From Spirochaetae bacterium HGW-Spirochaetae-3 (GTDB lineage Bacteria; Spirochaetota; Spirochaetia; Treponematales; UBA12059), in NCBI GenBank assembly GCA_002839315.1, contig PGXV01000008.1, positions 229,707 to 293,706 on the forward strand: 64,000 bases of DNA. The letters are read 5' to 3'. The notes under the pieces were generated by a model. It worked only from the letters and a program-made list of their open reading frames with translations. It was not told where the DNA came from and made no database searches. Numbering within the stretch: position 1 is the stretch's first letter; each line of letters starts with the position of its first letter. This document shows positions 1-64,000 of the stretch, piece by piece. Position numbers and translations under genes: made by a program.

Positions 1-551
1 GGGGAGACGCGCGAGAACACGAAGAAGTAGTAGCCTTTGCACAGTACGAAGAAACCGCGCGCGCCATCGCTCGACACGGTGAGGTTAAGGTTCGCGTCCA
101 TGAACACGAGCCCCTCGGACAGCTCGCGGAAATTTCGCTTTAGCATAGGCACGAGGCCCGGATCGGCAGTCAACGCCGCCGGGCTCGCGTAGACGACTTC
201 CCAGGTATTGCTGCGTATCAGCACGACGGACGCGTCGAGGGACTTCTCGAGGCTCTCCCTGATGGCGGCGACGAATTCCGGCATGGTGAAGCAGGTACGT
301 ACGCGTTCCACGAAATCGAGCACGAGGCGGGACATGCCGCCGTCCATGACGGCGCGGTATACGCGCGATTCCACCTTGGATATGATGGCGCGCCTCGCGA
401 CGAACACGATCAGGAACGCGGCGCACGCCGCGATCGACGTAGCCGCGATGCCGGACTGAGCGCTGGCTATGAAGACGATAACTGAAAACGCCATGGCGGC
501 TAACGCCCATGAAACGGCCGAAGCCGCGGCCTTGGCTCTACGGTAGTCCAA
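1..551 (-). CDS. Membrane-anchored sensor-like protein, C-terminus cut by window edge
   Basis: An open frame runs from a TTG at 551 off the left edge, at least 183 codons. The TTG is chosen because AGGAG stands 8 bases before it; no ATG in this frame has a better site. The first 50 residues hold two hydrophobic segments (about 7-27 and 29-45) followed by positive residues (ARRAIISK). The soluble part that follows (residues 50-183) alternates strands and helices and reads like the start of a GAF- or PAS-type sensory module (for example SVVLIRSNTWEVVYASPAAL). The catalytic part lies outside the window, so kinase, phosphatase or cyclase output cannot be told apart. The product is inferred to sit in the inner membrane with a cytoplasmic sensor domain. 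Confidence 0.6.
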   Translation of the reverse strand, partial: MDYRRAKAAASAVSWALAAMAFSVIVFIASAQSGIAATSIAACAAFLIVFVARRAIISKVESRVYRAVMDGGMSRLVLDFVERVRTCFTMPEFVAAIRESLEKSLDASVVLIRSNTWEVVYASPAALTADPGLVPMLKRNFRELSEGLVFMDANLNLTVSSDGARGFFVLCKGYYFFVFSRVS

Positions 552-656
552 AGAATCCGCTCCTGCGATCAAGCTGACGAGAGTCTCATGGTCGCATGAC
601 CCGGGTCGGCTGTCAATCGAAGCGAGCTAAATTATAGGATCGGGGCGAATTCCCCC

Positions 657-1391
657 CTACTCGGTCCACTTCACGTAGAACTCGAAGGGCCGCTCGAGCA
701 CCATAGCGTCCAACGCGGGGATCGAAAGGCTCGCGGACCTGCCGGAAGAGCCGACGACGGCTTCGCCGCCCGTCTCGATGACCGCGCCGGGGAACGATAC
801 GGTCAACGAGAACGACAGCCCGTCTATCGCGCTCGCCGCGGCCTTGCCCAGGAGCCCCGCGAGCATGGAACGGTATTCGTCGCGACTGACCGGATTGTCG
901 TAGATGGCCGGCGGCTGAAGCGCCTCAAGAAGGTCGCCGTCGAGGCCCGGGAACAGCCGGGAAAGGGCGGCGGCGTTATCCCGGTCGGCGCGGAACCGCA
1001 AGGACGCCCAGCCCGGCCCACGGGCGTAGCGCAGTACGGCGGCTAGTTCCGCGTCGGCGGCGAGAAGGCTCCCCAGGTCTGCGACGTCGAACGAGCCGCG
1101 ATAGGCGCGCGCGGAGGGAGACGTCGAGGACCTGACGGCGACGCTCCTGGCCGACACCGACGACGCGACGGCCGCGGCGTCGAACATCGCGGTCCGCGAT
1201 GCGCCGGAAGCCGCGCCAGAGGCGGCGAATTGCCGTACCTTCGCCTCGACCGCGGCGGGTACCTCGATATTCAGCGACAGCGTCGCGGACTTGTCGGCGC
1301 GAACGGCCATATCGGCGGTCGCGCCGCAGGACGCCGCGATGACCGTAGCGAAAGAGACTAAAACGAGGCTTACGTGGTCGATGCGGCGCAT
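657..1391 (-). CDS. Putative lipoprotein of unknown function
   Basis: A protein of 244 aa with a signal peptide ending in a lipobox (VIAASC, Cys22), so it is expected to be lipidated and envelope-bound. AAGGAG lies 6 bases before the ATG. The mature part is rich in Ala, Ser and Leu and has a strand-rich C-terminus (SLTVSFPGAVIETGG) resembling bacterial lipoproteins of the LppM/DUF3153 kind, but I do not recognise the family with certainty. It is divergent from the acyl-CoA synthetase and has its own promoter (TTGTCA-17-TATACT at 1431-1459). Confidence 0.7.
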   Translation of the reverse strand: MRRIDHVSLVLVSFATVIAASCGATADMAVRADKSATLSLNIEVPAAVEAKVRQFAASGAASGASRTAMFDAAAVASSVSARSVAVRSSTSPSARAYRGSFDVADLGSLLAADAELAAVLRYARGPGWASLRFRADRDNAAALSRLFPGLDGDLLEALQPPAIYDNPVSRDEYRSMLAGLLGKAAASAIDGLSFSLTVSFPGAVIETGGEAVVGSSGRSASLSIPALDAMVLERPFEFYVKWTE

Positions 1392-1430
1392 GTACTCTCC
1401 TTGACGTGCCGTTCGGCCGACGGCTTTAAT

Positions 1431-1459
1431 AGTATACGGTTCGTCATGTAGTATGACAA
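1431..1459 (-). promoter_or_regulatory. Sigma70-type promoter of the lipoprotein gene, with inverted repeat
   Basis: Minus-strand -35 TTGTCA (1459-1454), 17-base spacer, -10 TATACT (1436-1431). The spacer's upstream end overlaps an inverted repeat GTCAT-N5-ATGAC (1443-1457), a possible operator. The leader is about 35 bases and carries the Shine-Dalgarno sequence. Confidence 0.6.
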
Positions 1460-1565
1460 CGATCGGAGCCGAAGGTTACTCGATATAATGGGACGCAACC
1501 TTTCCGGGCGAGTCGTGTCTAAGACAGAAGCGTACTTCGCGCTTTCGAAAATGGAGGATGAAGAA

Positions 1566-3284
1566 ATGGCTGAACGCACTCCGTGGAAATTCCTGGACGA
1601 TTATAGGGGGAAGTATTTCTCGGGAGAATGGCCCACCCTGCCTGAACTCTTCAGGATAAGCGCCTCGCGGTACCCCGACCGCGCGTGCTTTACCGTATAC
1701 GAGCCGGACCGCGTGACGCTGACGTATGCCGAGGCCTTGGCCAGGATAGAGCGGCTCGCGGCGTTCCTGGCGTCCGAGGGCGTAAGGAAGGGCGACAAAA
1801 TTACCGTCACGGGCAAGAACTCCCCGGAGTGGGCGGTAGCCTACCTCGCGGCCCTGTTCGCCGGCGCGGTCGTCGTACCCGTCGATTACCAGATCAAGAT
1901 CGAGGAAATACAAGCCATCGTCAAGGCCTCCGACTCGGTCGCCGCCTTCGTCGACGAGGAGAAGTACGACGCGCTCGATCCGGCCAAGCTCGGCCTGCGC
2001 GCCCGCTGGTCGCTGTCCAGGAAGAAGGCCGGCTACTGTTACGATCTCGAGCCAAAGGCCGGCGCGACCGCCATCGACCCCGCGAAGGAAGCAGACCTGG
2101 CGGCGATCATGTTCACGAGCGGCACCACCGGAACCCCCAAGGGCGTAATGCTGTCGCATTCCAACCTCGTATCGGACTGCTTCCTCGCCCAGGGCAACAT
2201 GACCATCTACCATACGGACGTCTTCTACGCCCTGCTACCTATCCACCACTCGTACACGATGCTCGCCGTATTCATCGAGGCGATCTCGGTAGGCGCCGAG
2301 ATCGTATTCGGCCAGCGGCTGGTGACCAAGGCGATACTCAAGGATCTCAAGGAAGCCAAGGTCACGATGTTCCTCGGAGTGCCGCTACTGTTCAACAAGG
2401 TGCTCGACGGTATCATGAAAGGCCTTAAGGACAAGGGAGCGCTCGTCTACGGGCTGATCCGTTTCCTCATGGTCGTCTCGGGCTTCATCAAGAAGGTCTT
2501 CAAGGTCAATCCGGGCAAGAAGATGTTCGGCGCCGTGCTCGACAAGGCTAGCCTCCGGACGATCCGCATCTGCATCTCCGGCGGCGGGCCGCTCGCGCCC
2601 AGCGTATTCAAGATGTACAACGAGCTGGGCATCGACTTCGTTCAAGGCTACGGCCTGACCGAGACGAGCCCGATCATCGCACTAAACCCGACGGAGGCGT
2701 ACATAGAGACCAGCGTCGGCAAGGTACTGCCGGGAATGGAGATGAAGATCATCGATCCCGAGGCCGACGGCCGCGGCGAGATAGTCGTCAAGGGTCCGAT
2801 GGTCATGCGGGGTTACTATAAGAACGAAGAAGCGACCCGCGAATCGTTCCGCGACGGCTGGCTCCTGACGGGAGACATCGGCTACCTCGATCAGGCGAAT
2901 TACCTGTACCTGACAGGCCGCGCCAAGAATCTCATCGTCACCGAGGGCGGCAAGAACGTCTACCCCGAGGAGATAGAGAACCGCTTCCAGCTCTTCAGCG
3001 AGATCGAGCAGGTTCTCGTCAGGGGTTACCAGCTCGACAAGAAGCAGAAGTCCGAGGGTATCGAGGCATGCCTCTATCCCAGCAAGGATTGGTTCGACCA
3101 GAGCGCGGCCAAGACGGGCAAGGCGTATAGCGCCGACGCCATCGAGGACCACCTGCGCAAGGTCGTCGACCAGGTCAACGCGGGCATGCTTCCGTATCAG
3201 CGCATCAACAAGGTAACGATACTGTCCGAGCCGCTTGAGATGACGACGACCAAGAAGGTCAAGCGCTTCGTCGCCGCCGTGTAG
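1566..3284 (+). CDS. Long-chain fatty-acid--CoA ligase (AMP-forming)
   Basis: ANL-superfamily adenylating enzyme that activates a fatty acid to acyl-AMP and then acyl-CoA. Motifs in order: P-loop FTSGTTGTPKG (about residue 182), GYGLTETSP (360), LTGDIGYLD (434), LTGRAKN hinge (448) and GGKNVYPEEIE (460), with a C-terminal lid domain to residue 572. The start is the ATG at 1566 because GGAGG stands 8 bases before it; ATGs at 1488 and 1551 lack a site, and 1488 lies inside a TATAAT box (1484-1489), the likely -10 element. The length fits bacterial FadD/FACS. It is monocistronic, ending in a shared inverted-repeat element with the convergent cyclase. Substrate chain length cannot be read from sequence. 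Confidence 0.9.
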   Translation: MAERTPWKFLDDYRGKYFSGEWPTLPELFRISASRYPDRACFTVYEPDRVTLTYAEALARIERLAAFLASEGVRKGDKITVTGKNSPEWAVAYLAALFAGAVVVPVDYQIKIEEIQAIVKASDSVAAFVDEEKYDALDPAKLGLRARWSLSRKKAGYCYDLEPKAGATAIDPAKEADLAAIMFTSGTTGTPKGVMLSHSNLVSDCFLAQGNMTIYHTDVFYALLPIHHSYTMLAVFIEAISVGAEIVFGQRLVTKAILKDLKEAKVTMFLGVPLLFNKVLDGIMKGLKDKGALVYGLIRFLMVVSGFIKKVFKVNPGKKMFGAVLDKASLRTIRICISGGGPLAPSVFKMYNELGIDFVQGYGLTETSPIIALNPTEAYIETSVGKVLPGMEMKIIDPEADGRGEIVVKGPMVMRGYYKNEEATRESFRDGWLLTGDIGYLDQANYLYLTGRAKNLIVTEGGKNVYPEEIENRFQLFSEIEQVLVRGYQLDKKQKSEGIEACLYPSKDWFDQSAAKTGKAYSADAIEDHLRKVVDQVNAGMLPYQRINKVTILSEPLEMTTTKKVKRFVAAV

Positions 3285-3303
3285 GTACGGCAGGAAAGCC
3301 GAA

Positions 3304-3412
3304 CGCAGAGACACGGAGAAGACGAGAATTAGCCGGGAAACGTAAAAAGGGATGAAGAAGGGCGATGGCGCCTATCTTCATCCCTTTTCTCATCTTCTCC
3401 GTGTCTCCGTGC
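3304..3412. repeat. Nested inverted-repeat (REP/MITE-like) element between convergent genes
   Basis: The outer arms 3304-3328 and 3387-3412 are complementary over about 24 bases with one small bulge and one mismatch. The inner arms 3345-3357 and 3376-3388 (core AAAAGGGATGAAG) are perfectly complementary. The whole folds into a long hairpin between the 3' ends of the ligase and the cyclase, so it can terminate both. The ACGGAGAAG-type wording with GAGACAC repeats resembles intergenic repeats dispersed in many genomes, so it may be a mobile repeat reused as a terminator. Confidence 0.7.
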
Positions 3413-3441
3413 GAAAATTCCTAGTCGCTCTCCTGCGGGGC

Positions 3442-4710
3442 CTATTTCTTACCGTATACCATCTGGGGCTGGGTCTTGCCGCGGAACAGAACCTCGCCCA
3501 TCGGCTGGAAACGAGACTGGGACTCGAGCCCGAGCTGCTTATAGACGGGCTGGCTTACGAGCAGGTCCTGCTTGAATTCGCGGCATAGCGAATCGAGCCG
3601 AGCCGCGATGTTCACGGCCTCGCCGACGACGCCGATACGCTGGATGCCGCTGGCCGCGGACAGCTCGCCGACCGCTACCTTGCCGGCGTGCACGCCGATA
3701 CCTATATGCTTGACCAGCGGCAAGCGATGAGAGGCCAGGTCGTCCTGCAGGTGCGAGAACTCGTACAGGAAGTCGAAGGCGCACGCGACGGCCTCGTCGG
3801 CCGCGTCCTTCTCGCCCATGATCCCGAACACGATGATAGCGGTATCGCCGACGAACTGCTCGACCAGGCCCTTGTGCCGACGCGCGACGATGTCCCATAG
3901 CGCGTAATACCGGTTAAGGAGGCCGATAGTCGCCCTGGCGCCTTCCTTTTCCGCGATCGGCGTAAAATTCCACAGGTCCGCGTACAGGATGACGACATCG
4001 CGATTCTCGCCCCCCGCCACCTGGTCTATCATCGACGTATCGACGATGGGAGGCTCGACGATGGCGTAGACCTGGTCCAGCCTGGTCTTCATCGATACCT
4101 GCTTGATCTTGTCCGCTACCTGGAACGAACCGAACATCAACGCGCCGAACATGAAGAACACGTGCTGGAGCGTCCTGGCGAAGTCGATGAAGGCGGGAAC
4201 GAAGTTCGGAAGGGACAGGTTGGCCATCAGGGCGGTATAGCCCAGTTCCCCAGCCTCGTAGGCCTTGGTGCTGGCGACCCGAAGATCGAGGTAGAAATAG
4301 AAGAATATGAACGTAAAGATGGTACCGAGCGACAGGAATACCTCGGCGAGGCGTTTCGGCCACTTGCGCCTGAACATGATGGCCAAGGCCTGGATCCCGC
4401 CCAGATAGAGCGCGGTGATCCATAGGAAGAAACTGGCCATATCGATGCTCTTGAACGGTCCGGAGAGCGCCTGCATCGCCGTATAACCTACAGGCGTCAT
4501 CAGCGAGAAGAAGAAACGCGCGAGCGGCCTGTACCCGTACCGGGCCAGCAGGGATATCTGCACCAGCAAGGACACTATCAGCGAGACCAGCGCGATCGTA
4601 TTCGGGCGGATGATCGCGGGCGAACTGAAGAGTATTATTATAAAAAACAATACGAATTGACTAGAATAGAGGAAGAACTCTTCCAGATAGCGTTTCGGTA
4701 GGAATTTCAT
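3442..4710 (-). CDS. Membrane-bound class III adenylate/guanylate cyclase
   Basis: The N-terminal half (about residues 15-215) has roughly five or six transmembrane segments and no recognisable sensor family. The C-terminal catalytic domain (about 235-405) contains the two metal-binding Asp motifs (LYADLWNFT near 246; FVGDTAI near 287) and the transition-state Asn/Arg pair (AVNIAARL near 363). The usual substrate-selecting Lys is Gln (VEQFVGD) and the usual Asp is Glu (VVGEAVN), so ATP versus GTP choice is uncertain. No Shine-Dalgarno sequence precedes the ATG; TATATC lies 13 bases upstream, suggesting a very short leader. A cNMP product could be read by the two cNMP-binding proteins at 59-61 kb (inference). 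Confidence 0.85.
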   Translation of the reverse strand: MKFLPKRYLEEFFLYSSQFVLFFIIILFSSPAIIRPNTIALVSLIVSLLVQISLLARYGYRPLARFFFSLMTPVGYTAMQALSGPFKSIDMASFFLWITALYLGGIQALAIMFRRKWPKRLAEVFLSLGTIFTFIFFYFYLDLRVASTKAYEAGELGYTALMANLSLPNFVPAFIDFARTLQHVFFMFGALMFGSFQVADKIKQVSMKTRLDQVYAIVEPPIVDTSMIDQVAGGENRDVVILYADLWNFTPIAEKEGARATIGLLNRYYALWDIVARRHKGLVEQFVGDTAIIVFGIMGEKDAADEAVACAFDFLYEFSHLQDDLASHRLPLVKHIGIGVHAGKVAVGELSAASGIQRIGVVGEAVNIAARLDSLCREFKQDLLVSQPVYKQLGLESQSRFQPMGEVLFRGKTQPQMVYGKK

Positions 4711-4910
4711 AGTCGTAGGCCATGATATACGATAACGGGCCCTCTGTCACGCGTATCCTGGTCGCACCCGATCCGTCGAGCAAGACCGGACGCGGAATAC
4801 CGAACCGCCTTCGTATCCGCTCGATTGCTCGAACGGCTTAGGCAGGCCTCTTGCGGAATCGGGCAGCGTCATGCCGATCGATACCGCCGGCCCTCGCTAC
4901 TGCCGAGCGC

Positions 4911-5849
4911 TCACCCCGCCGCGAGCTCGGAAAGGCGTCGGAGCGAGCCGACCTCCGCCGTCGAGGAATCCGCGAGCGAGAGGAGCTCTTCGGACAGCAG
5001 GCGCATCTCCGCGCGGGCCGACAGGGCGTGCCGCGCTATGACCGTATCGGCCCATCGGGTACGGAAGAGGGCCGCGAGGGCGGGCGCTAGCAGGCCCTTG
5101 GGCGCGGAGAAGACGCGCTCGAGGCTCCTTGGCTCAGGCTCTATCCCGAGCGACCGCAGCGCCGCGAAGCCGTCCCGGACGGCGTCTATCGTCAGGCCTA
5201 TGATCTCGCGGTCGCGCGACAGGGCCTCGAGGTCCCCCGAGCGGGCGTACACCGCGTTGGCCAGGGGGCTCACCATGGCGACGTGCGTCTTCTGCCACGC
5301 GTCCATCCGGCCCGATAGCGCCACGGGGAAGCCCGCCTTTCCGACGGCCGAGGCCAGCTCGCGTACGGCCGGGCCGGGCGCCCCGCGGAGCTCTCCGAAC
5401 GTCGTCTTCTGCACGGCCCCCGACACGATCCTGTAGAGGACGGTCCCGTCCTCTCTCCTGGCACCGCCGGCGCCGGGAAAACCGAGGGACAGGCGAGCCT
5501 CTCCGACGGCCTCGACGAGGCTCCTGGAGCCGTCGGCCGAGTTGATCATCGAAACGAATAGCGGCGTGACCCGATTGGCGGCTAGCTCCGGCAGCGCGGC
5601 GGCGAGCTGATCCTTACGGACCGCGACCAGGACGACGTCCCACGAGCGCTCCGGGTCGAGCCTCGGCGCCGTCTCGACCCGGACGGCCGCGCGCTCGCCC
5701 GATACTTCGTCCACTAGGACGATCCCGTCGCTCTCGATCCTCGCCGACCTGGCGCCGCGGGCCACCACCGTCAGATCGTGACCGGCCGAGGCCAGTCGTC
5801 CGGCATAGAGGCTGCCTATGACCCCGGCTCCGAATACGCAGATCCTCAT
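4911..5849 (-). CDS. 2-dehydropantoate 2-reductase-like (PanE/ApbA family)
   Basis: NADPH-dependent ketopantoate reductase family, 312 aa. It opens with the Rossmann motif CVFGAGVIGSLYAGRLASAG and has the C-terminal helical domain with MVSPLANAVYA in the position of the catalytic Lys-helix region (KTHVAMVSPLANA). The start is the ATG at 5849, with GGAGG 8 bases upstream; the longer frame adds 11 residues inside the previous gene. The ATG overlaps the stop of the upstream small gene (ATGA). No other pantothenate gene is nearby, so a relaxed 2-oxoacid reductase role is possible. It is the last gene of the P-ATPase operon. Confidence 0.75.
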   Translation of the reverse strand: MRICVFGAGVIGSLYAGRLASAGHDLTVVARGARSARIESDGIVLVDEVSGERAAVRVETAPRLDPERSWDVVLVAVRKDQLAAALPELAANRVTPLFVSMINSADGSRSLVEAVGEARLSLGFPGAGGARREDGTVLYRIVSGAVQKTTFGELRGAPGPAVRELASAVGKAGFPVALSGRMDAWQKTHVAMVSPLANAVYARSGDLEALSRDREIIGLTIDAVRDGFAALRSLGIEPEPRSLERVFSAPKGLLAPALAALFRTRWADTVIARHALSARAEMRLLSEELLSLADSSTAEVGSLRRLSELAAG

Positions 5850-6187
5850 GGCGCGGCCCTCCTCGAGTACCGGCAGTCGCATCGGTCGGCGCCGCCGGCT
5901 AGCGTGCCCTCGCGCCTGAAGACCAGGCCGAACGCCTTCGCCGATGCGATGAGCGTCCGGCCCATGGCGGTCAGGACGGCCGCCGTGACGATCGTCCCTT
6001 CGAAGGGATTGCCTCGGCCTATCTCGGGCAGGGTCGGGACGAGGCGCTCCATCTCCGCGGGCGCGCCATTCACGACGGCGGCATAGCGGACTTCCCCGAG
6101 CAGCGCCTCGATTCTAGGGCCGAGCGAGCCGATCGCCTTGGAGTACAGGGCGACCATGCGCCTGCGGCGCCTCTCTTGCGGCGTCAT
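5846..6187 (-). CDS. Small unknown protein, possibly a short ATC-hydrolase-like relative
   Basis: A protein of 113 aa, linked by ATGA overlaps both to the ATPase upstream and to the PanE-like gene downstream, which argues strongly that it is translated. It is helical, with a basic start (RRRRR), a central ELRYAAV-like segment and PEIGRGNPFEG. It ends with a Cys-rich tail (CDCRYSR). The layout of the IGRGNP region and the terminal CD-R faintly recalls L-2-amino-thiazoline-4-carboxylate hydrolase-like proteins, which are about twice as long. I would treat the function as unknown. Confidence 0.6.
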   Translation of the reverse strand: MTPQERRRRRMVALYSKAIGSLGPRIEALLGEVRYAAVVNGAPAEMERLVPTLPEIGRGNPFEGTIVTAAVLTAMGRTLIASAKAFGLVFRREGTLAGGADRCDCRYSRRAAP

Positions 6188-8802
6188 TTCCTTTCCCTCC
6201 CGTCGAAGGCCCTGGCGAATACGGGAAGCTTGGCGAATTCGTTAATAAGGACGGCGATGACGGCGGTGCAGGCGCATAGTCCTATCTGCCACAGGTGGAG
6301 CGGAGAGAATCCGAACGCGCCGTTCAGCGCCGGAACGAACAGCGCGAGGCTCAAGAACGCGAGAGCCGCCGCGGTCACGATCCATAGGGCCTTATTGGGT
6401 CTCTTGATGCTATGGAGGATAGATTCGGTCCAGGAACGGTTGGAGAAGATCATGCCTATGTTGCCGAACACCAGGTTGACGAACGCGAGGGCCCTGGCCT
6501 CGCCTACCCCGTACCCCGACTTGAGCGCCCACGCATAGAGGCCGACGACGAGCGCTAGTATCCCGAGCCCCTGGGCAAGGCCTATGAATATCATCCGGGA
6601 CCCGAACAGCCGCTCTCCGGACGGCCGCGGCTCGCGGTCCATGATGTCCCGTTCCTCTTCCTCCATCTCGAAGACGATAGAACAGGCCGGGTCGATGATC
6701 AGCTCGAGGAACAGGATATGCACGGGCAGGAGCGCGAGCGGCCACTTGAGGAGCACGGGGAGAAGGCTCATCCCGGCGATCGGCAGATGGACCGAGAATA
6801 TGAAGGTCATCGCCTTCCGGAGGTTATCGAATATGCGCCGGCCTATCCGTACGGCGTGCACGATCGACGCGAAGTCGTCATCCAGCAGGACGAGCGCCGA
6901 CGATTCTCGGGCAACGTCGGTGCCGCGGCCGCCCATCGCTATGCCTATGTCCGCCGCCTTGAGCGCCGGCGCGTCGTTGACGCCGTCCCCGGTCATGGCG
7001 ACGACCTCGCCGTTGTCCTTGAGGGCTCGCACTATCCGTAATTTCTGCTCGGGCACCGCCCGAGCGAAGACGCAGACGCTGGCTATGCGACGCCTGAGCT
7101 CGACGTCGTCCAGCCCGTCCAGCTCGGGCCCGGTGATTATCTCGTCGGGATCGGGCAGGCCTATCGTCCTGGCTATATTGCGCGCCGTACCGGGGTAGTC
7201 GCCCGTGATCATCACGACGCGTATACCGGCCTTGGCGCAGGCGGCGACGGCGTCGGGGACGTCCGCCCGTACGGGATCGAGCAGGCCGAGCAGGCCGACG
7301 AATCGGAAGTCGAAATCGTGCTGTCCGACGGGCAACCCGTCGGACAACCCGTCGGGAAGTCCGCCCTTGTCTATGCTCGATTCGGCGACGCCGATGACGC
7401 GGAGCCCGTCGTCCGCCATGCGGTCGATATCGGCGCGCAGGGCCGCGAGGCCCGTCTCGTCCATGTGGCAGATATCGGCTATCGCCTCGGGGGCTCCCTT
7501 CGCCGCTATGACGAGGTTCTCCCGGTCAGGCGACTCCCAAACGCGGCTCATCGCGAGAAGCGAGTCGGACAGCGGATACTCGCGCACGAAATTCCAGTCG
7601 GCGTGGAGATGCTCGGTGGACACGAGCGCCCGGGTTCCGAGCTCCCGCATCGCCTTTTCCATCGGGTCGAAGGGATCGGACGGGCTGGCGAGTATCGCGT
7701 ACTCGACGATGTCGTGGAACTCCTCGGGCAGGCTCGCCGCCTTCTCGCCGACGTCATACGACGATCCGCCCGCCGATAGCCTCGACACGGTCATGCGGTT
7801 TAGCGTGAGGGTGCCGGTCTTGTCGGTACACAGCACGGTCGCCGAGCCGAGGGTCTCGATGGCGTGGGCGCGCCTGGTTAGCACCCTGCGCTTGGATATT
7901 CGCCAGGCCCCGAGCGCGAGGAACACGGTCATGACGACGGGAAACTCTTCAGGTAGGGTCGCCATGGCGAGCGAGAGGCCGGCCAGGATGCCCTGGAGCC
8001 AGTCGTGCCTGGTCAGCCCGAAGACGACGACGACGGCGGCGCATAGTACGAAGCCGGTCAGCGCGAACGCCTTTACGATGCCGCCTATCTGCTTCTGGAG
8101 ATTCGTGTCCTCGGTCTCGAGGCTCTGGAGCGCCTTGCCGATCTTGCCTAATTCGGTCCTGGCTCCGGTCGACAGCACGCGGGCGATGCCCTGTCCTTTC
8201 ACGATCATCGAACCGGAGAATACGTAGGGCTGGTCGTCTCCTCCGGGTACTACGGAGCCGTCGTCTCCTCCGGGTACTACGGAGCCGTCGTCGGTTCCGC
8301 TCCGAGCGGATTTCCGGACCGGGACGGATTCGCCGGTAAGGAGCGACTCGTCGGCGCTCAGGTTGGTCGACCTGAGCACGACCGCGTCGGCTGGTACGCG
8401 GTCGCCCTCCTGTAGCAGCATGACGTCGTCGCGTACGACGTCCCGTCCAGCGACGCGCAGCTGAGCGCCGTTGCGTATGACGAGGGCCCGTGGGCTCGAC
8501 AGCTCGCGCAAGGCGTCGAGAGCCTTTTCCGTCTTGGTTTCCTGATAGAGCGTTATGCCGATGACGACGAATACGAAGCCGAGTAGCATGAGCGCCTCTT
8601 CGGGATCGCCGAGGATCAGGTACAGCGCCCCGCAAGCGAGGAGCAGCAGGAACATGGGCTCCTTGACGACTCCCCACAAGATGGAGAATACGGTCTTCTT
8701 CTTGCCGCCGGGCAGTTCGTTATAGCCTTCTAAGGCCAGGCGTTCACGGACTTCCGCGTCAGAAAGCCCCTGGAGAGCGCTGAGGTCGGTCGTGTCATTC
8801 AT
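6184..8802 (-). CDS. Cation-transporting P-type ATPase (P2-like)
   Basis: Ion pump of 872 aa with an N-terminal cation-ATPase domain, actuator (LLTGES), phosphorylation site DKTGTLT (near residue 325), P-domain MTGDGVNDAPALKAADIG and a C-terminal six-helix region. The membrane motif before the P-domain is LPEEFPVV rather than the PEGLP of Ca2+ pumps. The M6 region reads ELIIDPACSIVFE, so the transported ion is uncertain. The start at 8802 fits the family; ATG 8835 is in frame but abuts a hairpin and neither has a clear ribosome site. A perfect 27-bp tandem duplication (8234-8287) repeats DDGSVVPGG in the actuator region. It is divergent from the GbsR-type regulator and leads a three-gene ATGA-coupled operon. 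Confidence 0.88.
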   Translation of the reverse strand: MNDTTDLSALQGLSDAEVRERLALEGYNELPGGKKKTVFSILWGVVKEPMFLLLLACGALYLILGDPEEALMLLGFVFVVIGITLYQETKTEKALDALRELSSPRALVIRNGAQLRVAGRDVVRDDVMLLQEGDRVPADAVVLRSTNLSADESLLTGESVPVRKSARSGTDDGSVVPGGDDGSVVPGGDDQPYVFSGSMIVKGQGIARVLSTGARTELGKIGKALQSLETEDTNLQKQIGGIVKAFALTGFVLCAAVVVVFGLTRHDWLQGILAGLSLAMATLPEEFPVVMTVFLALGAWRISKRRVLTRRAHAIETLGSATVLCTDKTGTLTLNRMTVSRLSAGGSSYDVGEKAASLPEEFHDIVEYAILASPSDPFDPMEKAMRELGTRALVSTEHLHADWNFVREYPLSDSLLAMSRVWESPDRENLVIAAKGAPEAIADICHMDETGLAALRADIDRMADDGLRVIGVAESSIDKGGLPDGLSDGLPVGQHDFDFRFVGLLGLLDPVRADVPDAVAACAKAGIRVVMITGDYPGTARNIARTIGLPDPDEIITGPELDGLDDVELRRRIASVCVFARAVPEQKLRIVRALKDNGEVVAMTGDGVNDAPALKAADIGIAMGGRGTDVARESSALVLLDDDFASIVHAVRIGRRIFDNLRKAMTFIFSVHLPIAGMSLLPVLLKWPLALLPVHILFLELIIDPACSIVFEMEEEERDIMDREPRPSGERLFGSRMIFIGLAQGLGILALVVGLYAWALKSGYGVGEARALAFVNLVFGNIGMIFSNRSWTESILHSIKRPNKALWIVTAAALAFLSLALFVPALNGAFGFSPLHLWQIGLCACTAVIAVLINEFAKLPVFARAFDGRERK
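8234..8287 (-). repeat. Two perfect 27-bp tandem copies inside the P-type ATPase gene
   Basis: 8234-8260 and 8261-8287 are identical and in frame, adding nine residues (DDGSVVPGG twice) just before the QPYVFSGS segment of the actuator domain. It looks like a recent slippage duplication. Confidence 0.85.
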
Positions 8803-8837
8803 TGATCGTTCGCTAAAGGACGGGTTTCGGCCCATAG

Positions 8838-8853
8838 GAGCCGTTCGCGGCTC
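8838..8853 (-). promoter_or_regulatory. Stem-loop in the ATPase leader
   Basis: A perfect 6-bp stem (GAGCCG/CGGCTC) with loop CGAA on the minus strand. It ends two bases before the upstream ATG at 8835 and 36 bases before the preferred ATG at 8802. It could mask or direct translation initiation. Confidence 0.5.
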
Positions 8854-8878
8854 GGGACGGGCCCGGTCGCTACAATGG

Positions 8879-8907
8879 AGGATACAGCATTCTTATCGTT
8901 CTGTAAA
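8879..8907 (-). promoter_or_regulatory. Promoter of the P-type ATPase operon
   Basis: Minus-strand -35 TTTACA (8907-8902), 17-base spacer, -10 TATCCT (8884-8879). It faces away from the regulator promoter. Confidence 0.5.
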
Positions 8908-8918
8908 TACTGTAAGTT

Positions 8919-8935
8919 GCGTACTGGCAGTACGC
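8919..8935. promoter_or_regulatory. Palindromic operator candidate in the divergent ATPase/regulator region
   Basis: Perfect inverted repeat GCGTACT-GGC-AGTACGC, lying between the two divergent promoters. Its position suits the winged-helix regulator encoded next to it. Confidence 0.55.
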
Positions 8936-8949
8936 CAAGATCGCTCATG

Positions 8950-8978
8950 TTGACACGGACGGTCGGCGGGGGAATACT
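8950..8978 (+). promoter_or_regulatory. Promoter of the GbsR-like gene, leaderless geometry
   Basis: TTGACA (8950-8955), 17-base spacer, AATACT (8973-8978). The ATG begins 7 bases after the -10 box, so transcription is predicted to start at or next to the ATG. Confidence 0.65.
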
Positions 8979-8984
8979 CGTCGC

Positions 8985-9461
8985 ATGATAGGGAAAGAAA
9001 TAGGGGAACGGCACTTTATAGAGGACGTGGCGCTGTTCTGCGAGCAGATGGGCCTGCCGAGGATGGCCGGCAAGGTCCTCGGCGTTCTGCTCATCTCCGA
9101 TCCGCCCGCGCAGAGCCTCAACGATATATGCGATTGCCTCCAGGCGTCCAAGAGCTCGGTATCGACCATGGCCAGGCTCCTGGTAGGCGAGGGGCTCATA
9201 GAACCGGCGCCGTGCCTCGTACCGAGGCGGGACTATTTCCGGTTCAAGGACGGCGGTTGGCTGGAGTTCATGCGGAGGCGCATGGAGGTGATGGCCGGAC
9301 TGCACGCCATCGCCGACAGGGGGCTCGAGATACTCGACGGCCGGGACGAATCGTTAAAATCGCGCCTGGAAGAGGCCCACGACGTATTCGAGTTCGTAGA
9401 CTCGGAATTCCGCGGCTGGCTGGACCGGATGGGACAGCGAAGCAAGAAACCGGGGCGCTAA
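8985..9461 (+). CDS. GbsR/MarR-type winged-helix transcriptional regulator
   Basis: A protein of 158 aa. Residues about 20-80 form a winged helix (AGKVLGVLLISDPPAQSLNDICDCLQASKSSVSTMARLL), the wording typical of the GbsR branch of MarR proteins. A helical C-terminal dimerisation part follows. There is no Shine-Dalgarno sequence; the ATG sits 6 bases after a -10 box. Divergence from the cation ATPase and the palindrome between them suggest it controls that operon, possibly in response to ions or osmolytes (inference). Confidence 0.8.
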   Translation: MIGKEIGERHFIEDVALFCEQMGLPRMAGKVLGVLLISDPPAQSLNDICDCLQASKSSVSTMARLLVGEGLIEPAPCLVPRRDYFRFKDGGWLEFMRRRMEVMAGLHAIADRGLEILDGRDESLKSRLEEAHDVFEFVDSEFRGWLDRMGQRSKKPGR

Positions 9462-9514
9462 CCCGGCCAGGCGAGCATAGGCCCAGCGGCTTCTTGGGGC
9501 TAACGACGGGGATT

Positions 9515-11581
9515 CTAGCCCTGGACGGGAAACTCGAGGATACAGGTCATCCCCCCGGCGGATTCGAAGCGTATCGTCCCTCCCAAGTCGGAGGCGAGGA
9601 CCTCGACGATATTCAGGCCGGTCCCCGGTTCCAACGACGACGATCCGACGCCGTCGTCCTCAACGCGCAACTCGCCCCTATCGCCATTCAACAGGAAGAG
9701 AACGCGGATCTCGCCGCTCCCGGCCGGATACGCGTACTTGATCGCATTGGTGACGAGTTCCGATATGATCAGCCCGAGCGATACGACGCGCTTCTGGGGC
9801 AACGCGATCGATGCGGCGTCAAGCGATATAGTTATTCCCAGCTCGGAACCGATAGATACCCGCGAGGAGGCTATGAGACGTCCGAGGTACTCGGCGACGT
9901 CCACGAGGTCGAACGAGTCCGTCTGCACGAGCAGGTCGTATAGATCGGCGATGGACCCGATGCGCGCTATCGCGTCGTCCAGGTCGTCGCGAGCCTCCGG
10001 TGCGGCGCGCGAGGAAGTGATCCTTAAGAGGCTGACGACGAGCGCGAGGTTATTCTTTACTCGATGATGGATCTCCCTGATCACCTCGTCCTTTAGGCTC
10101 GATTCCCTATGGAGCTCACTCACGTCGTCTAGGGTTAGGAACACCTCGGATGCCTTGCCGTCCCCGCCTAGCAAGGGGATAGCGCTGATCGACACCCATC
10201 GGACCTTACCGTCGAGCCGGATTCCTAGTATCCGGTCGCGAACCGGCTTGCCCGTACGTATCGCCTGCTCCGAGGGCAGGTCCTCTATCGGGACGCTCCG
10301 CCCTTCACGATCATAGGCGTCCAAGAAAGACCGATCCGGCCCCTTGCCCCTCGCCTCGCCCCGTTCTAGGCCGAGCATCTCGAGGGCCGCGGCGTTGGCC
10401 TCCATATACGGGCCTTCGGCCCGGCGCCACGCGAGGCCGTGCGGCATAGTCGCGAACATCGTCATGACGCGCTGTTCGGCCTCGCGGAGGGCGCTCATAT
10501 CGAGGCCTATGAAACCCACCGCTTCAGTACTTCCGAATGGCCCCGGGATCGGGAAGCAGTTGATCGTCATGACGCGAAGACCGTTCTCCGTGCGGATCCG
10601 TTTCTCGACGACGCTAGGCTCGCCCGAAGAGTACACCGAACGGACCTGCGGCATCAGAAGATCGGATAACGCGGACGACCCTATATCGGCGAGACGCTTT
10701 CCGATAATGGCGTTCGCTTCGATGCCGAGCATATCCCCGGCGATCTCGTTGCCCAGCAGCACCCGGCCATCGCGATCCAGCATCAGCGCCATCGCCGGGA
10801 CGAACTGAAGGAAAGCGCCGAGGCGCCCGTCTATACGCGACCGCTCCGATTGCGCGGCTCGTAGCTCGGTGATATCGAGCATGACGCCGACGAGGCCCGC
10901 GGGAGTACCGTCGGCCTCGTCGACCCTGGCCTTGTAGAACATTATTCGCCTTAGCTCGCCGTCCCTCCGACGCGCGTCGGCCTCGTATATCTGTTCTCCG
11001 CCCTTCCGTAACAACGCGAGATCGGCATCGCGGTAGGTCGCCGCCAGGTCGGAGTCCCAGAGGTCTTCCATGAGGCTTCCTACGATACGTGCCCTATCGA
11101 GGCCGGTGAACAAGGAGAACGCGATATTGCAGTCGACGTATCGCCCGTCCGCATCCTTGAGGAAAAAGGGCACGGGAAGTACCGATAGAAGCCCTTCGAT
11201 GAGCCGTTCCTTCGCGCTGACGGGCCTTGAAGGAACAGACGCCAGACTAACGTCGACAAGGGCGAGCACGACGCCCATAGCCGACGGCGAGCCTGATGGA
11301 TCGAATTGCAGGAGGAAGCGCCTGATTCCTCGACCGGGGATGCTACAGTCGAGGGCCGCCTCGCCCGGCGTACCGCCAAGGGCCGCGCGTACCCGTGGCT
11401 CGATCGCCGCATCCGGTATCATCGGACGCAGCGCATCGAGAATCGGCTCTCCGGCCAAACGTTCCCGCGGTATACCGACGAATCGGGCGAAGGCCTCGTT
11501 AGCCTCGACGATACGCAGGTCGCGATCGATCAGTACCGTTCCGTTCCGCGTATCGCAGAAGCGCTCTATGCTGGCGTCCAT
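9515..11581 (-). CDS. Cytoplasmic multi-PAS sensor histidine kinase (HisKA_2 type)
   Basis: A protein of 688 aa with no transmembrane segment. About four PAS-type domains occupy residues 1-490 (for example VLIDRDLRIVEANEAF, FFLKDADGRYVDCN, LMLDRDGRVLLGNE). Next come the H-box EIHHRVKNNLALVVSLL (His near 504) and an HATPase domain with ELVTNAIKYA and DDGVG. The HRVKNN box places it in the HisKA_2 group, which usually acts in light, redox or stress phosphorelays. AGGAG lies 7 bases before the ATG. No response regulator is adjacent, so its partner is encoded elsewhere. Confidence 0.9.
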   Translation of the reverse strand: MDASIERFCDTRNGTVLIDRDLRIVEANEAFARFVGIPRERLAGEPILDALRPMIPDAAIEPRVRAALGGTPGEAALDCSIPGRGIRRFLLQFDPSGSPSAMGVVLALVDVSLASVPSRPVSAKERLIEGLLSVLPVPFFLKDADGRYVDCNIAFSLFTGLDRARIVGSLMEDLWDSDLAATYRDADLALLRKGGEQIYEADARRRDGELRRIMFYKARVDEADGTPAGLVGVMLDITELRAAQSERSRIDGRLGAFLQFVPAMALMLDRDGRVLLGNEIAGDMLGIEANAIIGKRLADIGSSALSDLLMPQVRSVYSSGEPSVVEKRIRTENGLRVMTINCFPIPGPFGSTEAVGFIGLDMSALREAEQRVMTMFATMPHGLAWRRAEGPYMEANAAALEMLGLERGEARGKGPDRSFLDAYDREGRSVPIEDLPSEQAIRTGKPVRDRILGIRLDGKVRWVSISAIPLLGGDGKASEVFLTLDDVSELHRESSLKDEVIREIHHRVKNNLALVVSLLRITSSRAAPEARDDLDDAIARIGSIADLYDLLVQTDSFDLVDVAEYLGRLIASSRVSIGSELGITISLDAASIALPQKRVVSLGLIISELVTNAIKYAYPAGSGEIRVLFLLNGDRGELRVEDDGVGSSSLEPGTGLNIVEVLASDLGGTIRFESAGGMTCILEFPVQG

Positions 11582-11628
11582 ATGACGTCTCCTTTACTCC
11601 CGGCGCGGGGGGAATGCTACCGGAGCCG

Positions 11629-12201
11629 TCATGCTCCCGCCGGTCGCCGGCGCCTGGCGGCCGCGGCGATGAACCCAACGGCGGGCAGGCACAACGCGCC
11701 GCCGAAGGCCGGAACTACGAAGATCCACTTGGCGAGGGTAAAGCCGCTGGCCAGGACGGCCAGGGGCCCTACGCAAGCCGCGTTCGGAGCCGCGGCGAGC
11801 AGTCCGGAGACGGCGGCGTTCTCGCCCAGATCGAATAGCGCGCCGGCGATCGGAACAGCGACGAATCCGAAGCGCGCCGGACGGGCGCCTCCCGCCAGCA
11901 GCCGTAGACCGAAGGCCCACGCCGACGCGCAGAAAAAGCCGTATGACGACGGGAAGGCCAGGTCGTAGGTCCAATGAGCGAGAATCGCCGCCGAAACCTC
12001 GTCAGCGGTGTACGAGGCGGCCTTGCGAGCGGCCTCGGCGGGCGTATAGAAGAATACCGTATCGAAGTCGCCGCCCTCGGGCGTGGACGCGTCGAACGAG
12101 GCGCCCATCGCGGAGAAGCCGAAGACAAGGAAGACCGCGAAAAGAAGCCCGCTCATCGCAAAGACCGAAGGGCTCGATAACGACAAGCTAAATCGTATCA
12201 T
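11629..12201 (-). CDS. Small integral membrane protein, unknown function
   Basis: A 190-aa protein with about four hydrophobic helices: residues 5-30, around 90-105, 115-135 and 150-180. The 50-residue segment after the first helix is extracytoplasmic-looking (STPEGGDFDTVFFYTPAEAARKAASYTADEV). The start is the ATG at 12201, because TATACT stands exactly 6 bases before it; the longer frame would start inside the promoter. No family recognised. Confidence 0.6.
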   Translation of the reverse strand: MIRFSLSLSSPSVFAMSGLLFAVFLVFGFSAMGASFDASTPEGGDFDTVFFYTPAEAARKAASYTADEVSAAILAHWTYDLAFPSSYGFFCASAWAFGLRLLAGGARPARFGFVAVPIAGALFDLGENAAVSGLLAAAPNAACVGPLAVLASGFTLAKWIFVVPAFGGALCLPAVGFIAAAARRRRPAGA

Positions 12202-12207
12202 GGAGAC

Positions 12208-12225
12208 AGTATAGGCTCCGGAGCC
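12208..12225 (-). promoter_or_regulatory. Leaderless-type -10 box with adjoining palindrome
   Basis: TATACT (12213-12208), six bases before the ATG at 12201. A perfect 12-bp palindrome GGCTCCGGAGCC (12214-12225) abuts its upstream side, where a repressor would block promoter opening. Confidence 0.55.
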
Positions 12226-12285
12226 GAAACCCGCAATTCGGTGCATCGTTATGGACGCGGATGTTCACCGAAACGCCCGCTCGCC

Positions 12286-12294
12286 TGCTATAAT
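12286..12294 (+). promoter_or_regulatory. Extended -10 promoter of the GlmS-like gene
   Basis: TGCTATAAT is an extended -10 (TG-n-TATAAT). It leaves a leader of about 40-45 bases, which is too short for a glmS ribozyme. Confidence 0.6.
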
Positions 12295-12342
12295 GCAAGA
12301 AACCGAGAACGAATACGTTGCGGCGTCGAAAAAGGGGGACCA

Positions 12343-14820
12343 ATGTGCGGAATCGTTTCTCTCGTCTATAAGGACGAGACGAAGAATATGGGCCGAGAGG
12401 CGGCCGAGCTCCTGAAGCGTCTGGAATACCGCGGCTACGACTCCACCGGCGCGTCCTTCATCGACAAGGACCGCAACATCGTGCTCGTAAAGAGCGTGGG
12501 ATCTCCGACCAAGGTCTGCGCCAGGCTCGATATACCGTCATACGAGGGTCAGCGCTTCATAGGCCAGGTCCGCTGGGCCACCTACGGCGCCGTCTCCGAC
12601 GTCAACAGCCAACCCCACCACGTACGCTGCAAGGTGGAGATGGTAGGCGCCCATAACGGGAATATATCGAATACCGATTCCCTGAAGACCAGCCTGACCG
12701 CGCGCGGCCACCAGGTGGTCTCAGACAACGACGGCGAGATAATCGTGCACCTGGTCGAGGACCACTGGGCGGCCAACAAGGCCTCGCCGAAGAAGGCGCT
12801 CGGAGAGATGCGCCGGGCATACGAGTCGTCCGGTCTGACGGCGACGGTGCCCGACGAGGCGCTCCTCATCATAGACGCGATACGCAAGGCCGAGGCCGAG
12901 GCCGACGGCTCCTACGCCGCGGCGATAGCCGACCCGCAGGTACCCGGGGTCTTCGCCATAAAGTCGGGTTCGTCCCTATACGCCGGCATGGGCCGGGACG
13001 ACGACGGCGGTTTCGTCGTCGTATCCAGCGACCTGACCTCCGTCATCGCCAAGACGCCGATGCTCATACCGCTGGCCGAGGGCGAGGGCGTCTGGTACAC
13101 CGAGGACCGCTACCTGGTGTTCAGCCTGCACGGCGAGGCGCGCTTCTCCGAGCCTCGGCTCAAGCGCTCCAAGCTGAACGTACGCGACACCGGCCTCGAC
13201 CCACGCTTCAAGTACTACATGGAGCAGGAGATATTCTCCGCCCCGGACAACATCGACACGATAACCCGCTACTACTTCCGCGACGAGGCCGAGGCGGCGT
13301 TGGCCAACGTCCTGGAAGACTCCCGGGCCGTGGCCAAGGAGCTGCTCGACAAGGCCTGCGCGCTGTCGTCCTGCCGTGACGACGGGGCCCTCGGCGCCGC
13401 GTTCGACGAGCTAGCCGCGTCTCCCGAATGGCGGAACCTCGCCGCCAAGGTCGACGCCGACAAGGCCGCCCGGGCCCCGGTGGCCGGCCGATCGACCTTC
13501 CGCTCGGACGAGGCCCAGCTGCTGTCGGACATAGCGCGCTCGAGGCCCGCCCGCGGCTTCGACCTGGCGCTCCTCGACCTGGCCCTTATATGGCGCAAGC
13601 GCCGCGCCGTCACCCGTTACGCCCGCGAACTCGCCGACGGCGTCAGGGAGACGCGCAAGGCCGGAGGCACCGTCTACATCGTCGCGTCGGGCACCTCGTA
13701 CCACGCGGCGCTGACCGCTGCCTACTTCTGGAACGGCCTCGCCGGGGTAGCGGTATTCCCGTGCACCCCGGGGCTGTTCCGCTCGGCCTATATGGACTCG
13801 CTCGGCGACGCCGACATGATACTCGCCGTGTCGCAGTCCGGCGAGACCAAGGACCTCGTCGATATATTGAAGGACGTATCGGAGGCCCGCCCGCGGATGA
13901 AGCGGGTATCGCTCGTAAACAACGAGAACAGTCGCATTCCGCAGGAGCTGTCCGACTTCTACCTGCCGATACTCTGCGGGCCGGAGATAGCGGTCGCCGC
14001 GACCAAGTCGTTCGTCAACCAGCTCGTCATCCTCTATATACTGGCGGCGTCCTACGTCCAGCCCGAGGCGGCCGTCAAGGCGTCCGTCGCCAAGGCCAAG
14101 GGCCTCCTGTCCGACACCCTGCGCCTGTCGACGCCGGCGATAGACGAGGTCGCGCGCGGCCTGTACCTGAAGCCGTCGATACACATGCTCGGCACGGGCC
14201 TGTTCGGCCTGGCGCGCGAGGCGGCGCTGAAGGTGCGCGAGGTCGCGCTCAACCATTCCGAGGGCTACGACGCGGCCGAGTTCAAGCACGGCCCCAATAC
14301 CATCCTCGGCAAGAACACCGTGTTCTCCATGCCCGAGGTCGTGAAGGCGATCGACGCCGGCCTGGGCGCCGCGCGGAAAGCCGGATCGGGGGCTATCCCC
14401 GCGTCGGCGGCGGAACTCCTGGCCGCCGACCCGTCCATCATGGAGAGCCTCTTCTCGTACTACCCGCTCGTGTTCGTTTGCCCGCCCGATCCCCGCGACG
14501 CGCGCATCACGATAAGCCAGATCCATACGCACAAGATACGCGGCGCCGATATCGTGCTGTTCGCCGAGAAGCATCCGGAACTGGACCTCGCGGTCAAGGG
14601 CGTGCCCTACGGCAAGCCGGACTATAGATCCTCGTACGTCGAGCTACCCGCGTCCGGCGACCGCTTCCTGTTCGTGTTCGCCGCGACCGTCGCGCTCCAG
14701 TACCTGGCCTTCAGGATGTCGGTACTCAAGATGGAATACCTCGACGGCCTCGGCGTCGTCGATCACGGGGTCCACCCCGACGTGCCCAAGAACGTCTCGA
14801 AGTCGATTACGGTAGATTAG
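12343..14820 (+). CDS. glmS: Glutamine--fructose-6-phosphate aminotransferase (isomerizing), extended GlmS-like
   Basis: Makes glucosamine-6-phosphate from fructose-6-phosphate and glutamine, the first step to UDP-GlcNAc. The start is the ATG at 12343 after GGGGG; the protein begins MCGIV, so Cys2 becomes the N-terminal glutaminase nucleophile. The glutaminase part has RLEYRGYDSTG and AHNGNISN. Two SIS domains follow (VASGTSYHAA near 446, MLGTGLFGLAREAALK near 612), with EFKHGP and a C-terminal KNVSKSITVD carrying the catalytic Lys. The length is 825 aa against about 610 for standard GlmS. The extra residues lie mainly between the glutaminase and first SIS domain (roughly 240-440) and within the second SIS part. 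Core chemistry appears intact. Confidence 0.85.
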   Translation: MCGIVSLVYKDETKNMGREAAELLKRLEYRGYDSTGASFIDKDRNIVLVKSVGSPTKVCARLDIPSYEGQRFIGQVRWATYGAVSDVNSQPHHVRCKVEMVGAHNGNISNTDSLKTSLTARGHQVVSDNDGEIIVHLVEDHWAANKASPKKALGEMRRAYESSGLTATVPDEALLIIDAIRKAEAEADGSYAAAIADPQVPGVFAIKSGSSLYAGMGRDDDGGFVVVSSDLTSVIAKTPMLIPLAEGEGVWYTEDRYLVFSLHGEARFSEPRLKRSKLNVRDTGLDPRFKYYMEQEIFSAPDNIDTITRYYFRDEAEAALANVLEDSRAVAKELLDKACALSSCRDDGALGAAFDELAASPEWRNLAAKVDADKAARAPVAGRSTFRSDEAQLLSDIARSRPARGFDLALLDLALIWRKRRAVTRYARELADGVRETRKAGGTVYIVASGTSYHAALTAAYFWNGLAGVAVFPCTPGLFRSAYMDSLGDADMILAVSQSGETKDLVDILKDVSEARPRMKRVSLVNNENSRIPQELSDFYLPILCGPEIAVAATKSFVNQLVILYILAASYVQPEAAVKASVAKAKGLLSDTLRLSTPAIDEVARGLYLKPSIHMLGTGLFGLAREAALKVREVALNHSEGYDAAEFKHGPNTILGKNTVFSMPEVVKAIDAGLGAARKAGSGAIPASAAELLAADPSIMESLFSYYPLVFVCPPDPRDARITISQIHTHKIRGADIVLFAEKHPELDLAVKGVPYGKPDYRSSYVELPASGDRFLFVFAATVALQYLAFRMSVLKMEYLDGLGVVDHGVHPDVPKNVSKSITVD

Positions 14821-14835
14821 CGATACGGTCAAAAT

Positions 14836-14864
14836 TTGACGACTTCCGGGACTCGGTACATACT
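14836..14864 (+). promoter_or_regulatory. Promoter of the chemoreceptor gene
   Basis: TTGACG (14836-14841), 17-base spacer, CATACT (14859-14864). Predicted transcription starts inside the adjoining palindrome. Confidence 0.55.
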
Positions 14865-14886
14865 ACCCCCGGTTAACCGGGGGTAG
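14863..14886. promoter_or_regulatory. Perfect 24-bp palindrome over the start of transcription and ribosome site
   Basis: Arms CTACCCCCGGTT / AACCGGGGGTAG with no spacer and no mismatch. It overlaps the end of the -10 box, the predicted +1 and the GGGGG ribosome site of the GTG start at 14889. Only its downstream half would be transcribed, so it looks like a DNA operator rather than an RNA hairpin. Confidence 0.75.
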
Positions 14887-14888
14887 CC

Positions 14889-16688
14889 GTGCTACGAACA
14901 ATCAAATCGAGGCTCATAGCGAGCAGCCTGGCGCTCGCTTTGTTGCTAGGCGCCATGTTCGCCATCAACTACTCGTCGCTGTCGGCGCTGGCAAGCCTGC
15001 AGCGGCAAGGTCGGGCCCGCTCGATAGACGCCAAGAGCATCGCCGAGGCGTCCTACGTCGGCAGCGACCTGTACCGCGTCATCGCGACCCTGATAATCAA
15101 CAGGGACCTGGATGAATTCAACGCGGCCTGGCCGGCGCGGAAGGCGCGCGCTACGGCGAGGCTCGATGATATCCTGGGCATGCTCGACGAAGGCGAGGAC
15201 CGAGCCCAGGCGTTGCGCGCCAACGACGCCCTCGCGACGCTTATCAACACGACCGAATCGGAATTAGTGCAGATGGCTACGGGCTCGGGGTCCGACAGGA
15301 CGGTCATCGCGCCGGCCATGAGGATCGTCGGCTATCAGATCGGGCTACTGGTCCAGAAGATAGAAACCGACCTACAGACGGTCAGCGTATCGCTGGAGAA
15401 GAAGGCGATAGAGGCCGACGGCAAGTTCGCCGCGGTCGCCCGCTCTACGGTACTCCTCGGCGTCGCAATAGGAATAGTCGGCATTATGCTCGCGCTCGGC
15501 GCCATGCTCGTCAACTTGCGCCTGGTTCTCACGCCGCTCAGGTCGCAGCTCGAGCTACTCAAGGAGATAGCCCAGGGCGACGGCGACCTTTCGCGCAGGC
15601 TCGACCAGACCCGCCGCGACGAGTACGGGGAGCTAGGCCGCTGGTTCAACGCGTTCATCGACAACCTCTCCGCATCGATCGGCGCCGTCAAGGCGTCTGC
15701 CGCATCCCTGACCGAGAACACCGTCTCGCTATCTGCCAATATGGCCGAGACGGCCGCGGCCGTTCGCCAGATAACCGCCAACGTGGAGGGCATCCGCAAG
15801 CAGACGGCTGTGCAATCGGCGGAAGCCGCCGACAACATGGCCGCGATAGGGAAGATATCGGGAGACCTGGACAGCCTCGACGCCCTTATAGAGAGCCAAT
15901 CGGCCAGCGTGACGGAATCATCCGCGTCTATAGAGCAAATGGTGGCGAACGTAAGGTCGGTCACGAACATCCTGGACGCCAACGCGGCGTCGGTGGAGGA
16001 ACTGCAACGAGCGGCCAGTGAAGGCAAGGACGGCATGGACGACGTCAACGACCTTCTGAGCTCGATCCTCAAGGACTCCGACGGACTATCGGAAGCCGGG
16101 GCAGTCATCCAGAACATGGCCAGCCAAACCAACCTGCTCGCGATGAACGCGGCGATAGAGGCCGCCCACGCGGGCGAATCGGGCAAGGGCTTCTCGGTGG
16201 TCGCAGACGAAATACGCAAGCTCGCTGAAGTATCCGGCGGCGAGGGCAAGAACATCGTCGACGTACTCGCCAGGCTCAAGGATTCCATAGACACGGTAGC
16301 CGGCGCGGCGAGCCGGGCCCAGGCCGGGTTCGAGAGGGTGCTGGACATGACGATCGCGGTCGGTTCGCAGGAACTGATCATCAAGGACGCGATGGACGAG
16401 CAGAGCGCCGGAGGTAGCCAGGTCCTCGAGGCCATACGGCGGATAAACGACATCACGGCCGACGTGAAGAGCGGCTCCGGGCGCATGCTGGCGACCAGCG
16501 CCGGCGCGCTCCGCGACATGGAGAGCCTGGCCCGAATCACCGACGAGATAGCCGGAGGCGTCGGCGAGATGGCCACCGGCCTCGTTCAGATAAACGAGGC
16601 GATCAACCAGGTCAACGACATCTCGACGGGCAACAGGGACGATATAGAGGCGTTGATGGAACGCTTCTCCAGGTTCAGGAACGAGTAA
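14889..16688 (+). CDS. Methyl-accepting chemotaxis protein
   Basis: A 599-aa receptor with GTG start and GGGGG 5 bases upstream. TM1 lies at residues 9-31, a helical periplasmic sensor about 32-185, TM2 about 188-212, then HAMP ([29 protein letters not shown]) and a long signalling coiled coil. The tip holds the conserved hairpin [20 protein letters not shown] with [13 protein letters not shown]. It is expected to signal to CheA/CheW, which are not in this window. The ligand is unknown. It is convergent with the sugar ABC operon. Confidence 0.92.
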
Positions 16689-16704
16689 CGATAGCCCCCC
16701 GCCA

Positions 16705-17625
16705 TCAGCCCTTCATGGCGCCGGCGGCCACGCCCGCGGTTATCTGCTTCCTGAACGCGACGTAGAAGGCCAGCATCGGGAACATGCCGATAACGAGCGC
16801 CGCGAACTGCTTCCCGTAATCGGACGAGAGGGATCCGGAGAATTTGAATATGCCGAGCGGCAAGGATTTCAGGCCGGCGTCGCTGACGAGTATGTTTATG
16901 AGGGCGAACTCGTTCCATAGGCCCGGGATGTTCAGGATGCACATCGTCACCGCTATCGGGGCGGACATCCTCAAGATGATCGACCAGAAAATCCGGTAAT
17001 ACCCGGCGCCGTCTATCTGCGCCGCCTCGATGATCGCGTCGGGGATTCCCTTTATGAAGGCCGTCGACAGGTATATTCCGACCGGTAGCGCCGAGCCTAT
17101 ATAGATGAGCAGCACGCCGAAGCGCGTATTATGGAACAGCTTGAACTCTCTGCCCCCGTACAATCCGATGCTTCGGAGGAGATCCCCCAGCAGCTTGTCC
17201 AATATCGTGACCTCGAGGAACAACGGCACCATAAGCGACTGTATGGTCAGCAGTATGCCAAGGATGAGACTACCGTAGATCAACGGCGTAGCCTTGGACT
17301 TGATCTTGGCGAACGCGAACCCGGCCTGGAGCGAGAAGACGGTTATTCCTATCGTAGCCCCGATCGTATAGAGGAGGGAATTGCCTATAAGCCTGTCGAA
17401 CTCCCCTATCTTCCAGGCTCCGACGTAGTTATCCACGGTCCAGTCCACGGGCAAGCCGAGCATGTTCATCTGGAATTCGTTCGTAGTCTTGAACGAGTTG
17501 ATGAACAGCCATGCCAAGGGATAGACGGTCACCAAGGTAAAGAGGCCCAGCGCGGCGTACGCGAGTATCTTCCCGGCGGCGGCCATGGGACGGACGGTCT
17601 TGATTCGACGCGGCACGGATTCCAC
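16705..17625 (-). CDS. Carbohydrate ABC transporter permease, MalG type
   Basis: An inner-membrane subunit with six predicted helices and the EAA loop AIIEAAQIDGAGYYRIF that docks the ATPase. GTG start with AAGGA upstream, 4 bases after the MalF-type stop. A stretch of about 30 residues around KLLGDLLRSIGLYGGREFK is an insertion relative to usual MalG proteins. No ATPase gene is in this operon; a shared MsmK/MalK-type ATPase elsewhere is likely. Confidence 0.88.
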   Translation of the reverse strand: MESVPRRIKTVRPMAAAGKILAYAALGLFTLVTVYPLAWLFINSFKTTNEFQMNMLGLPVDWTVDNYVGAWKIGEFDRLIGNSLLYTIGATIGITVFSLQAGFAFAKIKSKATPLIYGSLILGILLTIQSLMVPLFLEVTILDKLLGDLLRSIGLYGGREFKLFHNTRFGVLLIYIGSALPVGIYLSTAFIKGIPDAIIEAAQIDGAGYYRIFWSIILRMSAPIAVTMCILNIPGLWNEFALINILVSDAGLKSLPLGIFKFSGSLSSDYGKQFAALVIGMFPMLAFYVAFRKQITAGVAAGAMKG

Positions 17626-17629
17626 CTCG

Positions 17630-18751
17630 CTATTCCTTTCCGCCGAACGCCTTCTCGACGCCGAACGTGATCAGTATCAAGACGAGGCTGAACAGCACGA
17701 TCATCATGGCGATGGCGTTGGCCAGAGGATAGTTAGCGGCTCCCATGAACGCCGTATCGTACATATAGATGGAAAGCACCTGGGTTACGCGCGCGGGCCC
17801 GCCGCCCGTCATCGCGAGTATAAGCGCGAAGCCGCTCAACGAACCGGAGATGCAGAGGATGGCCGCGTTCAAGAGGGTCCCGGACAGGCTCGGCAGCACG
17901 ATGCGCCCCATCACCTGCATCTCCGTGGCCCCGTCTATCCTGGCGGCGTCGATGATCTGCGTGTCTATCTTCTGCATGTTGGCGTGGAAGATGATCAGGT
18001 ATACGCCGGTCCAGCACCAGAGCGTCACGAACAGTATCGGTATCATGGCGACGCCGGGCTTACTGAGGAAATCGGCGTTCCACTTATGCGCGAACAGGTT
18101 GACGAGGTCTTCCTTCAACATGGGCAGGTCTTCCGGCTCGTACGACTGGAGGAAGTCCTTCAGGTCGGCCCTCGGATCCGAGAAGATATCGCCTACGGTG
18201 GAGCCGCTGATATCGATTATCCCGTCCACGAGCTCGTCGGTGACGCCCTCCCCCCCGGGCGAGCGGAGCAACGCGGAGACCTTGGCGGAATAGGCGCTCG
18301 AGTATACGCGGTTGACCGCGTCGGCGATCGGTCCGTACGGCGAGAAGATGATGCTCCACATGATACCGATGACGATCACGGAGATGATGGCGGGCACGTA
18401 CAGTATCCCCTGCCAGAATCCGCCGAATTTAACGATCTTGCGATAGATAAGATACGCGAGCAGGAACCCTAGGGGGAGTTGCCCGAAGACCGATATCAGC
18501 ACGATATAGATATTGTTCCTAAGCGCGTTCCAGAAATAGGGGTCGGCGAACAGCTTCCCGTACTGCTCGAACCCTACTATCTTCCACGGCTCGCCGCCGA
18601 ACATCTTGCCGCCGTTATAATTCGATAAGGACAGTATCACGGCGAGGGCGATAGGGAACGCCGTTACGAATATATAGATGAGAAAGGGCGGCAATACCAT
18701 GGAGCGGTACGCCCTACGGCCTTCCGCGCCCTTCCTGTTCCTACGAATCAC
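17630..18751 (-). CDS. Carbohydrate ABC transporter permease, MalF type, with large extracytoplasmic insertion
   Basis: A 373-aa permease with GTG start and GGAGG 6 bases upstream. The EAA loop reads IIDAARIDGATEMQVMGR. Between the third and fourth transmembrane regions, roughly residues 140-220, is an acidic soluble insertion (containing GDIFSDPRADLKDFLQSY) that ordinary MalF-type permeases of about 300 aa lack. E. coli MalF has a large P2 loop that contacts the binding protein, so an analogous role is possible (inference). Confidence 0.87.
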   Translation of the reverse strand: MIRRNRKGAEGRRAYRSMVLPPFLIYIFVTAFPIALAVILSLSNYNGGKMFGGEPWKIVGFEQYGKLFADPYFWNALRNNIYIVLISVFGQLPLGFLLAYLIYRKIVKFGGFWQGILYVPAIISVIVIGIMWSIIFSPYGPIADAVNRVYSSAYSAKVSALLRSPGGEGVTDELVDGIIDISGSTVGDIFSDPRADLKDFLQSYEPEDLPMLKEDLVNLFAHKWNADFLSKPGVAMIPILFVTLWCWTGVYLIIFHANMQKIDTQIIDAARIDGATEMQVMGRIVLPSLSGTLLNAAILCISGSLSGFALILAMTGGGPARVTQVLSIYMYDTAFMGAANYPLANAIAMMIVLFSLVLILITFGVEKAFGGKE

Positions 18752-18822
18752 TGACTACCTCCGGGACCTGTTCCGTGGAACAAGCGGGCGGGCCCGAGCT
18801 CGAGTCCACCCGCTTGCGATTA

Positions 18823-20133
18823 CTACTTCTTATGCGCGGCCAGCCAGAGGTCCAGCGCGTCCTGCACCGTCCTGGCCACCTGCTCGGGGGTCTTGGTCCC
18901 GAGGCCTATCTCCTGCAGGCCCAGGTTGAGCGGCGTGTACACGCTGGTATCCAGCGCCCCGTCGAGTACGTAGCAGGTCTTGCTCGTCGACGCGTAGTAC
19001 GCCTTCATCTTCGGGATGAACGGCTCGAGGGCATCGCTCGTGACGTCCTTGCGGGACGTTATATAGCGGCCGAGCTCCAGGATGGTTGTCTGGACCTCGC
19101 GGGAGTACAGATACTTGACGAGGCGGACGGCCGCCTTCTCCTTGGCCGAACCGGCCGGGATAGAGGCCGAGATACCGTAGCCGCAACCCAGGATGGCTGA
19201 CACGGCGCCGGGGTTCTTCTCGCCGGGGATAGCGGGGAAGTTGATGAACTGGAAGTCGGTTTCCTGTTTCGCCGGATCGATGAGGGCGACGCCGGACTTG
19301 GGGTCGGTCAGGAAGGAGTTCTGGCGCCAGTCGCCGTCGATGAAGAACGCGGCCTTGCCGGCCGCGAACAGGGCCGGGGCCTCGCCGTACGATATCTGTA
19401 TCGTATCGCGGCCGAGTACGCCGTCCTTGTACATGGTCTGGACGAATTCGAGGGCCTTGACGAATTCCTTATCGGTGAACTTGACCTTCCCGGCCAGGGC
19501 CCGGTCGATCCAGTCGTCCCCGACCATGCGGCCGACGATGGTGGAGAACAGGCATGATTGCATTACCCAATCGTCCTTGTTGGCCATAAGCACCGGACGT
19601 ATCCCCTTGGCCTTGAGCCTAGGCACCATGGCCCTCAGCTCCTTGTACGTCTTGGGCACCTTTAGGCGAAGATCCGAAAGCAGCTTCGTATTGACGTAGA
19701 CTACGGTGCTATAGCAGATGCTCTGCGGCAACTCCGCGAGGTAGCCGCCCTTCTGCCCGGCCGTGTCCAGTACGGCGGGGATGAACGCTGACAGGTATTC
19801 CTTGCCCAGAAGAGGCTCGAGATCCTTCACCAGCTTCTGATCGTGGAGGATCGTGGACCTTCCGGAGGGATACATATACACGACGTCGGGAACCGTGCCG
19901 GCGGCTACGTACGCCGCGAGCTTCTGGTGGAACGGCTCGTTCGACAGGTCTTCCTTGACTATCTCGATATCGGGATTGTCAACCATGAACCGCTGCCATA
20001 CCGACTGGACCTCCGCGTAGCCGGGCGCCGTGGCGTCGATATAGTCCAGCACGGTGAGCGTCGTCTTCTGCGAGTACGCGCAAAGCGAGAAAACGACAGC
20101 GAACAAGAGCGTAAAGAACGTTTTCTTATTCAT
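18823..20133 (-). CDS. Extracellular sugar-binding protein of ABC transporter
   Basis: A 436-aa family 1 solute-binding protein. GGAGG is 7 bases before the ATG at 20133; the longer reading frame upstream is spurious. Signal peptide residues 1-22 (KKTFFTLLFAVVFSLCAYS); a Cys at 18 is present but the context is not a clean lipobox. Body features are typical of the family: VPDVVYMYPSG, YNTK-like VYVNTK, AAFFIDGDWR. It delivers an oligosaccharide or glycoside to the MalF/MalG pair; the ligand is not predictable. Confidence 0.9.
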   Translation of the reverse strand: MNKKTFFTLLFAVVFSLCAYSQKTTLTVLDYIDATAPGYAEVQSVWQRFMVDNPDIEIVKEDLSNEPFHQKLAAYVAAGTVPDVVYMYPSGRSTILHDQKLVKDLEPLLGKEYLSAFIPAVLDTAGQKGGYLAELPQSICYSTVVYVNTKLLSDLRLKVPKTYKELRAMVPRLKAKGIRPVLMANKDDWVMQSCLFSTIVGRMVGDDWIDRALAGKVKFTDKEFVKALEFVQTMYKDGVLGRDTIQISYGEAPALFAAGKAAFFIDGDWRQNSFLTDPKSGVALIDPAKQETDFQFINFPAIPGEKNPGAVSAILGCGYGISASIPAGSAKEKAAVRLVKYLYSREVQTTILELGRYITSRKDVTSDALEPFIPKMKAYYASTSKTCYVLDGALDTSVYTPLNLGLQEIGLGTKTPEQVARTVQDALDLWLAAHKK

Positions 20134-20207
20134 CGTATATCCTCCGCATCGATGATCCACGCCCACAAGGGCATGGTATAAACCGTATTTCGATCGCCGG
20201 CCGGCGT

Positions 20208-21323
20208 TCAGGCGTCGGTCTCGCGACGGACCGGGAACGTATTCGCGGCGAAAAGGGACTGGAGGCACATGCCCGCCGCCCCGAAGGCGACGGCCTGCGC
20301 CCCGAGCGACGAATAGTGGATTTCTATCCGCTTCTTGATCGGGTATATCCAGTTGGCCTCGATCGACTTCTCGAGGATGCGGCAGAAGTCGAAGCCACAG
20401 GACTCGATGTCGCCGCCTATGAACACTCTGCCGCAATCGAGCGTATTGACGAGCATGGCCATATTCCTGGCGAGATCGTCGGCGAAGCGGGAGAACACCG
20501 ACGGATCGTCGAGTATTCGGCTCAGCTCGTCCCGGGAGAGCGCCACCTGGATATCGTCGTTCGACGTGCAAAGGACGCTCCGGAATTCCCCCGCCGAGTA
20601 ATTGGACCCGTAATGGACCTTGCCGTTCAGTACGAGGCCGAAGCCTACGCCTACGCCGCCGTATTCCGCATGGGGCACGAGCGCCTGCTTGAACTCGACG
20701 AGCGCGAACAGCATGTTCTTGAGCTCGGTGTTCTTATGGAAGGCCAGCTCGCCCCAGGCGCAGCAATTGGCGTTATTCTCGATCGCGAACGGAACGTCGA
20801 GCTTGCTCGACAGCATGTCCACGATGTTGAACGGTTCGGTAATATCGAGCGGCACGGAGAATCGGATGGTACCGGCCTTGGGATCGATGAGGCCGCCGAC
20901 CCCGATGCCGATGCCCAGCAGGACGCCCGGATGCGAGCTGAGGCGATCGCGGAATTCCCAGTAGATGAGCTGGATATTAAGCGCCAGGTTGTCCTTGGTG
21001 ATGACGACGTCCTCTTCCTTCGTCTCCAGGAACTCCCCTGCCAGGTTGACCGCGACGGCGGTATAGTGGCCGCACTGTATCGAGATCCCGATGATGTACC
21101 CGTACTCTTTCCTTATCGCCAGCGGGGTCGGCTTCCTCCCGCCGCTCCTGCTGGGCGGCCCTTCGGGAAGCTCTTCCACCACGCCGTTCTCTATCAGGCG
21201 GGAGATCTCTACCGTTATCGTCGACTTGTCGAGCCCCAAACGATTCGATAGCTCGATCCTGCTGAGGTTAGGATATTGCCAGAGCGTTCGAACGATCCTG
21301 GTATCGTTCCGTTTCCTGAACAT
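20208..21323 (-). CDS. ROK-family transcriptional regulator
   Basis: A 371-aa protein with an N-terminal winged helix (residues 1-65, RIVRTLWQYPNLSRIELSNRLGLDKSTITVEISRL) and a ROK sugar-kinase-fold body (GIGIGVGGLIDP, ENNANCCAWGE). The start is the ATG at 21323, with AAGGGG 4 bases upstream; the longer frame runs through the promoter. The Cys-rich zinc motif of many ROK proteins is not visible, so the ligand site may differ. It heads the sugar ABC operon, and an operator-like site lies 21 bases before its own start. It probably represses its operon and the divergent glycosyltransferase until a sugar binds. Confidence 0.88.
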   Translation of the reverse strand: MFRKRNDTRIVRTLWQYPNLSRIELSNRLGLDKSTITVEISRLIENGVVEELPEGPPSRSGGRKPTPLAIRKEYGYIIGISIQCGHYTAVAVNLAGEFLETKEEDVVITKDNLALNIQLIYWEFRDRLSSHPGVLLGIGIGVGGLIDPKAGTIRFSVPLDITEPFNIVDMLSSKLDVPFAIENNANCCAWGELAFHKNTELKNMLFALVEFKQALVPHAEYGGVGVGFGLVLNGKVHYGSNYSAGEFRSVLCTSNDDIQVALSRDELSRILDDPSVFSRFADDLARNMAMLVNTLDCGRVFIGGDIESCGFDFCRILEKSIEANWIYPIKKRIEIHYSSLGAQAVAFGAAGMCLQSLFAANTFPVRRETDA

Positions 21324-21343
21324 AGGGCCCCTTGAAAGACGCA

Positions 21344-21364
21344 TTAATGGTTTTTTCCTACTAA
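21344..21364. promoter_or_regulatory. ROK operator candidate 1
   Basis: Minus strand TTAGT-N11-ATTAA with AGGAAA following the first arm, just downstream of a minus-strand promoter TTGACA-17-TAAATC. It shares spacing and wording with site 2. Confidence 0.65.
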
Positions 21365-21566
21365 CCACGGTTGATTTACCATGCCGACGACCGGATGTCA
21401 AGTAAAATGCTATAAATCCGCCGCGAGCGCATGGCAGCGGAGCCTTTCCGCCCTGTATCGCCCCGATCGGGTAAAAGCCTGATAATTTATTCTATGGTTT
21501 GCACATATATGCTTTCCAGACTATTTCGTCCCGAGTATCCCCAGCCGACCGACCGACGGGCAGTTC

Positions 21567-21595
21567 TTGACAGAGCCGACATTAGAGTGTAATGC
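21567..21595 (+). promoter_or_regulatory. Promoter of the glycosyltransferase gene
   Basis: TTGACA (21567-21572) with a weak -10 (TAATGC at 21590-21595, or AATGCT one base on). Operator site 2 begins directly after it. Confidence 0.5.
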
Positions 21596-21599
21596 TCCG

Positions 21600-21620
21600 T
21601 TAGTTTTTATTTCCTACTAA
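21600..21620. promoter_or_regulatory. ROK operator candidate 2
   Basis: TTAGT-N11-ACTAA, a perfect inverted repeat of 5-bp arms sharing TTAGTAGGAAA (minus strand) with site 1 and the same 11-base spacer. It resembles known ROK/XylR operators in layout. It lies at or just after the predicted +1. Confidence 0.65.
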
Positions 21621-21642
21621 AAGAGATGAATTGGAGCGATCG

Positions 21643-22779
21643 ATGGGTAATTGCATGATCATCCCTACATACTGGACGACTTCCGGCCAACCTTCCTGGA
21701 AGGTATTCGACCATCCCGTCCCTATCGACGAGGAGGGGACGCTGGCGCGAACCCTGGACAACCTCCAGGCCGTCTCCTACCCGGACCCGGTCGTGCTGTT
21801 CCCGGCGCCGCTGGACGGCGAGATCGTGGCCAAGGTCAGGAGGATCGCCGAGGGGAGGTCGATCGACGTACGGGTCTTCTCCGAGGAGGACCATGCGGCG
21901 ATGATCGGCGCGCTCAGGGACAACGGGTTCCCCGTCGACATGACCGGCACCGTCGCAATGACCAGCTACGGCGGCGTAAGGAACATCGGGCTGATATACG
22001 CCGCCTTGCACGGATTCGAGAACGTCGTGATGATAGACGACGACGAATGCATAGACGGCGAGTACCTCCGCGTAGCGCTGGGCAACATGGGCCGCGCCGA
22101 CGACGGCGTAGAGGTCCTCGGGAAGACCGGATGCGTCGTCAACGGAGACGGCCATAAGGTATACGACGGCCAGGCCACGGCCGTCCTCGAGGACTGGCCG
22201 AAGGATACGCTGTTCAACGAGGCGGTCAGGAGGGAGCTCGAGGCGGAGGACAGCCTGTCGTCCTGCTCCGTCGCCTTCGGCGGCAACATGGTCTTAAACG
22301 CCGGCATGTTCCTGAGGGTCCCCTTCGACCCGTACGGCACGCGCGGTGAAGACGACGACTACGTCCTCAACGCGAGGCGCTGCGGCTATAAATTCTACTT
22401 CGATAAGGAGCTCGTGCTCCTCCACCTCCCGCCGAAGCGGAACGGCGCCTATTGGATGCGGCAGCGGCAGGATATCCTACGCTTCAAGTACCTGCGAGAG
22501 AAGGCCAAGCTGTTCGGGTTCGCCCCCGAGTCGCTCGGCTGCTTCCTGGAGCACTTCGTCCAGGACGACCTCGAGTACAAGGCGGTATCGTCGAGCATCA
22601 AGGCTGCGCTCCAGTTCGTCGATACGGACCGGGCCGAGTTCCAGGAATTCCTCAACAACGCGATTCTCGCGGAAGCCCGCCCGGCCGACGAGTATCGGGC
22701 CAAGGCGGAGGCCTTCGTAGCGTTCCTCGAGGCCTGGCAGGAGACGATCCCGCGGGTATGGAGGCTCTTCGCGACCTAA
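21643..22779 (+). CDS. GT-A type glycosyltransferase (family 2-like)
   Basis: A 378-aa protein with start ATG 21643 and GGAG 6 bases upstream. N-terminal CMIIPTYW and a nucleotide-sugar core with a DxD-type motif VVMIDDDECIDG (near 130). A later acidic motif GTRGEDDDYVLNARR resembles the catalytic GED of GT2 enzymes and mannosylglycerate-synthase-like proteins. Control by the ROK operator suggests it works with the imported sugar, for example making a glycoside or osmolyte (inference). It ends tail-to-tail with the glyoxalase gene (CTAA shared). Confidence 0.75.
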   Translation: MGNCMIIPTYWTTSGQPSWKVFDHPVPIDEEGTLARTLDNLQAVSYPDPVVLFPAPLDGEIVAKVRRIAEGRSIDVRVFSEEDHAAMIGALRDNGFPVDMTGTVAMTSYGGVRNIGLIYAALHGFENVVMIDDDECIDGEYLRVALGNMGRADDGVEVLGKTGCVVNGDGHKVYDGQATAVLEDWPKDTLFNEAVRRELEAEDSLSSCSVAFGGNMVLNAGMFLRVPFDPYGTRGEDDDYVLNARRCGYKFYFDKELVLLHLPPKRNGAYWMRQRQDILRFKYLREKAKLFGFAPESLGCFLEHFVQDDLEYKAVSSSIKAALQFVDTDRAEFQEFLNNAILAEARPADEYRAKAEAFVAFLEAWQETIPRVWRLFAT

Positions 22780-23183
22780 GCCTCGTATAGTTCCAGCGGC
22801 AGGCCGTCGGGATCCTTGAAGAAGGTATAGCGCTTGCCGGTGGCCGGATCGACGCGGACGGGCTCTACCGTTACGCCGCGCGACTCGAGGGCCGCCCGGC
22901 TCGCCTCTATATCGGCGACGGCGAACGCCAGGTGCCTGAGCCCGGCCGCCTCGGGAGCGTCCGGGCGCGGCGGCGGATTCTGGAACCAGAACAGCTCCAG
23001 GACGAAGCGGCCGCCTAGCGCCAGGTCCAGCTTCCACGAATTCGAGGCGGGCCGCCACGCTTCGGCCACCACGCCGAAGCCGAGGGCCTCGACGTAGAAA
23101 CGCTTGCTACGCTCGTAATCCGAGCAGATAGCCGCTACGTGATGGACCGCCAGGAGTCCGACGGGCCCGGCGGGCTCGCTCAT
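22776..23183 (-). CDS. Glyoxalase/bleomycin-resistance (VOC) family protein
   Basis: A 135-aa protein with two beta-alpha-beta-beta-beta repeats: VHHVAAICSDYERSKRFYVEALGF and LRHLAFAVADIEASRAALESRG. The ending FFKDPDGLPLELYE is the classic metal-ligand Glu motif of GloA-like enzymes. His, Glu and the second-half His are present, so a metal site is likely. Start ATG 23183 overlaps the galU stop (ATGA), with GAGGGG upstream. It may detoxify methylglyoxal or act on another small substrate. Confidence 0.85.
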   Translation of the reverse strand: MSEPAGPVGLLAVHHVAAICSDYERSKRFYVEALGFGVVAEAWRPASNSWKLDLALGGRFVLELFWFQNPPPRPDAPEAAGLRHLAFAVADIEASRAALESRGVTVEPVRVDPATGKRYTFFKDPDGLPLELYEA

Positions 23184-24016
23184 CGCTTCCCCTCCATGAA
23201 CCGTTCGACGACCGCCTTGTAGGACGGGTCTCGCCACGCGTACTCGAGTATCGCCTCCAGGTAGCCGGCCGGCTCGCCCGTGTCGAGGCGCGTTCCTTCG
23301 ACGCCTTTCCACGACACCTTGCCCGCGGCTATCATCCGGTCGAGGGCGTAGATATGGTAGTACTCGCCCGTACCGTGCTTCTTCCAGCCTTCGGCGAGCA
23401 GCTCGAAGAATTCGGGCGTGTACAGGTAGCGGCCTATCGATATCTCGTGGCTGGGCTCCGATCCCTTCGCCGGCTTCTCTATGAATCCCTTGACGCCCGT
23501 ACCGTCCGGCGCCGGGTCTATGACGCCGTAGCGCGAGACGTCTCCCGGATCGTGTACCGCGGCGAGCACGCAATGCCCGGTCTCCTCGTACACGTCCATC
23601 AGCTGGCGGGCCAGCGGAGGCGTCCCGAAGTGCAGGTCGTCCGGATACGCGACGACGCAGGGCTCGCCGCCGAGGAGGGGCGCGGCCTGTAGCAGCGCGT
23701 GCCCCGTGCCTCGCATCTCCGTCTGCCGCACGAACGATATGCGGGCGGCGGGCGGCTCGATCAGAGCGGCCTTGTCGGCCCTGCCCTCTCGGGCGAACAG
23801 CGCCTCGAGCTCGGCCTCGTGGTCGAAGTAGTCGTCGAGCGCCTTCTTGCGGCGGCTGGTGATGATGACGATGTCCTCGATACCGGACGCGACGAACTCG
23901 TCGACGACGAACGCTATCGAGGGCTTGTTGACGAGGGGAAGCATTTCCTTGGGCACAGTCTTGGTGACCGGCAGGAAGCGGGTGCCGTAACCGGCGGCGA
24001 CGATGATGCCTTTCAT
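23180..24016 (-). CDS. galU: UTP--glucose-1-phosphate uridylyltransferase
   Basis: Makes UDP-glucose from UTP and glucose-1-phosphate. A 278-aa protein beginning KGIIVAAGYGTRFLPVTKTV, the nucleotide-binding signature, followed by PKEMLPLVNKPSI and VVAYPDDLHFG. Start ATG 24016 is fixed by AGGAG 4 bases upstream; the longer frame is upstream DNA. It is coupled to the VOC gene by ATGA. Its promoter carries a palindrome (24032-24046). Confidence 0.92.
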   Translation of the reverse strand: MKGIIVAAGYGTRFLPVTKTVPKEMLPLVNKPSIAFVVDEFVASGIEDIVIITSRRKKALDDYFDHEAELEALFAREGRADKAALIEPPAARISFVRQTEMRGTGHALLQAAPLLGGEPCVVAYPDDLHFGTPPLARQLMDVYEETGHCVLAAVHDPGDVSRYGVIDPAPDGTGVKGFIEKPAKGSEPSHEISIGRYLYTPEFFELLAEGWKKHGTGEYYHIYALDRMIAAGKVSWKGVEGTRLDTGEPAGYLEAILEYAWRDPSYKAVVERFMEGKR

Positions 24017-24026
24017 AGGACTCCTA

Positions 24027-24055
24027 TGATACCCGAGCCTCTCGGGAATAGCAAA
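24027..24055 (-). promoter_or_regulatory. galU promoter with palindromic spacer
   Basis: TTGCTA (-35), 17-base spacer, TATCAT (-10) on the minus strand. The spacer contains a perfect CCCGAG-N3-CTCGGG repeat (24032-24046), a position from which a repressor would block RNA polymerase. Confidence 0.5.
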
Positions 24056-24060
24056 CGGAC

Positions 24061-24090
24061 TTGACCCGCCAGGCGCCGGCGTCCGATACT
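24061..24090 (+). promoter_or_regulatory. Promoter of the metallophosphoesterase gene, near-leaderless
   Basis: TTGACC (24061-24066), 18-base spacer, GATACT (24085-24090), with the ATG at 24099 only 8 bases further and no ribosome site. Confidence 0.6.
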
Positions 24091-24098
24091 CGCAGTAC

Positions 24099-24764
24099 AT
24101 GAGGATACTCTGCGTCTCGGACACGATCGATCCGCTCGTCGATTCGATAAACATACGGGAGCGATTCGGCGACGCCGAACTGGCGCTCGGCGCCGGCGAC
24201 CTCCCGCTCGAGTACCTGTCGTATATAGTCAGCGCGCTCAACAGGCCGCTCCTGTTCGTGTTCGGCAACCATAACCTTAAAGAGCTACCGCATTACCGCG
24301 CGAGCACGGAGACAAGGCCGTCCCCGTCGCACGACTATACGAGGTCGCTCGGCGCGACCTACGTAGGATTCAAGATACGAAGGGAATCGGGACTCATCGT
24401 CATGGGGCTGGGAGGGTCGCTTAAGTACAATTCCGGGCAGAACCAGTTCAGTCAGGCGCAGATGTGGATCCGCGTACTCGCCAAGGCCCCGGCCCTCGCC
24501 TGGAACCGGCTGTTCCGGGGCAGGGCGGTCGACATCGTGCTGACCCACGCGCCCCCGCGCGGCATCAACGACAGGGAGGATCGGTGCCATCAAGGTTTCG
24601 ACGCGTTCCTCTGGCTGATGCGCGTATTCAAGCCCCGATACCTGGTCCACGGCCACGTGCATCTCTACGACGCCCGCGAACCGCGTATCACCCGTTACCG
24701 CGATACAGCCGTCGTCAACGTCTACGGGCACTATGTGCTGGATACGGAAGCCGACCATGCCTGA
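24099..24764 (+). CDS. Metallophosphoesterase family protein
   Basis: A 221-aa calcineurin-type phosphoesterase. Motifs in order: VSDTID (residues 6-11), GAGDLPLEY, FGNHN, LTHAPP and HGHVH. The first motif is normally D-x-H; here Asp is followed by Thr-Ile-Asp, so one metal ligand is replaced. The remaining D, N, H and GHxH ligands are intact. It is leaderless-type, and overlaps the next gene by 8 bases, so the two are co-translated. Substrate unknown. Confidence 0.85.
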   Translation: MRILCVSDTIDPLVDSINIRERFGDAELALGAGDLPLEYLSYIVSALNRPLLFVFGNHNLKELPHYRASTETRPSPSHDYTRSLGATYVGFKIRRESGLIVMGLGGSLKYNSGQNQFSQAQMWIRVLAKAPALAWNRLFRGRAVDIVLTHAPPRGINDREDRCHQGFDAFLWLMRVFKPRYLVHGHVHLYDAREPRITRYRDTAVVNVYGHYVLDTEADHA

Positions 24765-25683
24765 TACGTTCGACGAGATGGCGGACATGGACTTCTCCCG
24801 CGCGAGGATGCGCGAGTCGCTCTCCCGGATAGGCGGGTTCCTCTCCCCGGGGCGCAGGCAGCTCCTGGCTCTCGGCGAGGTCCGGTCCATCCTCAAGATA
24901 CGCGGCGAGGAATACCGCGGCGTCGTGCCGGTACCGCTCGAGCTGATCATCGGCTCGGAAGGACGCTACAGGGACTTCGCGCGCGGATTCCTCCCCCGGC
25001 ACGGCTACCTGCGCGACCGCTGGGTCCGCGTCGACTCCGCCCATTACCGCGACGTGATACTGCCGCCGATACGCCTGTACGAGCTCGGCGGCGCCTATTT
25101 CGTCCGGGACGGCAACCACCGGGTCTCGGTCGCCAAGCTACAGGGCGCGGTGATGATCGACGCCGAGGTGGTATCGCTCAGCTCGACGATACGCATAGAG
25201 AAGGGCATGGACATCGACGATATACGCCGGGCGCTGATAGCGTACGAGAAGAGGGAATTCTACGCGCAGACCCTGTTCCATCAGGTGACCGACGATCCCG
25301 GGCTGGACTTTACGAGCCCGGGCGCCTACGACCAGATCGTCGAGCACATCCTCGTGCACAAGTACTACCTGAACGAGGGCTCGGAGAAGGAGATCGACTT
25401 CGTGATGGCGCTGGACTCGTGGTACCGGACCGTTTACGCGCCGATAGCCGGCACGATACGCGCCGAGCGACTTGACGCGCGTTTCCGCGGTCGCACGGTC
25501 GGCGACCTGTACCTGTATATCGTCAAGCACTGGGACGCGCTCAAGAAGCGCTACGGTATCCACTACTCCGCATCGGACGCCGCGAGGGACTTCGCCACCC
25601 GCTACGGTTCCGGCTTATCCAAGACCGTAGCGTCGATCTTCCCCGGGATCCTGCGCTGGCTCAGGGGCCTAAGCGGCCGGTAA
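24757..25683 (+). CDS. ParB/DUF4032-like nucleotide-binding-fold protein, unknown role
   Basis: A 308-aa protein with start ATG 24757, GGAAG 6 bases upstream, overlapping the phosphoesterase by 8 bases. The central segment YFVRDGNHRVSVAKLQG matches the GNHR signature of ParB-like nuclease/CTPase-fold domains and of DUF4032-type proteins. The rest is helical and ends in a basic tail. There is no helix-turn-helix, so it is not a typical chromosome-partition ParB. The linked phosphoesterase suggests a shared nucleotide or phosphate-ester substrate (inference). Confidence 0.6.
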   Translation: MPDTFDEMADMDFSRARMRESLSRIGGFLSPGRRQLLALGEVRSILKIRGEEYRGVVPVPLELIIGSEGRYRDFARGFLPRHGYLRDRWVRVDSAHYRDVILPPIRLYELGGAYFVRDGNHRVSVAKLQGAVMIDAEVVSLSSTIRIEKGMDIDDIRRALIAYEKREFYAQTLFHQVTDDPGLDFTSPGAYDQIVEHILVHKYYLNEGSEKEIDFVMALDSWYRTVYAPIAGTIRAERLDARFRGRTVGDLYLYIVKHWDALKKRYGIHYSASDAARDFATRYGSGLSKTVASIFPGILRWLRGLSGR

Positions 25684-26536
25684 AGACCTGGAACGCCGGG
25701 CCGGTCAGCGACAAGCGCGACGGCACGGGTCCGTCGGCGTCGAAGTCGACGACGAGCTCGTCGCCGCTCCGCGGCACCACGACGACGGGCGGAAGGGCCT
25801 GGCCCTCCCTCCAGCGGACGAGCGCGCTCGAAGCGGAACCGGTACCGCAGGCCAGGGTCTCCGCCTCCACGCCCCTCTCGAAGGTACGGACGTACAGCCG
25901 GCCGCCGCGAAGCTCCGTGAAGTTGGCGTTTACACCGAGAGGGCCCAAGTCGGGATGCCGCCTGACGGCCGCCCCGAGCGACTCCATCGGTACCGCGTCG
26001 ATATCGCCGAAGGCGCGCCGGCCGGATCCGTCAACTATGCCGGCTATATCCATCACGAAATGCAGGCTGCCGACGTCCACGAAGCGGCCTCGTATAGACA
26101 ACCCGCCGACGCGTATTTCACGGGGCTCGTCCATGCGGAAGCGCGGATCCATATCGAAGCGAGCCTTACCCTCGGACAGCGATTCTCCCGAATAATCCGC
26201 GCCGGCGAAGCGGAAGCGGACGGTTTCGCCCGGGCGCGCGAGGCCGAGGATACGGGCGCGCTCTATGGCGCAGCGTGCGCCGTTGCCGCACAGCATCCCC
26301 CCAGAGCCGTCCGCATTGTAGAAATTCACCTCGAAGGCGACGCCGCCCGCGCCGGGGCGCAGTACCATGAGGCCGTCGGCCCCGACGCCGTAGCGACGGT
26401 CGCACAGCTTCACGATATGGGCGGACGACGGATCGCCCTCGCCGTCCGAGGCGTCGAATACTATAAAGTCATTGCCGGCGCCGCACAGCTTGGCGAAGGC
26501 GCGCAAGCCGGGCGCCGATCCCCGGGTAGCACTCAT
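25661..26536 (-). CDS. dapF: Diaminopimelate epimerase
   Basis: Interconverts LL- and meso-diaminopimelate for lysine and peptidoglycan synthesis. A 291-aa protein with GAGNDFIVFD near the start and two catalytic Cys motifs, LCGNGARC and LACGTGSAS. The ATG at 26536 has no ribosome site but has TATACT exactly 6 bases upstream (26543-26548), giving a leaderless mRNA. Its 3' end overlaps the convergent upstream gene by 23 bases. Confidence 0.92.
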   Translation of the reverse strand: MSATRGSAPGLRAFAKLCGAGNDFIVFDASDGEGDPSSAHIVKLCDRRYGVGADGLMVLRPGAGGVAFEVNFYNADGSGGMLCGNGARCAIERARILGLARPGETVRFRFAGADYSGESLSEGKARFDMDPRFRMDEPREIRVGGLSIRGRFVDVGSLHFVMDIAGIVDGSGRRAFGDIDAVPMESLGAAVRRHPDLGPLGVNANFTELRGGRLYVRTFERGVEAETLACGTGSASSALVRWREGQALPPVVVVPRSGDELVVDFDADGPVPSRLSLTGPAFQVFTGRLGP

Positions 26537-26542
26537 GGCGCT

Positions 26543-26548
26543 AGTATA
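26543..26548 (-). promoter_or_regulatory. Leaderless-type -10 box of dapF
   Basis: TATACT followed by six bases and the ATG. No convincing -35 is seen at 16-18 bases. Confidence 0.5.
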
Positions 26549-26600
26549 GCCGAACCGAGCGACGGGCGGTAGTACAGGGGAAGGCCCCGGGACCTAGACG

Positions 26601-27059
26601 TCACAGGCGCTCCAGTACCTCGCCCTTGACTTTTTCCCAGCCTTCGATCTCACCGTCAATAACTCTAAATAGCATATTCGCCTCTATTTCCTTCGTTCCG
26701 AGCAATGCGCGATATCGCTCGACGTCTCTTGTTCTCAGCTTAAGCTTAAGCAGCTCGAATTCGTATCTAAGCTGTTGTGCCGTAACGTCGATCACCGCAG
26801 GGCCAGTTCTTTCATAGTTATATATTTTTGTTTTATTGAAATTATATCCCCTATCCAGGGATTCGTTATACACATCGTTCAGATATATGTTTATCGCGGC
26901 GATCGGATCTCGATGATTCTTGAATCGCGCCAACTGAGGATGGGATTTGTATCCTTTCGTCTTTCCTTCCAGGACCTTCCTCGCGAGCAGGCCTTCCCGC
27001 CACGCGGAGACCAGCCCCTTCGAGTCCAGGTACTTGGGATGGATCGACCATATCCGCAT
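26601..27059 (-). CDS. Pyrimidine-dimer DNA glycosylase family protein (T4 endonuclease V-like)
   Basis: A 152-aa protein beginning RIWSIHPKYLDSKGLVSAWRE, the conserved start of bacterial proteins in the Pyr_excise family. The Glu at 22 lines up with the catalytic Glu23 of T4 endonuclease V, and the enzyme family uses its N-terminal amine. Predicted role: base-excision repair of UV dimers. GGGGG lies 4 bases before the ATG. The stretch 26641-26900 is clearly more AT-rich than its surroundings, suggesting recent transfer. Confidence 0.78.
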   Translation of the reverse strand: MRIWSIHPKYLDSKGLVSAWREGLLARKVLEGKTKGYKSHPQLARFKNHRDPIAAINIYLNDVYNESLDRGYNFNKTKIYNYERTGPAVIDVTAQQLRYEFELLKLKLRTRDVERYRALLGTKEIEANMLFRVIDGEIEGWEKVKGEVLERL

Positions 27060-27129
27060 GCTACCCCCGCATCGATCTGATAATACCAGCGCGGAACGCG
27101 CGCCGCTCCCGCGCCGCGGGCCGGGGACG

Positions 27130-27954
27130 CTAACGGTATTCGAGTTCCAATCCGACGCCCAGCTCGCGGACGGGCAGGTCGGCGGCGAGCCGTATCCTGG
27201 CCGCGAGGTCGGTGCAGTGGCCGGGATGCACGGCCCGGGGAGCGAGCCTCTTGAGTCGCCCGGCCGTGAAGCCCAGCCTCTCGTCCGTAGCCTCCAGCAG
27301 ATGGAAGCCGCCGACGATGTCCGCGACCCTATCGTCGCCGCACACCTCGATGGCGTATTCGGCTATATTGACGATACCCGAATGAGAACAGCCCGTCACG
27401 ATGACGAGCCCCTCGTCGCCCTTCCAGACGATAGCGCTATCGTCGACGATGTAGTCGGGGATCGTCCCCGTCGGCCCGTCGGTATCCCCGATGGGCTCCC
27501 TCGCCTCGCAGCCGTTTCGGCGGGGTATCTCGCCCAGGAATACGAAGCGCGCGCCGAGGGCCAGCGGCACGCTAGACAGGCGCGGCTGGAAGCGCGACGA
27601 CAGCTCCGGGAGACCGGCCGGGGACCCGATCGCCAGGTCGCCCAGGCGCTTGGGGTCGAAGGCCCGCGGATGCGCTATCAGCGCCGGCCTTCTCCCGCCG
27701 CCGGCCGCCGGCCCCCGCGCCAGCCAATGCCGCAGCCCTCCCGCGTGGTCGTCGTGCCCGTGGGAGAGGACGACCGCGTCGATAGCGCCCAGGTCGATCC
27801 CCATGGCCGCGGCGTTATCCAGGAACGCGGCCGAATAGCCGGCGTCGAACAGTAGCATCGTATCGTCGTCCTCGAGCAGGCAGGAGAAGCCGGGCTCCGC
27901 GAGGAAGTAGCGGTCGATTATGGCGCTATTATCGATTAATACCGTGAGCTTCAT
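27130..27954 (-). CDS. Metallo-beta-lactamase-fold hydrolase
   Basis: A 274-aa protein with metal motif SHGHDDHAGG (HxHxDH) near residue 78, then GCSHSGIVN, GGFHLL and HPGHCTD. This layout matches the MBL subgroup annotated as dihydropterin/ribofuranosyl-aminobenzene phosphate synthase-like; the true substrate is unknown. The start is ATG 27954, where the conserved beta-strand KLTVLIDN begins. No ribosome site precedes it; TTGACA lies 33 bases upstream, so the transcript has little or no leader. Confidence 0.82.
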   Translation of the reverse strand: MKLTVLIDNSAIIDRYFLAEPGFSCLLEDDDTMLLFDAGYSAAFLDNAAAMGIDLGAIDAVVLSHGHDDHAGGLRHWLARGPAAGGGRRPALIAHPRAFDPKRLGDLAIGSPAGLPELSSRFQPRLSSVPLALGARFVFLGEIPRRNGCEAREPIGDTDGPTGTIPDYIVDDSAIVWKGDEGLVIVTGCSHSGIVNIAEYAIEVCGDDRVADIVGGFHLLEATDERLGFTAGRLKRLAPRAVHPGHCTDLAARIRLAADLPVRELGVGLELEYR

Positions 27955-28064
27955 GGCGGGTGATAGCGTAATACGGCACGGGGCCGATGTCAAACGAGAC
28001 GACGGAGCCGCCCATCGACGAACCCGCTTCCATGCGCGTGATAACCGGAGTAGAATATCGGCGG

Positions 28065-29603
28065 ATGAGCCAGATGAAGCTACGAATAAGGCCGAAGATA
28101 ATACGGGCGCTCGTGCTCGCCGTCCTCATAGTCGCCCAGCTCTGGTTGCTGGCCTGGACTCTGTGGACTTCGAGCGAGTACTCGGTGTACGTCGACATCG
28201 CCCTCTCAATAATAAGCCTTCTCGCCGTGCTCCATATCGTAAAGTCCAACACCGACCCGTCGTACAAGCTCATCTGGTCGATACTGATTCTCCTGGCGCC
28301 GGTCTTCGGCGGCTTCTTCTACCTATTCTTCGGCCTGCAGCCTTCGTCGCGGCGGCTCCAGCGTCGGATAGCGTCGCTTGACGCGGCCGCGAAACCCTTG
28401 ATGGTCCAGGATCCGACCGCGCTCGAGGCGGTCGCCTCTATGCGAGCAGACTTCGGCAGGCAGGCGCGCTACCTGACCGCGACGGCCGGGTTCCCCGTCT
28501 ACGGCGCGTCCGAATCGGAGTACCTGACTTCCGGCGAGGCGAAATTCGAGCGGCTCAAGGCGGAGCTTTCCAAGGCGGAGCGGTTCATCTTCCTCGAGTA
28601 CTTCATCATCGAGGAAGGCCTCATGTGGAACTCGGTGCTGGAGATACTGACCGCCAAGGCCGCCCTCGGGCTGGAAGTGCGGGTCATGTACGACGACATA
28701 GGCTGCCTCCTGACCCTGCCCACGGACTACAAGCGGACGCTCGAGGCGGCCGGCATACGCTGCGCCGTCTTCAATCCGGCGAGCGCCTTCCCGTCCACCC
28801 TCCTCAACCACCGCGACCACCGCAAGATAGTGGTCGTGGACGGCAGGGTGGCGTTCACCGGGGGCGTCAACCTCGCCGACGAGTACATCAACAAGGTAGA
28901 CAAGTACGGCCACTGGAAGGATGCCGCGGTGTTCATAGCGGGAGACGCCGTCGCTAGCCTCACCGTCATGTTCCTCAACATGTGGAACCTGCAGACCAAG
29001 GGCCATGACGACTACAGGGACTTCATCGCGCCTCCGCGGCCGGAGCCCGGCCGGGGCCAGTACGTCCAGCCGTACGCGGACAGCCCCATGGACTACGAGA
29101 ACGTCGGCGCGTCGGTCTACCTAAATATAATAAACTCGGCCCAGGTATACGTGTACATCATGACGCCCTATCTCATCGTCGACCATACCATAATGACGTC
29201 GCTCTGCCTCGCGGCGAAGAGCGGCGTGGACGTCAGGATCATAACGCCGCGCCATTGGGACAAGCGCTACGTGCACATGACGACGCGCTCGTACTACGAC
29301 GAGCTCGTATCGGCCGGCGTCAAGGTATTCGAGTACGTGGACGGGTTCATGCACGCCAAGACCTTCGTGTCCGACGACGCCGTCGCGGTGGTCGGCACGA
29401 CCAACCTGGATTACAGGAGCCTCTACCTGCACTACGAGTGCGGCGCCGTGATATACGGCGGGCCCGCGGTCGGCGCCGTCAGGGAGGACTTCGAGCGGAC
29501 GCTGGAACGCTGCGACCCGGTCGCCCCGGGCGAGTACCGACCGAGGACGATGACGGGCCGCGTGTTCCTGCAGGTGCTCAGGCTCTTCTCGCCGCTCCTA
29601 TAG
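28065..29603 (+). CDS. cls: Cardiolipin synthase (phospholipase D family)
   Basis: Joins two phosphatidylglycerols to cardiolipin at the membrane. About 512 aa: two N-terminal transmembrane helices and two HKD motifs, HRKIVVVDGRVAFTGGVN and HAKTFVSDDAVAVVGTTN. In-frame ATGs occur at 27987, 28032, 28065 and 28074. I prefer 28065 because TAGAAT lies 8 bases upstream, the pattern seen at other leaderless genes, and the membrane helix follows directly; 27987 is possible. Confidence 0.9.
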   Translation: MSQMKLRIRPKIIRALVLAVLIVAQLWLLAWTLWTSSEYSVYVDIALSIISLLAVLHIVKSNTDPSYKLIWSILILLAPVFGGFFYLFFGLQPSSRRLQRRIASLDAAAKPLMVQDPTALEAVASMRADFGRQARYLTATAGFPVYGASESEYLTSGEAKFERLKAELSKAERFIFLEYFIIEEGLMWNSVLEILTAKAALGLEVRVMYDDIGCLLTLPTDYKRTLEAAGIRCAVFNPASAFPSTLLNHRDHRKIVVVDGRVAFTGGVNLADEYINKVDKYGHWKDAAVFIAGDAVASLTVMFLNMWNLQTKGHDDYRDFIAPPRPEPGRGQYVQPYADSPMDYENVGASVYLNIINSAQVYVYIMTPYLIVDHTIMTSLCLAAKSGVDVRIITPRHWDKRYVHMTTRSYYDELVSAGVKVFEYVDGFMHAKTFVSDDAVAVVGTTNLDYRSLYLHYECGAVIYGGPAVGAVREDFERTLERCDPVAPGEYRPRTMTGRVFLQVLRLFSPLL

Positions 29604-29611
29604 GCCTGCCC

Positions 29612-31141
29612 TCACTCTACGAAGAGCCGCTTGGACGCGTAGACCGGGTCGGATGTCAGGTTGACGCCGAGCTTGCGCAGGCCGGCCTCGTCCCCGGGCG
29701 TCGGTATATGGGACAGGTGCATCTGACAGCCGCGCAGCTCGTGGAGCCTGTCGACGCAGGCCTGGACCATCGGCGTCAGCGTCGCGCTGATGGATAGGGC
29801 GATCAGCGCCTCGTCGACGTCGAGGCTCGCGCTCTTCCGCCCCAGTACCTCGCGCTTGAGGCTCGCGACCGACTCGATCACCAAGGGGGACAGGAGCAGT
29901 ATCTGGTCCGGGAGCCCCGCGAGGCGCTTGGCGCCGTTGAGCACGGCCGCCGTCGCGGCGTGGAGCATCCTGGAATTCTTGCCGGTTACGATCTCGCCGG
30001 ACGGTAGCTGCAGCGCGGCCCCGCAGAAGGCGGCGTCCCCGCCCTTCGGGCCCGCGGGGTCCGAGGCCTGGGCCTCGCCCGCGGCGAGGCGCGCCGCGGG
30101 CACGACGGGCCTATACTCGGGGCTTATGCCCAGCTCCTTCAAGAGCAGGTCCGCCTTGTCGAGCGAGGCCTTGTCGGCCATGCCCATCATATACTCGCTG
30201 GCGCAACGGAGGTAACGCCTGACGACCTCCTGCCTCGCCGCCTCGCGGGCGGCCTCGTCGTCGACGATGGCGAAGCCCGCCCGGTTAACGCCCATCTCCG
30301 TAGGCGAACGGTACGCGTCGGCCTCGCCGGTTATACGGTCGAGGATACCCTTGAGTATCGGGAAAGACTCGACGTCGCGGTTATAGTTGACCGCCACCTC
30401 GCCGGTCGCCTCCAGGTGGAACGGATCGATCAGGTTGAAGTCGCGAAGGTCGAGGGTGGCCGCCTCGTAGGCTATGTTGACGGGGTGCTTGAGCGGGAGG
30501 CTCCATATCGGGAAGGTCTCGAACTTGGCGTACATCGCGCGCTCGCCTATCAGCCGATCGTGATAGACCTGCGACAGGCAGGTGGCCATCTTGCCGGAAC
30601 CCGGTCCCGGCCCGGTAACCACGACGAGCGGCTTGGTGATGGCTATCCGCGGATTGGCCCCGTAGCCTTCCTCCGAGACGATGCGCTCGACGTCGGTCGG
30701 GTAGCCCCTGGTCGGCTCGTGCACGTAGACGGCGACGCCTCGGTTTTCCAGCTTCGTCCTGAAGGCCTTAGCCGCCGGCTGCGCTTCCCAGCGCGTTATG
30801 ACGACCGCCGATACGGACAGCCCCCATTCGCCCAGGTCGTCTATCAGCTTCATCGCGTCCGCGTCGTAGGTGATGCCGTAATCGGCTCGTACCTTACGGT
30901 GCTCGATGGCGCCGGCGTGGATGCACAGCACGATCTCCGCGTCGCGCTCCAGTTCTTTTAGGAGCCGGATCTTGACGTTCGGATCGTAGCCGGGCAGCAC
31001 CCGCGCGGCGTGGAAGTCGGCGAGCAACTTGCCGCCGAACTCCAGGTAGAGCCGCCCCTCGAAGCGTTTCATACGCTCGCGTATATACGACGCCTGCTCC
31101 GCTATGTACCTGTCGTTGTCGAATGCCTTCGTTACCGCCAT
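29612..31141 (-). CDS. DUF1846 family protein
   Basis: A 509-aa conserved protein of unknown function. It begins AFDNDRYIAEQASYIRERM, with the family's characteristic DFHAARVLPGYDPNVKIRLL. A glycine-rich loop VVTGPGPGSGKMATCLSQVY (about residue 180) looks like a nucleotide-binding P-loop. The length matches the family. GGGGGG precedes the ATG by 8 bases. It follows the GAF kinase on the same strand by 73 bases and may be co-transcribed with it. Confidence 0.85.
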   Translation of the reverse strand: MAVTKAFDNDRYIAEQASYIRERMKRFEGRLYLEFGGKLLADFHAARVLPGYDPNVKIRLLKELERDAEIVLCIHAGAIEHRKVRADYGITYDADAMKLIDDLGEWGLSVSAVVITRWEAQPAAKAFRTKLENRGVAVYVHEPTRGYPTDVERIVSEEGYGANPRIAITKPLVVVTGPGPGSGKMATCLSQVYHDRLIGERAMYAKFETFPIWSLPLKHPVNIAYEAATLDLRDFNLIDPFHLEATGEVAVNYNRDVESFPILKGILDRITGEADAYRSPTEMGVNRAGFAIVDDEAAREAARQEVVRRYLRCASEYMMGMADKASLDKADLLLKELGISPEYRPVVPAARLAAGEAQASDPAGPKGGDAAFCGAALQLPSGEIVTGKNSRMLHAATAAVLNGAKRLAGLPDQILLLSPLVIESVASLKREVLGRKSASLDVDEALIALSISATLTPMVQACVDRLHELRGCQMHLSHIPTPGDEAGLRKLGVNLTSDPVYASKRLFVE

Positions 31142-31213
31142 CGCCCGATCCCCCCGATGGGAGCGCAGTCTACAACGAACGGACGACGCGATGCCAGAGG
31201 AAAGGCGGCGGCC

Positions 31214-32374
31214 CTACTCCAACGGGAATCGCACGGTCCAAGCCGTGCTGCCAGGCATGGATTCCAGGGCTGCGCGTCCGCCTATCTGCTCGGCGAGGCT
31301 CTCGACGAGCTCTATGCCGAAACCGCCCGACTTCGCGGCGCCCGGAATCATTCCGACGCCCGTATCGGCGACCGTGAACTCGCCGAACGCGCCGACGCTC
31401 CGTAGTCGAACGGAAACGAGCCCGTCGCGGCCCGAGGGAAAGGCGTACTTGAGGGCGTTTATGATCAGCTCGCTCGCGATCAGGCCCAGCGGAAGCGCGA
31501 CGCCCGGATCCAGCCTGATCGTATCCAGGTCGGTCTCCAGCGCTATCCCGGAACCAGGGCGCTGGAAGGATCCGAAGACGTCCTCGGCGATGCCGCGCAG
31601 GTAATCATCCAGATCGATACGAGCCGCGTCGGCGGACATATAGAGCCGCTCGTGAATCGACGATATGGTCGCTATCCGCATTTGCAGCTCGGCCAGGTTC
31701 TCGCGCGCGTCCGCGTCCTTCACGCGGCTGGCGTGAAGGTCTATGAGGCCGGAGACAAGCTGCAGATTATTCTTTACCCTGTGGTTAGTCTCGCGCATGA
31801 GTGCGTCGCGGGACGCCAGCGCCTCCTGCAGCTCGCGGTAGGTTCGAGCGTTACGGAATGCCACGGCCGCATTGTCCGCAAAGGCCTGCACGATGCGTAT
31901 CTCGCCGCCATCGAACGGGTTGACCTCGTCCCTGTCCAGAGCCAGCATCCCGACGACCGAGCCAGCCGCTATCAACGGCGCGCCCAGCCAGGAACGGATA
32001 TGCCCAGAATATAGCTCGTCCTTCCGCTCGACGAACACGGGATACGAAGCGCGCACGTCGGCGAAGGCCACGGGCTTCTTTGTCCTGACGACCTCGTTAT
32101 TCGGGAAACGGCTATCCAGCGCGAAGCGCAGTCCCATGACCGTATCGGGATCGAGGCCGCCGTGCACGGCCACGATGCGGGTGGAGTCGCCGTCGACCAC
32201 GTGGAGGCTACCCGAGTAGAATGGTACGGCGCCGCCAAGCCGGTCCAAGAGGCTAGCGTACAGCCTTTCCGGCTCAGCGAGCATCTCGTTGAGGTCGGCG
32301 GTCGCGGCCAACACTATAGAGAGTCGGCCTGAGAATCCTCGGGAATCCGCTTCAGGCTCGTTCAGTGGAAACAT
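31214..32374 (-). CDS. GAF-domain sensor histidine kinase (HisKA_2 type)
   Basis: A 386-aa soluble kinase. A GAF domain (about 20-170, ending RSWLGAPLIAAGSVVGMLALD) is followed by the H-box RETNHRVKNNLQLVSGLIDL (His near 195). The HATPase domain has ELIINALKYAF and DTGVG. The ATG lacks a Shine-Dalgarno sequence; TATAAT stands 5 bases before it, with TTGCGA 17 bases further up. No cognate regulator is adjacent. Confidence 0.9.
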   Translation of the reverse strand: MFPLNEPEADSRGFSGRLSIVLAATADLNEMLAEPERLYASLLDRLGGAVPFYSGSLHVVDGDSTRIVAVHGGLDPDTVMGLRFALDSRFPNNEVVRTKKPVAFADVRASYPVFVERKDELYSGHIRSWLGAPLIAAGSVVGMLALDRDEVNPFDGGEIRIVQAFADNAAVAFRNARTYRELQEALASRDALMRETNHRVKNNLQLVSGLIDLHASRVKDADARENLAELQMRIATISSIHERLYMSADAARIDLDDYLRGIAEDVFGSFQRPGSGIALETDLDTIRLDPGVALPLGLIASELIINALKYAFPSGRDGLVSVRLRSVGAFGEFTVADTGVGMIPGAAKSGGFGIELVESLAEQIGGRAALESMPGSTAWTVRFPLE

Positions 32375-32379
32375 ACTTA

Positions 32380-32408
32380 ATTATACGAAACGGTTATTCC
32401 GTTCGCAA
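32380..32408 (-). promoter_or_regulatory. Leaderless promoter of the GAF kinase
   Basis: TTGCGA (32408-32403), 17 bases, consensus TATAAT (32385-32380), then five bases to the ATG. The spacer holds AACGG-N5-CCGTT. Confidence 0.65.
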
Positions 32409-32499
32409 ATTCGCGATACGGCGACTACGCGTAGTCCTATATGGCCTGCGACGCGTGCTCGCTTTCGACGATTAGATGATTAGACGATGGCGCGCCGGG

Positions 32500-32513
32500 C
32501 AGGACATATGTCC
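32500..32513. promoter_or_regulatory. 14-bp palindrome upstream of the DMT transporter
   Basis: Perfect palindrome AGGACATATGTCCT, directly upstream of a -35-like ATGAAA (32514-32519) that is 17 bases from GATACT (32537-32542). Likely an operator or activator site. Confidence 0.55.
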
Positions 32514-32563
32514 TATGAAAACCGCGCGCGAAACGCGATACTCGACTCGAAGGCAGGCCCGTA

Positions 32564-33451
32564 ATGTATAGCGCGCTCACGCCCCTCGTCGGGGCGCTCA
32601 TAACGATGATGAACGGGGTAAACAGCCGGCTTTCAGAACGGGTCGGCTACCTCGTCGCCACCATAGTGATTCACGTCGTCGGACTCGCGACGATCTCCGC
32701 CGTATCGCTCGTACGCCGAGAAGAACGTATACCGGGCCGGATTCCTCTCTACTCGTATTTCGGCGGGTTCATGGGCGTCGGTACCGTAATTACCTGCAAT
32801 TACGCATTCAGCGCCATCAGCGCCTCGTTGGCCGTAGCCGTCATGCTGCTCGGCCAAGCGGCCTTCTCCATCTTCTCCGATGCCATAGGGCTACTGGGCA
32901 GGGCTAGACGGCCCCTGTCCGCCAGACGCTTGCCCGGCATCGCGATCGCCATGGCGGGCGTCGCGGTCATAGCCGGCGACTGGCGATCCGAGGCCTTCCC
33001 CATCGTCGTATCGCTTGCTTCGGGAGCGTGCACGGGCCTCGCTCTGGTGCTCAACGCCGAACTGGGACGCAGGAAGGGCGTGCTGATGAGCGTAAGGACC
33101 AACTATACGGTCGGCCTCGCGACAACGCTCGCCATCGTAGCCGCGCTCCGCCTGCCGCTCGCGGGAGCCGCTCGGACGGTCGTCGCCGCCGGCCCCTTCC
33201 TCGCGCTCGGCGGCGGCGCGATGGGCGTCGCCGTCGTGATATCGGCCAACCTGATACTACCCAGGATACCGGTCTTCTCGGCGACGCTGTTGATGTTCTC
33301 CGGGCAGGCGCTCGCCGGCGTCGCGCTGGACCTGGTCAGGGACGGCGTTTTCGACTGGCGCAAGCTCGTCGGCACTTTCGTAGTCGTAGCGGGATTCGCC
33401 CTCGACTCGATACTTACCAACGGGCCTGCGGAATCCGCGAGAAGTACCTGA
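32564..33451 (+). CDS. DMT-superfamily (YdcZ/DUF606-like) transporter
   Basis: A 295-aa protein with about ten transmembrane helices in two five-helix repeats (MYSALTPLVGALITMMNGVNSRL and the later VAVVISANLILPRIPVF). This N-terminal wording, a helix carrying NGxNSRL, is typical of the DUF606/YdcZ branch. Probably a small-molecule exporter; substrate unknown. The leader is about 15 bases with a weak AAGG. Confidence 0.8.
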   Translation: MYSALTPLVGALITMMNGVNSRLSERVGYLVATIVIHVVGLATISAVSLVRREERIPGRIPLYSYFGGFMGVGTVITCNYAFSAISASLAVAVMLLGQAAFSIFSDAIGLLGRARRPLSARRLPGIAIAMAGVAVIAGDWRSEAFPIVVSLASGACTGLALVLNAELGRRKGVLMSVRTNYTVGLATTLAIVAALRLPLAGAARTVVAAGPFLALGGGAMGVAVVISANLILPRIPVFSATLLMFSGQALAGVALDLVRDGVFDWRKLVGTFVVVAGFALDSILTNGPAESARST

Positions 33452-33453
33452 AC

Positions 33454-33975
33454 TCAGTATAGATACGAGGTGAAGCCGTTAAAATCGTTGGCGACGCCGT
33501 TCATGTCCAGGATCGCGGATATCTCGCCGCGATGGTGCGTGCCGTGGTTAAGGACCTGGAAGATCGTATGCCAGAACGTACGCGAGAATTCCTTGCCGTC
33601 AGTCGTTCGATAGGTCACGCGGCGCGAAAGTTCCGATTCCGGCACTTCCTTGACGAATTCAATCATCAAGGCGTCCGCCTCGCGCAGCAGGGCGGCCGTC
33701 TTTTCCGAATCGCCCCGGACGCCGTCGCGGGTTTCATCCAAAGGCTTCGCTATAAGCGCGCTAGAAGCCAGGCAGTGGTACGAACCGAAGCCGGCATAGC
33801 GCTTGAGCCATAGTACCAGCGCCCAGGCCAGGTGCTCCACGGTGCCGTCGACGCTCTTGTAATACAGCCCGACGTCCCTGGCGGCCAATCCGGCCGGGGC
33901 CTTCGCTATCGCCGCCAGCATGGCGTCCATCGCCGCCGCGTTGTATTCGGCCACGCTCTCGAGTATTGCTTTCAT
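33454..33975 (-). CDS. DinB/YfiT-like four-helix-bundle protein
   Basis: A 173-aa protein with metal-ligand histidines in the DinB pattern: TVEHLAWAL in the second helix and LNHGTHHRGEISAIL in the last. Members are often thiol S-transferases (bacillithiol or mycothiol type) or of unknown role. GGAGG stands 7 bases before the ATG. It is convergent with the DMT gene, two bases apart. Confidence 0.85.
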   Translation of the reverse strand: MKAILESVAEYNAAAMDAMLAAIAKAPAGLAARDVGLYYKSVDGTVEHLAWALVLWLKRYAGFGSYHCLASSALIAKPLDETRDGVRGDSEKTAALLREADALMIEFVKEVPESELSRRVTYRTTDGKEFSRTFWHTIFQVLNHGTHHRGEISAILDMNGVANDFNGFTSYLY

Positions 33976-34019
33976 CGTAGTGCCTCCGGGGAGATTATAG
34001 GCGTAGCTGATCTCGAGGG

Positions 34020-35579
34020 CTAGCGCCGGCGTCGCCTCGTCCCGAGCAGGCTCCGTACCGCCTGCCTGCCCAGTTCCCTGCCAGCGGCCGACAGCGCGGC
34101 GCGGGCAAGGTCTTCCGCGAGCCCGACGCCCCCGTTCGCCCGTCGGGCTGGTTCCCGCTTCGCGAGGGTACGCCCCGCCGGCTCCCTCGGCGCCGGTTCC
34201 GGCGGAAGGCCCCTGAGCTCGGCCTCGATCTCCTCGATGGTCGGCTCGCGGGCGGCTCCCGACTTCGTCTCGTCCGCCTTCGCGCCGATCCCGCCCGCAA
34301 TCTTGCCCTTCAGGATCTCGTAGGCCGATTCCCTGTCCAGCGCCTCGCCGTAGCGCGCGCCCATAGGCGAGGCGGCGACGATACGCGCCCGCTCTCCTGG
34401 GTCCAGGGGGCCGATACGCGATGCGGGAGGCACCACCATCACGCGCTCTACCGGCGTCGGCCGGCCTTCGCGGTCGAGGAACGAGACTAGCGCCTCGCCG
34501 ACGCCCAACTCCGTGATGACGGCCGCCGCATCCACGAGGGGATTGGGCCGTAGCGTCTCGGCCACCGAATCCACGGCCTTGCGATCCTTGGGAGTATATG
34601 CGCGCAGCGCGTGGTGGATACGGTTACCGAGCTGTCCGAGCACCGACTCGGGTACGTCCAGCGGGCTCTGCGTGACGAGCCATAGCCCGACGCCCTTGGA
34701 TCGTACCAACCGCGCCGTTCGTTCCACCGCCTGGACGAGCGCGGCCGGGGCCCCGTCGAACATCAGGTGCGCCTCGTCGATCAGGAGAACCAGCTTCGGC
34801 TTGTCCGGGTCGCCGGCCTCCGGCAGTTCCTCGAACACCTCACCTAGCAGGTGGAGGAGCACCGTGGCGTATAGCTCCGGCTCCGCCATCAGACCGTCGG
34901 CGGCCAGCACGTTTACGACGCCGCGCCCGTTCGCGTCGACGCGCATGAGATCGGCTATGTCGAGCGCCGGCTCCCCGAAGAAGCGGCCCGCGCCAGTGTC
35001 GTCGAGTACTAGTATCGATCGCTGGATAGCCCCGAGGCTCGAGCCGGACATCAGTCCGTATTCGGCCTTCAGCGAGGCGGCGTTCGCCGTCGCCCACTCC
35101 ACCATGGCCCGCAGGTCGGCCAGGTCCAGTATCGGCAAGCCCCGCTCGTCGGCGACGCGGAAGAGTAGCCTGAGGGTGTCGGCCTGCACCTCCTTGAGGC
35201 CGAGCAGGCGGCCGAGGAGCAGGGGGCCGAGGTCGGATACGGTCGCCCTGAGCGGATGGCCCTTGGCCCCGGCGACGTCCCAGAACGCCGTCGGATTGGC
35301 CGCGTACTCGGGCTCGGGCAGCCCCAGCCTTCCGAAGGCCGCCGCTATCTTGGTATTATCGCCGCCCGCCGCGGCTATGCCGGACAGGTCGCCCTTGATG
35401 TCGCAACAGAGCACCGGTACCCCCGCTCGGGATAAGGCCTCGGCCAGCGCCTGTAGCGTCACGGTCTTGCCCGTGCCGGTGGCCCCGGTCACGAGCCCGT
35501 GCCTCGTGACCATCGACAGGTTCAGCGCTACGTCGGCGCGGGTCTCGGGAATGCGGCATAACGGCATCGGTATCGGCAT
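34020..35579 (-). CDS. HerA-like/DUF853 ATPase (YjgR type)
   Basis: A 519-aa P-loop ATPase. Walker A GATGTGKT at residues 31-38 lies right after a short N-terminus, and Walker B is LVLLIDEAHLMF. A sensor-like WLVTQSPLDVPESVLGQLGNR follows. The C-terminus is a charged linker (Pro/Glu-rich) ending in a basic tail RRRR. This is the bis-(helicase-related) DUF853 family, seen widely in bacteria and of undefined function. GGAG stands 6 bases before the ATG. Confidence 0.85.
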   Translation of the reverse strand: MPIPMPLCRIPETRADVALNLSMVTRHGLVTGATGTGKTVTLQALAEALSRAGVPVLCCDIKGDLSGIAAAGGDNTKIAAAFGRLGLPEPEYAANPTAFWDVAGAKGHPLRATVSDLGPLLLGRLLGLKEVQADTLRLLFRVADERGLPILDLADLRAMVEWATANAASLKAEYGLMSGSSLGAIQRSILVLDDTGAGRFFGEPALDIADLMRVDANGRGVVNVLAADGLMAEPELYATVLLHLLGEVFEELPEAGDPDKPKLVLLIDEAHLMFDGAPAALVQAVERTARLVRSKGVGLWLVTQSPLDVPESVLGQLGNRIHHALRAYTPKDRKAVDSVAETLRPNPLVDAAAVITELGVGEALVSFLDREGRPTPVERVMVVPPASRIGPLDPGERARIVAASPMGARYGEALDRESAYEILKGKIAGGIGAKADETKSGAAREPTIEEIEAELRGLPPEPAPREPAGRTLAKREPARRANGGVGLAEDLARAALSAAGRELGRQAVRSLLGTRRRRR

Positions 35580-35692
35580 CGCGGGCTCCTAACGTGGCTA
35601 AGGCATTCGCCATCGTACTCCGAAAGATTATATACTCTACTATCTTCCCTCTATCCTGGTATTGGAAATGCGGGTCTAGATTACGAGCGACC

Positions 35693-35769
35693 AGCCCCCG
35701 TTCGGCGGCCTACGCGTGATACAGAGAGCTCGCAGGCGCCGGGGGGCTTCCCGAACGGCGGGGGGGGCT
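35693..35769 (-). terminator. Long inverted repeat after the serine hydrolase gene
   Basis: Arms 35693-35705 (AGCCCCCGTTCGG) and 35751-35769 are complementary except for extra G residues in a run of nine. It sits just downstream of the hydrolase stop on the minus strand. No long U-tract follows, so termination efficiency is uncertain. Confidence 0.5.
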
Positions 35770-35771
35770 TT

Positions 35772-36950
35772 CTACCGCGACGCATGCTCCGTAAAGACCG
35801 TTCGGACGCGGGAGAACAAATCCGGTTTCGATCTTGCGACGCTCCAATCGTTTGCGCAGAGTATGACGCCCTTCTTGCTTTTCGGCGCGAGCGCCAGCAT
35901 CGATCTATGCCTGCCAGAGCCGAAATGGTACAGGATTACCGAATCCTCGCCGCCTTCGGTCGCCGATCGGACCGTCTCGACGAAAAATCCGAGCGTCATC
36001 CGATCGCCGGGAGCGTCCATGTCATCTACGGATTGGATAACCATCATCTCGGCGACGGATTCGGGCTCGAGGACAACGCGGCCGTCTATGCTGCCGCCGT
36101 TTAAGATCATGAGGGCGAATCGAGTCAGCTCCCCGACGCTGGTCCGTAGGGAGCCGGCGGGACGAATCTCGTCCATAGGTATCTTGTCCCAAGCAGCGTT
36201 ATAACCGTAAGCCCGCGCCAGAAGGTCGGGATTGACGGAGGCGTAGTCAAAAGACGCCTCGTCCATGCCCAAGGGGCCGAGGAGGTTATCCCGCATGTAC
36301 GCGGCGTACTCGACGCCCGAGACCCTCTCCACGAGGAGGCCGAGGAGATGGTACCCGAAGGAGGAATAGCGCATGACGCGGCCCGGCTGGCTCTGTAGAC
36401 TCTTATCCAACAGATAGGGCAACAGCGCCCTATATAGATAGCGCTCGGGACGCGTCGTCTCCCAGGCGTCGTCGTCGGCCATGAGGCCCGATCGGTGCGT
36501 CAGGAGCATTCTTACCGTAATCGCCTCTACCCCGGTAGGGAAGGGCGAGCCTATCGAGAAATCGGGAACGTATTCGACGAAAGGCCGGTCGATGTCGACT
36601 AATCCGCGCTCGGCGAGCCGGAGCACCGCCGCGCAGGTGAGGAGCTTGGAAAGCGACCCGACTTCGAACAGGGTCCGGTCGGTCACGGGAACCTTCCGGT
36701 CCCTGTCGGCGAGGCCGTACCGACCTTGCCAGGAAAGAACGCCGCCGTCAACCATCGCGACCGCTATTCCGGGTTGTTCGCCATTAACCAGATAGTCGCG
36801 GACGATTCGATCAATTTCCCTGGCCTCTTCGGAGCGGGGAATACCGGCCTGCGCCGTCTTCCCTCGGCACCCGGCAAGCTGGAGGAACGAGACCGCGATG
36901 CATATGACCGAGATGGATTTACGTATCCTATTTTGATGACAATGTACCAT
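35772..36950 (-). CDS. Lipoprotein serine hydrolase (class C beta-lactamase/penicillin-binding fold)
   Basis: A 392-aa envelope lipoprotein; lipobox LQLAGC with Cys28. Catalytic SxxK is S99-L-S-K102 (FEVGSLSKLLT). A YSSFGYH segment occupies the Tyr motif position, and HFGSGRH near the C-terminus replaces K-T-G. This is the LmbE-unrelated EstB/AmpC-like family whose members are esterases, D-aminopeptidases or carboxypeptidases, more often than true beta-lactamases. GGAGG precedes the ATG at 36950 by 4 bases. Confidence 0.85.
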   Translation of the reverse strand: MVHCHQNRIRKSISVICIAVSFLQLAGCRGKTAQAGIPRSEEAREIDRIVRDYLVNGEQPGIAVAMVDGGVLSWQGRYGLADRDRKVPVTDRTLFEVGSLSKLLTCAAVLRLAERGLVDIDRPFVEYVPDFSIGSPFPTGVEAITVRMLLTHRSGLMADDDAWETTRPERYLYRALLPYLLDKSLQSQPGRVMRYSSFGYHLLGLLVERVSGVEYAAYMRDNLLGPLGMDEASFDYASVNPDLLARAYGYNAAWDKIPMDEIRPAGSLRTSVGELTRFALMILNGGSIDGRVVLEPESVAEMMVIQSVDDMDAPGDRMTLGFFVETVRSATEGGEDSVILYHFGSGRHRSMLALAPKSKKGVILCANDWSVARSKPDLFSRVRTVFTEHASR

Positions 36951-36967
36951 CTGCCCTCCGCCAGCCC

Positions 36968-37072
36968 TTACAGGCGGCGCATCGTCTCGGCGGCCCTAGC
37001 CTTCTGCACGAACACGTGGTCGTGGTAGAACACCGCGACTACGTTGTCGCATATACCGTCCCCGCGGTAAGC
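36968..37072 (-). pseudogene. Possible remnant of a small gene, no start codon
   Basis: A minus-strand frame of about 34 codons between in-frame stops ends at TAA 36968-36970, 17 bases before the hydrolase ATG. It reads like real protein (VVAVFYHDHVFVQKARAAE). It has no ATG; only a GTG at the 15th codon could start it. It may be the 3' end of a decayed gene, or coding sequence broken by a frameshift. The family is not recognised. Confidence 0.3.
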
Positions 37073-37130
37073 ATACTATCCCGCAGGCCGAGCCTCCCGT
37101 CAAGCGCTACGACGGACTACGCCTTTCCGC

Positions 37131-37136
37131 TATACT
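37131..37136 (+). promoter_or_regulatory. Leaderless-type -10 box of the nuclease gene
   Basis: TATACT, then six bases, then the ATG at 37143. The -35 region is weak. Confidence 0.5.
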
Positions 37137-37142
37137 GTCCTT

Positions 37143-37691
37143 ATGAGGAATGGATCCATGTCGACGCTCTTCTCGATCGTCGCGTTCATCTCCGCGGCTT
37201 GCCCCGCTTCCGCCTCTCCCCGGATTTTTTTTATACCGCGGGGAGTCGGTAGTCTTGCGGCGTCGTCTAGCCATCTGACGTCGATGACGGTAGCCCGCGT
37301 GGAGCGCATCGTCGACGGGGATACTATCGTCGTGTCTGCCGATGCGGCTACGGGGCTCGGCCTCTCGGAAAAAGTACGGCTCATCGGCGTGGATACGCCG
37401 GAGACGGTTGACCCGCGGAAGCCGGTGGAGCGATTCGGCGCGGAAGCGTCGCGCTATGCACAGGAAAGGCTTCTGGGCAGGACGGTACGACTCGCGTTTG
37501 ACGGAGACCTGCGAGACCGATACGGCAGGCTGCTCGCGTACGTCTTCCTGGAAGACGGTTCGTGCTTCAACCTGTCGATAGTGGCGGACGGCTATGGCTT
37601 CGCCTATACGAAGTACCCGTTCCGCTTCATGGACGAGTTCCGCGCGGCCGAGCGGGAAGCGAGAGAATCGAGACGCGGCCTTTGGGAATAG
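37143..37691 (+). CDS. Thermonuclease (SNase) family protein, probably secreted
   Basis: A 182-aa staphylococcal-nuclease-fold protein. Conserved elements: ARVERIVDGDTIVV (Asp), VRLIGVDTPETVDP (catalytic Arg, Asp and Glu of the family), DRYGRLLAYV and GFAYTKYPF. The first 25 residues form a signal peptide (LFSIVAFISAACPASA), so export is likely. Expected to cut nucleic acid in a Ca2+-dependent way. It has no ribosome site; TATACT lies 6 bases before the ATG. Confidence 0.85.
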   Translation: MRNGSMSTLFSIVAFISAACPASASPRIFFIPRGVGSLAASSSHLTSMTVARVERIVDGDTIVVSADAATGLGLSEKVRLIGVDTPETVDPRKPVERFGAEASRYAQERLLGRTVRLAFDGDLRDRYGRLLAYVFLEDGSCFNLSIVADGYGFAYTKYPFRFMDEFRAAEREARESRRGLWE

Positions 37692-37794
37692 GGACCTTCA
37701 CACGGTGAACCGGCCGACCTCCGAGGAGAGCCCGGCCATCGCGTCGCGCATCCCGGATACGCACGCCGCCATTACCGGTAAACGTAAAAGCGAC

Positions 37795-40266
37795 CTATTC
37801 GGCGCTACCCTCGAAGAGCGGATCCCTCGGCAGGGCTAATCCCGAGCGCCATATCCTGAAGGTCGAACCGTCCCACTCGACGCGCCCCGAGGCGTCCTCA
37901 GCCTCTCGCGCCGTCCGGTTCGAGACGATGTGCAACGTCGCCTTGGCCGCGAACGGCTCCGCGGAAAGATCGTTTCCCTTCCGCCTCAATACGCGCTTGG
38001 CCGAATCCTCGAGCTCGACGAGGACGACGACTTCGCTATCGGTACCGGGCGATCGGATACTCAGTACCAATCCGGGGAACAGCGGCGAGGCGGAGAACCG
38101 AGTAAGAACGGCGGTCCCGCCACCCGACGACGGTGACGTTCCGGCGATGGCGTTCGGCATAAGGACCGCGTCGAAGTACCCGGCGAATGTCTCGCGGTAC
38201 CCCGGCGCGAGCGATGCGCGTATGGCGCCGGAGTCGAAGGCCTCGACTACGCGCCCGTACTCGGCGATGCGAAGGTCGAGGAGCTCCAGTAGCTTGGCGT
38301 AGGTCCATTCCTTGGCGTCAGCGACGAATCGGTAGCTCTTCTCGTTGGCGTCCATGATCTCTTCGCCGTGGCTCGTCACGGTCTTGAACTTGGGATAGTC
38401 GACCATATTGAGCCGCGTCACCGTCGCGAAGAGGTCGAACGCCGAGTAGCTCCAGCGGGACAGCCGGGAGCTCTTCGTATACGAGCGGTACAGCCTCAGC
38501 TCGTTCTCGATATCCTCCCTGTACCTGACGTTCCGGGCGACGACCTCCTCTATCTCGGTCCGCCTCGCGATGGTCAGGGAGCCGACGTCGTCGAGCACCA
38601 GCTCGTCGGACAGGTAGCGGTCCACCTGCCTCGACCATACTAGCGACAGCCTGCGCAGCAGGTCCTTGTCGATGTCGGCGGCGGCGCCGGCGGACAGGAA
38701 CAGGTACGAGCCGCCCGGCTCCCCGAACGGCAGCTCGATATGGAGATAGTCCTCGGTCGCCTCGCCGCGGCAGGAGAACGCCTCGAGGTCGATGGGGCCG
38801 AACAGCTCCCTGACGCGCTCGGCCAGCGCCGGCGGGACGCCGTCGAGGGCGCCGTCAGGTATGCCGACGGTGAAGTACAGGAGCTTGGGCGTCCCGTCCA
38901 GGCCCGGGTCGTAGCGCTTCATGTACGTCCACATATCGACCGGGTACAGGTCGAGCGCGACCGTATCGCCCGCGAGACGCGGCTCGCGGGCGAGACGAAC
39001 CTCCAGGCGGCAGGGGCCCTCCCTGACGGCGAAGTCGGGCACCCGGAACGACAGCTCCTCGACCCTGCCGCCGTCCAGCCACAGCGAGCCCGACAGGGTC
39101 GATTCCAGCCTCGGCCCGCGCGAGCCGACGCCGGCCTCGACGCGCCCGCCGTCGAGGAAATCGTCGGGGCCGACGGAGAGGGGCGCGGGGGAGAAACGCC
39201 ACTCGACCTCGAATATATCCTTGTAGTAGTAGCCGGCCTCGCCCTCGGGAGACAGGCCCGCGACGCGTAGCTCGCGGGCCGCGTTGCCGTAGCCGGTCTG
39301 AAGGATGGTGATCCTCGAGCTTATAGCCGCGAGGCCGCGCAACGGTATCGGTTCCTGCGGACGCCAATCCTCGGCCGGCAGCGCCCACGGCGAGTAGTTC
39401 GTCCAGTAGTCGCTACCGGGCGTATCGTCCCGCTCGGGGGCGTACGAGTACTTGAAGAACATCGGGTCGTAGCCGAGCGTATCGAAGTCGGCCAGCCGGG
39501 TATACATATTACCCGCGTCGTCGATGACGAACAGGGTGGAGGCGCTGGCGCTCAGCGACTCGGCGACGAACGCCCCGCGCTCGGGGCCGAGTATCTGGTG
39601 CGAGAAGTCGCTCGGAAGGCCCGGATCGGCGAAGCGGATCTCGCGGCCGTCGTCGCTCAGGAAATAGAGGCTGACGACGCCGATCGTTCCGTAATGGTGC
39701 TGGTTCCCGGCCGCGTCCTCGTACCACAGCACGTGCTCGTTCCTGATGCTCGCGCTCCAGGCCCTGTTCCCCGCGACGAGGTCGTTGAGGACGAGCGGCG
39801 TCTTGTCCGGCCAGCCGAGCCGGTCTATCCACTTGAAGCCGCCGCCGCCGAATTCGCTCGTCAGGGATATCTGGTATATACGCCCTTCGTCCGACAGAGC
39901 GTACAGGTTATAGGCGTCCGAGGCGATCTCCGCGACCCTGGCGGCGGGACGGAACCCCCGCTTCCCCGAGTGCGGCAACCCGGTAGCTGCGAGGAGCCGC
40001 CAGTCCTCGGGGCTCCTCGATTTCATGCTCTTGTAATATACGCGGCCGTCGACGAGGCAGAACTGGTAGTCGCGGCAGAAGGTCTGGGTCCTGGTCTTGA
40101 TCGACACGGTCGCCGGCAGGAAACCGTTGACGTCCTCGCCCTGATACGAGGGCGCGCCGTACGGCCGGTCGTCGAAGAGGCTCTGGAAGTCCCTGTTCAC
40201 GGATTCGGTAGCGCAGGAACAAGCGAGCAAGGCGCAGGACGCGACAAACGATGCTTTAAAGTGCAT
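37795..40266 (-). CDS. Large lipoprotein of unknown function
   Basis: An 823-aa protein with a lipoprotein signal (ALLAC or LACSC; Cys16 or Cys18). The N-terminal 300 residues have repeated strand motifs like a beta-propeller, with alternating 'value display' phrases (VDGRVYYKSM, LSDEGRIYQISL, DDAGNMYTRLADFDTLGYDP). A beta-rich middle section and a helical segment (about 540-690) follow. No catalytic motif recognised. The -10 box TATATT is 7 bases before the ATG, with no ribosome site. Probably surface- or periplasm-facing. Confidence 0.75.
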   Translation of the reverse strand: MHFKASFVASCALLACSCATESVNRDFQSLFDDRPYGAPSYQGEDVNGFLPATVSIKTRTQTFCRDYQFCLVDGRVYYKSMKSRSPEDWRLLAATGLPHSGKRGFRPAARVAEIASDAYNLYALSDEGRIYQISLTSEFGGGGFKWIDRLGWPDKTPLVLNDLVAGNRAWSASIRNEHVLWYEDAAGNQHHYGTIGVVSLYFLSDDGREIRFADPGLPSDFSHQILGPERGAFVAESLSASASTLFVIDDAGNMYTRLADFDTLGYDPMFFKYSYAPERDDTPGSDYWTNYSPWALPAEDWRPQEPIPLRGLAAISSRITILQTGYGNAARELRVAGLSPEGEAGYYYKDIFEVEWRFSPAPLSVGPDDFLDGGRVEAGVGSRGPRLESTLSGSLWLDGGRVEELSFRVPDFAVREGPCRLEVRLAREPRLAGDTVALDLYPVDMWTYMKRYDPGLDGTPKLLYFTVGIPDGALDGVPPALAERVRELFGPIDLEAFSCRGEATEDYLHIELPFGEPGGSYLFLSAGAAADIDKDLLRRLSLVWSRQVDRYLSDELVLDDVGSLTIARRTEIEEVVARNVRYREDIENELRLYRSYTKSSRLSRWSYSAFDLFATVTRLNMVDYPKFKTVTSHGEEIMDANEKSYRFVADAKEWTYAKLLELLDLRIAEYGRVVEAFDSGAIRASLAPGYRETFAGYFDAVLMPNAIAGTSPSSGGGTAVLTRFSASPLFPGLVLSIRSPGTDSEVVVLVELEDSAKRVLRRKGNDLSAEPFAAKATLHIVSNRTAREAEDASGRVEWDGSTFRIWRSGLALPRDPLFEGSAE

Positions 40267-40320
40267 GACGATGAATATATCGCTTTCCTGAAGGCAAAAC
40301 GAAACGAAAGGCGAATTTTC

Positions 40321-42804
40321 CTATTCGTCGAACTCGAGTATGGTCCTCGTGCCGCCGCCGCGTTCGAAGCGTAGTCCGGCATGGAGCTGCCCGGCCAGCA
40401 TCGTAACCAGCGTCATCCCGAATCCGGCATTCGAATCGGAGGGCGCTCCGTCCGGCAGGCCGACGCCGTCGTCGCCTATCGTAACGACGACCTTGCCGGC
40501 CCTGCGCCCGGCCCGTACGAATATCGTCCCGCGTTCCCGCCCACGGAAGGCGTGCTTCATGCTATTCGTGACGAGCTCGTTGCAGACGATCCCCAGCGCC
40601 TGCAGCCGCTTGGCGTCCAGCATTATTTCCTCGACGTCGGCTTCCACGGTCACCTTGCCGATATCCGTGAAATTAGACGTCACCTCCCTCGCCAGCGCGG
40701 GTAGGTATGCGGCGATCGACGCCTCGACGAAATCGGCGGACTCGTATAGCTTCTCATAGAGTAGTGCCATACTGCGTACCCGGCTCTCGGTCGATCGGAA
40801 GGCCTCTACGGACGCCTCGTCCTTCGCCGTCCCGGACTGAAGCCCGAGGAGGCCCTGTATCACCGAGAAGTTGTTCTTTATCCGGTGGTGCACCTCCTTC
40901 AGGACCAGCTCCTTCTCGGCCAGCGCTTCCTCTACCCTTTTCTCGGCCTCGCGCCGCTTGCTTATGTCCTCGATAAGCCCCCATACGACCTTGCGCTGAT
41001 CGGAATCGATGAAGACGGCCGAATTGACCGACACGGGCAGGCGGGTTCCGTCCTTACGGACGTATTCCTTGGTATACGCCTCGGCGAGTCCGGATCGGTC
41101 GAGGGCCCGTATCCTTTCCGTCGACATCCCGACGTGCTCGGGAGCCGTGAGGTCCACGATGGTGAGGCCGAGGAGCTCGGCCTCGTCATAGCCGGTCATG
41201 CGGCGCAGCGACGCGTTGGACTCGAGAATCTGGCCCGTCTCGTAATCGAAGAGGGCGATACCCACGGGAGAAAGGTCGAAGAGCATCTGGTACATACCGA
41301 TCAGCCGTTTGCGCTTCGTTATATCGCGCCCGATGAACAGTATCTGGACCGGGCGTCTCTCCCTGTCGCGGATGAAATCGCCGTTTATCTCTATGTCGAA
41401 GGCGCTACCGTCAGCCCTGAGGCCGCGGTACTCCTCGACGCCGAGGGATTCGCCGCTCATCATGCGGCCGAGGTTATCGCCGGCCCGCGCCCTATCCTCC
41501 GGCACTATGAAGTCGGTGACGGAAGCGCCGATATACGCGGAACCATCCTCTATGCCGAATACCGACAGCGCCTTAGGCGAGTACATCAGAATGCGCCCCT
41601 GCAGGTCGGTTACGGTAATTATGTCGGGAGACGTCTCTACTATCGTCCGGTAGCGCTCCTCGAGTTCCTTGTACGCGCTCACGTCCTCGCCCGAGCTAAG
41701 CACCCCGGCGACGCGGCCCCCGGAATCCCGAAGCACCGTATTGTGCCAAAGGATCCGCTTCCGGCCGCCGTCCTTGCAGAGCACGTCGTTCTCGTGCGGG
41801 ACCAGGGTCTCGTCGGCGCTACGCATCAGCGTCGCCAGGAACCCGCGGATTCCAGCTCGGACGTCGGCAGGAAGACCGGTATCTATCCAGTTCCTCCCTA
41901 TGAGCTCACCCGGCTCGTAACCCAGCAACCTATGCCCGTTGTCGTTGAACAGCGTTATCGCTCCCTCGCGGTCGGTGGCCATGATGATCTCGGCGGACAC
42001 GTTGAGAAGGCTCTCGGCGTAGCGCTTGCTTTCCTGCAGGGCCGCGTCCGCCCGTTCCCTCTCGGTGACGTCGCGGCATATCATGATGAAGCGGGACTCG
42101 TCGCCTGGCGTCTGCATCCTGGAGACCGAGATTTCGAACCATTCATGGCCCGACGGTACCGATAGGCGGTAGAGGTAGCCCTTGGCGACGCCCTTCCTCG
42201 ACGCCTCGTCAATCGCCGACATGACGATGCCCGATACGTCGGGCGGCAGCACGTCGGGGACCCTCCTCCCGAGCAGGAGCTCGGCGGGAAGGTAGAGCAG
42301 GCTCGAATCCGGACAATGGACGTCGTAGTAGCGACCGTCGGCGCCCACTTCGAAAAAGAGGTCGGGCAGGGCGTCGAGGGTCGCCTCCAGTTTCCTGTTT
42401 GTCTCCTGGCTAATCGTCTTGGCCTCGAACAACTTGAAAGCCATTTTCACCGAAGCCGAAAGCACCGTCGGGCTGGAATTCTTGGAAATATACCCGTAGC
42501 ACGTAATTTGTTCCGTCTTCTCGACTATTTCCGGTTCGGTATGGTTGGAAAGGAACACGATTGGAATGTCGCGATCGGAGAGGATGACGCCGGCGGCCTC
42601 GGTACCGTCCATTCCGTTACCGAGGTCTATGTCCATTAACGCGAGGTCGATCGAAGCATCCGATTCGAACTCGGCTATGGCCTGCTCTCCGGAATACGCG
42701 ACCTTGACGTCGTACCCGAGCCTTTCCAGGAGCATTTGCTCGTTTATCGCGATGATCGCTTGGTCCTCTACGAGTAGAATGGTTTTCTTGGCCTTCGCGC
42801 CCAT
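40321..42804 (-). CDS. Response-regulator/PAS hybrid histidine kinase (REC-PAS-HisKA_2)
   Basis: An 827-aa soluble protein. An N-terminal REC domain (1-125) has phospho-acceptor ALMDIDLG and a C-terminal-side YGYISKNS. About four PAS domains with PAC motifs follow (EVGADGRYYDVH, ATDREGAITLFND, VTDLQGRILMYSP, LFDYETGQILESN). The H-box KEVHHRIKNNFSVIQGLLGL and an HATPase domain with ELVTNSMKHAF and DDGVG complete it. GGAGGGGCG precedes the ATG. Having REC at the N-terminus, it probably receives phosphate from another kinase and passes it on. Confidence 0.9.
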   Translation of the reverse strand: MGAKAKKTILLVEDQAIIAINEQMLLERLGYDVKVAYSGEQAIAEFESDASIDLALMDIDLGNGMDGTEAAGVILSDRDIPIVFLSNHTEPEIVEKTEQITCYGYISKNSSPTVLSASVKMAFKLFEAKTISQETNRKLEATLDALPDLFFEVGADGRYYDVHCPDSSLLYLPAELLLGRRVPDVLPPDVSGIVMSAIDEASRKGVAKGYLYRLSVPSGHEWFEISVSRMQTPGDESRFIMICRDVTERERADAALQESKRYAESLLNVSAEIIMATDREGAITLFNDNGHRLLGYEPGELIGRNWIDTGLPADVRAGIRGFLATLMRSADETLVPHENDVLCKDGGRKRILWHNTVLRDSGGRVAGVLSSGEDVSAYKELEERYRTIVETSPDIITVTDLQGRILMYSPKALSVFGIEDGSAYIGASVTDFIVPEDRARAGDNLGRMMSGESLGVEEYRGLRADGSAFDIEINGDFIRDRERRPVQILFIGRDITKRKRLIGMYQMLFDLSPVGIALFDYETGQILESNASLRRMTGYDEAELLGLTIVDLTAPEHVGMSTERIRALDRSGLAEAYTKEYVRKDGTRLPVSVNSAVFIDSDQRKVVWGLIEDISKRREAEKRVEEALAEKELVLKEVHHRIKNNFSVIQGLLGLQSGTAKDEASVEAFRSTESRVRSMALLYEKLYESADFVEASIAAYLPALAREVTSNFTDIGKVTVEADVEEIMLDAKRLQALGIVCNELVTNSMKHAFRGRERGTIFVRAGRRAGKVVVTIGDDGVGLPDGAPSDSNAGFGMTLVTMLAGQLHAGLRFERGGGTRTILEFDE

Positions 42805-43189
42805 CGCCCCTCCCCCGGAGAACGGATCGTTCGCCCGACATGCGGGCGTTCGCTTCTATTGTCGGCTATTTTGGACTTGAATGAAGCAAGGGAAGGTTCA
42901 AGCCCCACTCCGGGCCAATAAAAAGGACAGACCGCGCGGAGCGCGATCTGTCATCTTGCCGAACGGGGATACCCCGGGCCCTCGAGTCCTGCGCACTGCT
43001 CGGGCTCGATGCCTGGAGGGGGACTTGCCCTCTTGTCGCGCGCATCGTGCGCGCTCCTTCCGGACCGCCTCGGATGCTTTCGGCGCATCCTGCGCCTTGC
43101 GCTCGCTGGCTCGCGGCGCATCCTCGGTTCAAGTCCGCCTCCGGGCCAATAAAAAGGACAGACCACGCGGAGCGCGATCTGTCCTTTTT
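42805..43189. other. 385-bp intergenic stretch with tRNA 3'-end copies and hairpins
   Basis: No gene is present. The stretch holds two plus-strand copies of a tRNA 3'-end-like sequence (42895-42915 and 43126-43146) and a minus-strand copy (43011-43028). Each plus-strand copy is followed by a GGACAGA/TCTGTC hairpin. Between them lie GC-rich inverted repeats, for example GCGCGCA-TCG-TGCGCGC. The reading frames across it are artefacts. Confidence 0.65.
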
Positions 43190-43210
43190 GCCCGGAGGGG
43201 GACTTGAACC
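43126..43210. repeat. Inverted tRNA 3'-end repeat around a terminator hairpin
   Basis: 43126-43146 and the reverse complement of 43190-43210, the 3' end of the real tRNA-Leu, match at 20 of 21 positions. The 43151-43189 hairpin sits between them. Confidence 0.7.
43151..43189 (-). terminator. Terminator of tRNA-Leu
   Basis: A perfect 12-bp stem AAAAAGGACAGA / TCTGTCCTTTTT with a 15-base loop begins directly after the tRNA 3' end and finishes in a U-run on the minus strand. It is also symmetrical enough to work on the plus strand. Confidence 0.85.
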
Positions 43211-43270
43211 CCCATACCTCTCGGCACTAGTACCTGAAACTAGCGTGTCTGCCAATTCCACCATCCGGGC
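43190..43270 (-). tRNA. tRNA-Leu (anticodon CAG)
   Basis: An 81-nt minus-strand tRNA with acceptor stem GCCCGGA/TCCGGGC. D-arm wording is GGTGGAATTGGCAGACAC, as in tRNA-Leu. The anticodon stem CTAGT/ACTAG encloses loop TTCAGGT (anticodon CAG). A variable arm and T-arm GGGGG-TTCAAGT-CCCCC follow. No CCA is encoded; the 3' end runs straight into the terminator. It decodes CUG. Confidence 0.95.
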
Positions 43271-43310
43271 GTTAATCGTTTGAGTATATACCCTGGAGGA
43301 AGCCGGATAG

Positions 43311-43949
43311 TCAATACCGGAGCAGGTCTAGAAGTAGGGACATACGTTCCCGGCCAGCGCTAACGAGCCCGTCCGCGGCCGTATCGACGACGGCGCTATC
43401 TGCGACGACGGCGCTATCTGCGACGACGCACCAGGAAACCATCAGGTCCAGGATGACGCCGCGCGCCAGGCCGAGAATATGATCGCCCGAACCGTGGAAC
43501 TCTCCCGAGGCGGCGCCGCGGGCAAGCGCGTCGTCGAGGATCGCCACTATCGAGAAACCGCGCGGGTCGTAGTACGAGCCGCCGCTCTGGAAGATGATAC
43601 CGAGGAACGCCGCGACGAAGGCCCGGCCCTTTACGGCGAAGAAGCCGAAGAAGCACTCGACCGACCGGAGGATAGCCTCGCGTCGCGGCAGATCCTCGAG
43701 CCGCCGATAGAATTCGAGCAAGGCGTCGCTCTCTTCGCGGATATACCGGAGAAGTATGTCGCCCTTGGAGTCGAAATGATGGTAGAAGGCGCCGATGGAG
43801 ACGCCGGCCTCGGCGCATATAGCGGGCACGGTGAGCGCCTCATACCCCTTCGCGTTGACGAGGCGTATAGACGCGGCGTATATGCGTTCCTTCGCGGCCC
43901 GCCCCTTGGCGGTTACGGCGGACTCGGTCCCGATTTTTGTTGACATCAT
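43311..43949 (-). CDS. TetR-family transcriptional regulator
   Basis: A 212-aa protein. The N-terminal helix-turn-helix reads AKERIYAASIRLVNAKGYEA then AGVSIGAFYHHFDSKGDIL. A helical ligand domain follows. Start 43949 (or 43946) is preferred over 43985 because the extended -10 TGCTATAAT lies 9 bases upstream, so the longer frame would lie in the promoter. Two perfect 18-bp tandem copies (43385-43420) repeat ADSAVV near the C-terminus. It is divergent from the sulfur-carrier/AOR genes and likely represses them in response to a ligand such as an aldehyde (inference). Confidence 0.85.
   Translation of the reverse strand: MMSTKIGTESAVTAKGRAAKERIYAASIRLVNAKGYEALTVPAICAEAGVSIGAFYHHFDSKGDILLRYIREESDALLEFYRRLEDLPRREAILRSVECFFGFFAVKGRAFVAAFLGIIFQSGGSYYDPRGFSIVAILDDALARGAASGEFHGSGDHILGLARGVILDLMVSWCVVADSAVVADSAVVDTAADGLVSAGRERMSLLLDLLRY
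43385..43420 (-). repeat. Two perfect 18-bp tandem copies inside the TetR gene
   Basis: 43385-43402 and 43403-43420 are identical and in frame, lengthening a C-terminal Ala/Val/Asp loop. Confidence 0.8.
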
Positions 43950-43958
43950 CGTATATGG

Positions 43959-43967
43959 ATTATAGCA
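43959..43967 (-). promoter_or_regulatory. Extended -10 promoter of the TetR gene
   Basis: TGCTATAAT on the minus strand, 9 bases from the ATG at 43949; no ribosome site. Confidence 0.6.
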
Positions 43968-44015
43968 TATCAGAACCGAACGCATTCTGTTTTCGTTAAA
44001 CGATCCGGAGGCCCC

Positions 44016-44249
44016 GTGCGAATACGCGTCTACGCGCCCCCCTTCGCGGATACCGTCGCCATCGACGAGCTCGGTTTCGTAGCGCTCGAGGACGGAGCGA
44101 CGCTCGGTGCTCTGCTTAAGCGCTTGCGTATCCCTTTCAGGCGAATAGCGGCGACGTTCTGCGTGGTCAACTACGAGAAATCGGCGGCCAGCCGCGTACT
44201 GCGTGACGGCGACGTCGTTTCGTTCTTTTCATTACTACCGGGCGGTTGA
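44016..44249 (+). CDS. MoaD/ThiS-family sulfur-carrier protein
   Basis: A 77-aa ubiquitin-like protein ending in the diagnostic Gly-Gly (LLPGG), which is adenylated and thiocarboxylated in this family. GTG start with GGAGG 4 bases upstream. It directly precedes an aldehyde:ferredoxin oxidoreductase (AOR), whose cofactor is a tungsto- or molybdo-bis-pterin; MoaD supplies the pterin dithiolene sulfur. It is therefore probably a dedicated carrier for that cofactor. Confidence 0.85.
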   Translation: MRIRVYAPPFADTVAIDELGFVALEDGATLGALLKRLRIPFRRIAATFCVVNYEKSAASRVLRDGDVVSFFSLLPGG

Positions 44250-44268
44250 TATCCGCAGAGGAGGCGCG

Positions 44269-46257
44269 ATGCGCGGCAACATGGGCAAGGTCCTGATCGT
44301 CGATCTGTCGACGGGCGCTATGGAGGAGAAGGCCGTACCGGAGAAGCTGTACGAGGAATTCCTCGGAGGAGTCGGCGTCGCGACGAGGCTCCTGGCGGAC
44401 ATGATTCCGGCCGGGGCCGACCCGCTCGGACCGGAAAACGTGCTGGCGTTCATGAGCGGCCTCCTGACGGGCACGGGATCGATGATGACCGGCCGATGGA
44501 TGGTCTGCTGCAAGTCCCCGTTGACCGGCGGCTGGGGAGACGCCAACTGCGGCGGGACCTTCTCGCCGGAGATTAAGCGATGCGGGTGGGACGGCATCCT
44601 CTTCCGTGGCGTGTCGCCCAAGCCGGTGACTTTCATCGCCGACGAGGACGGACCTCGGCTCATCGACGCGTCCGCCCTTTGGGGACTCGACGCGATAGAG
44701 TCGGAGGATAGCGTCAGGGCGGCGTGGACCGGCAAGAAGAAGCCGGCCATAGCGACGATAGGGCCGGCCGCGGAGAAACTATCGCTCATCTCCGGTATCT
44801 CGAACGACGGCGGACGGTACGCGGCACGCTCGGGAGTCGGCGCGGTTATGGGATCGAAGCGGCTCAAGGCGCTGGCGCTGGCGGGCTCGAAGCCCATTCC
44901 GTGCGCCGATCCCGCCAGGGTCAAGGAGATATCCAAGGCCTTCGCCGAGAAGGTAACGAAGATCAAGATTCCCGGCGTGATGACGGGCGCCTTCATGCCG
45001 ATGATGGGCAGGATGCTCGGCATGAAGACCGTCGTACCGGTTGACGGCATCCTCGCGTCGGCGATACTGAAAAAATGGGGAACGATCTATAACAATACCG
45101 CGGGCATGGTCAACGGCGACTCCCCGGTGCGCAACTACGAGGGTTCGGTCAAGGACTTCGGCGCCCGTAGCTACCGTCGATTCAACCCTGACGCGATCGT
45201 CGCCAGGGAGACGAAGAAATACCATTGCTATTCATGCGTGATAGGCTGCGGTGGCATCTGCGACGCGGCCGGAACCGGCGCCAAGGGCGAGCACATGCAC
45301 AAGCCGGAGTACGAGACCTGCTGCGCGTTCGGATCGCTGCTGCTCAACGACGACCTGGACACGGTATTCCTGTGCAACGACATCTGCAACCGCTCGGGCC
45401 TCGATACCATCTCGGCGGGCACGGTCGTCGCGTTCGCCCTGGAGTGCTATGAGCGGGGCATACTGACGAAGGCCGATACTGACGGGCTCGAACTACGCTG
45501 GGGGGACGGCAAGGCCATCGCGGCGCTGCTGTCGATGATAGCGGAACGCAGGGGCATCGGCGACGCGCTGGCCGACGGCGTGGCGCTGGCGGCCAGGCGC
45601 ATCGGCAAGGGCGCCGAGAAGGTCGCGGTACACGCCGGAGGCCAGGAGCCCGGCATGCACGACGGCCGCATGGACCCGATGATGGCCGTTTCGTTCGCCG
45701 CGGACCCGACGCCCGGCAGGCATACGATATCCGCCGGCGTCTACTACAACGTCTCGCACCTGTGGGAATTCGTCAGCTGGGCTCCGCCGGTGACGAGGCC
45801 GTACTCCAAGTCCAGGGAATACGTCCCGAGCGACGAGGAGGCGAGGAAGTCGGTGGCGGGCGCCTGCGTCAAGCAGCTACTCGACGCTACCGGCGGATGC
45901 CTGTTCGCGCTGACCACGGGGCTCCAGCACTGGCGGCTCTTCGACTGGATGAACGCTGCCACGGGGGAGGACCGGACGCCCGACGAGTGGATGAAGGCGG
46001 GTCGGCGGATACAGACGGCGAGGGCCGCATTCGGGGCCAGGGAGAAGGCGGCGGACGCGGGCAAGGAATACGCGCGCGACTATCCGCTGGCGCATCCGCG
46101 GATGTACGGAGAGCCGCCGCTCGAGCGGGGCCCCCTCGCGGGCAAGACCGTACCGCTACAGGCGATGGTCGGGATGTACCGCAAGGCCTTCGGCTGGGAC
46201 GAACGGAGCGGATCGCCGCTACCCGAGACGTTGAAGGAGCTCGGCGTCCCGATCTAG
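44269..46257 (+). CDS. Aldehyde:ferredoxin oxidoreductase family protein (tungsten/molybdopterin)
   Basis: A 662-aa protein. It oxidises an aldehyde or similar substrate, passing electrons to ferredoxin. It begins GKVLIVDLSTG, followed by the cofactor-binding GWGDANCGGTFSPEIKRCGWDG. Cluster ligands occur at YHCYSCVIGCGGIC (Cys about 320, 323, 327) with a probable fourth Cys near 543 (DATGGCLF). GAGGAGG is 4 bases before the ATG at 44269; the longer frame overlaps the sulfur-carrier gene. Co-transcription with the carrier and control by the divergent TetR are likely. Substrate unknown. Confidence 0.9.
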   Translation: MRGNMGKVLIVDLSTGAMEEKAVPEKLYEEFLGGVGVATRLLADMIPAGADPLGPENVLAFMSGLLTGTGSMMTGRWMVCCKSPLTGGWGDANCGGTFSPEIKRCGWDGILFRGVSPKPVTFIADEDGPRLIDASALWGLDAIESEDSVRAAWTGKKKPAIATIGPAAEKLSLISGISNDGGRYAARSGVGAVMGSKRLKALALAGSKPIPCADPARVKEISKAFAEKVTKIKIPGVMTGAFMPMMGRMLGMKTVVPVDGILASAILKKWGTIYNNTAGMVNGDSPVRNYEGSVKDFGARSYRRFNPDAIVARETKKYHCYSCVIGCGGICDAAGTGAKGEHMHKPEYETCCAFGSLLLNDDLDTVFLCNDICNRSGLDTISAGTVVAFALECYERGILTKADTDGLELRWGDGKAIAALLSMIAERRGIGDALADGVALAARRIGKGAEKVAVHAGGQEPGMHDGRMDPMMAVSFAADPTPGRHTISAGVYYNVSHLWEFVSWAPPVTRPYSKSREYVPSDEEARKSVAGACVKQLLDATGGCLFALTTGLQHWRLFDWMNAATGEDRTPDEWMKAGRRIQTARAAFGAREKAADAGKEYARDYPLAHPRMYGEPPLERGPLAGKTVPLQAMVGMYRKAFGWDERSGSPLPETLKELGVPI

Positions 46258-46340
46258 CCTAAGAGGGCCGCCGCTCGGCCACGCGCCACGCGATCGCGTA
46301 TAAGAGTTCCCAAAACGGCGACACTGGTCTATAGTAACGT

Positions 46341-46364
46341 CGGCGCCCGTCAAAAACGGCGCCG
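46341..46364 (+). promoter_or_regulatory. Hairpin abutting the ribosome site of the 7TM kinase
   Basis: Perfect 7-bp stem CGGCGCC / GGCGCCG with a 10-base loop. Its 3' arm ends on the first G of the GGAG ribosome site (46364-46367) of the GTG start at 46376, so folding would compete with ribosome binding. Confidence 0.5.
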
Positions 46365-46375
46365 GAGCGGCGACG

Positions 46376-48289
46376 GTGACGGAATCTTTCGCTTCGTTCT
46401 GGCTGTCCAGGATGGCCATTGCGGCCTTGGTCGTATATATTTCCTCGGCGATCAGGCTTTGGCGACTGGCGCCCAAGGTCCAGGCTAACCGTCTTGCGGC
46501 CTTCCTGTGCGCCGATCTGGCGGTATGGGCCCTTCAGGCGGCTATTTCGTACGCTACCGACGACCCGGCTATCACAGTAGCGCTCTCCCGAGTCATGAGC
46601 TGGAGCTGGCCGTTCTTCCCAGCGATAGGGCTACGCCTCGCGATGGAGCTAGGCGTCGACAATAGGAAAAGGAACCCGCGATTACAGCGCGCCGTCGCCA
46701 TCGCGATCTATTCAGTCGCGCTGTTCTTCGCATGGCTCCTCGCCGGCCCTCTGCTCAGGGGCGCCGTTCGGAGGGCCGGGTACTGGTCCGTAGATATCAG
46801 GCCCAGCCTCGGCTATAGCGCCTTCGCCGCGTACTATCTCGTCATTAACCTTCTTGGCATATTCCTGGTCGCTAGGGCCTGGCTTCGCACGGAAACACGC
46901 CGCGAACGGATGATGCTAGGCATCATCGTCATTACGCACGCGATCGCGCTCGCCGGCGGCTTCACGACGGACACCGTACTGGAAGCCCTCGGCGTCGATT
47001 TCCCCAAGGTCGGCGTGCTGTGGGCGAGCGTCTGGGCCATCGGCCTCAACGTTGCCATAGAGCGGTACGGCTTCCTCGCTCCGTTCTCGCCGCGGGATAC
47101 CGGTCTCCTCATGGACCGTTTCATCGAGCGCTCCATGGACGGCATCGCTGTCAGCGACGACGCCGGACGCGTAATCTACTGGAACGAGCCGCTCGCGGAG
47201 CTGACCGGCATCCCCGTCGGAGAGGCCCTCGGGGAACCCATCAGGTTGCTCCAGAGGTCCGTCGTACCCGCCGGCGCCCCGGAGGACTACATAGCGGACC
47301 TGGTCCTACGTACCGTGAGGAACCAGACCGACGAGTCTCCGCATCCAGTGGAATTCCAGATACGCCGCCGCGACGACTCCCCTCGCTGGCTCCAGGTAAG
47401 CGCGTTCACCATCCCCGGCGACAACGGGGATATATGGGCTTTCATCACGCGCGACGTAACCAGTGAGAAACTCGCCGCCGAGGAGTCGCTCGAGCGGCTG
47501 CGCAGGCAGAGCCACTCACAGAAGATGGAGGCCCTCGGATCGCTGGCGGGCGGCATAGCGCACGACTTCAACAATACGCTCGGCGGCATCGTAGGCGCGG
47601 TCTCCCTGATCGAATCCTGCCTCGACGAGGCCGACGGATCGGCTCCCGTGAATATATCGAGGGAACTGGACATAATACATAGATCGGCCAAGCGCGCGGC
47701 GAGTTCCGTCCGCGGCCTCATGGCCTTCACGACGAGCAAGCCCGAGCGTCACGAGCCGTTCGGGCTCGCGGAGTCGGTCATGCGCGTCATCGAACTGGCG
47801 CGCAGGACAATGGGCAAGTCGGTCTCCATCGTCGCGCGCGACCTTCCGGCCGACGCGACGGTGCTGGGCGATTCGTCGCAGGTCGAGCAGCTGATACTCA
47901 ACCTCGTGATAAACGCTGAACAGGCGGTGACCACCATGCGGCCGATAGGCGAAACCAAGGGCGGGACCGTCGAGCTGTCGATACGCGGGGCCGAGGTCGG
48001 GCGGACGGCGTACTGGGCGCTCTCGGTACGAGACGACGGCGTCGGTATCGACGAGGCCGTGCTGCCCAAGGTATTCGACCCGTTCTTCACGACGAAGGAA
48101 GCAGACCAGGGGAGCGGCCTCGGCCTGTCGATGGCCCACCTGATAGCCAAGCAGCACGGCGGCTTGATAGAGGCGGAATCGAAACCCGGCGAGGGTTCGA
48201 CCTTCACCGTCTACCTGCCGACCGCGCCTTCGACCGCGGCCACCGCGACCGCGACCGCGGATTCCGCGAACGCGACGGCCGTCTCCTAG
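46376..48289 (+). CDS. Membrane histidine kinase with 7TM-like sensor, PAS, HisKA and HATPase
   Basis: A 637-aa protein with GTG start and GGAG 8 bases upstream. N-terminal residues 1-235 have about seven hydrophobic helices, as in histidine-kinase 7TM sensor modules. A PAS domain follows (about 245-365, ERSMDGIAVSDDAGRVIYWNEP), then a classical H-box KMEALGSLAGGIAHDFNNTLG (His near 395). The HATPase domain has LNLVINAEQA, DDGVGID and SGLGLSMAH. Unlike the other kinases here it is HisKA, not HisKA_2. The tail (about 20 residues) is low-complexity Ala/Thr. It ends tail-to-tail with the Fe-S gene (CTAG shared). Confidence 0.9.
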   Translation: MTESFASFWLSRMAIAALVVYISSAIRLWRLAPKVQANRLAAFLCADLAVWALQAAISYATDDPAITVALSRVMSWSWPFFPAIGLRLAMELGVDNRKRNPRLQRAVAIAIYSVALFFAWLLAGPLLRGAVRRAGYWSVDIRPSLGYSAFAAYYLVINLLGIFLVARAWLRTETRRERMMLGIIVITHAIALAGGFTTDTVLEALGVDFPKVGVLWASVWAIGLNVAIERYGFLAPFSPRDTGLLMDRFIERSMDGIAVSDDAGRVIYWNEPLAELTGIPVGEALGEPIRLLQRSVVPAGAPEDYIADLVLRTVRNQTDESPHPVEFQIRRRDDSPRWLQVSAFTIPGDNGDIWAFITRDVTSEKLAAEESLERLRRQSHSQKMEALGSLAGGIAHDFNNTLGGIVGAVSLIESCLDEADGSAPVNISRELDIIHRSAKRAASSVRGLMAFTTSKPERHEPFGLAESVMRVIELARRTMGKSVSIVARDLPADATVLGDSSQVEQLILNLVINAEQAVTTMRPIGETKGGTVELSIRGAEVGRTAYWALSVRDDGVGIDEAVLPKVFDPFFTTKEADQGSGLGLSMAHLIAKQHGGLIEAESKPGEGSTFTVYLPTAPSTAATATATADSANATAVS

Positions 48290-49044
48290 CCCGAGGCCGA
48301 CGGCTCCTCGGCGAGGGCGTTCCGCAGCAACTGAATATGCTTTCCCGGATACACGGCCTGGGGACACACCCTGGAACAGGCCAGGTGGCGACCGCAGGGC
48401 TCGACGCCGTCGGAAGCCGCGGCTAGCGCGAGCATGGCCGGGGCCCGCTCCGGCCGCTTCTCCCGCTCCCGGTTGACTGCCGCCAGCGCCGCCGGCCCGA
48501 TGAACGGCACGGCTACGGGGCACGACGACACGCACGATCCGCATTCTATGCAGGCCTCGAAACGGACCCTCCCGGCCGGGCGGGGCTCCGTCGGGTCCGG
48601 CGGTAACGGCGCCCTGCCGCCCGGTTCCGATACGGCGAGGTAGCCGGCCCCCGCCGGGATACCGGCGAACGCCGTTCCGGGATAGACCGCTATACCCGAT
48701 ATGACGGTCATCTTCGCCAAGGGCTCCAGTTCGACGATGACCGAGCCGTCCTCGCCGCGTTCCGGCTCGACGGCGGGACCGCCTGGAACGCGCGCGCGCG
48801 GAGAGCCGAGGTCGGAGGCGCTCGTCAGGCACATCAGCGCCTCTACGCCGTTTATCCTGGCCCCGCAGGTGCCGCAAGAGCCGTGGTGGCACGAGTGGCG
48901 GTACGCGGGCACGGTCCCGCCGCCGGAGCGAAGGCGCTCCAGCATGTCCAGCACCGTGCGCCGCGGCTCGGCGTCTATCCTGAATTCGGCTACCGCGGCG
49001 CCGTTCCGTACGCGCAGGGTCAGCGGGATCCTGTCTCCGCTCAT
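48286..49044 (-). CDS. FrdB/SdhB-like iron-sulfur electron-transfer protein
   Basis: A 252-aa protein. N-terminal plant-type ferredoxin cluster with Cys52, 57, 60 and 72 (SCHHGSCGTCGARINGVEALMC region), then two bacterial-ferredoxin motifs, CIECGSCVSSCP and CGRHLACSRVCPQ. This order matches succinate dehydrogenase/fumarate reductase subunit B. The start is ATG 49044 with GGAGG 7 bases upstream, and it overlaps the flavoenzyme stop (ATGA). No SdhA, SdhC or SdhD is nearby. It probably takes electrons from the adjacent GlpA-like enzyme to quinone or another acceptor. Confidence 0.85.
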   Translation of the reverse strand: MSGDRIPLTLRVRNGAAVAEFRIDAEPRRTVLDMLERLRSGGGTVPAYRHSCHHGSCGTCGARINGVEALMCLTSASDLGSPRARVPGGPAVEPERGEDGSVIVELEPLAKMTVISGIAVYPGTAFAGIPAGAGYLAVSEPGGRAPLPPDPTEPRPAGRVRFEACIECGSCVSSCPVAVPFIGPAALAAVNREREKRPERAPAMLALAAASDGVEPCGRHLACSRVCPQAVYPGKHIQLLRNALAEEPSASG

Positions 49045-50246
49045 CGGGTTTCCTCCGCATAGTAGTCGCGCCACGAAGGCAGGACGAATTCGCGCGTCCG
49101 GCACGGTTCGCCGACGCCGAGCGCCTCGCACACGTGGTCAGCGGCCTTCTCGGCCATAGCGCGTAGCACGGTAGCCTTGCCGCCGATAAGCGTGGCCATG
49201 CCCGCGGAGCCCGGAACGGCGCCGGGGGCGGCATGGTCCAGTACCATGAAGTCGCGGCTAAGGCTCCGGCCGTCTCCGCTCGAGCGTCCGGCCAAGGGCC
49301 TCGCCGCGGCCCAGACCGCGTGGACGCCCCTCGACGAGAAGCCGGGAGCCAGCTCGTCGGCCCGCTTGAGCAGGAATTCGACGTCGTCGTCGTCCGGTAG
49401 GACGCAATCGGGATCGTCGACGACGCGCTGCGTCGTGCCGATGATCGACAGGCCGCGCTGGGGTACGATGATGTCGCCGTCGCCGGGCGGCGACAGCCTC
49501 GAGAGCACCATGTCGGAGAGCCGCCCGCGGACGGCGACCATCGTCCCGGGGGCCGGCGTGATGGGCGCGTCGAAACCTGCCATACGGCCTACGGAACCGG
49601 CCCACGCGCCGGTCGCGCTGACGACGTAGTCGCATTCGATCCGCTCGTCGCGACCGGTGGAGACCGGCCGGGCGATGACGGCCGCGGCCCTGCCCGCGAC
49701 GACGTCGACGGCCACCGCCTCGGTGAACGAGCGTATGCCGGCGCCCAGGCGACGGGCGGCAGCGAAGAACGACATCGGCATCCTGAACGCGTCGAACGCG
49801 CCGTCGGGCACCCAAACGGTTCGCCTGGCGGCGGGATTAATGACGGGCTCCCACGAGCGCGCCTCCGATACCGGCACCTCGCGCGCGGGGATCCCCGCCT
49901 CGAGGCAGGCCGAGACGAAGACAGGGGCGTAATCGGCGTCATCGTCGTCGACGGCGACGAAGACGCCGCCGTTGTACTCTATGGCTTCGGGCGCTATGCG
50001 ACGGAGTATCAGCGTCTCTTCCATGCACTCACTGGCTATAGCGCGGTCGCCGACCGCGTAACGGGCGCCGGAATGGAGCTGCCCATGATGCCGGCCGGTG
50101 GTGCCGGAGGTAAGCTCTCCCTTTTCGAGGAGCGTTACCGAAAAGCCCCGGAGGCTCAGGTCGTACGCCAGCGCGGCGCCGGTTCCGCCGCCGCCGATGA
50201 CGCAGACGCGCGCCCGGTTCCTGGTCGTTATAGGTGGATCGAACAT
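49041..50246 (-). CDS. FAD-dependent glycerol-3-phosphate dehydrogenase (GlpA-like)
   Basis: A 401-aa DAO-fold flavoprotein. It starts RVCVIGGGGTGAALAYDLSLRG and has the GlpA signature GELTSGTTGRHHGQLHSGARYAV. Oxidises sn-glycerol-3-phosphate to dihydroxyacetone phosphate in the family. It is shorter than E. coli GlpA, lacking the C-terminal BFD-like [2Fe-2S] domain; the coupled FrdB-like protein may fill that role. The start is ATG 50246, because TATACT lies exactly 6 bases before it; the longer frame would run through the promoter. Confidence 0.85.
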   Translation of the reverse strand: MFDPPITTRNRARVCVIGGGGTGAALAYDLSLRGFSVTLLEKGELTSGTTGRHHGQLHSGARYAVGDRAIASECMEETLILRRIAPEAIEYNGGVFVAVDDDDADYAPVFVSACLEAGIPAREVPVSEARSWEPVINPAARRTVWVPDGAFDAFRMPMSFFAAARRLGAGIRSFTEAVAVDVVAGRAAAVIARPVSTGRDERIECDYVVSATGAWAGSVGRMAGFDAPITPAPGTMVAVRGRLSDMVLSRLSPPGDGDIIVPQRGLSIIGTTQRVVDDPDCVLPDDDDVEFLLKRADELAPGFSSRGVHAVWAAARPLAGRSSGDGRSLSRDFMVLDHAAPGAVPGSAGMATLIGGKATVLRAMAEKAADHVCEALGVGEPCRTREFVLPSWRDYYAEETR

Positions 50247-50252
50247 GAAACG

Positions 50253-50258
50253 AGTATA
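50253..50258 (-). promoter_or_regulatory. Leaderless-type -10 box of the GlpA-like gene
   Basis: TATACT, six bases from the ATG at 50246. TTGCCC lies 18 bases further up and may be the -35. Confidence 0.55.
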
Positions 50259-50289
50259 CAGGACGCCGGACGCGGCGGGCAAGGAAGAA

Positions 50290-50916
50290 TCAGCGCTCCG
50301 GTTCCGGACGCGGCGACCAGGTAGCCCCGGGACGCCCCCGAGCGTCGGCCGGCCTGTCGGTGGCGCCGGCGATGAAGACGCGACGGGGCCTGGTACCGGG
50401 GAGAGGTTCGGCCAGGCTCCCCGCCAGCGTCTCGACAGCCTCGCGGAAGGCGATCCACTGGTCGTCGTCGCAATGAATCACATGCTCGTACAGGAAGGCG
50501 CCTTCCCCTGAGCGCGGCCAATCCGCCTCTTCGGCGGGGCCGGTCGTACGGTCCAGGAACGTGCGGAGGCCGTCGCGGAACCGGCGGCTTATCATCCGGG
50601 CGACATCGTCGCGAGGCTCCCAGCCGAAGGCGCCCCTGGCCGCGTCGGCGACGCTGTAATGCCTGGCGGCCGGCTCGTAGTAGCGAGCCACGATACCGTT
50701 GATCGTCTCGGTCCTCGCGACGACGACGATGCCCGCCGCCTCCAGCGCGCGCATGTGGTAATGCACCTTGCCCGGCCCGTCGCCTATCGTCTTCGCTACC
50801 TCGGTCGCGGTAAGCGGGCGCCGCGTCTCCCTGAGAACGTACAACAGCTTGAGTCGATATGGATTCGTAAAGGCCTTGATGCGTTCTTCCGTATCGAGGA
50901 CGAGGAGGTCTACCAT
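50290..50916 (-). CDS. ArsR-type winged-helix transcriptional regulator
   Basis: A 208-aa protein. The N-terminal winged helix (residues 10-80, RIKAFTNPYRLKLLYVLRETRRPLTATEVA then GKVHYHMRALEAAGIV) is typical of ArsR/HTH_20 proteins. The C-terminal domain is unknown, with no obvious metal site. The start is ATG 50916, six bases after the -10 box TATGCT, with no ribosome site. A perfect 21-bp inverted repeat fills its promoter spacer, strong evidence for self-repression. It lies upstream of the GlpA-like gene and may also regulate it. Confidence 0.85.
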   Translation of the reverse strand: MVDLLVLDTEERIKAFTNPYRLKLLYVLRETRRPLTATEVAKTIGDGPGKVHYHMRALEAAGIVVVARTETINGIVARYYEPAARHYSVADAARGAFGWEPRDDVARMISRRFRDGLRTFLDRTTGPAEEADWPRSGEGAFLYEHVIHCDDDQWIAFREAVETLAGSLAEPLPGTRPRRVFIAGATDRPADARGRPGATWSPRPEPER

Positions 50917-50922
50917 ACGTCG

Positions 50923-50952
50923 AGCATAACGTTCAGCTAAATTGAACGTCAA
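50923..50952 (-). promoter_or_regulatory. ArsR-type gene promoter with operator in the spacer, leaderless
   Basis: -35 TTGACG (50952-50947), 18-base spacer, -10 TATGCT (50928-50923), then six bases to the ATG. The inverted repeat ACGTTCA-N7-TGAACGT (50929-50949) spans the whole spacer. Confidence 0.75.
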
Positions 50953-50976
50953 GGAACGTGGCGGCAAATCGCGGCG

Positions 50977-51468
50977 CTAGCTTTTGATGGATCGCTTCCT
51001 CGCGCCGACGGGCAGGCGGAACTCGACCCAGCGGACGCGGCCGGCTTCCACGGCTTCCTTGAGCGCTCGTTCGGGGGCGGACAGCCTCGCGTCGCCGGTC
51101 TTCACCTCGATGAATACCACCTCGCGCGGGGCGCCCTCCGACGCGCCCGGGAACGCGACGAAGTCTATCGGCTTGCCCAGGAAGCGCGCGTCGGCGGGAT
51201 CGCAGGGGAAGCCGGGGAAGTACGGGGCGAGTTGCTCCCCGATCTGGCCGGTCAGTACCGCGCGGGAACGTCGGACGGCGTCGTCCCTGGCGGCCGCCTC
51301 GCCTTCCTTGAGCCGGGCCTCCGCCTCGAGCCTGCCGGAGCGCCTGCCGAGCGCGAGGCCTAGCCACAGCGCCAGCGCCGCCGCGACGGCGACGAGGATC
51401 GAGACGAGCGTGACGAATAACGGGACGGCGGCGCCGTCGGCTTGCGCGAGGTACGGGAAGGGTTGCAT
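50977..51468 (-). CDS. Membrane-anchored PD-(D/E)XK nuclease-like protein (Holliday junction resolvase-like, COG4741 type)
   Basis: A 163-aa protein. TM helix at residues 16-40 (VPLFVTLVSILVAVAAALALWLG), then a charged coiled segment. The C-terminal domain has GKPIDFVAF and VVFIEVKTGDA, the D and ExK pair of archaeal Holliday-junction-resolvase-like nucleases. Bacterial homologues have unclear function; nuclease activity is not proven. No ribosome site is visible before the ATG. It is divergent from the sirtuin, 49 bases apart. Confidence 0.75.
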   Translation of the reverse strand: MQPFPYLAQADGAAVPLFVTLVSILVAVAAALALWLGLALGRRSGRLEAEARLKEGEAAARDDAVRRSRAVLTGQIGEQLAPYFPGFPCDPADARFLGKPIDFVAFPGASEGAPREVVFIEVKTGDARLSAPERALKEAVEAGRVRWVEFRLPVGARKRSIKS

Positions 51469-51517
51469 ACTGGCTCTACTGAAGCGCGATCAGGGCGCGA
51501 CGGTCAAGGGGAACGAA

Positions 51518-52294
51518 GTGGCTACGACGATGAGTATAGACGCTCTGCACGACGCCGTACGGAAGGCGGCCGATATCGTGTCCGGCTCCAGGTACCTGAT
51601 AGCCTTTACCGGCGCCGGCATATCGGCTGATTCGGGCATGCCGACCTTCAGGGGCGAGGGAGGCCTATGGGGATCGTACGACGAGCGCCACCTGGAGCTC
51701 GGCTTCTTTACGCGCGAACCCGCTACGGCCTGGGAGACGATACGCAGGATATTCTACGCGTTCACGATGGACGCGAAACCGAACGACGCGCACCTCTGCC
51801 TGGCGCGGTGGGAGCGTGACGGTCTCTTACGGCTTATCGTCACGCAGAACATAGACGGCCTGCACGGACGGGCCGGATCGAAGGCGGTCGCCGAGTTCCA
51901 CGGCTCCTGCGACGATCTCGTCTGCACGCGTTGCGGCGGCCGAACGCCCGCCACGCCCGAGCTGGTAGCGCTGCGCCCTCCCCGGTGCGCCTGCGGCGGC
52001 GTCTACAAACCGGGCTTCACGTTCTTCGGGGAGGGCATACCGCCCGTAGCGTACGCGACGTCCTTCGAGGCGGCGCGCGAAGCCGACGCCTGCGTCGTAA
52101 TAGGGTCGACGGGCTCGGTGTATCCCGCCGCGTCGATCCCGAGGCTCGTGAAGAGCCGCGGAGGGCTCGTAGTCGAGATCAACCCGGAACCGAGCGAGTT
52201 CACCGACACTATCAGCGATGTATTCATTCCGCTCGGAGCCGCGGACGCGATGCGCAGGATAGACGCCGCGCTCGCCGTTCGTCGCCGGGCCTGA
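51518..52294 (+). CDS. Sir2-family NAD-dependent protein deacylase (sirtuin)
   Basis: A 258-aa protein. NAD-binding TGAGISADSGMPTFRG, TQNIDGLH, catalytic His in EFHGS (near 127) and zinc cysteines CTRC...CAC are all present, so a functional deacylase is expected. GTG start at 51518 is preferred, with GGGG 6 bases upstream; an in-frame ATG at 51530 has no site. This is a canonical stand-alone sirtuin, with no sign of the fused domains seen in Sir2 defence systems. Confidence 0.88.
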   Translation: MATTMSIDALHDAVRKAADIVSGSRYLIAFTGAGISADSGMPTFRGEGGLWGSYDERHLELGFFTREPATAWETIRRIFYAFTMDAKPNDAHLCLARWERDGLLRLIVTQNIDGLHGRAGSKAVAEFHGSCDDLVCTRCGGRTPATPELVALRPPRCACGGVYKPGFTFFGEGIPPVAYATSFEAAREADACVVIGSTGSVYPAASIPRLVKSRGGLVVEINPEPSEFTDTISDVFIPLGAADAMRRIDAALAVRRRA

Positions 52295-52339
52295 AGCTTC
52301 TACGCGTCTCGGCACTTGCGCCGGAGGCACCCGCCTACG

Positions 52340-52345
52340 CATACT
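52340..52345 (+). promoter_or_regulatory. -10 box of the radical SAM gene
   Basis: CATACT, with TTGCGC (52316-52321) 18 bases upstream. ATG 52355 lies 9 bases downstream, and ATG 52376 lies further on with AAGGA 9 bases before it. Confidence 0.45.
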
Positions 52346-52375
52346 CGTAGCATCATGATCGAAGGAAAACGCGAT

Positions 52376-54031
52376 ATGCTTTCCATAGTATTCCTCACCG
52401 CCGCGGTCGAACCCGGCCCCAGGGCGGCCCCGTTCGGCGCGGCCCGCGTAGCGTCGGCCCTCGACGCGGCTCCCGACCTGGCGGGCCGGATACGCGTCTC
52501 GATAGTCGAGGGCCTCGCGGGCGACGAGCCGGCGGCGCTCGCGGCAAAAGCCGCCGCGCTTCGTCCCGACCTGCTCGGACTGTCGCTGTACTCTTGGAAC
52601 TCGGGACTACTCGGGGCCGCGGCCGCTATCGTCCGCAGAAGCCGTCCCGGAGTACTCGTCATCGCCGGCGGACCTGACGCGAGCGCCGACCCGGAACGGT
52701 GGGCGCGCGACGGCGGAGCCGACGTCGCGATAGCCGGGGAAGGCGAGGAGGCCATGATCGGCATAGTCCGCGCCATGCTGAGGGGCGACGCGGCGCCCGG
52801 CCCGGTAATCCGGGCGCCGCTGCTCGACCCGGCCTCGCTCAGCTCGCCCTGGCTCGACGGCACGCTCGACGCGTCGCGATGGGGCGGAGCGGCGCTGGAA
52901 CTGACGCGCGGCTGCCCGTACCGCTGCGCGTTCTGCTTCGAGTCGAAGGGCGCCGCGAGGCTTCGCCGCTTCCCCCTCGAGATAGCGGGCCGCGAGCTGG
53001 CCCGCTTCGAAGAAGCCGGCGTCGAGGAAGTATTCGTCCTCGATCCCACCTTCAACGCCGACTCGAGGCGCATGGCCGAATCGTTGCGACTCTTCGCCGA
53101 ACGCGGGCCCAATCTGCGGTACCTCCTGGAGCTACGCGCGGAACTCCTGACGGCGGAGCAGGCTCGCCTCCTGTCGACGGTGGACTGCTCCGTACAGATA
53201 GGGCTCCAGAGCGCCGACCCCGCCGTGATGGAGACGATGGACAGGAAGTTCGACCCGGACCTGTTCGCCCGTAAGATACGGCTCCTCGACGAGGAAGGCG
53301 CTATCTTCGGGCTCGACCTGATATACGGGCTGCCCGGGGATACGCTGCCCGGGTTCAAGCGCAGCCTGGACTACGCGCTCAGCCTGGGGCCGAACCATCT
53401 GGACGTCTTCAGGCTCGCGGTCCTACCCGGCACGGCGCTCTACGAGAGGGCTTCGGGCCTCGGCCTCGAACGGGATATGGCGGCGCCCTATCTCGTCCGC
53501 TCCGCTCCGGGCTTCGGCCCCGAGGATCTCGCCGAGGCGGAGCGCCTGGCGTCGTCCACCGACGTCCTCTATACCAAGGGGCGCGCGGTCATGTGGTTCC
53601 GGCCGGTCGCCGTCCTCGCCAAGGCTCGACCGTCGACCCTCGTAGCCCGCTTCGCCGACTACCTCGACGCGGCCGCCCCGGGGGCGAGAGCCGCCGGCGT
53701 CCCGCACCGACGGCTCGAGGAGCTACAGCTCGGCTTCCTGTCGGCGATGTTCGAGGAGCGTCCCCCGAAGGCGCCCGGCGCCGCCGACGCCGCCCTCGAC
53801 CTCGTGCGCGTCTCGGGCGCGTGGACGCGCGCCCTGGCCGAGGGCGAGACGACCGAGATGGATCTCGGATGGACTCCCGACGACGTACTCGACTACGCGA
53901 CGGCCGATATCGCCGAGTTCGCCGCCGAGGCGCCCCGCGCCCCCGGGCGCTGGACCTGCTCGCCCGGTCCCGACGGCCCGCGCTTCAGGAAGACGGGCGC
54001 GGGTCGCAAGGGACCGGGGACGCGGAGATAG
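52376..54031 (+). CDS. B12-binding radical SAM protein
   Basis: About 551 aa. An N-terminal Rossmann-like domain (SIVFLTAAVEPGP ... LVIAGGPDASADP) is of the B12-binding type, although a cobalamin-ligand DxHxxG motif is not clear. The radical SAM cluster motif CPYRCAFC is near residue 180, within ELTRGCPYRCAFCFESKG. A TIM-barrel segment follows (SVQIGLQSADPAVMETM), then a C-terminal domain. It probably generates a 5'-deoxyadenosyl radical for an unknown methylation or modification. Start choice between 52376 (with AAGGA) and 52355 (leaderless) is open. Confidence 0.85.
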   Translation: MLSIVFLTAAVEPGPRAAPFGAARVASALDAAPDLAGRIRVSIVEGLAGDEPAALAAKAAALRPDLLGLSLYSWNSGLLGAAAAIVRRSRPGVLVIAGGPDASADPERWARDGGADVAIAGEGEEAMIGIVRAMLRGDAAPGPVIRAPLLDPASLSSPWLDGTLDASRWGGAALELTRGCPYRCAFCFESKGAARLRRFPLEIAGRELARFEEAGVEEVFVLDPTFNADSRRMAESLRLFAERGPNLRYLLELRAELLTAEQARLLSTVDCSVQIGLQSADPAVMETMDRKFDPDLFARKIRLLDEEGAIFGLDLIYGLPGDTLPGFKRSLDYALSLGPNHLDVFRLAVLPGTALYERASGLGLERDMAAPYLVRSAPGFGPEDLAEAERLASSTDVLYTKGRAVMWFRPVAVLAKARPSTLVARFADYLDAAAPGARAAGVPHRRLEELQLGFLSAMFEERPPKAPGAADAALDLVRVSGAWTRALAEGETTEMDLGWTPDDVLDYATADIAEFAAEAPRAPGRWTCSPGPDGPRFRKTGAGRKGPGTRR

Positions 54032-54040
54032 CCGGCCGGC

Positions 54041-55720
54041 TCAGTCCTTCGTCGCCATGATCTGCTCCTCTATCGGCCGGCCCGGCGGCACGATCGGCAG
54101 CACGCACTCGTCGATGTCTATGACGCAGTCGATCAGGCCGGGCCTCCGTGACGATACGGCCTCGTCTATCGCGGTCCTTAGCTCCGCGGCGTCGCGCGGC
54201 CTCCACGCCCGTATGCCGTACGCGTCGGCCAGCTTGACGAAATCGGGCGGCCGATCCAGCGTCGTCTCGGCATAGCGCTTGCCGTAGAACATCGTCTGCC
54301 ACTGGCGCACCATCCCGAGGGTCCCGTTGTTCATGATGACGATGAGTATCGGCAAGCCGTAGTGAGCTATAGTCGCGAGCTCGGCGCAGTTCATCCTGAA
54401 CGATCCGTCGCCCGCGACGTGCACCACCTGCGCGTCGGGCCGCGCCATCTGCGCGCCCATCGCCGCGCCGGTACCGAAGCCCATCGTGCCGAGCCCGCCT
54501 GACGATATGAAGGTACGCGGCTTGGCGAAGGGATATCGCTGGGCCGTCCATATCTGGTGCTGGCCTACCTCGGTGGTTATGACGGCCTCGTCGCCTACCC
54601 GCTCGTGGATGGCGTCGAGTACCATGAACGGATCCAGCCGGCCCCCTGAATCGGCCCGCGCGGGCGTCTCTCCCTTCCACGCCTCCACTTGAGCCAACCA
54701 TTCGGGCTTTCGGCTCGGCTCCAGCCTCGCCAGCATTCTCGACAGCACTTCCTTGACATCGCCTACGAGCGATCCGTGGCATCTTACGTTCTTGGATATC
54801 TCGGCGGCGTCGACGTCGATATGGAGTATGCGGGCCGACCGCGTAAACGACGGGCGATCGCTGACGACGCGATCGGAGAAGCGAGTACCCATCGCGACGA
54901 TGAGGTCGGCCGACCTGACCGCGAGGTTAGAGGCCTTCGTTCCGTGCATGCCTATCATGCCGGTGAACAGGGGATGCGACGCCGGCAACGCTCCGTGCCC
55001 CATCAGGGTAAGGGCCACGGGCGCGTCGAGCCGCTCGGCGAGCATGGAAAGCTCCGCGCTGGCCCCGGACGCTATGACGCCGCCGCCCGCCATCAACAGC
55101 GGCCGCTTGGCCGATCGTACCATCGCGAGCGCCGCCTCGACGTCGGCGTCCGAAGGCGACGGCATGGCGCGAAGCCGCGCGCGCTCGCCGAGAGGCAAGG
55201 CGGTCCATTCGGCTCGATCGGCCGTCACGTCCTTCGGGATATCGACGAGCACGGGCCCGGGACGGCCGGACATGGCTATCGAGAACGCCGCGCGCATAGT
55301 CTCCGCGAGGCGGGCCACGTCCTTGACGATGAAGTTGTGCTTCGTCACCGGCATGGTAACGCCGGCTATGTCGACCTCCTGGAAGCTGTCCCTGCCGAGG
55401 AGCGGCACGGGTACGTTACCGGTGATGGCGACGAGCGGCACGGAGTCCATGTAGGCCGTCGCTATGCCCGTTACGAGATTGGTCGCGCCGGGACCGCTCG
55501 TAGCCAGCACGACGCCCGGCTTGCCGCTCGCGCGGGCGTACCCGTCGGCGGCGTGCGCTGCGCCCTGCTCGTGCGCGGTCAGCACGTGCCGTATCCTGTC
55601 CTCGTTGCGATACAGCTCGTCGTAGATGTGGAGCACGCTGCCGCCTGGATAGCCGAACACCGTATCGATGCCCTGCTCTATCAGGCACTCCACGAGGATA
55701 CCGGCTCCGGTCATCATCAT
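54041..55720 (-). CDS. ilvB: Acetolactate synthase large subunit
   Basis: A 559-aa thiamine-diphosphate enzyme, first step of branched-chain amino acid synthesis. The ThDP Glu is E51 (AHEQGAAHAADGYAR), FAD/ThDP cores include TSGPGATNLVTGIA, and the ThDP-Mg motif is VAGDGSFRMNCAEL...NN. ATG 55720 overlaps the stop of a 33-codon ORF (ATGA), suggesting translational coupling; no clear ribosome site is its own. It is last in an ilvN-ilvC-ilvB order, unlike the common ilvB-ilvN-ilvC. Confidence 0.95.
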   Translation of the reverse strand: MMMTGAGILVECLIEQGIDTVFGYPGGSVLHIYDELYRNEDRIRHVLTAHEQGAAHAADGYARASGKPGVVLATSGPGATNLVTGIATAYMDSVPLVAITGNVPVPLLGRDSFQEVDIAGVTMPVTKHNFIVKDVARLAETMRAAFSIAMSGRPGPVLVDIPKDVTADRAEWTALPLGERARLRAMPSPSDADVEAALAMVRSAKRPLLMAGGGVIASGASAELSMLAERLDAPVALTLMGHGALPASHPLFTGMIGMHGTKASNLAVRSADLIVAMGTRFSDRVVSDRPSFTRSARILHIDVDAAEISKNVRCHGSLVGDVKEVLSRMLARLEPSRKPEWLAQVEAWKGETPARADSGGRLDPFMVLDAIHERVGDEAVITTEVGQHQIWTAQRYPFAKPRTFISSGGLGTMGFGTGAAMGAQMARPDAQVVHVAGDGSFRMNCAELATIAHYGLPILIVIMNNGTLGMVRQWQTMFYGKRYAETTLDRPPDFVKLADAYGIRAWRPRDAAELRTAIDEAVSSRRPGLIDCVIDIDECVLPIVPPGRPIEEQIMATKD

Positions 55721-55818
55721 GTGGACACCATCCCCGTTCCGCCCACGAGGCCGGGGGCCTCGAGGAGGGAACGCCGCGGCGCTCGTTCCAGGCCGTTCTG
55801 CATTCCGTCGCTTCTCAT
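55717..55818 (-). CDS. 33-codon small ORF coupled to ilvB
   Basis: ATG 55818 has a strong GGAGGG 6 bases upstream. The stop TGA (55719-55717) overlaps the ilvB ATG as ATGA. It lies 24 bases after the ilvC stop. The peptide contains LLEAPGLVGG, four Leu and two Val, and no long run of branched-chain codons. It is likely translated to deliver ribosomes to ilvB; whether the peptide has a function is unknown. No family resemblance. Confidence 0.55.
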   Translation of the reverse strand: MRSDGMQNGLERAPRRSLLEAPGLVGGTGMVST

Positions 55819-55842
55819 AAGTAGCCCTCCGGCTCCGCGCCG

Positions 55843-57440
<1,598 letters not shown>

Positions 57441-57498
57441 AACGAATCCTTGTTCTTTTCGGAAAGGCGTTCGAGCCTGGGGGAGGTACGGAGGATCT

Positions 57499-57511
57499 CG
57501 TTCGGCGAACG
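57499..57511 (-). terminator. Hairpin C in ilv leader
   Basis: Perfect palindromic stem CGTTCG / CGAACG with a one-base centre, between the leader and ilvN. No U-run follows it. Confidence 0.4.
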
Positions 57512-57526
57512 CGCGACCCTTCGACT

Positions 57527-57581
57527 AACGGCCTCGGTTCGGGCTCTCTCCGCCCGGCCGTTTGCTAGCGAAGGAGCCCGA
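57527..57581 (-). promoter_or_regulatory. Mutually exclusive hairpins of the ilv attenuator region
   Basis: Hairpin A pairs 57574-57581 with 57539-57546 (TCGGGCTC/GAGCCCGA, 8 bp). Hairpin B pairs 57556-57562 with 57527-57533 (AACGGCC/GGCCGTT, 7 bp). B's 5' arm lies in A's loop and B's 3' arm lies beyond A, so the two would compete. A starts one base after the leader-peptide stop. The lack of a U-tract leaves open Rho-dependent or translational control. Confidence 0.55.
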
Positions 57582-57743
57582 CTATCCGAAGATAAGAATA
57601 AGTACGAGTACGATTACGAGGGCGGAGATAATGGGGGAGGCGTCGATGGTGACCATGGCTTCACGGGAAGCGGCTTCGATCATGCCGAGCGGCATGATCG
57701 CGGGATCGAGCGCGATGTCGTCGCGCACCCTCTTCTGGTTCAT
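57582..57743 (-). CDS. ilv operon leader peptide (attenuation), 53 aa
   Basis: A minus-strand ORF from ATG 57743 to TAG 57582, 142 bases before ilvN. It ends with an Ile/Leu/Val run: 12 of residues 38-51 are branched-chain (IISALVIVLVLILI). Some are encoded by ATT and CTT, rather than the ATC/ATA/CTC more usual here. This matches ribosome-mediated attenuation leaders that sense charged Ile-, Leu- and Val-tRNA. A TTGACA (57777-57782) with a weak TAGGGT lies just upstream, so the leader is short or absent. Within the ORF, 57677-57700 forms a perfect 10-bp hairpin. It could also be a tiny membrane peptide, but its position argues against that. Confidence 0.72.
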   Translation of the reverse strand: MNQKRVRDDIALDPAIMPLGMIEAASREAMVTIDASPIISALVIVLVLILIFG

Positions 57744-57824
57744 CGTGTCGTCACCCTAACCAATAGCTAGAGACGGTGTCAAGTTACTATATGTAGAATT
57801 ATTGAAGAATAGTGGTAAATACGC

Positions 57825-59003
57825 TCATTTACGCCCGGCATCGCCCGCCGGCGGGCGTTTAAACGGCAGCTCGTCGTTCAAGGCCAACACCGCCATCGCT
57901 TCCTGCCGGCTCGCCTCGGCGACCGCTCTGGAATACACGCGACGCAGACGGGGATCGAAGACGCGATGAAAGGACCCCGCGAGGCCGGAGCGGAAACCTC
58001 GTCTGGCCTTATGGTCGGAACCCATGCCGGGGTCGAACCTGCAGAGGCCCTGGGCTATGGCATAGGAGATAGGCTCGTAATAGCAGGTCTCGAAATGGAG
58101 GCCCGGCAGGTCCCTCGCGGAACCCCAGTAGCGCCCCCAGAGCGTTCCGTTACCCTGGAACAGCATCGCGAGGGCGACCGGCTCCGACGCTCCGCGCTCG
58201 TAGGCGGCGGAGAAGCGTACGGCCCCGCCTATCCTGGACGCCGCCAGCTCGAAGAAACGGCGCGGCAGGAAACGCGCGGCCCAAGGCCCGAACTTGTCGT
58301 TCGTACGCTCGTAGTAATCCGCCATCAGGCGCCAGATCCCGTCACCGGCCTCGTCGCCACGCAGCGTCCGCACCGAGACGCCGGCGGCCGAGACGTCCGC
58401 CTTGTCGCGGAAAACGTTGCGGCGCATATTCTTGGAGAATGAGCCGGTAAAATCGTCGAAGGACGCGTAGCATTCGTTATCCCAGCGATAGGCCTGGCGC
58501 TTCCATTCCATCCATCCGCCGTCCCGGAGCGCATAGCCGAACGCCGGGTCGACCCATTGGAAATGCATCCCGGAGAACCCGCCCGTCCTGGCCAGCTCGG
58601 AAGAGGCCTCGGCGCAGGCCGCCATGACCGCGGCGTCGTCCTCGCCTGGAACGACGAGGGGACGCCATACCGGCGCCGGCGTAAACGGCACCGCGCCCGT
58701 CAGCTTAGGGAACCAGCGAAGCCCGACGGATACGGCGACGTCTTCCATGCCGTCGTCCCAGACGAAGCTACCGCCCGAACCGGAGACGGCGAACAGGGGA
58801 ACGTACGCGACGACCGCTCCGCCTCTCGCCAACGCCGCGTGGGCCGGAGCCCAGGACGACCCGGGGGAGACGGCGCCGCAGTCCTCGAGGAGCGCGAAGA
58901 AGTCCCACGACAAGAACGGATTGGAGGCGGCGCCACAAGCGTTCCACGAATCGCGGTCTACGCCGTGAATGGAGCCGACGACGGTGATAGAGTACTCTGG
59001 CAT
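57825..59003 (-). CDS. GNAT-like acetyltransferase (DUF482/PF04339 type)
   Basis: A 392-aa protein whose late region FETCYYEPISYAIAQGLCRFDPGMGSDHKARRGF matches the C-terminal signature of the DUF482 family (peptidogalactan-related GNAT-fold proteins). The ATG lacks a ribosome site, and TATCCT stands exactly 6 bases before it (59010-59015). Real acetyltransferase activity is not proven for the family. Substrate unknown. Confidence 0.78.
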   Translation of the reverse strand: MPEYSITVVGSIHGVDRDSWNACGAASNPFLSWDFFALLEDCGAVSPGSSWAPAHAALARGGAVVAYVPLFAVSGSGGSFVWDDGMEDVAVSVGLRWFPKLTGAVPFTPAPVWRPLVVPGEDDAAVMAACAEASSELARTGGFSGMHFQWVDPAFGYALRDGGWMEWKRQAYRWDNECYASFDDFTGSFSKNMRRNVFRDKADVSAAGVSVRTLRGDEAGDGIWRLMADYYERTNDKFGPWAARFLPRRFFELAASRIGGAVRFSAAYERGASEPVALAMLFQGNGTLWGRYWGSARDLPGLHFETCYYEPISYAIAQGLCRFDPGMGSDHKARRGFRSGLAGSFHRVFDPRLRRVYSRAVAEASRQEAMAVLALNDELPFKRPPAGDAGRK

Positions 59004-59009
59004 ACGGTA

Positions 59010-59015
59010 AGGATA
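59010..59015 (-). promoter_or_regulatory. Leaderless-type -10 box of the DUF482-like gene
   Basis: TATCCT, six bases before the ATG at 59003. No good -35 is seen. Confidence 0.45.
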
Positions 59016-59046
59016 CTGACTCGGAAGCCCTCGAGGCGAGCCGGCG

Positions 59047-60033
59047 CTACGAGAAAGAGCTGACCACGCGGTTGCGGCCGGTCTCCTTGGCCTTGAACAG
59101 CGCCCGGTCGGCCGCGGCGAACAACGCGACGGGATCGGTCGCGTCCAAGGGGCTCGTCGCCACCCCGATACTGGCGCTCAGCTTTACGCGATTCGGCGTC
59201 GCTCCCGGACCGGCCCTGAATTCGAGGTACAGCGACTCCGTCTCTACGCGGATGCGCTCGGCGGCGGCGAGGGCCTCGGCGGGTCCGGCATCGGGCATGA
59301 AGAACGCGAACTCGTCGCCGGATAGCCTGGCCGCCACGTCGCCGTCGCGGATGAGCCTCCCGTACGCTGCTCCGGCGGTCGATATGATGGAATCGCCCGC
59401 CAGGGTGCCATAACGCTCGTTGAGCGCGTGGAAGCGATCCAGGTCGAGCATCAGGGCCGAGCACCGCGGCGGCTCGCTCGAACTACGAGCGAATCGGGAA
59501 CGAGAGGCCTCTTCTATGAAACGCCTGTTGAACAGCCCGGAAAGCTCGTCGGTTACCGCGCGCTTGCGGGCGGTCTCTCCCCAGCGCACCAGGTCGTGCA
59601 GGAAACCCGACGCCTCGTCGAGCCAGCCGGCCATCACCCTCGCCATCGAGGACAGCATCCTCGAGCCTATCATCGGGTACTCCCAGACGAGGCGATAGAA
59701 ATCGAGCCCCTCGAGGACGAGCAGCTCCGTATCGTCGAGGGTAACGCAGGTCGCCGATCGCGGCTCGTTCTCTATGATCGACATCTCGCCGAAGAAACGT
59801 CCGGGACTGAATACGTATAGCTCTCGCTCGTTGCCGTCCCGATCGAGGGCCAACGACGACACGCTCCCCGTCCTGACTATGTACATCTCGGTGCCCGGAT
59901 CGCCGCGCCTGAAGATGACGGAGCCCTTGGGATAGCGCCGCGGCTCCAGGAACGCCGATACCGCGTTAAGCTCCAGCCCGCTCATGCCGGCGAACAAGGG
60001 GGTATCGGTAATCGCCTTGACTATCGGGTTCAT
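59047..60033 (-). CDS. cNMP-binding / GGDEF protein (diguanylate cyclase)
   Basis: A 328-aa protein with an N-terminal cyclic-nucleotide-binding (Crp-like) domain (residues 5-130, FGEMSIIENEPRSATCVTL, whose GE and R positions match phosphate-cassette ligands). The C-terminal GGDEF domain has RLSGDEFAFF, i.e. S-G-D-E-F, which fits active cyclases. An RxxD inhibitory site (RDGD) stands 5 residues before it. It should make c-di-GMP under cNMP control. The start overlaps the previous stop (ATGA). Confidence 0.87.
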   Translation of the reverse strand: MNPIVKAITDTPLFAGMSGLELNAVSAFLEPRRYPKGSVIFRRGDPGTEMYIVRTGSVSSLALDRDGNERELYVFSPGRFFGEMSIIENEPRSATCVTLDDTELLVLEGLDFYRLVWEYPMIGSRMLSSMARVMAGWLDEASGFLHDLVRWGETARKRAVTDELSGLFNRRFIEEASRSRFARSSSEPPRCSALMLDLDRFHALNERYGTLAGDSIISTAGAAYGRLIRDGDVAARLSGDEFAFFMPDAGPAEALAAAERIRVETESLYLEFRAGPGATPNRVKLSASIGVATSPLDATDPVALFAAADRALFKAKETGRNRVVSSFS

Positions 60034-61052
60034 CGTCTCGCCTCAGGCGAGGCGGTCGAGTCATCGCGCTCGAGCGTATAGATACGGTCGCCGCCATCCT
60101 TCCACGCACGAGTCATCAGGCCGTAGGCCTGCTCGACGAGGCCGCGGAAATCCTTGCCGTCGGCGGGCCACGAAGCGACGGCGATGCTCGCGCTTAGATG
60201 GAAGCCGGAATCGCCGGTGACGGATCCTAGGTCGATGGCGCGGTACGCGACGGCCAGGCGCCCGGCGAGCGCCGCGGCGTCCTCGCCAGCGCAGGCGCTA
60301 GCGACGATAGCCGTCTCGTTGCTGCGCAGGCGGATTGCCCAGGCACGGCGCAACGCCCGGGCCTCGTCCTTCAGGACGGCGGCGATACGTTCCATCGCGG
60401 CGTCTCCGGCGGAATGAGTCCAGGTATCGCATAGCTCCTTGAACCTATCCGGCTTGCATAGCACGACGGCGGCGGGCGGCTCCAGCGAGCGAGGCAGCTC
60501 GTCGTCGAGGAACGCCCGGGACCAGAGGCCCGTCGCGGAATCCGTATACATCTGCCTGCGCAATTCGCGCACCCACGGCGCGTTGTCCGATATGAGCGCC
60601 TGAGTGGAGCGTACGCGCGACGATATCATGGTCACGGCGCGGAGCAGTATGCGAGCCGATACGTCGGGTCGTTCCTTGACGAGGTCGTCCATCGTCGCTC
60701 CGCGGCCGGGGAACGCGAGGATCTCGGCGTCCTCGGCGCAGACGGCCTCTGCGTCGTACGCCGCCCCTCGGGAAAAATCGAAATCCCCGACCACGTCGCC
60801 CGCCACGAAGCGCGCCATCTCCTCGGAATGCCCGGAGGCGTCCGTCCTCGATACGGCGACGGCGCCCGCGCGTATGATGAAGAACCGCTGTGCGGTATCG
60901 CCCGAGCGGAATAGCACCGAGCCCGCCGCATACGAGCCTAGCTCCGATTTCGCGGCTAGCCAGTACATATCGTCCTGTAATAGCCGTGAGAAGAAATCGG
61001 ATCGGTTGAGGAGCGTCACGATATCCGATAACCCGGCGCGTATCTCTGTCAT
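60030..61052 (-). CDS. cNMP-binding protein with degenerate GGDEF domain
   Basis: A 340-aa protein, paralogous in layout to the next gene: cNMP-binding domain (about 10-130, FRSGDTAQRFFIIRAGAV) and a GGDEF-like fold (about 165-330). The active-site motif is RSNET where GGDEF should be, so it is probably catalytically dead and may bind or regulate its active partner. TATACT stands 9 bases before the ATG, with little room for a ribosome site. It is first of the two-gene operon; the junction is ATGA. Confidence 0.82.
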   Translation of the reverse strand: MTEIRAGLSDIVTLLNRSDFFSRLLQDDMYWLAAKSELGSYAAGSVLFRSGDTAQRFFIIRAGAVAVSRTDASGHSEEMARFVAGDVVGDFDFSRGAAYDAEAVCAEDAEILAFPGRGATMDDLVKERPDVSARILLRAVTMISSRVRSTQALISDNAPWVRELRRQMYTDSATGLWSRAFLDDELPRSLEPPAAVVLCKPDRFKELCDTWTHSAGDAAMERIAAVLKDEARALRRAWAIRLRSNETAIVASACAGEDAAALAGRLAVAYRAIDLGSVTGDSGFHLSASIAVASWPADGKDFRGLVEQAYGLMTRAWKDGGDRIYTLERDDSTASPEARR

Positions 61053-61061
61053 GCTCGTTCC

Positions 61062-61067
61062 AGTATA
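61062..61067 (-). promoter_or_regulatory. -10 box of the cNMP/GGDEF operon
   Basis: TATACT, nine bases upstream of the ATG at 61052. Confidence 0.5.
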
Positions 61068-61266
61068 AACGGCATTCCCCTATAATGGAATAGCGACGTC
61101 GTCGTCAAACAGAGATGGTATCCCCCGTTTTAGCGAGCGACCGCGAAGTCAATTGATTCACTGGTTTCATGTTAGGAATGCGTTGCGAGACTCGTAGCTA
61201 CGCGTATCGTGTTCGGACTGGTCGAAACCGTTCTGAGGTATTGCTACCGGATTGGCCACTCGTTCC

Positions 61267-61941
61267 TTACTTGCTCTTAAAGCTACTAAATGTGCTCCAA
61301 GCGCCGGCGCCTCCAATTCCGTCTATCGCCCTGACACGCCACCAATAGACAGTGGCCTCAGGCAGGGGAACCGCAAACGTATAGGCCGCCTCCGTCGCTA
61401 TGGCGGTTTCGAGCGAACCCGTGCTTAAACCGAACGCCACCTCATAGGAAACGGCTCCTTCGGGCCCAACCCACCCTAGCGTCGGCGTCGATGTCGATTG
61501 GGCCGTGGTAGTGTCGTTCGAAGGGACCATCGTGCCGGACGCTATTTCGCCACTGGCTACCGTGAACGAGTGGATGGCCGACCACGGGCAGCACTGCCCG
61601 TCCGCGTCGATCGCGCGTACGCGCCAGTAGTATGTAGACAGGAAGTCGAGGGCCATCGCTGGCGAGAATGAAGCGGACGCCGGCGTTTCGGTCGCCGCGG
61701 CTAACCCCGCTTCGCTCGTGGCCAGCTGTAGCTCGTATCCGGCGCTACCTTCCACGGCCGTCCAGGATAGCGTAGGTTTATCGCTAAAACAAATACGTCC
61801 ATCGCCTGGGCTCATACCTGTTACGGGGGCTACGTATTCGGGCGAGTCGCCGGGAAGATTGGGGCACGCCATCACGGTGAATACGATAAAGGCGGCGAAC
61901 GCTAAGGCAACCAGCTTTCCCGTACGCTTCTTTGAAATCAT
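61267..61941 (-). CDS. Lipoprotein with two fibronectin type III-like repeats
   Basis: A 224-aa protein with lipobox FTVMAC (Cys26). Two repeats of about 90 residues follow, each with the FnIII-type wording PTLSWTAVEGSAGYELQLA ... YYWRVRAID and PTLGWVGPEGAVSYEVAFG ... VYWWRVRAID. Such modules usually bind polysaccharides or present domains at the surface. AAGGAGA is 6 bases before the ATG. No catalytic domain. Confidence 0.85.
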   Translation of the reverse strand: MISKKRTGKLVALAFAAFIVFTVMACPNLPGDSPEYVAPVTGMSPGDGRICFSDKPTLSWTAVEGSAGYELQLATSEAGLAAATETPASASFSPAMALDFLSTYYWRVRAIDADGQCCPWSAIHSFTVASGEIASGTMVPSNDTTTAQSTSTPTLGWVGPEGAVSYEVAFGLSTGSLETAIATEAAYTFAVPLPEATVYWWRVRAIDGIGGAGAWSTFSSFKSK

Positions 61942-62300
61942 TTATCTTCTCCTTATGCATAGCTCTTAATGGCCATTATCGATAGGCCCGGCGCTAGCCA
62001 AGGAGACTCACGCTATTGCGGCGTACGGTCCTAGTGAAGAGCCCGAGCTTCGCAGACAGTGACTTCCGCACGATCCGCCCGGATTGAATCGGTTGCATCG
62101 TAGGGATGCGACGCGAGCCGGCGCAGCGTCGCGAGGAGCCAAGGGATCCGCCCCGGTCGCGGACTCGTCGTCCATGACGTTCCCGTCCGGCAAACGCCGG
62201 ACGGGCCGTTCTGGGGCCGCGCATCCTCGTCATCCGTGACGTACCCGTCCGGCAAACGCCGGACGGGCCGTTCCTTGGCCGCGCATCCGTGCGCGGCGGT
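61942..62300. other. 359-bp intergenic region with tandem hairpin repeats
   Basis: No credible gene. Holds two near-identical repeat units of about 62 bp (about 62175-62297), each with a perfect hairpin (listed next). The remainder, 61942-62170, contains nothing I recognise except possible promoter DNA of the lipoprotein gene. Confidence 0.6.
62175..62282. repeat. Two 62-bp repeats with perfect 10-bp hairpins
   Basis: Unit offset is 62 bp. Each unit contains CCCGTCCGGC-AAAC-GCCGGACGGG (62182-62205 and 62244-62267), followed by GGCCGTTC and GGCCGCGCATCC. The hairpins are strong. They lie right after the lysS stop on its own (minus) strand and could terminate it. Confidence 0.75.
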
Positions 62301-63830
62301 CTAGTTAAGTGGTTTCATGGTCGGGAACAGGATAATATCCCTGATGCTGTACGCGTCGGTCAGGAACATGATCAGCCGGTCGATGCCTATGCCCATGCCG
62401 CCGGTCGGGGGCATTCCCACCTCGAGGCTGGACACGAAGTCCTCGTCGAGCATGTACGCCTCGTCGTCACCCAGCTCGCGCTCCTTGGACTGCTGGGTAA
62501 AGCGGTCCATCTGCACGATAGGGTCGTTAAGCTCCGAGTATGCGTTGCCGAGCTCGCGGCCGTAGACGAAGGCCTCGAAACGCTCGGTCATCGTCGGATC
62601 GCCCGGCTTCTGCTTGGTCAACGGCGAGATATCGGTCGGATAATCCATGATGAAGGTCGGCTGGATCAGCTCCTTCTCCGCGTACTTCTCGAAGGCGGCG
62701 TTAAGGATGTCGCCCTTGGTGCAATCCTTGAGCTTCTTCTTGAGCTCCTCTTCGAGACCGTGCTTCCTGGCCAGCTCGCGAGCCTCCTCGTCGCTCCCCA
62801 CGAGCGAGAAGTCCGGGCCGCCGTAGGTCTTTACGGCGTCCGTCATCGTGAGGCGCCTCCACGGGGCGGCGAATTCTAGCTCGGTACCCTGGTAGCTTAC
62901 CTTGGTACCGCCGGTTACCTTCTCGGCCGCGAAGGCGCATATGTTCTCGCAGAGCTCCATCATGTCGTTGTAGTCGGCGTAGGCCTGGTACAGCTCTATC
63001 ATCGTGAATTCCGGATTGTGCCTGATGTCTATGCCTTCGTTGCGGAAGTCCTTACCCATCTCGTAGACGCGTTCCATGCCGCCCACGATGCAGCGCTTGA
63101 GGTATAGCTCCGTGGCGATGCGCAAGTACAGCTGGAGGTTGAGCGCGTTCGACTTGGTGACGAAGGGCCTGGCGGCGGCGCCCGAGGCTATCGTCGACAG
63201 GATCGGCGTCTCGACCTCGATGTATCCGAGCGCGTCGAGGTATTCGCGGACGGCGCGGATGATCTGGGTCCGCTTCTTGAAGGTTTCCATCACCTGGGGA
63301 TTCATGACCATATCCAGGTAGCGGCGGCGATAGCGCTGCTCGGGGTCCTTGAGGCCGTGGAACTTCTCGGGTAACGGCTCGATGGCCTTGGTCAGGAGGA
63401 CCATGCGCTTGGCGTGCACGGAAATCTCACCTCGGCGGGTCTTGAAGACGTAGCCCTCGACGCCGACGATGTCGCCGAGGTCCCAGGTCTTCACGTGGGC
63501 GTACGCCTCGTCGCCGAGCCCCTCGGCGTTCAGGTACACCTGAACGCGGCCGTCGCGGTCCTGCAAGTCGATGAACGAGGCCTTGCCTATGTCACGGAAG
63601 CTCATCACGCGCCCGGCGATGGACACGTCTTTGTTCTCGAGCTCCTCGAACTTCTGCTTTATCTCGGCGGAGTGATGCGTCTGTTTCCAGGTGACCACGG
63701 CGAAGGGATCGCGACCCTCCGCCTGGAGCTTGGCGAGCTTTTCGCGGCGAACCATCTGCTGTTCGCTCAACGCCTTGATGGCGCTTTCCTCGTCGATCCT
63801 GTCCTCTGCTCCGGTTTCTTCCTGGCTCAT
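62301..63830 (-). CDS. lysS: Lysyl-tRNA synthetase (class II)
   Basis: Charges tRNA-Lys. A 509-aa class II enzyme with N-terminal OB-fold anticodon domain (about 60-150, VSIAGRVMSFRDIGKASFIDLQD). Motif 1 is near RYRRRYLDMV, motif 2 is FRNEGIDIRHNPEFTMIE and motif 3 is GMGIGIDRLIMFL. Start 63830 has AAGGAG 5 bases upstream; the longer frame includes the intergenic 18-bp repeats. A consensus-like promoter (TTGAAA-18-TACAAT) precedes it. Confidence 0.95.
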   Translation of the reverse strand: MSQEETGAEDRIDEESAIKALSEQQMVRREKLAKLQAEGRDPFAVVTWKQTHHSAEIKQKFEELENKDVSIAGRVMSFRDIGKASFIDLQDRDGRVQVYLNAEGLGDEAYAHVKTWDLGDIVGVEGYVFKTRRGEISVHAKRMVLLTKAIEPLPEKFHGLKDPEQRYRRRYLDMVMNPQVMETFKKRTQIIRAVREYLDALGYIEVETPILSTIASGAAARPFVTKSNALNLQLYLRIATELYLKRCIVGGMERVYEMGKDFRNEGIDIRHNPEFTMIELYQAYADYNDMMELCENICAFAAEKVTGGTKVSYQGTELEFAAPWRRLTMTDAVKTYGGPDFSLVGSDEEARELARKHGLEEELKKKLKDCTKGDILNAAFEKYAEKELIQPTFIMDYPTDISPLTKQKPGDPTMTERFEAFVYGRELGNAYSELNDPIVQMDRFTQQSKERELGDDEAYMLDEDFVSSLEVGMPPTGGMGIGIDRLIMFLTDAYSIRDIILFPTMKPLN

Positions 63831-63848
63831 ACGTACTCCTTGGCGGGC

Positions 63849-63878
63849 ATTGTATGCGGGAAGTGCTATCATTTTCAA
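63849..63878 (-). promoter_or_regulatory. lysS promoter
   Basis: -35 TTGAAA (63878-63873), 18-base spacer, -10 TACAAT (63854-63849), leader of about 15-20 bases with AAGGAG. Confidence 0.6.
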
Positions 63879-63891
63879 GCTCGGCGGTAAG

Positions 63892-63927
63892 CGACGGCCC
63901 CACAGGGGACGACGGCCCCAAAGGGGA
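63892..63927. repeat. Two 18-bp tandem copies with small hairpins upstream of lysS
   Basis: 63892-63909 and 63910-63927 differ at one base. Each contains GGCCCC-x-x-x-GGGG, a short stem. They lie between the lysS promoter and the end of the upstream gene. Confidence 0.6.
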
Positions 63928-63947
63928 CGAACCGCCACGGCGACTCG

Positions 63948-63963
63948 TCTCCTTAAGGAGACG
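63948..63963. terminator. 16-bp palindrome over a stop codon
   Basis: Perfect palindrome GTCTCCTTAAGGAGAC containing the TAA of the partial gene. It may terminate that gene; no U-run follows. Confidence 0.4.
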
Positions 63964-64000
63964 GGGCGGAAACATCGGCGAGCGGCAGTTCCATCCTGAA
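63953..64000 (-). CDS. Partial 3' end of an upstream gene, possibly a histidine kinase
   Basis: A minus-strand frame runs in from the right edge for 15 codons and ends at TAA 63955-63953. The residues FRMELPLADVSAPSP look like the F-x-L-P C-terminal strand of a HATPase domain, but 15 residues cannot prove it. Confidence 0.3.
   Translation of the reverse strand, partial: FRMELPLADVSAPSP

Follow-up and report, generated by a model that had tools for sequence, protein, structure and literature searches.

The ilvNCB operon in this stretch of spirochaetal DNA is preceded by a short open reading frame (ORF) rich in branched-chain amino acid codons, which raises the question whether the locus is a ribosome-mediated attenuator and, if so, how expression could be stopped where no U-tract terminator is apparent. 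We analyzed the locus in the window, i.e., the whole 64,000-nucleotide stretch of DNA, and compared it with related genomes.

A leader ORF with a branched-chain codon run precedes ilvNCB

The leader and the operon genes are arranged as follows.

57743-57582, minus strand: leader peptide ORF of 53 codons, translation MNQKRVRDDIALDPAIMPLGMIEAASREAMVTIDASPIISALVIVLVLILIFG followed by the stop
57632-57591, minus strand: regulatory codon run IISALVIVLVLILI, the best 14-residue stretch
57451-57447, minus strand: Shine-Dalgarno sequence AAGGA of ilvN, read from the sequence
57440-56901, minus strand: ilvN, acetolactate synthase small subunit (NCBIfam NF008864, 203 bits)
56892-55843, minus strand: ilvC, ketol-acid reductoisomerase (NCBIfam NF004017, 570 bits)
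55720-54041, minus strand: ilvB, acetolactate synthase large subunit (NCBIfam TIGR00118, 723 bits)

The ORF that a sequence-only reading had placed just upstream of ilvN is present, 141 nt ahead of the gene, and the NCBIfam assignments confirm the operon behind it. The same reading had the ORF end in 12 branched-chain residues out of 14; this ratio holds for IISALVIVLVLILI, whereas the final 14 residues (SALVIVLVLILIFG) contain 10 Ile, Leu, or Val. The 12-of-14 stretch occurs a single time across the six frames of the window and in 0 of 40 simulated 64-kb sequences with the window's dinucleotide makeup. A perfect 10-bp hairpin within the ORF (57677-57700; -17.5 kcal/mol), also singled out before, is real, but it is accompanied by six other such stems in the window (seven in all), and its sequence is absent from the other ilv leaders read. 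Since it is neither rare nor conserved, we dropped it as a defining part of the attenuator.

Two conserved helices follow the leader ORF

Directly after the leader ORF, the RNA can adopt alternative pairings, formed by the following segments.

57579-57568, minus strand: P1a, GGGCUCCUUCGC, starting 2 nt past the leader stop codon and strongly conserved in accepted elements
57561-57556, minus strand: P2a, ACGGCC, the 5' half of P2, located in the P1 loop
57553-57541, minus strand: P1b, GCGGAGAGAGCCC, the partner of P1a by covariation and folding
57555-57552 with 57544-57541, minus strand: P3, GGGC:GCCC, the inner stem of the P2 hairpin, which excludes P1
57533-57528, minus strand: P2b, GGCCGU, the partner of P2a

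In the window, P1 pairs GGGCUCCUUCGC with GCGGAG-A-GAGCCC (12 bp and a bulged A, with a hairpin energy of -24.0 kcal/mol), and P2 pairs ACGGCC with GGCCGU (6 bp), giving -15.8 kcal/mol for the hairpin of P2 and inner P3. P1 and the P2/P3 hairpin are mutually exclusive, in agreement with the competing hairpins proposed earlier. Both helices are supported by comparison. In an alignment of 30 sequences that was built without structure, although its rows were found by models containing P1 or P2 and may be biased towards structure, 91.9% of the P1 and P2 cells pair, compared to at most 46.6% with partners slid, cell counts that related sequences inflate; seven pairs show double changes versus 2.4 in shuffles. 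P1 alone has 89% of cells paired and four pairs with double changes. For P2 alone, the value is 98.7%, with compensatory changes among AU, GC, and CG at the first pair and between GC and AU inside, as seen in the variants ACGGCC/GGCCGU, GCGGCC/GGCCGC, ACGACC/GGUCGU, GCAGCC/GGCUGC, and CCGGCC/GGCCGG. P3 is degenerate in several relatives, leaving P1 and P2 as the two best-kept helices.

Mean hairpin energies of P1 and P2 (-20.6 and -18.3 kcal/mol, with P1 the stabler in 19 of 30) are close, as expected of a switch. The whole 331-nt leader folds no better than shuffled sequences (z = -1.0), and the case therefore rests on conservation and covariation rather than on energy. With stems of 12 bp (S1) and 6 bp (S2) and loops of 3 or 6 to 7 nt (L1), 2 nt (L2), and 7 to 14 nt (L3), P1 and P2 could, by geometry, also coexist as an H-type pseudoknot.

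No U-tract follows P2 in the window, as had been remarked before, and none of the loci examined has a U-tract terminator at P2. A scan of 29 loci flagged one strong candidate elsewhere, 71 nt past P2b, in a locus (L092/L117; G056:C360) that carries an Ile/Leu/Val leader and the element without a recognized amino acid gene behind it. Searches of Rfam with the window and four copies returned no relevant match, even when relaxed to E values up to 5.

The same RNA is found upstream of different amino acid genes

Upstream of ilvN in four relatives, one from the window's genus and three from a second genus of the family, an Ile/Leu/Val leader with a differing N terminus is followed by an almost invariant 60-nt block with the consensus GGGCTCCTTCGCTnG-N4/5-ACGGCCGGGCGGAGAGAGCCCG-N-AGGCCGT. 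An exact pattern search of the window's own genome (G000) found the ilv copy only; other copies were revealed only by covariance models, namely R1, built from this block, and the improved R2 and R3. We accepted 35 copies (a count that leaves out G038 and G276) in 27 genomes from two families of the window's order in the Spirochaetota. Three of them lie in the window's own genome: the ilv copy, one at leuA (G000:C11), where the leader ends in SALLLAVLLLILGI, and one at aro genes (G000:C5) behind the leader MATELQVPTPLHSGHSPAISFYFYYHYNS. The class and the phylum were sampled with 395 and 393 genomes, respectively, many of the genomes searched being fragmented assemblies, and no match turned up outside the window's family. 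Weak R1 matches (L060, L065, L066, L072, and L074) and two R3 matches (G003:C106 and G041:C79) were not accepted, as they had no leader with a matching run or lay within coding sequence.

The accepted copies are located upstream of ilvN (6), leuA (6), ilvE (2), serS (2), aroF directly downstream (8), and aro genes with an intervening reversed aminotransferase gene (10); one further Ile/Leu/Val copy has no assigned gene. A leader peptide directly precedes the element in 34 of the 35 copies, and its residue type fits the gene in all 33 cases with an intact leader and an identified gene. Ile/Leu/Val leaders stand before ilvN (6), leuA (6), and ilvE (2), Ser leaders reading MGRTSLASAARSSSPSSSSSRGSS and MGRVDVAGITKPSSSSSSSRGSS before the two serS genes, and Phe/Tyr leaders at the eight direct aroF copies and at nine of those with the reversed gene. 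The exception (L089; G011:C312) carries an insertion with inverted repeats that parts the Phe/Tyr (FYFY) run from P1 and, judging from its sequence, is a natural break of the attenuator.

The run also keeps a fixed position. In the 23 leaders tabulated, the last regulatory codon always begins 5 to 16 nt before P1a (14 nt in the window), and the run lies outside P1 and P2 in the copies read. Of 34 leader stops, 20 abut P1a or overlap it; the other 14 fall at +19 to +64, inside or beyond P1.

Comparison of the regions upstream of ilvN, which had been suggested as a check, showed the element there always together with an Ile/Leu/Val leader (6 of 6, window included), an outcome that speaks for attenuation. 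Four relatives with ilvN are devoid of the entire block at this gene (G001, of the same genus, G018, G025, and G041); where the leader is missing, as in G001, so is the whole upstream block and not the codon run alone. Actinobacteria are already known to carry ilvB leaders (PMC1262725, PMC11857589), so that occurrence of such a leader outside the gamma-proteobacteria, which had been considered noteworthy, is in itself unremarkable. What is remarkable, and goes beyond the initial view of the locus, is the sharing of one conserved RNA module, not specific to ilv, with leuA, ilvE, aroF, and serS, in each case behind a codon run proper to the gene.

The leader promoter is conserved and points to a leaderless ORF

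The following promoter is located directly upstream of the ilv leader ORF.

57790-57753, minus strand: ilv leader promoter ATAGTAACTTGACA, with the -35 box TTGACA (57782-57777), an 18-nt spacer, and the -10 box TAGGGT (57758-57753)

Its -35 box is preceded by ATAGTAAC. Among 24 aligned element promoters, CTTGA is present in all 24, an AGTAA box is mostly kept, and the -10 region is of the extended type TGnTAGnnT. The sequence ATAGTAACTTGA, which overlaps the -35 box, has exactly three occurrences in the 3.88-Mb genome, found only at the ilv, leuA, and aro attenuators (window 57779-57790, G000:C11:470885-470896, and G000:C5:81688-81699, respectively). Several copies contain it as half of a dyad; AAGTTACTGTCGATAGTAACTT, ahead of the G002 aro leader, is an example. 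Either the whole 5' cassette would have spread between operons or a regulator may also bind at ATAGTAACTTGA, making it a possible transcription factor site.

The leader ATG follows the -10 box after 9 nt in the window, 6 nt in most relatives, and 6 to 10 nt in most copies; the serS copies have a different -35 box, with the ATG, by eye, equally near the -10 box. Such proximity to an extended -10 box implies a leaderless or nearly leaderless mRNA. The ilv leader ORF is thus probably leaderless, and most leader ORFs across the copies look leaderless as well. The leader peptide of Corynebacterium ilvBNC is a leaderless precedent (PMC11857589), and mycobacterial cysteine leaders are another, according to a title that PMC13236596 cites. 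As a separate observation, the aro leader starts (AUGGCUACC...GGUACCA) in L059, L062, L071, and L073 may fold into a 5' hairpin that covers the start codon of the leaderless ORF.

Several aro copies are separated from aroF by a reversed gene

In the aro copy of the window's own genome (L112; G000:C5:76000-84500), and also in L129, L123, L114, L076, L091, and L095, an oppositely oriented aminotransferase gene comes after the Phe/Tyr attenuator, and the DAHP synthase gene and further aro genes come next. The reversed gene, about 1.2 kb, stands behind the attenuator in 10 aro copies. In the three copies checked, aroF lies beyond it, with a gap of 83 to 112 bp past the start of the reversed gene. 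A consensus scan, which misses nonconsensus promoters, found no promoter-like site for aroF in the window's own genome. Attenuator, reversed gene, and aro genes possibly constitute a noncontiguous operon that has been kept across two families. We know of no noncontiguous operon with an attenuator in front. The proposed aro arrangement, deduced from sequence, resembles noncontiguous operons in having a reversed gene inside the transcription unit (PMC7154746). Were aroF transcribed from the attenuator promoter, the polymerase would have to traverse an untranslated stretch of about 1.3 kb, a requirement that would favor an antitermination role.

A different arrangement was observed in L093 (G018), where P1a (GGCUGCUUCGC) has a further potential partner, GCGAGGAGGCAGCC, at the aroF Shine-Dalgarno sequence only 17 nt past P2b; this copy is perhaps a translational variant.

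A ribosome-gated switch is the likely mode of control

The DNA itself shows that the codon runs match the genes and keep a fixed place ahead of P1a, that P1 and P2 covary, that P1 and P2/P3 exclude each other, and that the RNA is reused across operons. We consider it likely that these features reflect a ribosome-mediated attenuator in which interchangeable sensor peptides act on one conserved RNA actuator reused across operons. Translation of the leader, stalling, the direction of control, and the end of transcription are inferred, in the following order of events. The sensor would be the peptide ORF, probably leaderless, in which the last codons ahead of the switch specify the amino acid that the downstream gene product synthesizes or charges, and the actuator would be the P1/P2 RNA, separable from the sensor. 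With an ample supply of the amino acid, the ribosome would pass the codons and cover P1a, so that P1 is blocked and transcription is lost prematurely, through either the P2 hairpin or bare RNA. Upon starvation, the ribosome would stall upstream and leave P1a free; P1 would then form, alone or in a pseudoknot with P2, and transcription would proceed into the operon.

Attenuation, as proposed earlier, is the best reading of the matching runs and the conserved, mutually exclusive structures. Three observations speak against it: no U-tract terminator was found at P2 in the loci examined, which leaves the mechanism without its classical final step; in the 14 copies with a stop at +19 to +64, a stopped ribosome would not favor the P2 hairpin in the same way; and P3 is degenerate in several copies. 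As the U-tract terminator is lacking, we do not file the element as a classical ribosome-mediated attenuator. Candidates for the way in which expression stops are Rho, a U-less hairpin, or antitermination.

Rho is encoded (710 bits), and the missing U-tract terminators fit a tentative reading, possible though we would not expect it, in which the pyrimidine-rich codon run is a Rho loading site masked by the stalled ribosome and P1/P2 is mainly a polymerase pause or part of the termination zone. The last 19 codons of the ilv leader are C rich and G poor (37% C, 12% G), but this may merely reflect Ile, Leu, Phe, and Ser codons in a GC-rich genome. Mycobacterial cys leaders without terminators have been tentatively assigned to Rho (PMC1262725). 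By itself, however, Rho-dependent attenuation leaves the conserved P1/P2 sequence and the covariation in both helices unexplained.

The preferential conservation of P1 and P2 over P3, together with loop and stem lengths that fit an H-type geometry, is what a pseudoknot would account for. It seems unlikely to us that this pseudoknot, formed only on ribosome stalling, is a processive antitermination signal to RNA polymerase, as the contact with polymerase is putative. RNAs of the put/EAR type bring about processive antitermination, with polymerase reading through distal terminators. The aro copies with the reversed gene, in which no promoter-like site for aroF was seen, would require transcription across long untranslated RNA; the consensus scan may nevertheless have missed a promoter of aroF's own. 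The full version, in which stalling on an exchangeable run would form the pseudoknot and allow polymerase to read through distal terminators, long untranslated stretches, and the reversed gene before aroF, appears quite unlikely.

Control of translation, with stalling altering access to the start of the first gene, is improbable. In the window, the ilvN Shine-Dalgarno region AAGGAUUCGUU is a possible pairing partner of AACGAGAUCCU, and the start codon lies only 17 nt past P2b in G018 and that of serS 33 nt in G003. The AACGAGAUCCU pairing partner is, however, not conserved, and an element-to-gene distance that varies between those 17 nt and 1.37 kb speaks against direct masking of the Shine-Dalgarno sequence as a common mode. 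A protein- or metabolite-binding RNA with an incidental leader peptide, as argued for the actinobacterial LEU element, which also has a leader ORF and a pseudoknot and whose codon mutations reportedly behave unlike classical attenuation (PMC1262725), would suit the high sequence conservation of loops and stems but is highly improbable, because a single ligand cannot explain Ile/Leu/Val, Phe/Tyr, and Ser runs that switch with the gene and always end just before P1a.

Comparison with known leader-peptide systems

The ilvL and leuL attenuators of E. coli sense starvation through a leader peptide rich in the amino acids of the operon and through competing hairpins. The spirochaete element resembles them in its matching leader peptide, competing hairpins, and proposed role as starvation sensor. 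They differ in having a U-tract terminator and an RNA of their own for each operon, whereas in the spirochaetes one RNA, with no U-tract seen, serves ilv, leu, aro, and serS. To our knowledge, the RNA of known leader-peptide attenuators is peculiar to each operon.

The ilvBNC attenuator of Corynebacterium glutamicum (ilvB-II motif) shares the branched-chain leader, the leaderless start, and overlapping antiterminator and terminator hairpins; unlike the spirochaete element, known from sequence, its terminator was tested experimentally, and it occurs before ilvB only and is not used for other amino acids (PMC11857589, PMC10272879). The LEU element likewise has a leader ORF with a Leu run, a possible pseudoknot with an alternative hairpin, and no obvious terminator, but it belongs to another phylum and to leuA only, its Leu codons pair with the leuA Shine-Dalgarno sequence, and codon mutations reportedly had no classical effect (PMC1262725). 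Motifs of the uORFC type, e.g., uORFC-8-2 before cysS, also combine a conserved structured RNA and an upstream ORF with regulatory codons before a synthetase or amino acid gene; each, as described, belongs to one gene and one amino acid (PMC8632094). In Rfam and the open-access literature, we found no described family that reuses one RNA actuator behind different runs, a comparison that does not extend to the 2010 attenuator survey (Lopatovskaya et al., cited in PMC4833913), which possibly mentions Spirochaetes.

Sensor and actuator are apparently separate here, with the RNA kept and the codon run swapped among Ile/Leu/Val, Phe/Tyr, and Ser, which suggests one interchangeable device for sensing amino acid shortage. 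If true, these spirochaetes would have a general amino acid starvation switch, in a lineage beyond the groups usually associated with one; engineers would gain a modular part that is ready to use, and attenuation without a U-tract terminator could be studied on it as a test case. The 35 natural variants make the mechanism directly testable.

Elsewhere in the window, at 59047-61052, two adjacent ORFs have, by eye, the look of a GGDEF-type domain linked to a cyclic-nucleotide-binding domain, with a degenerate motif in the second.
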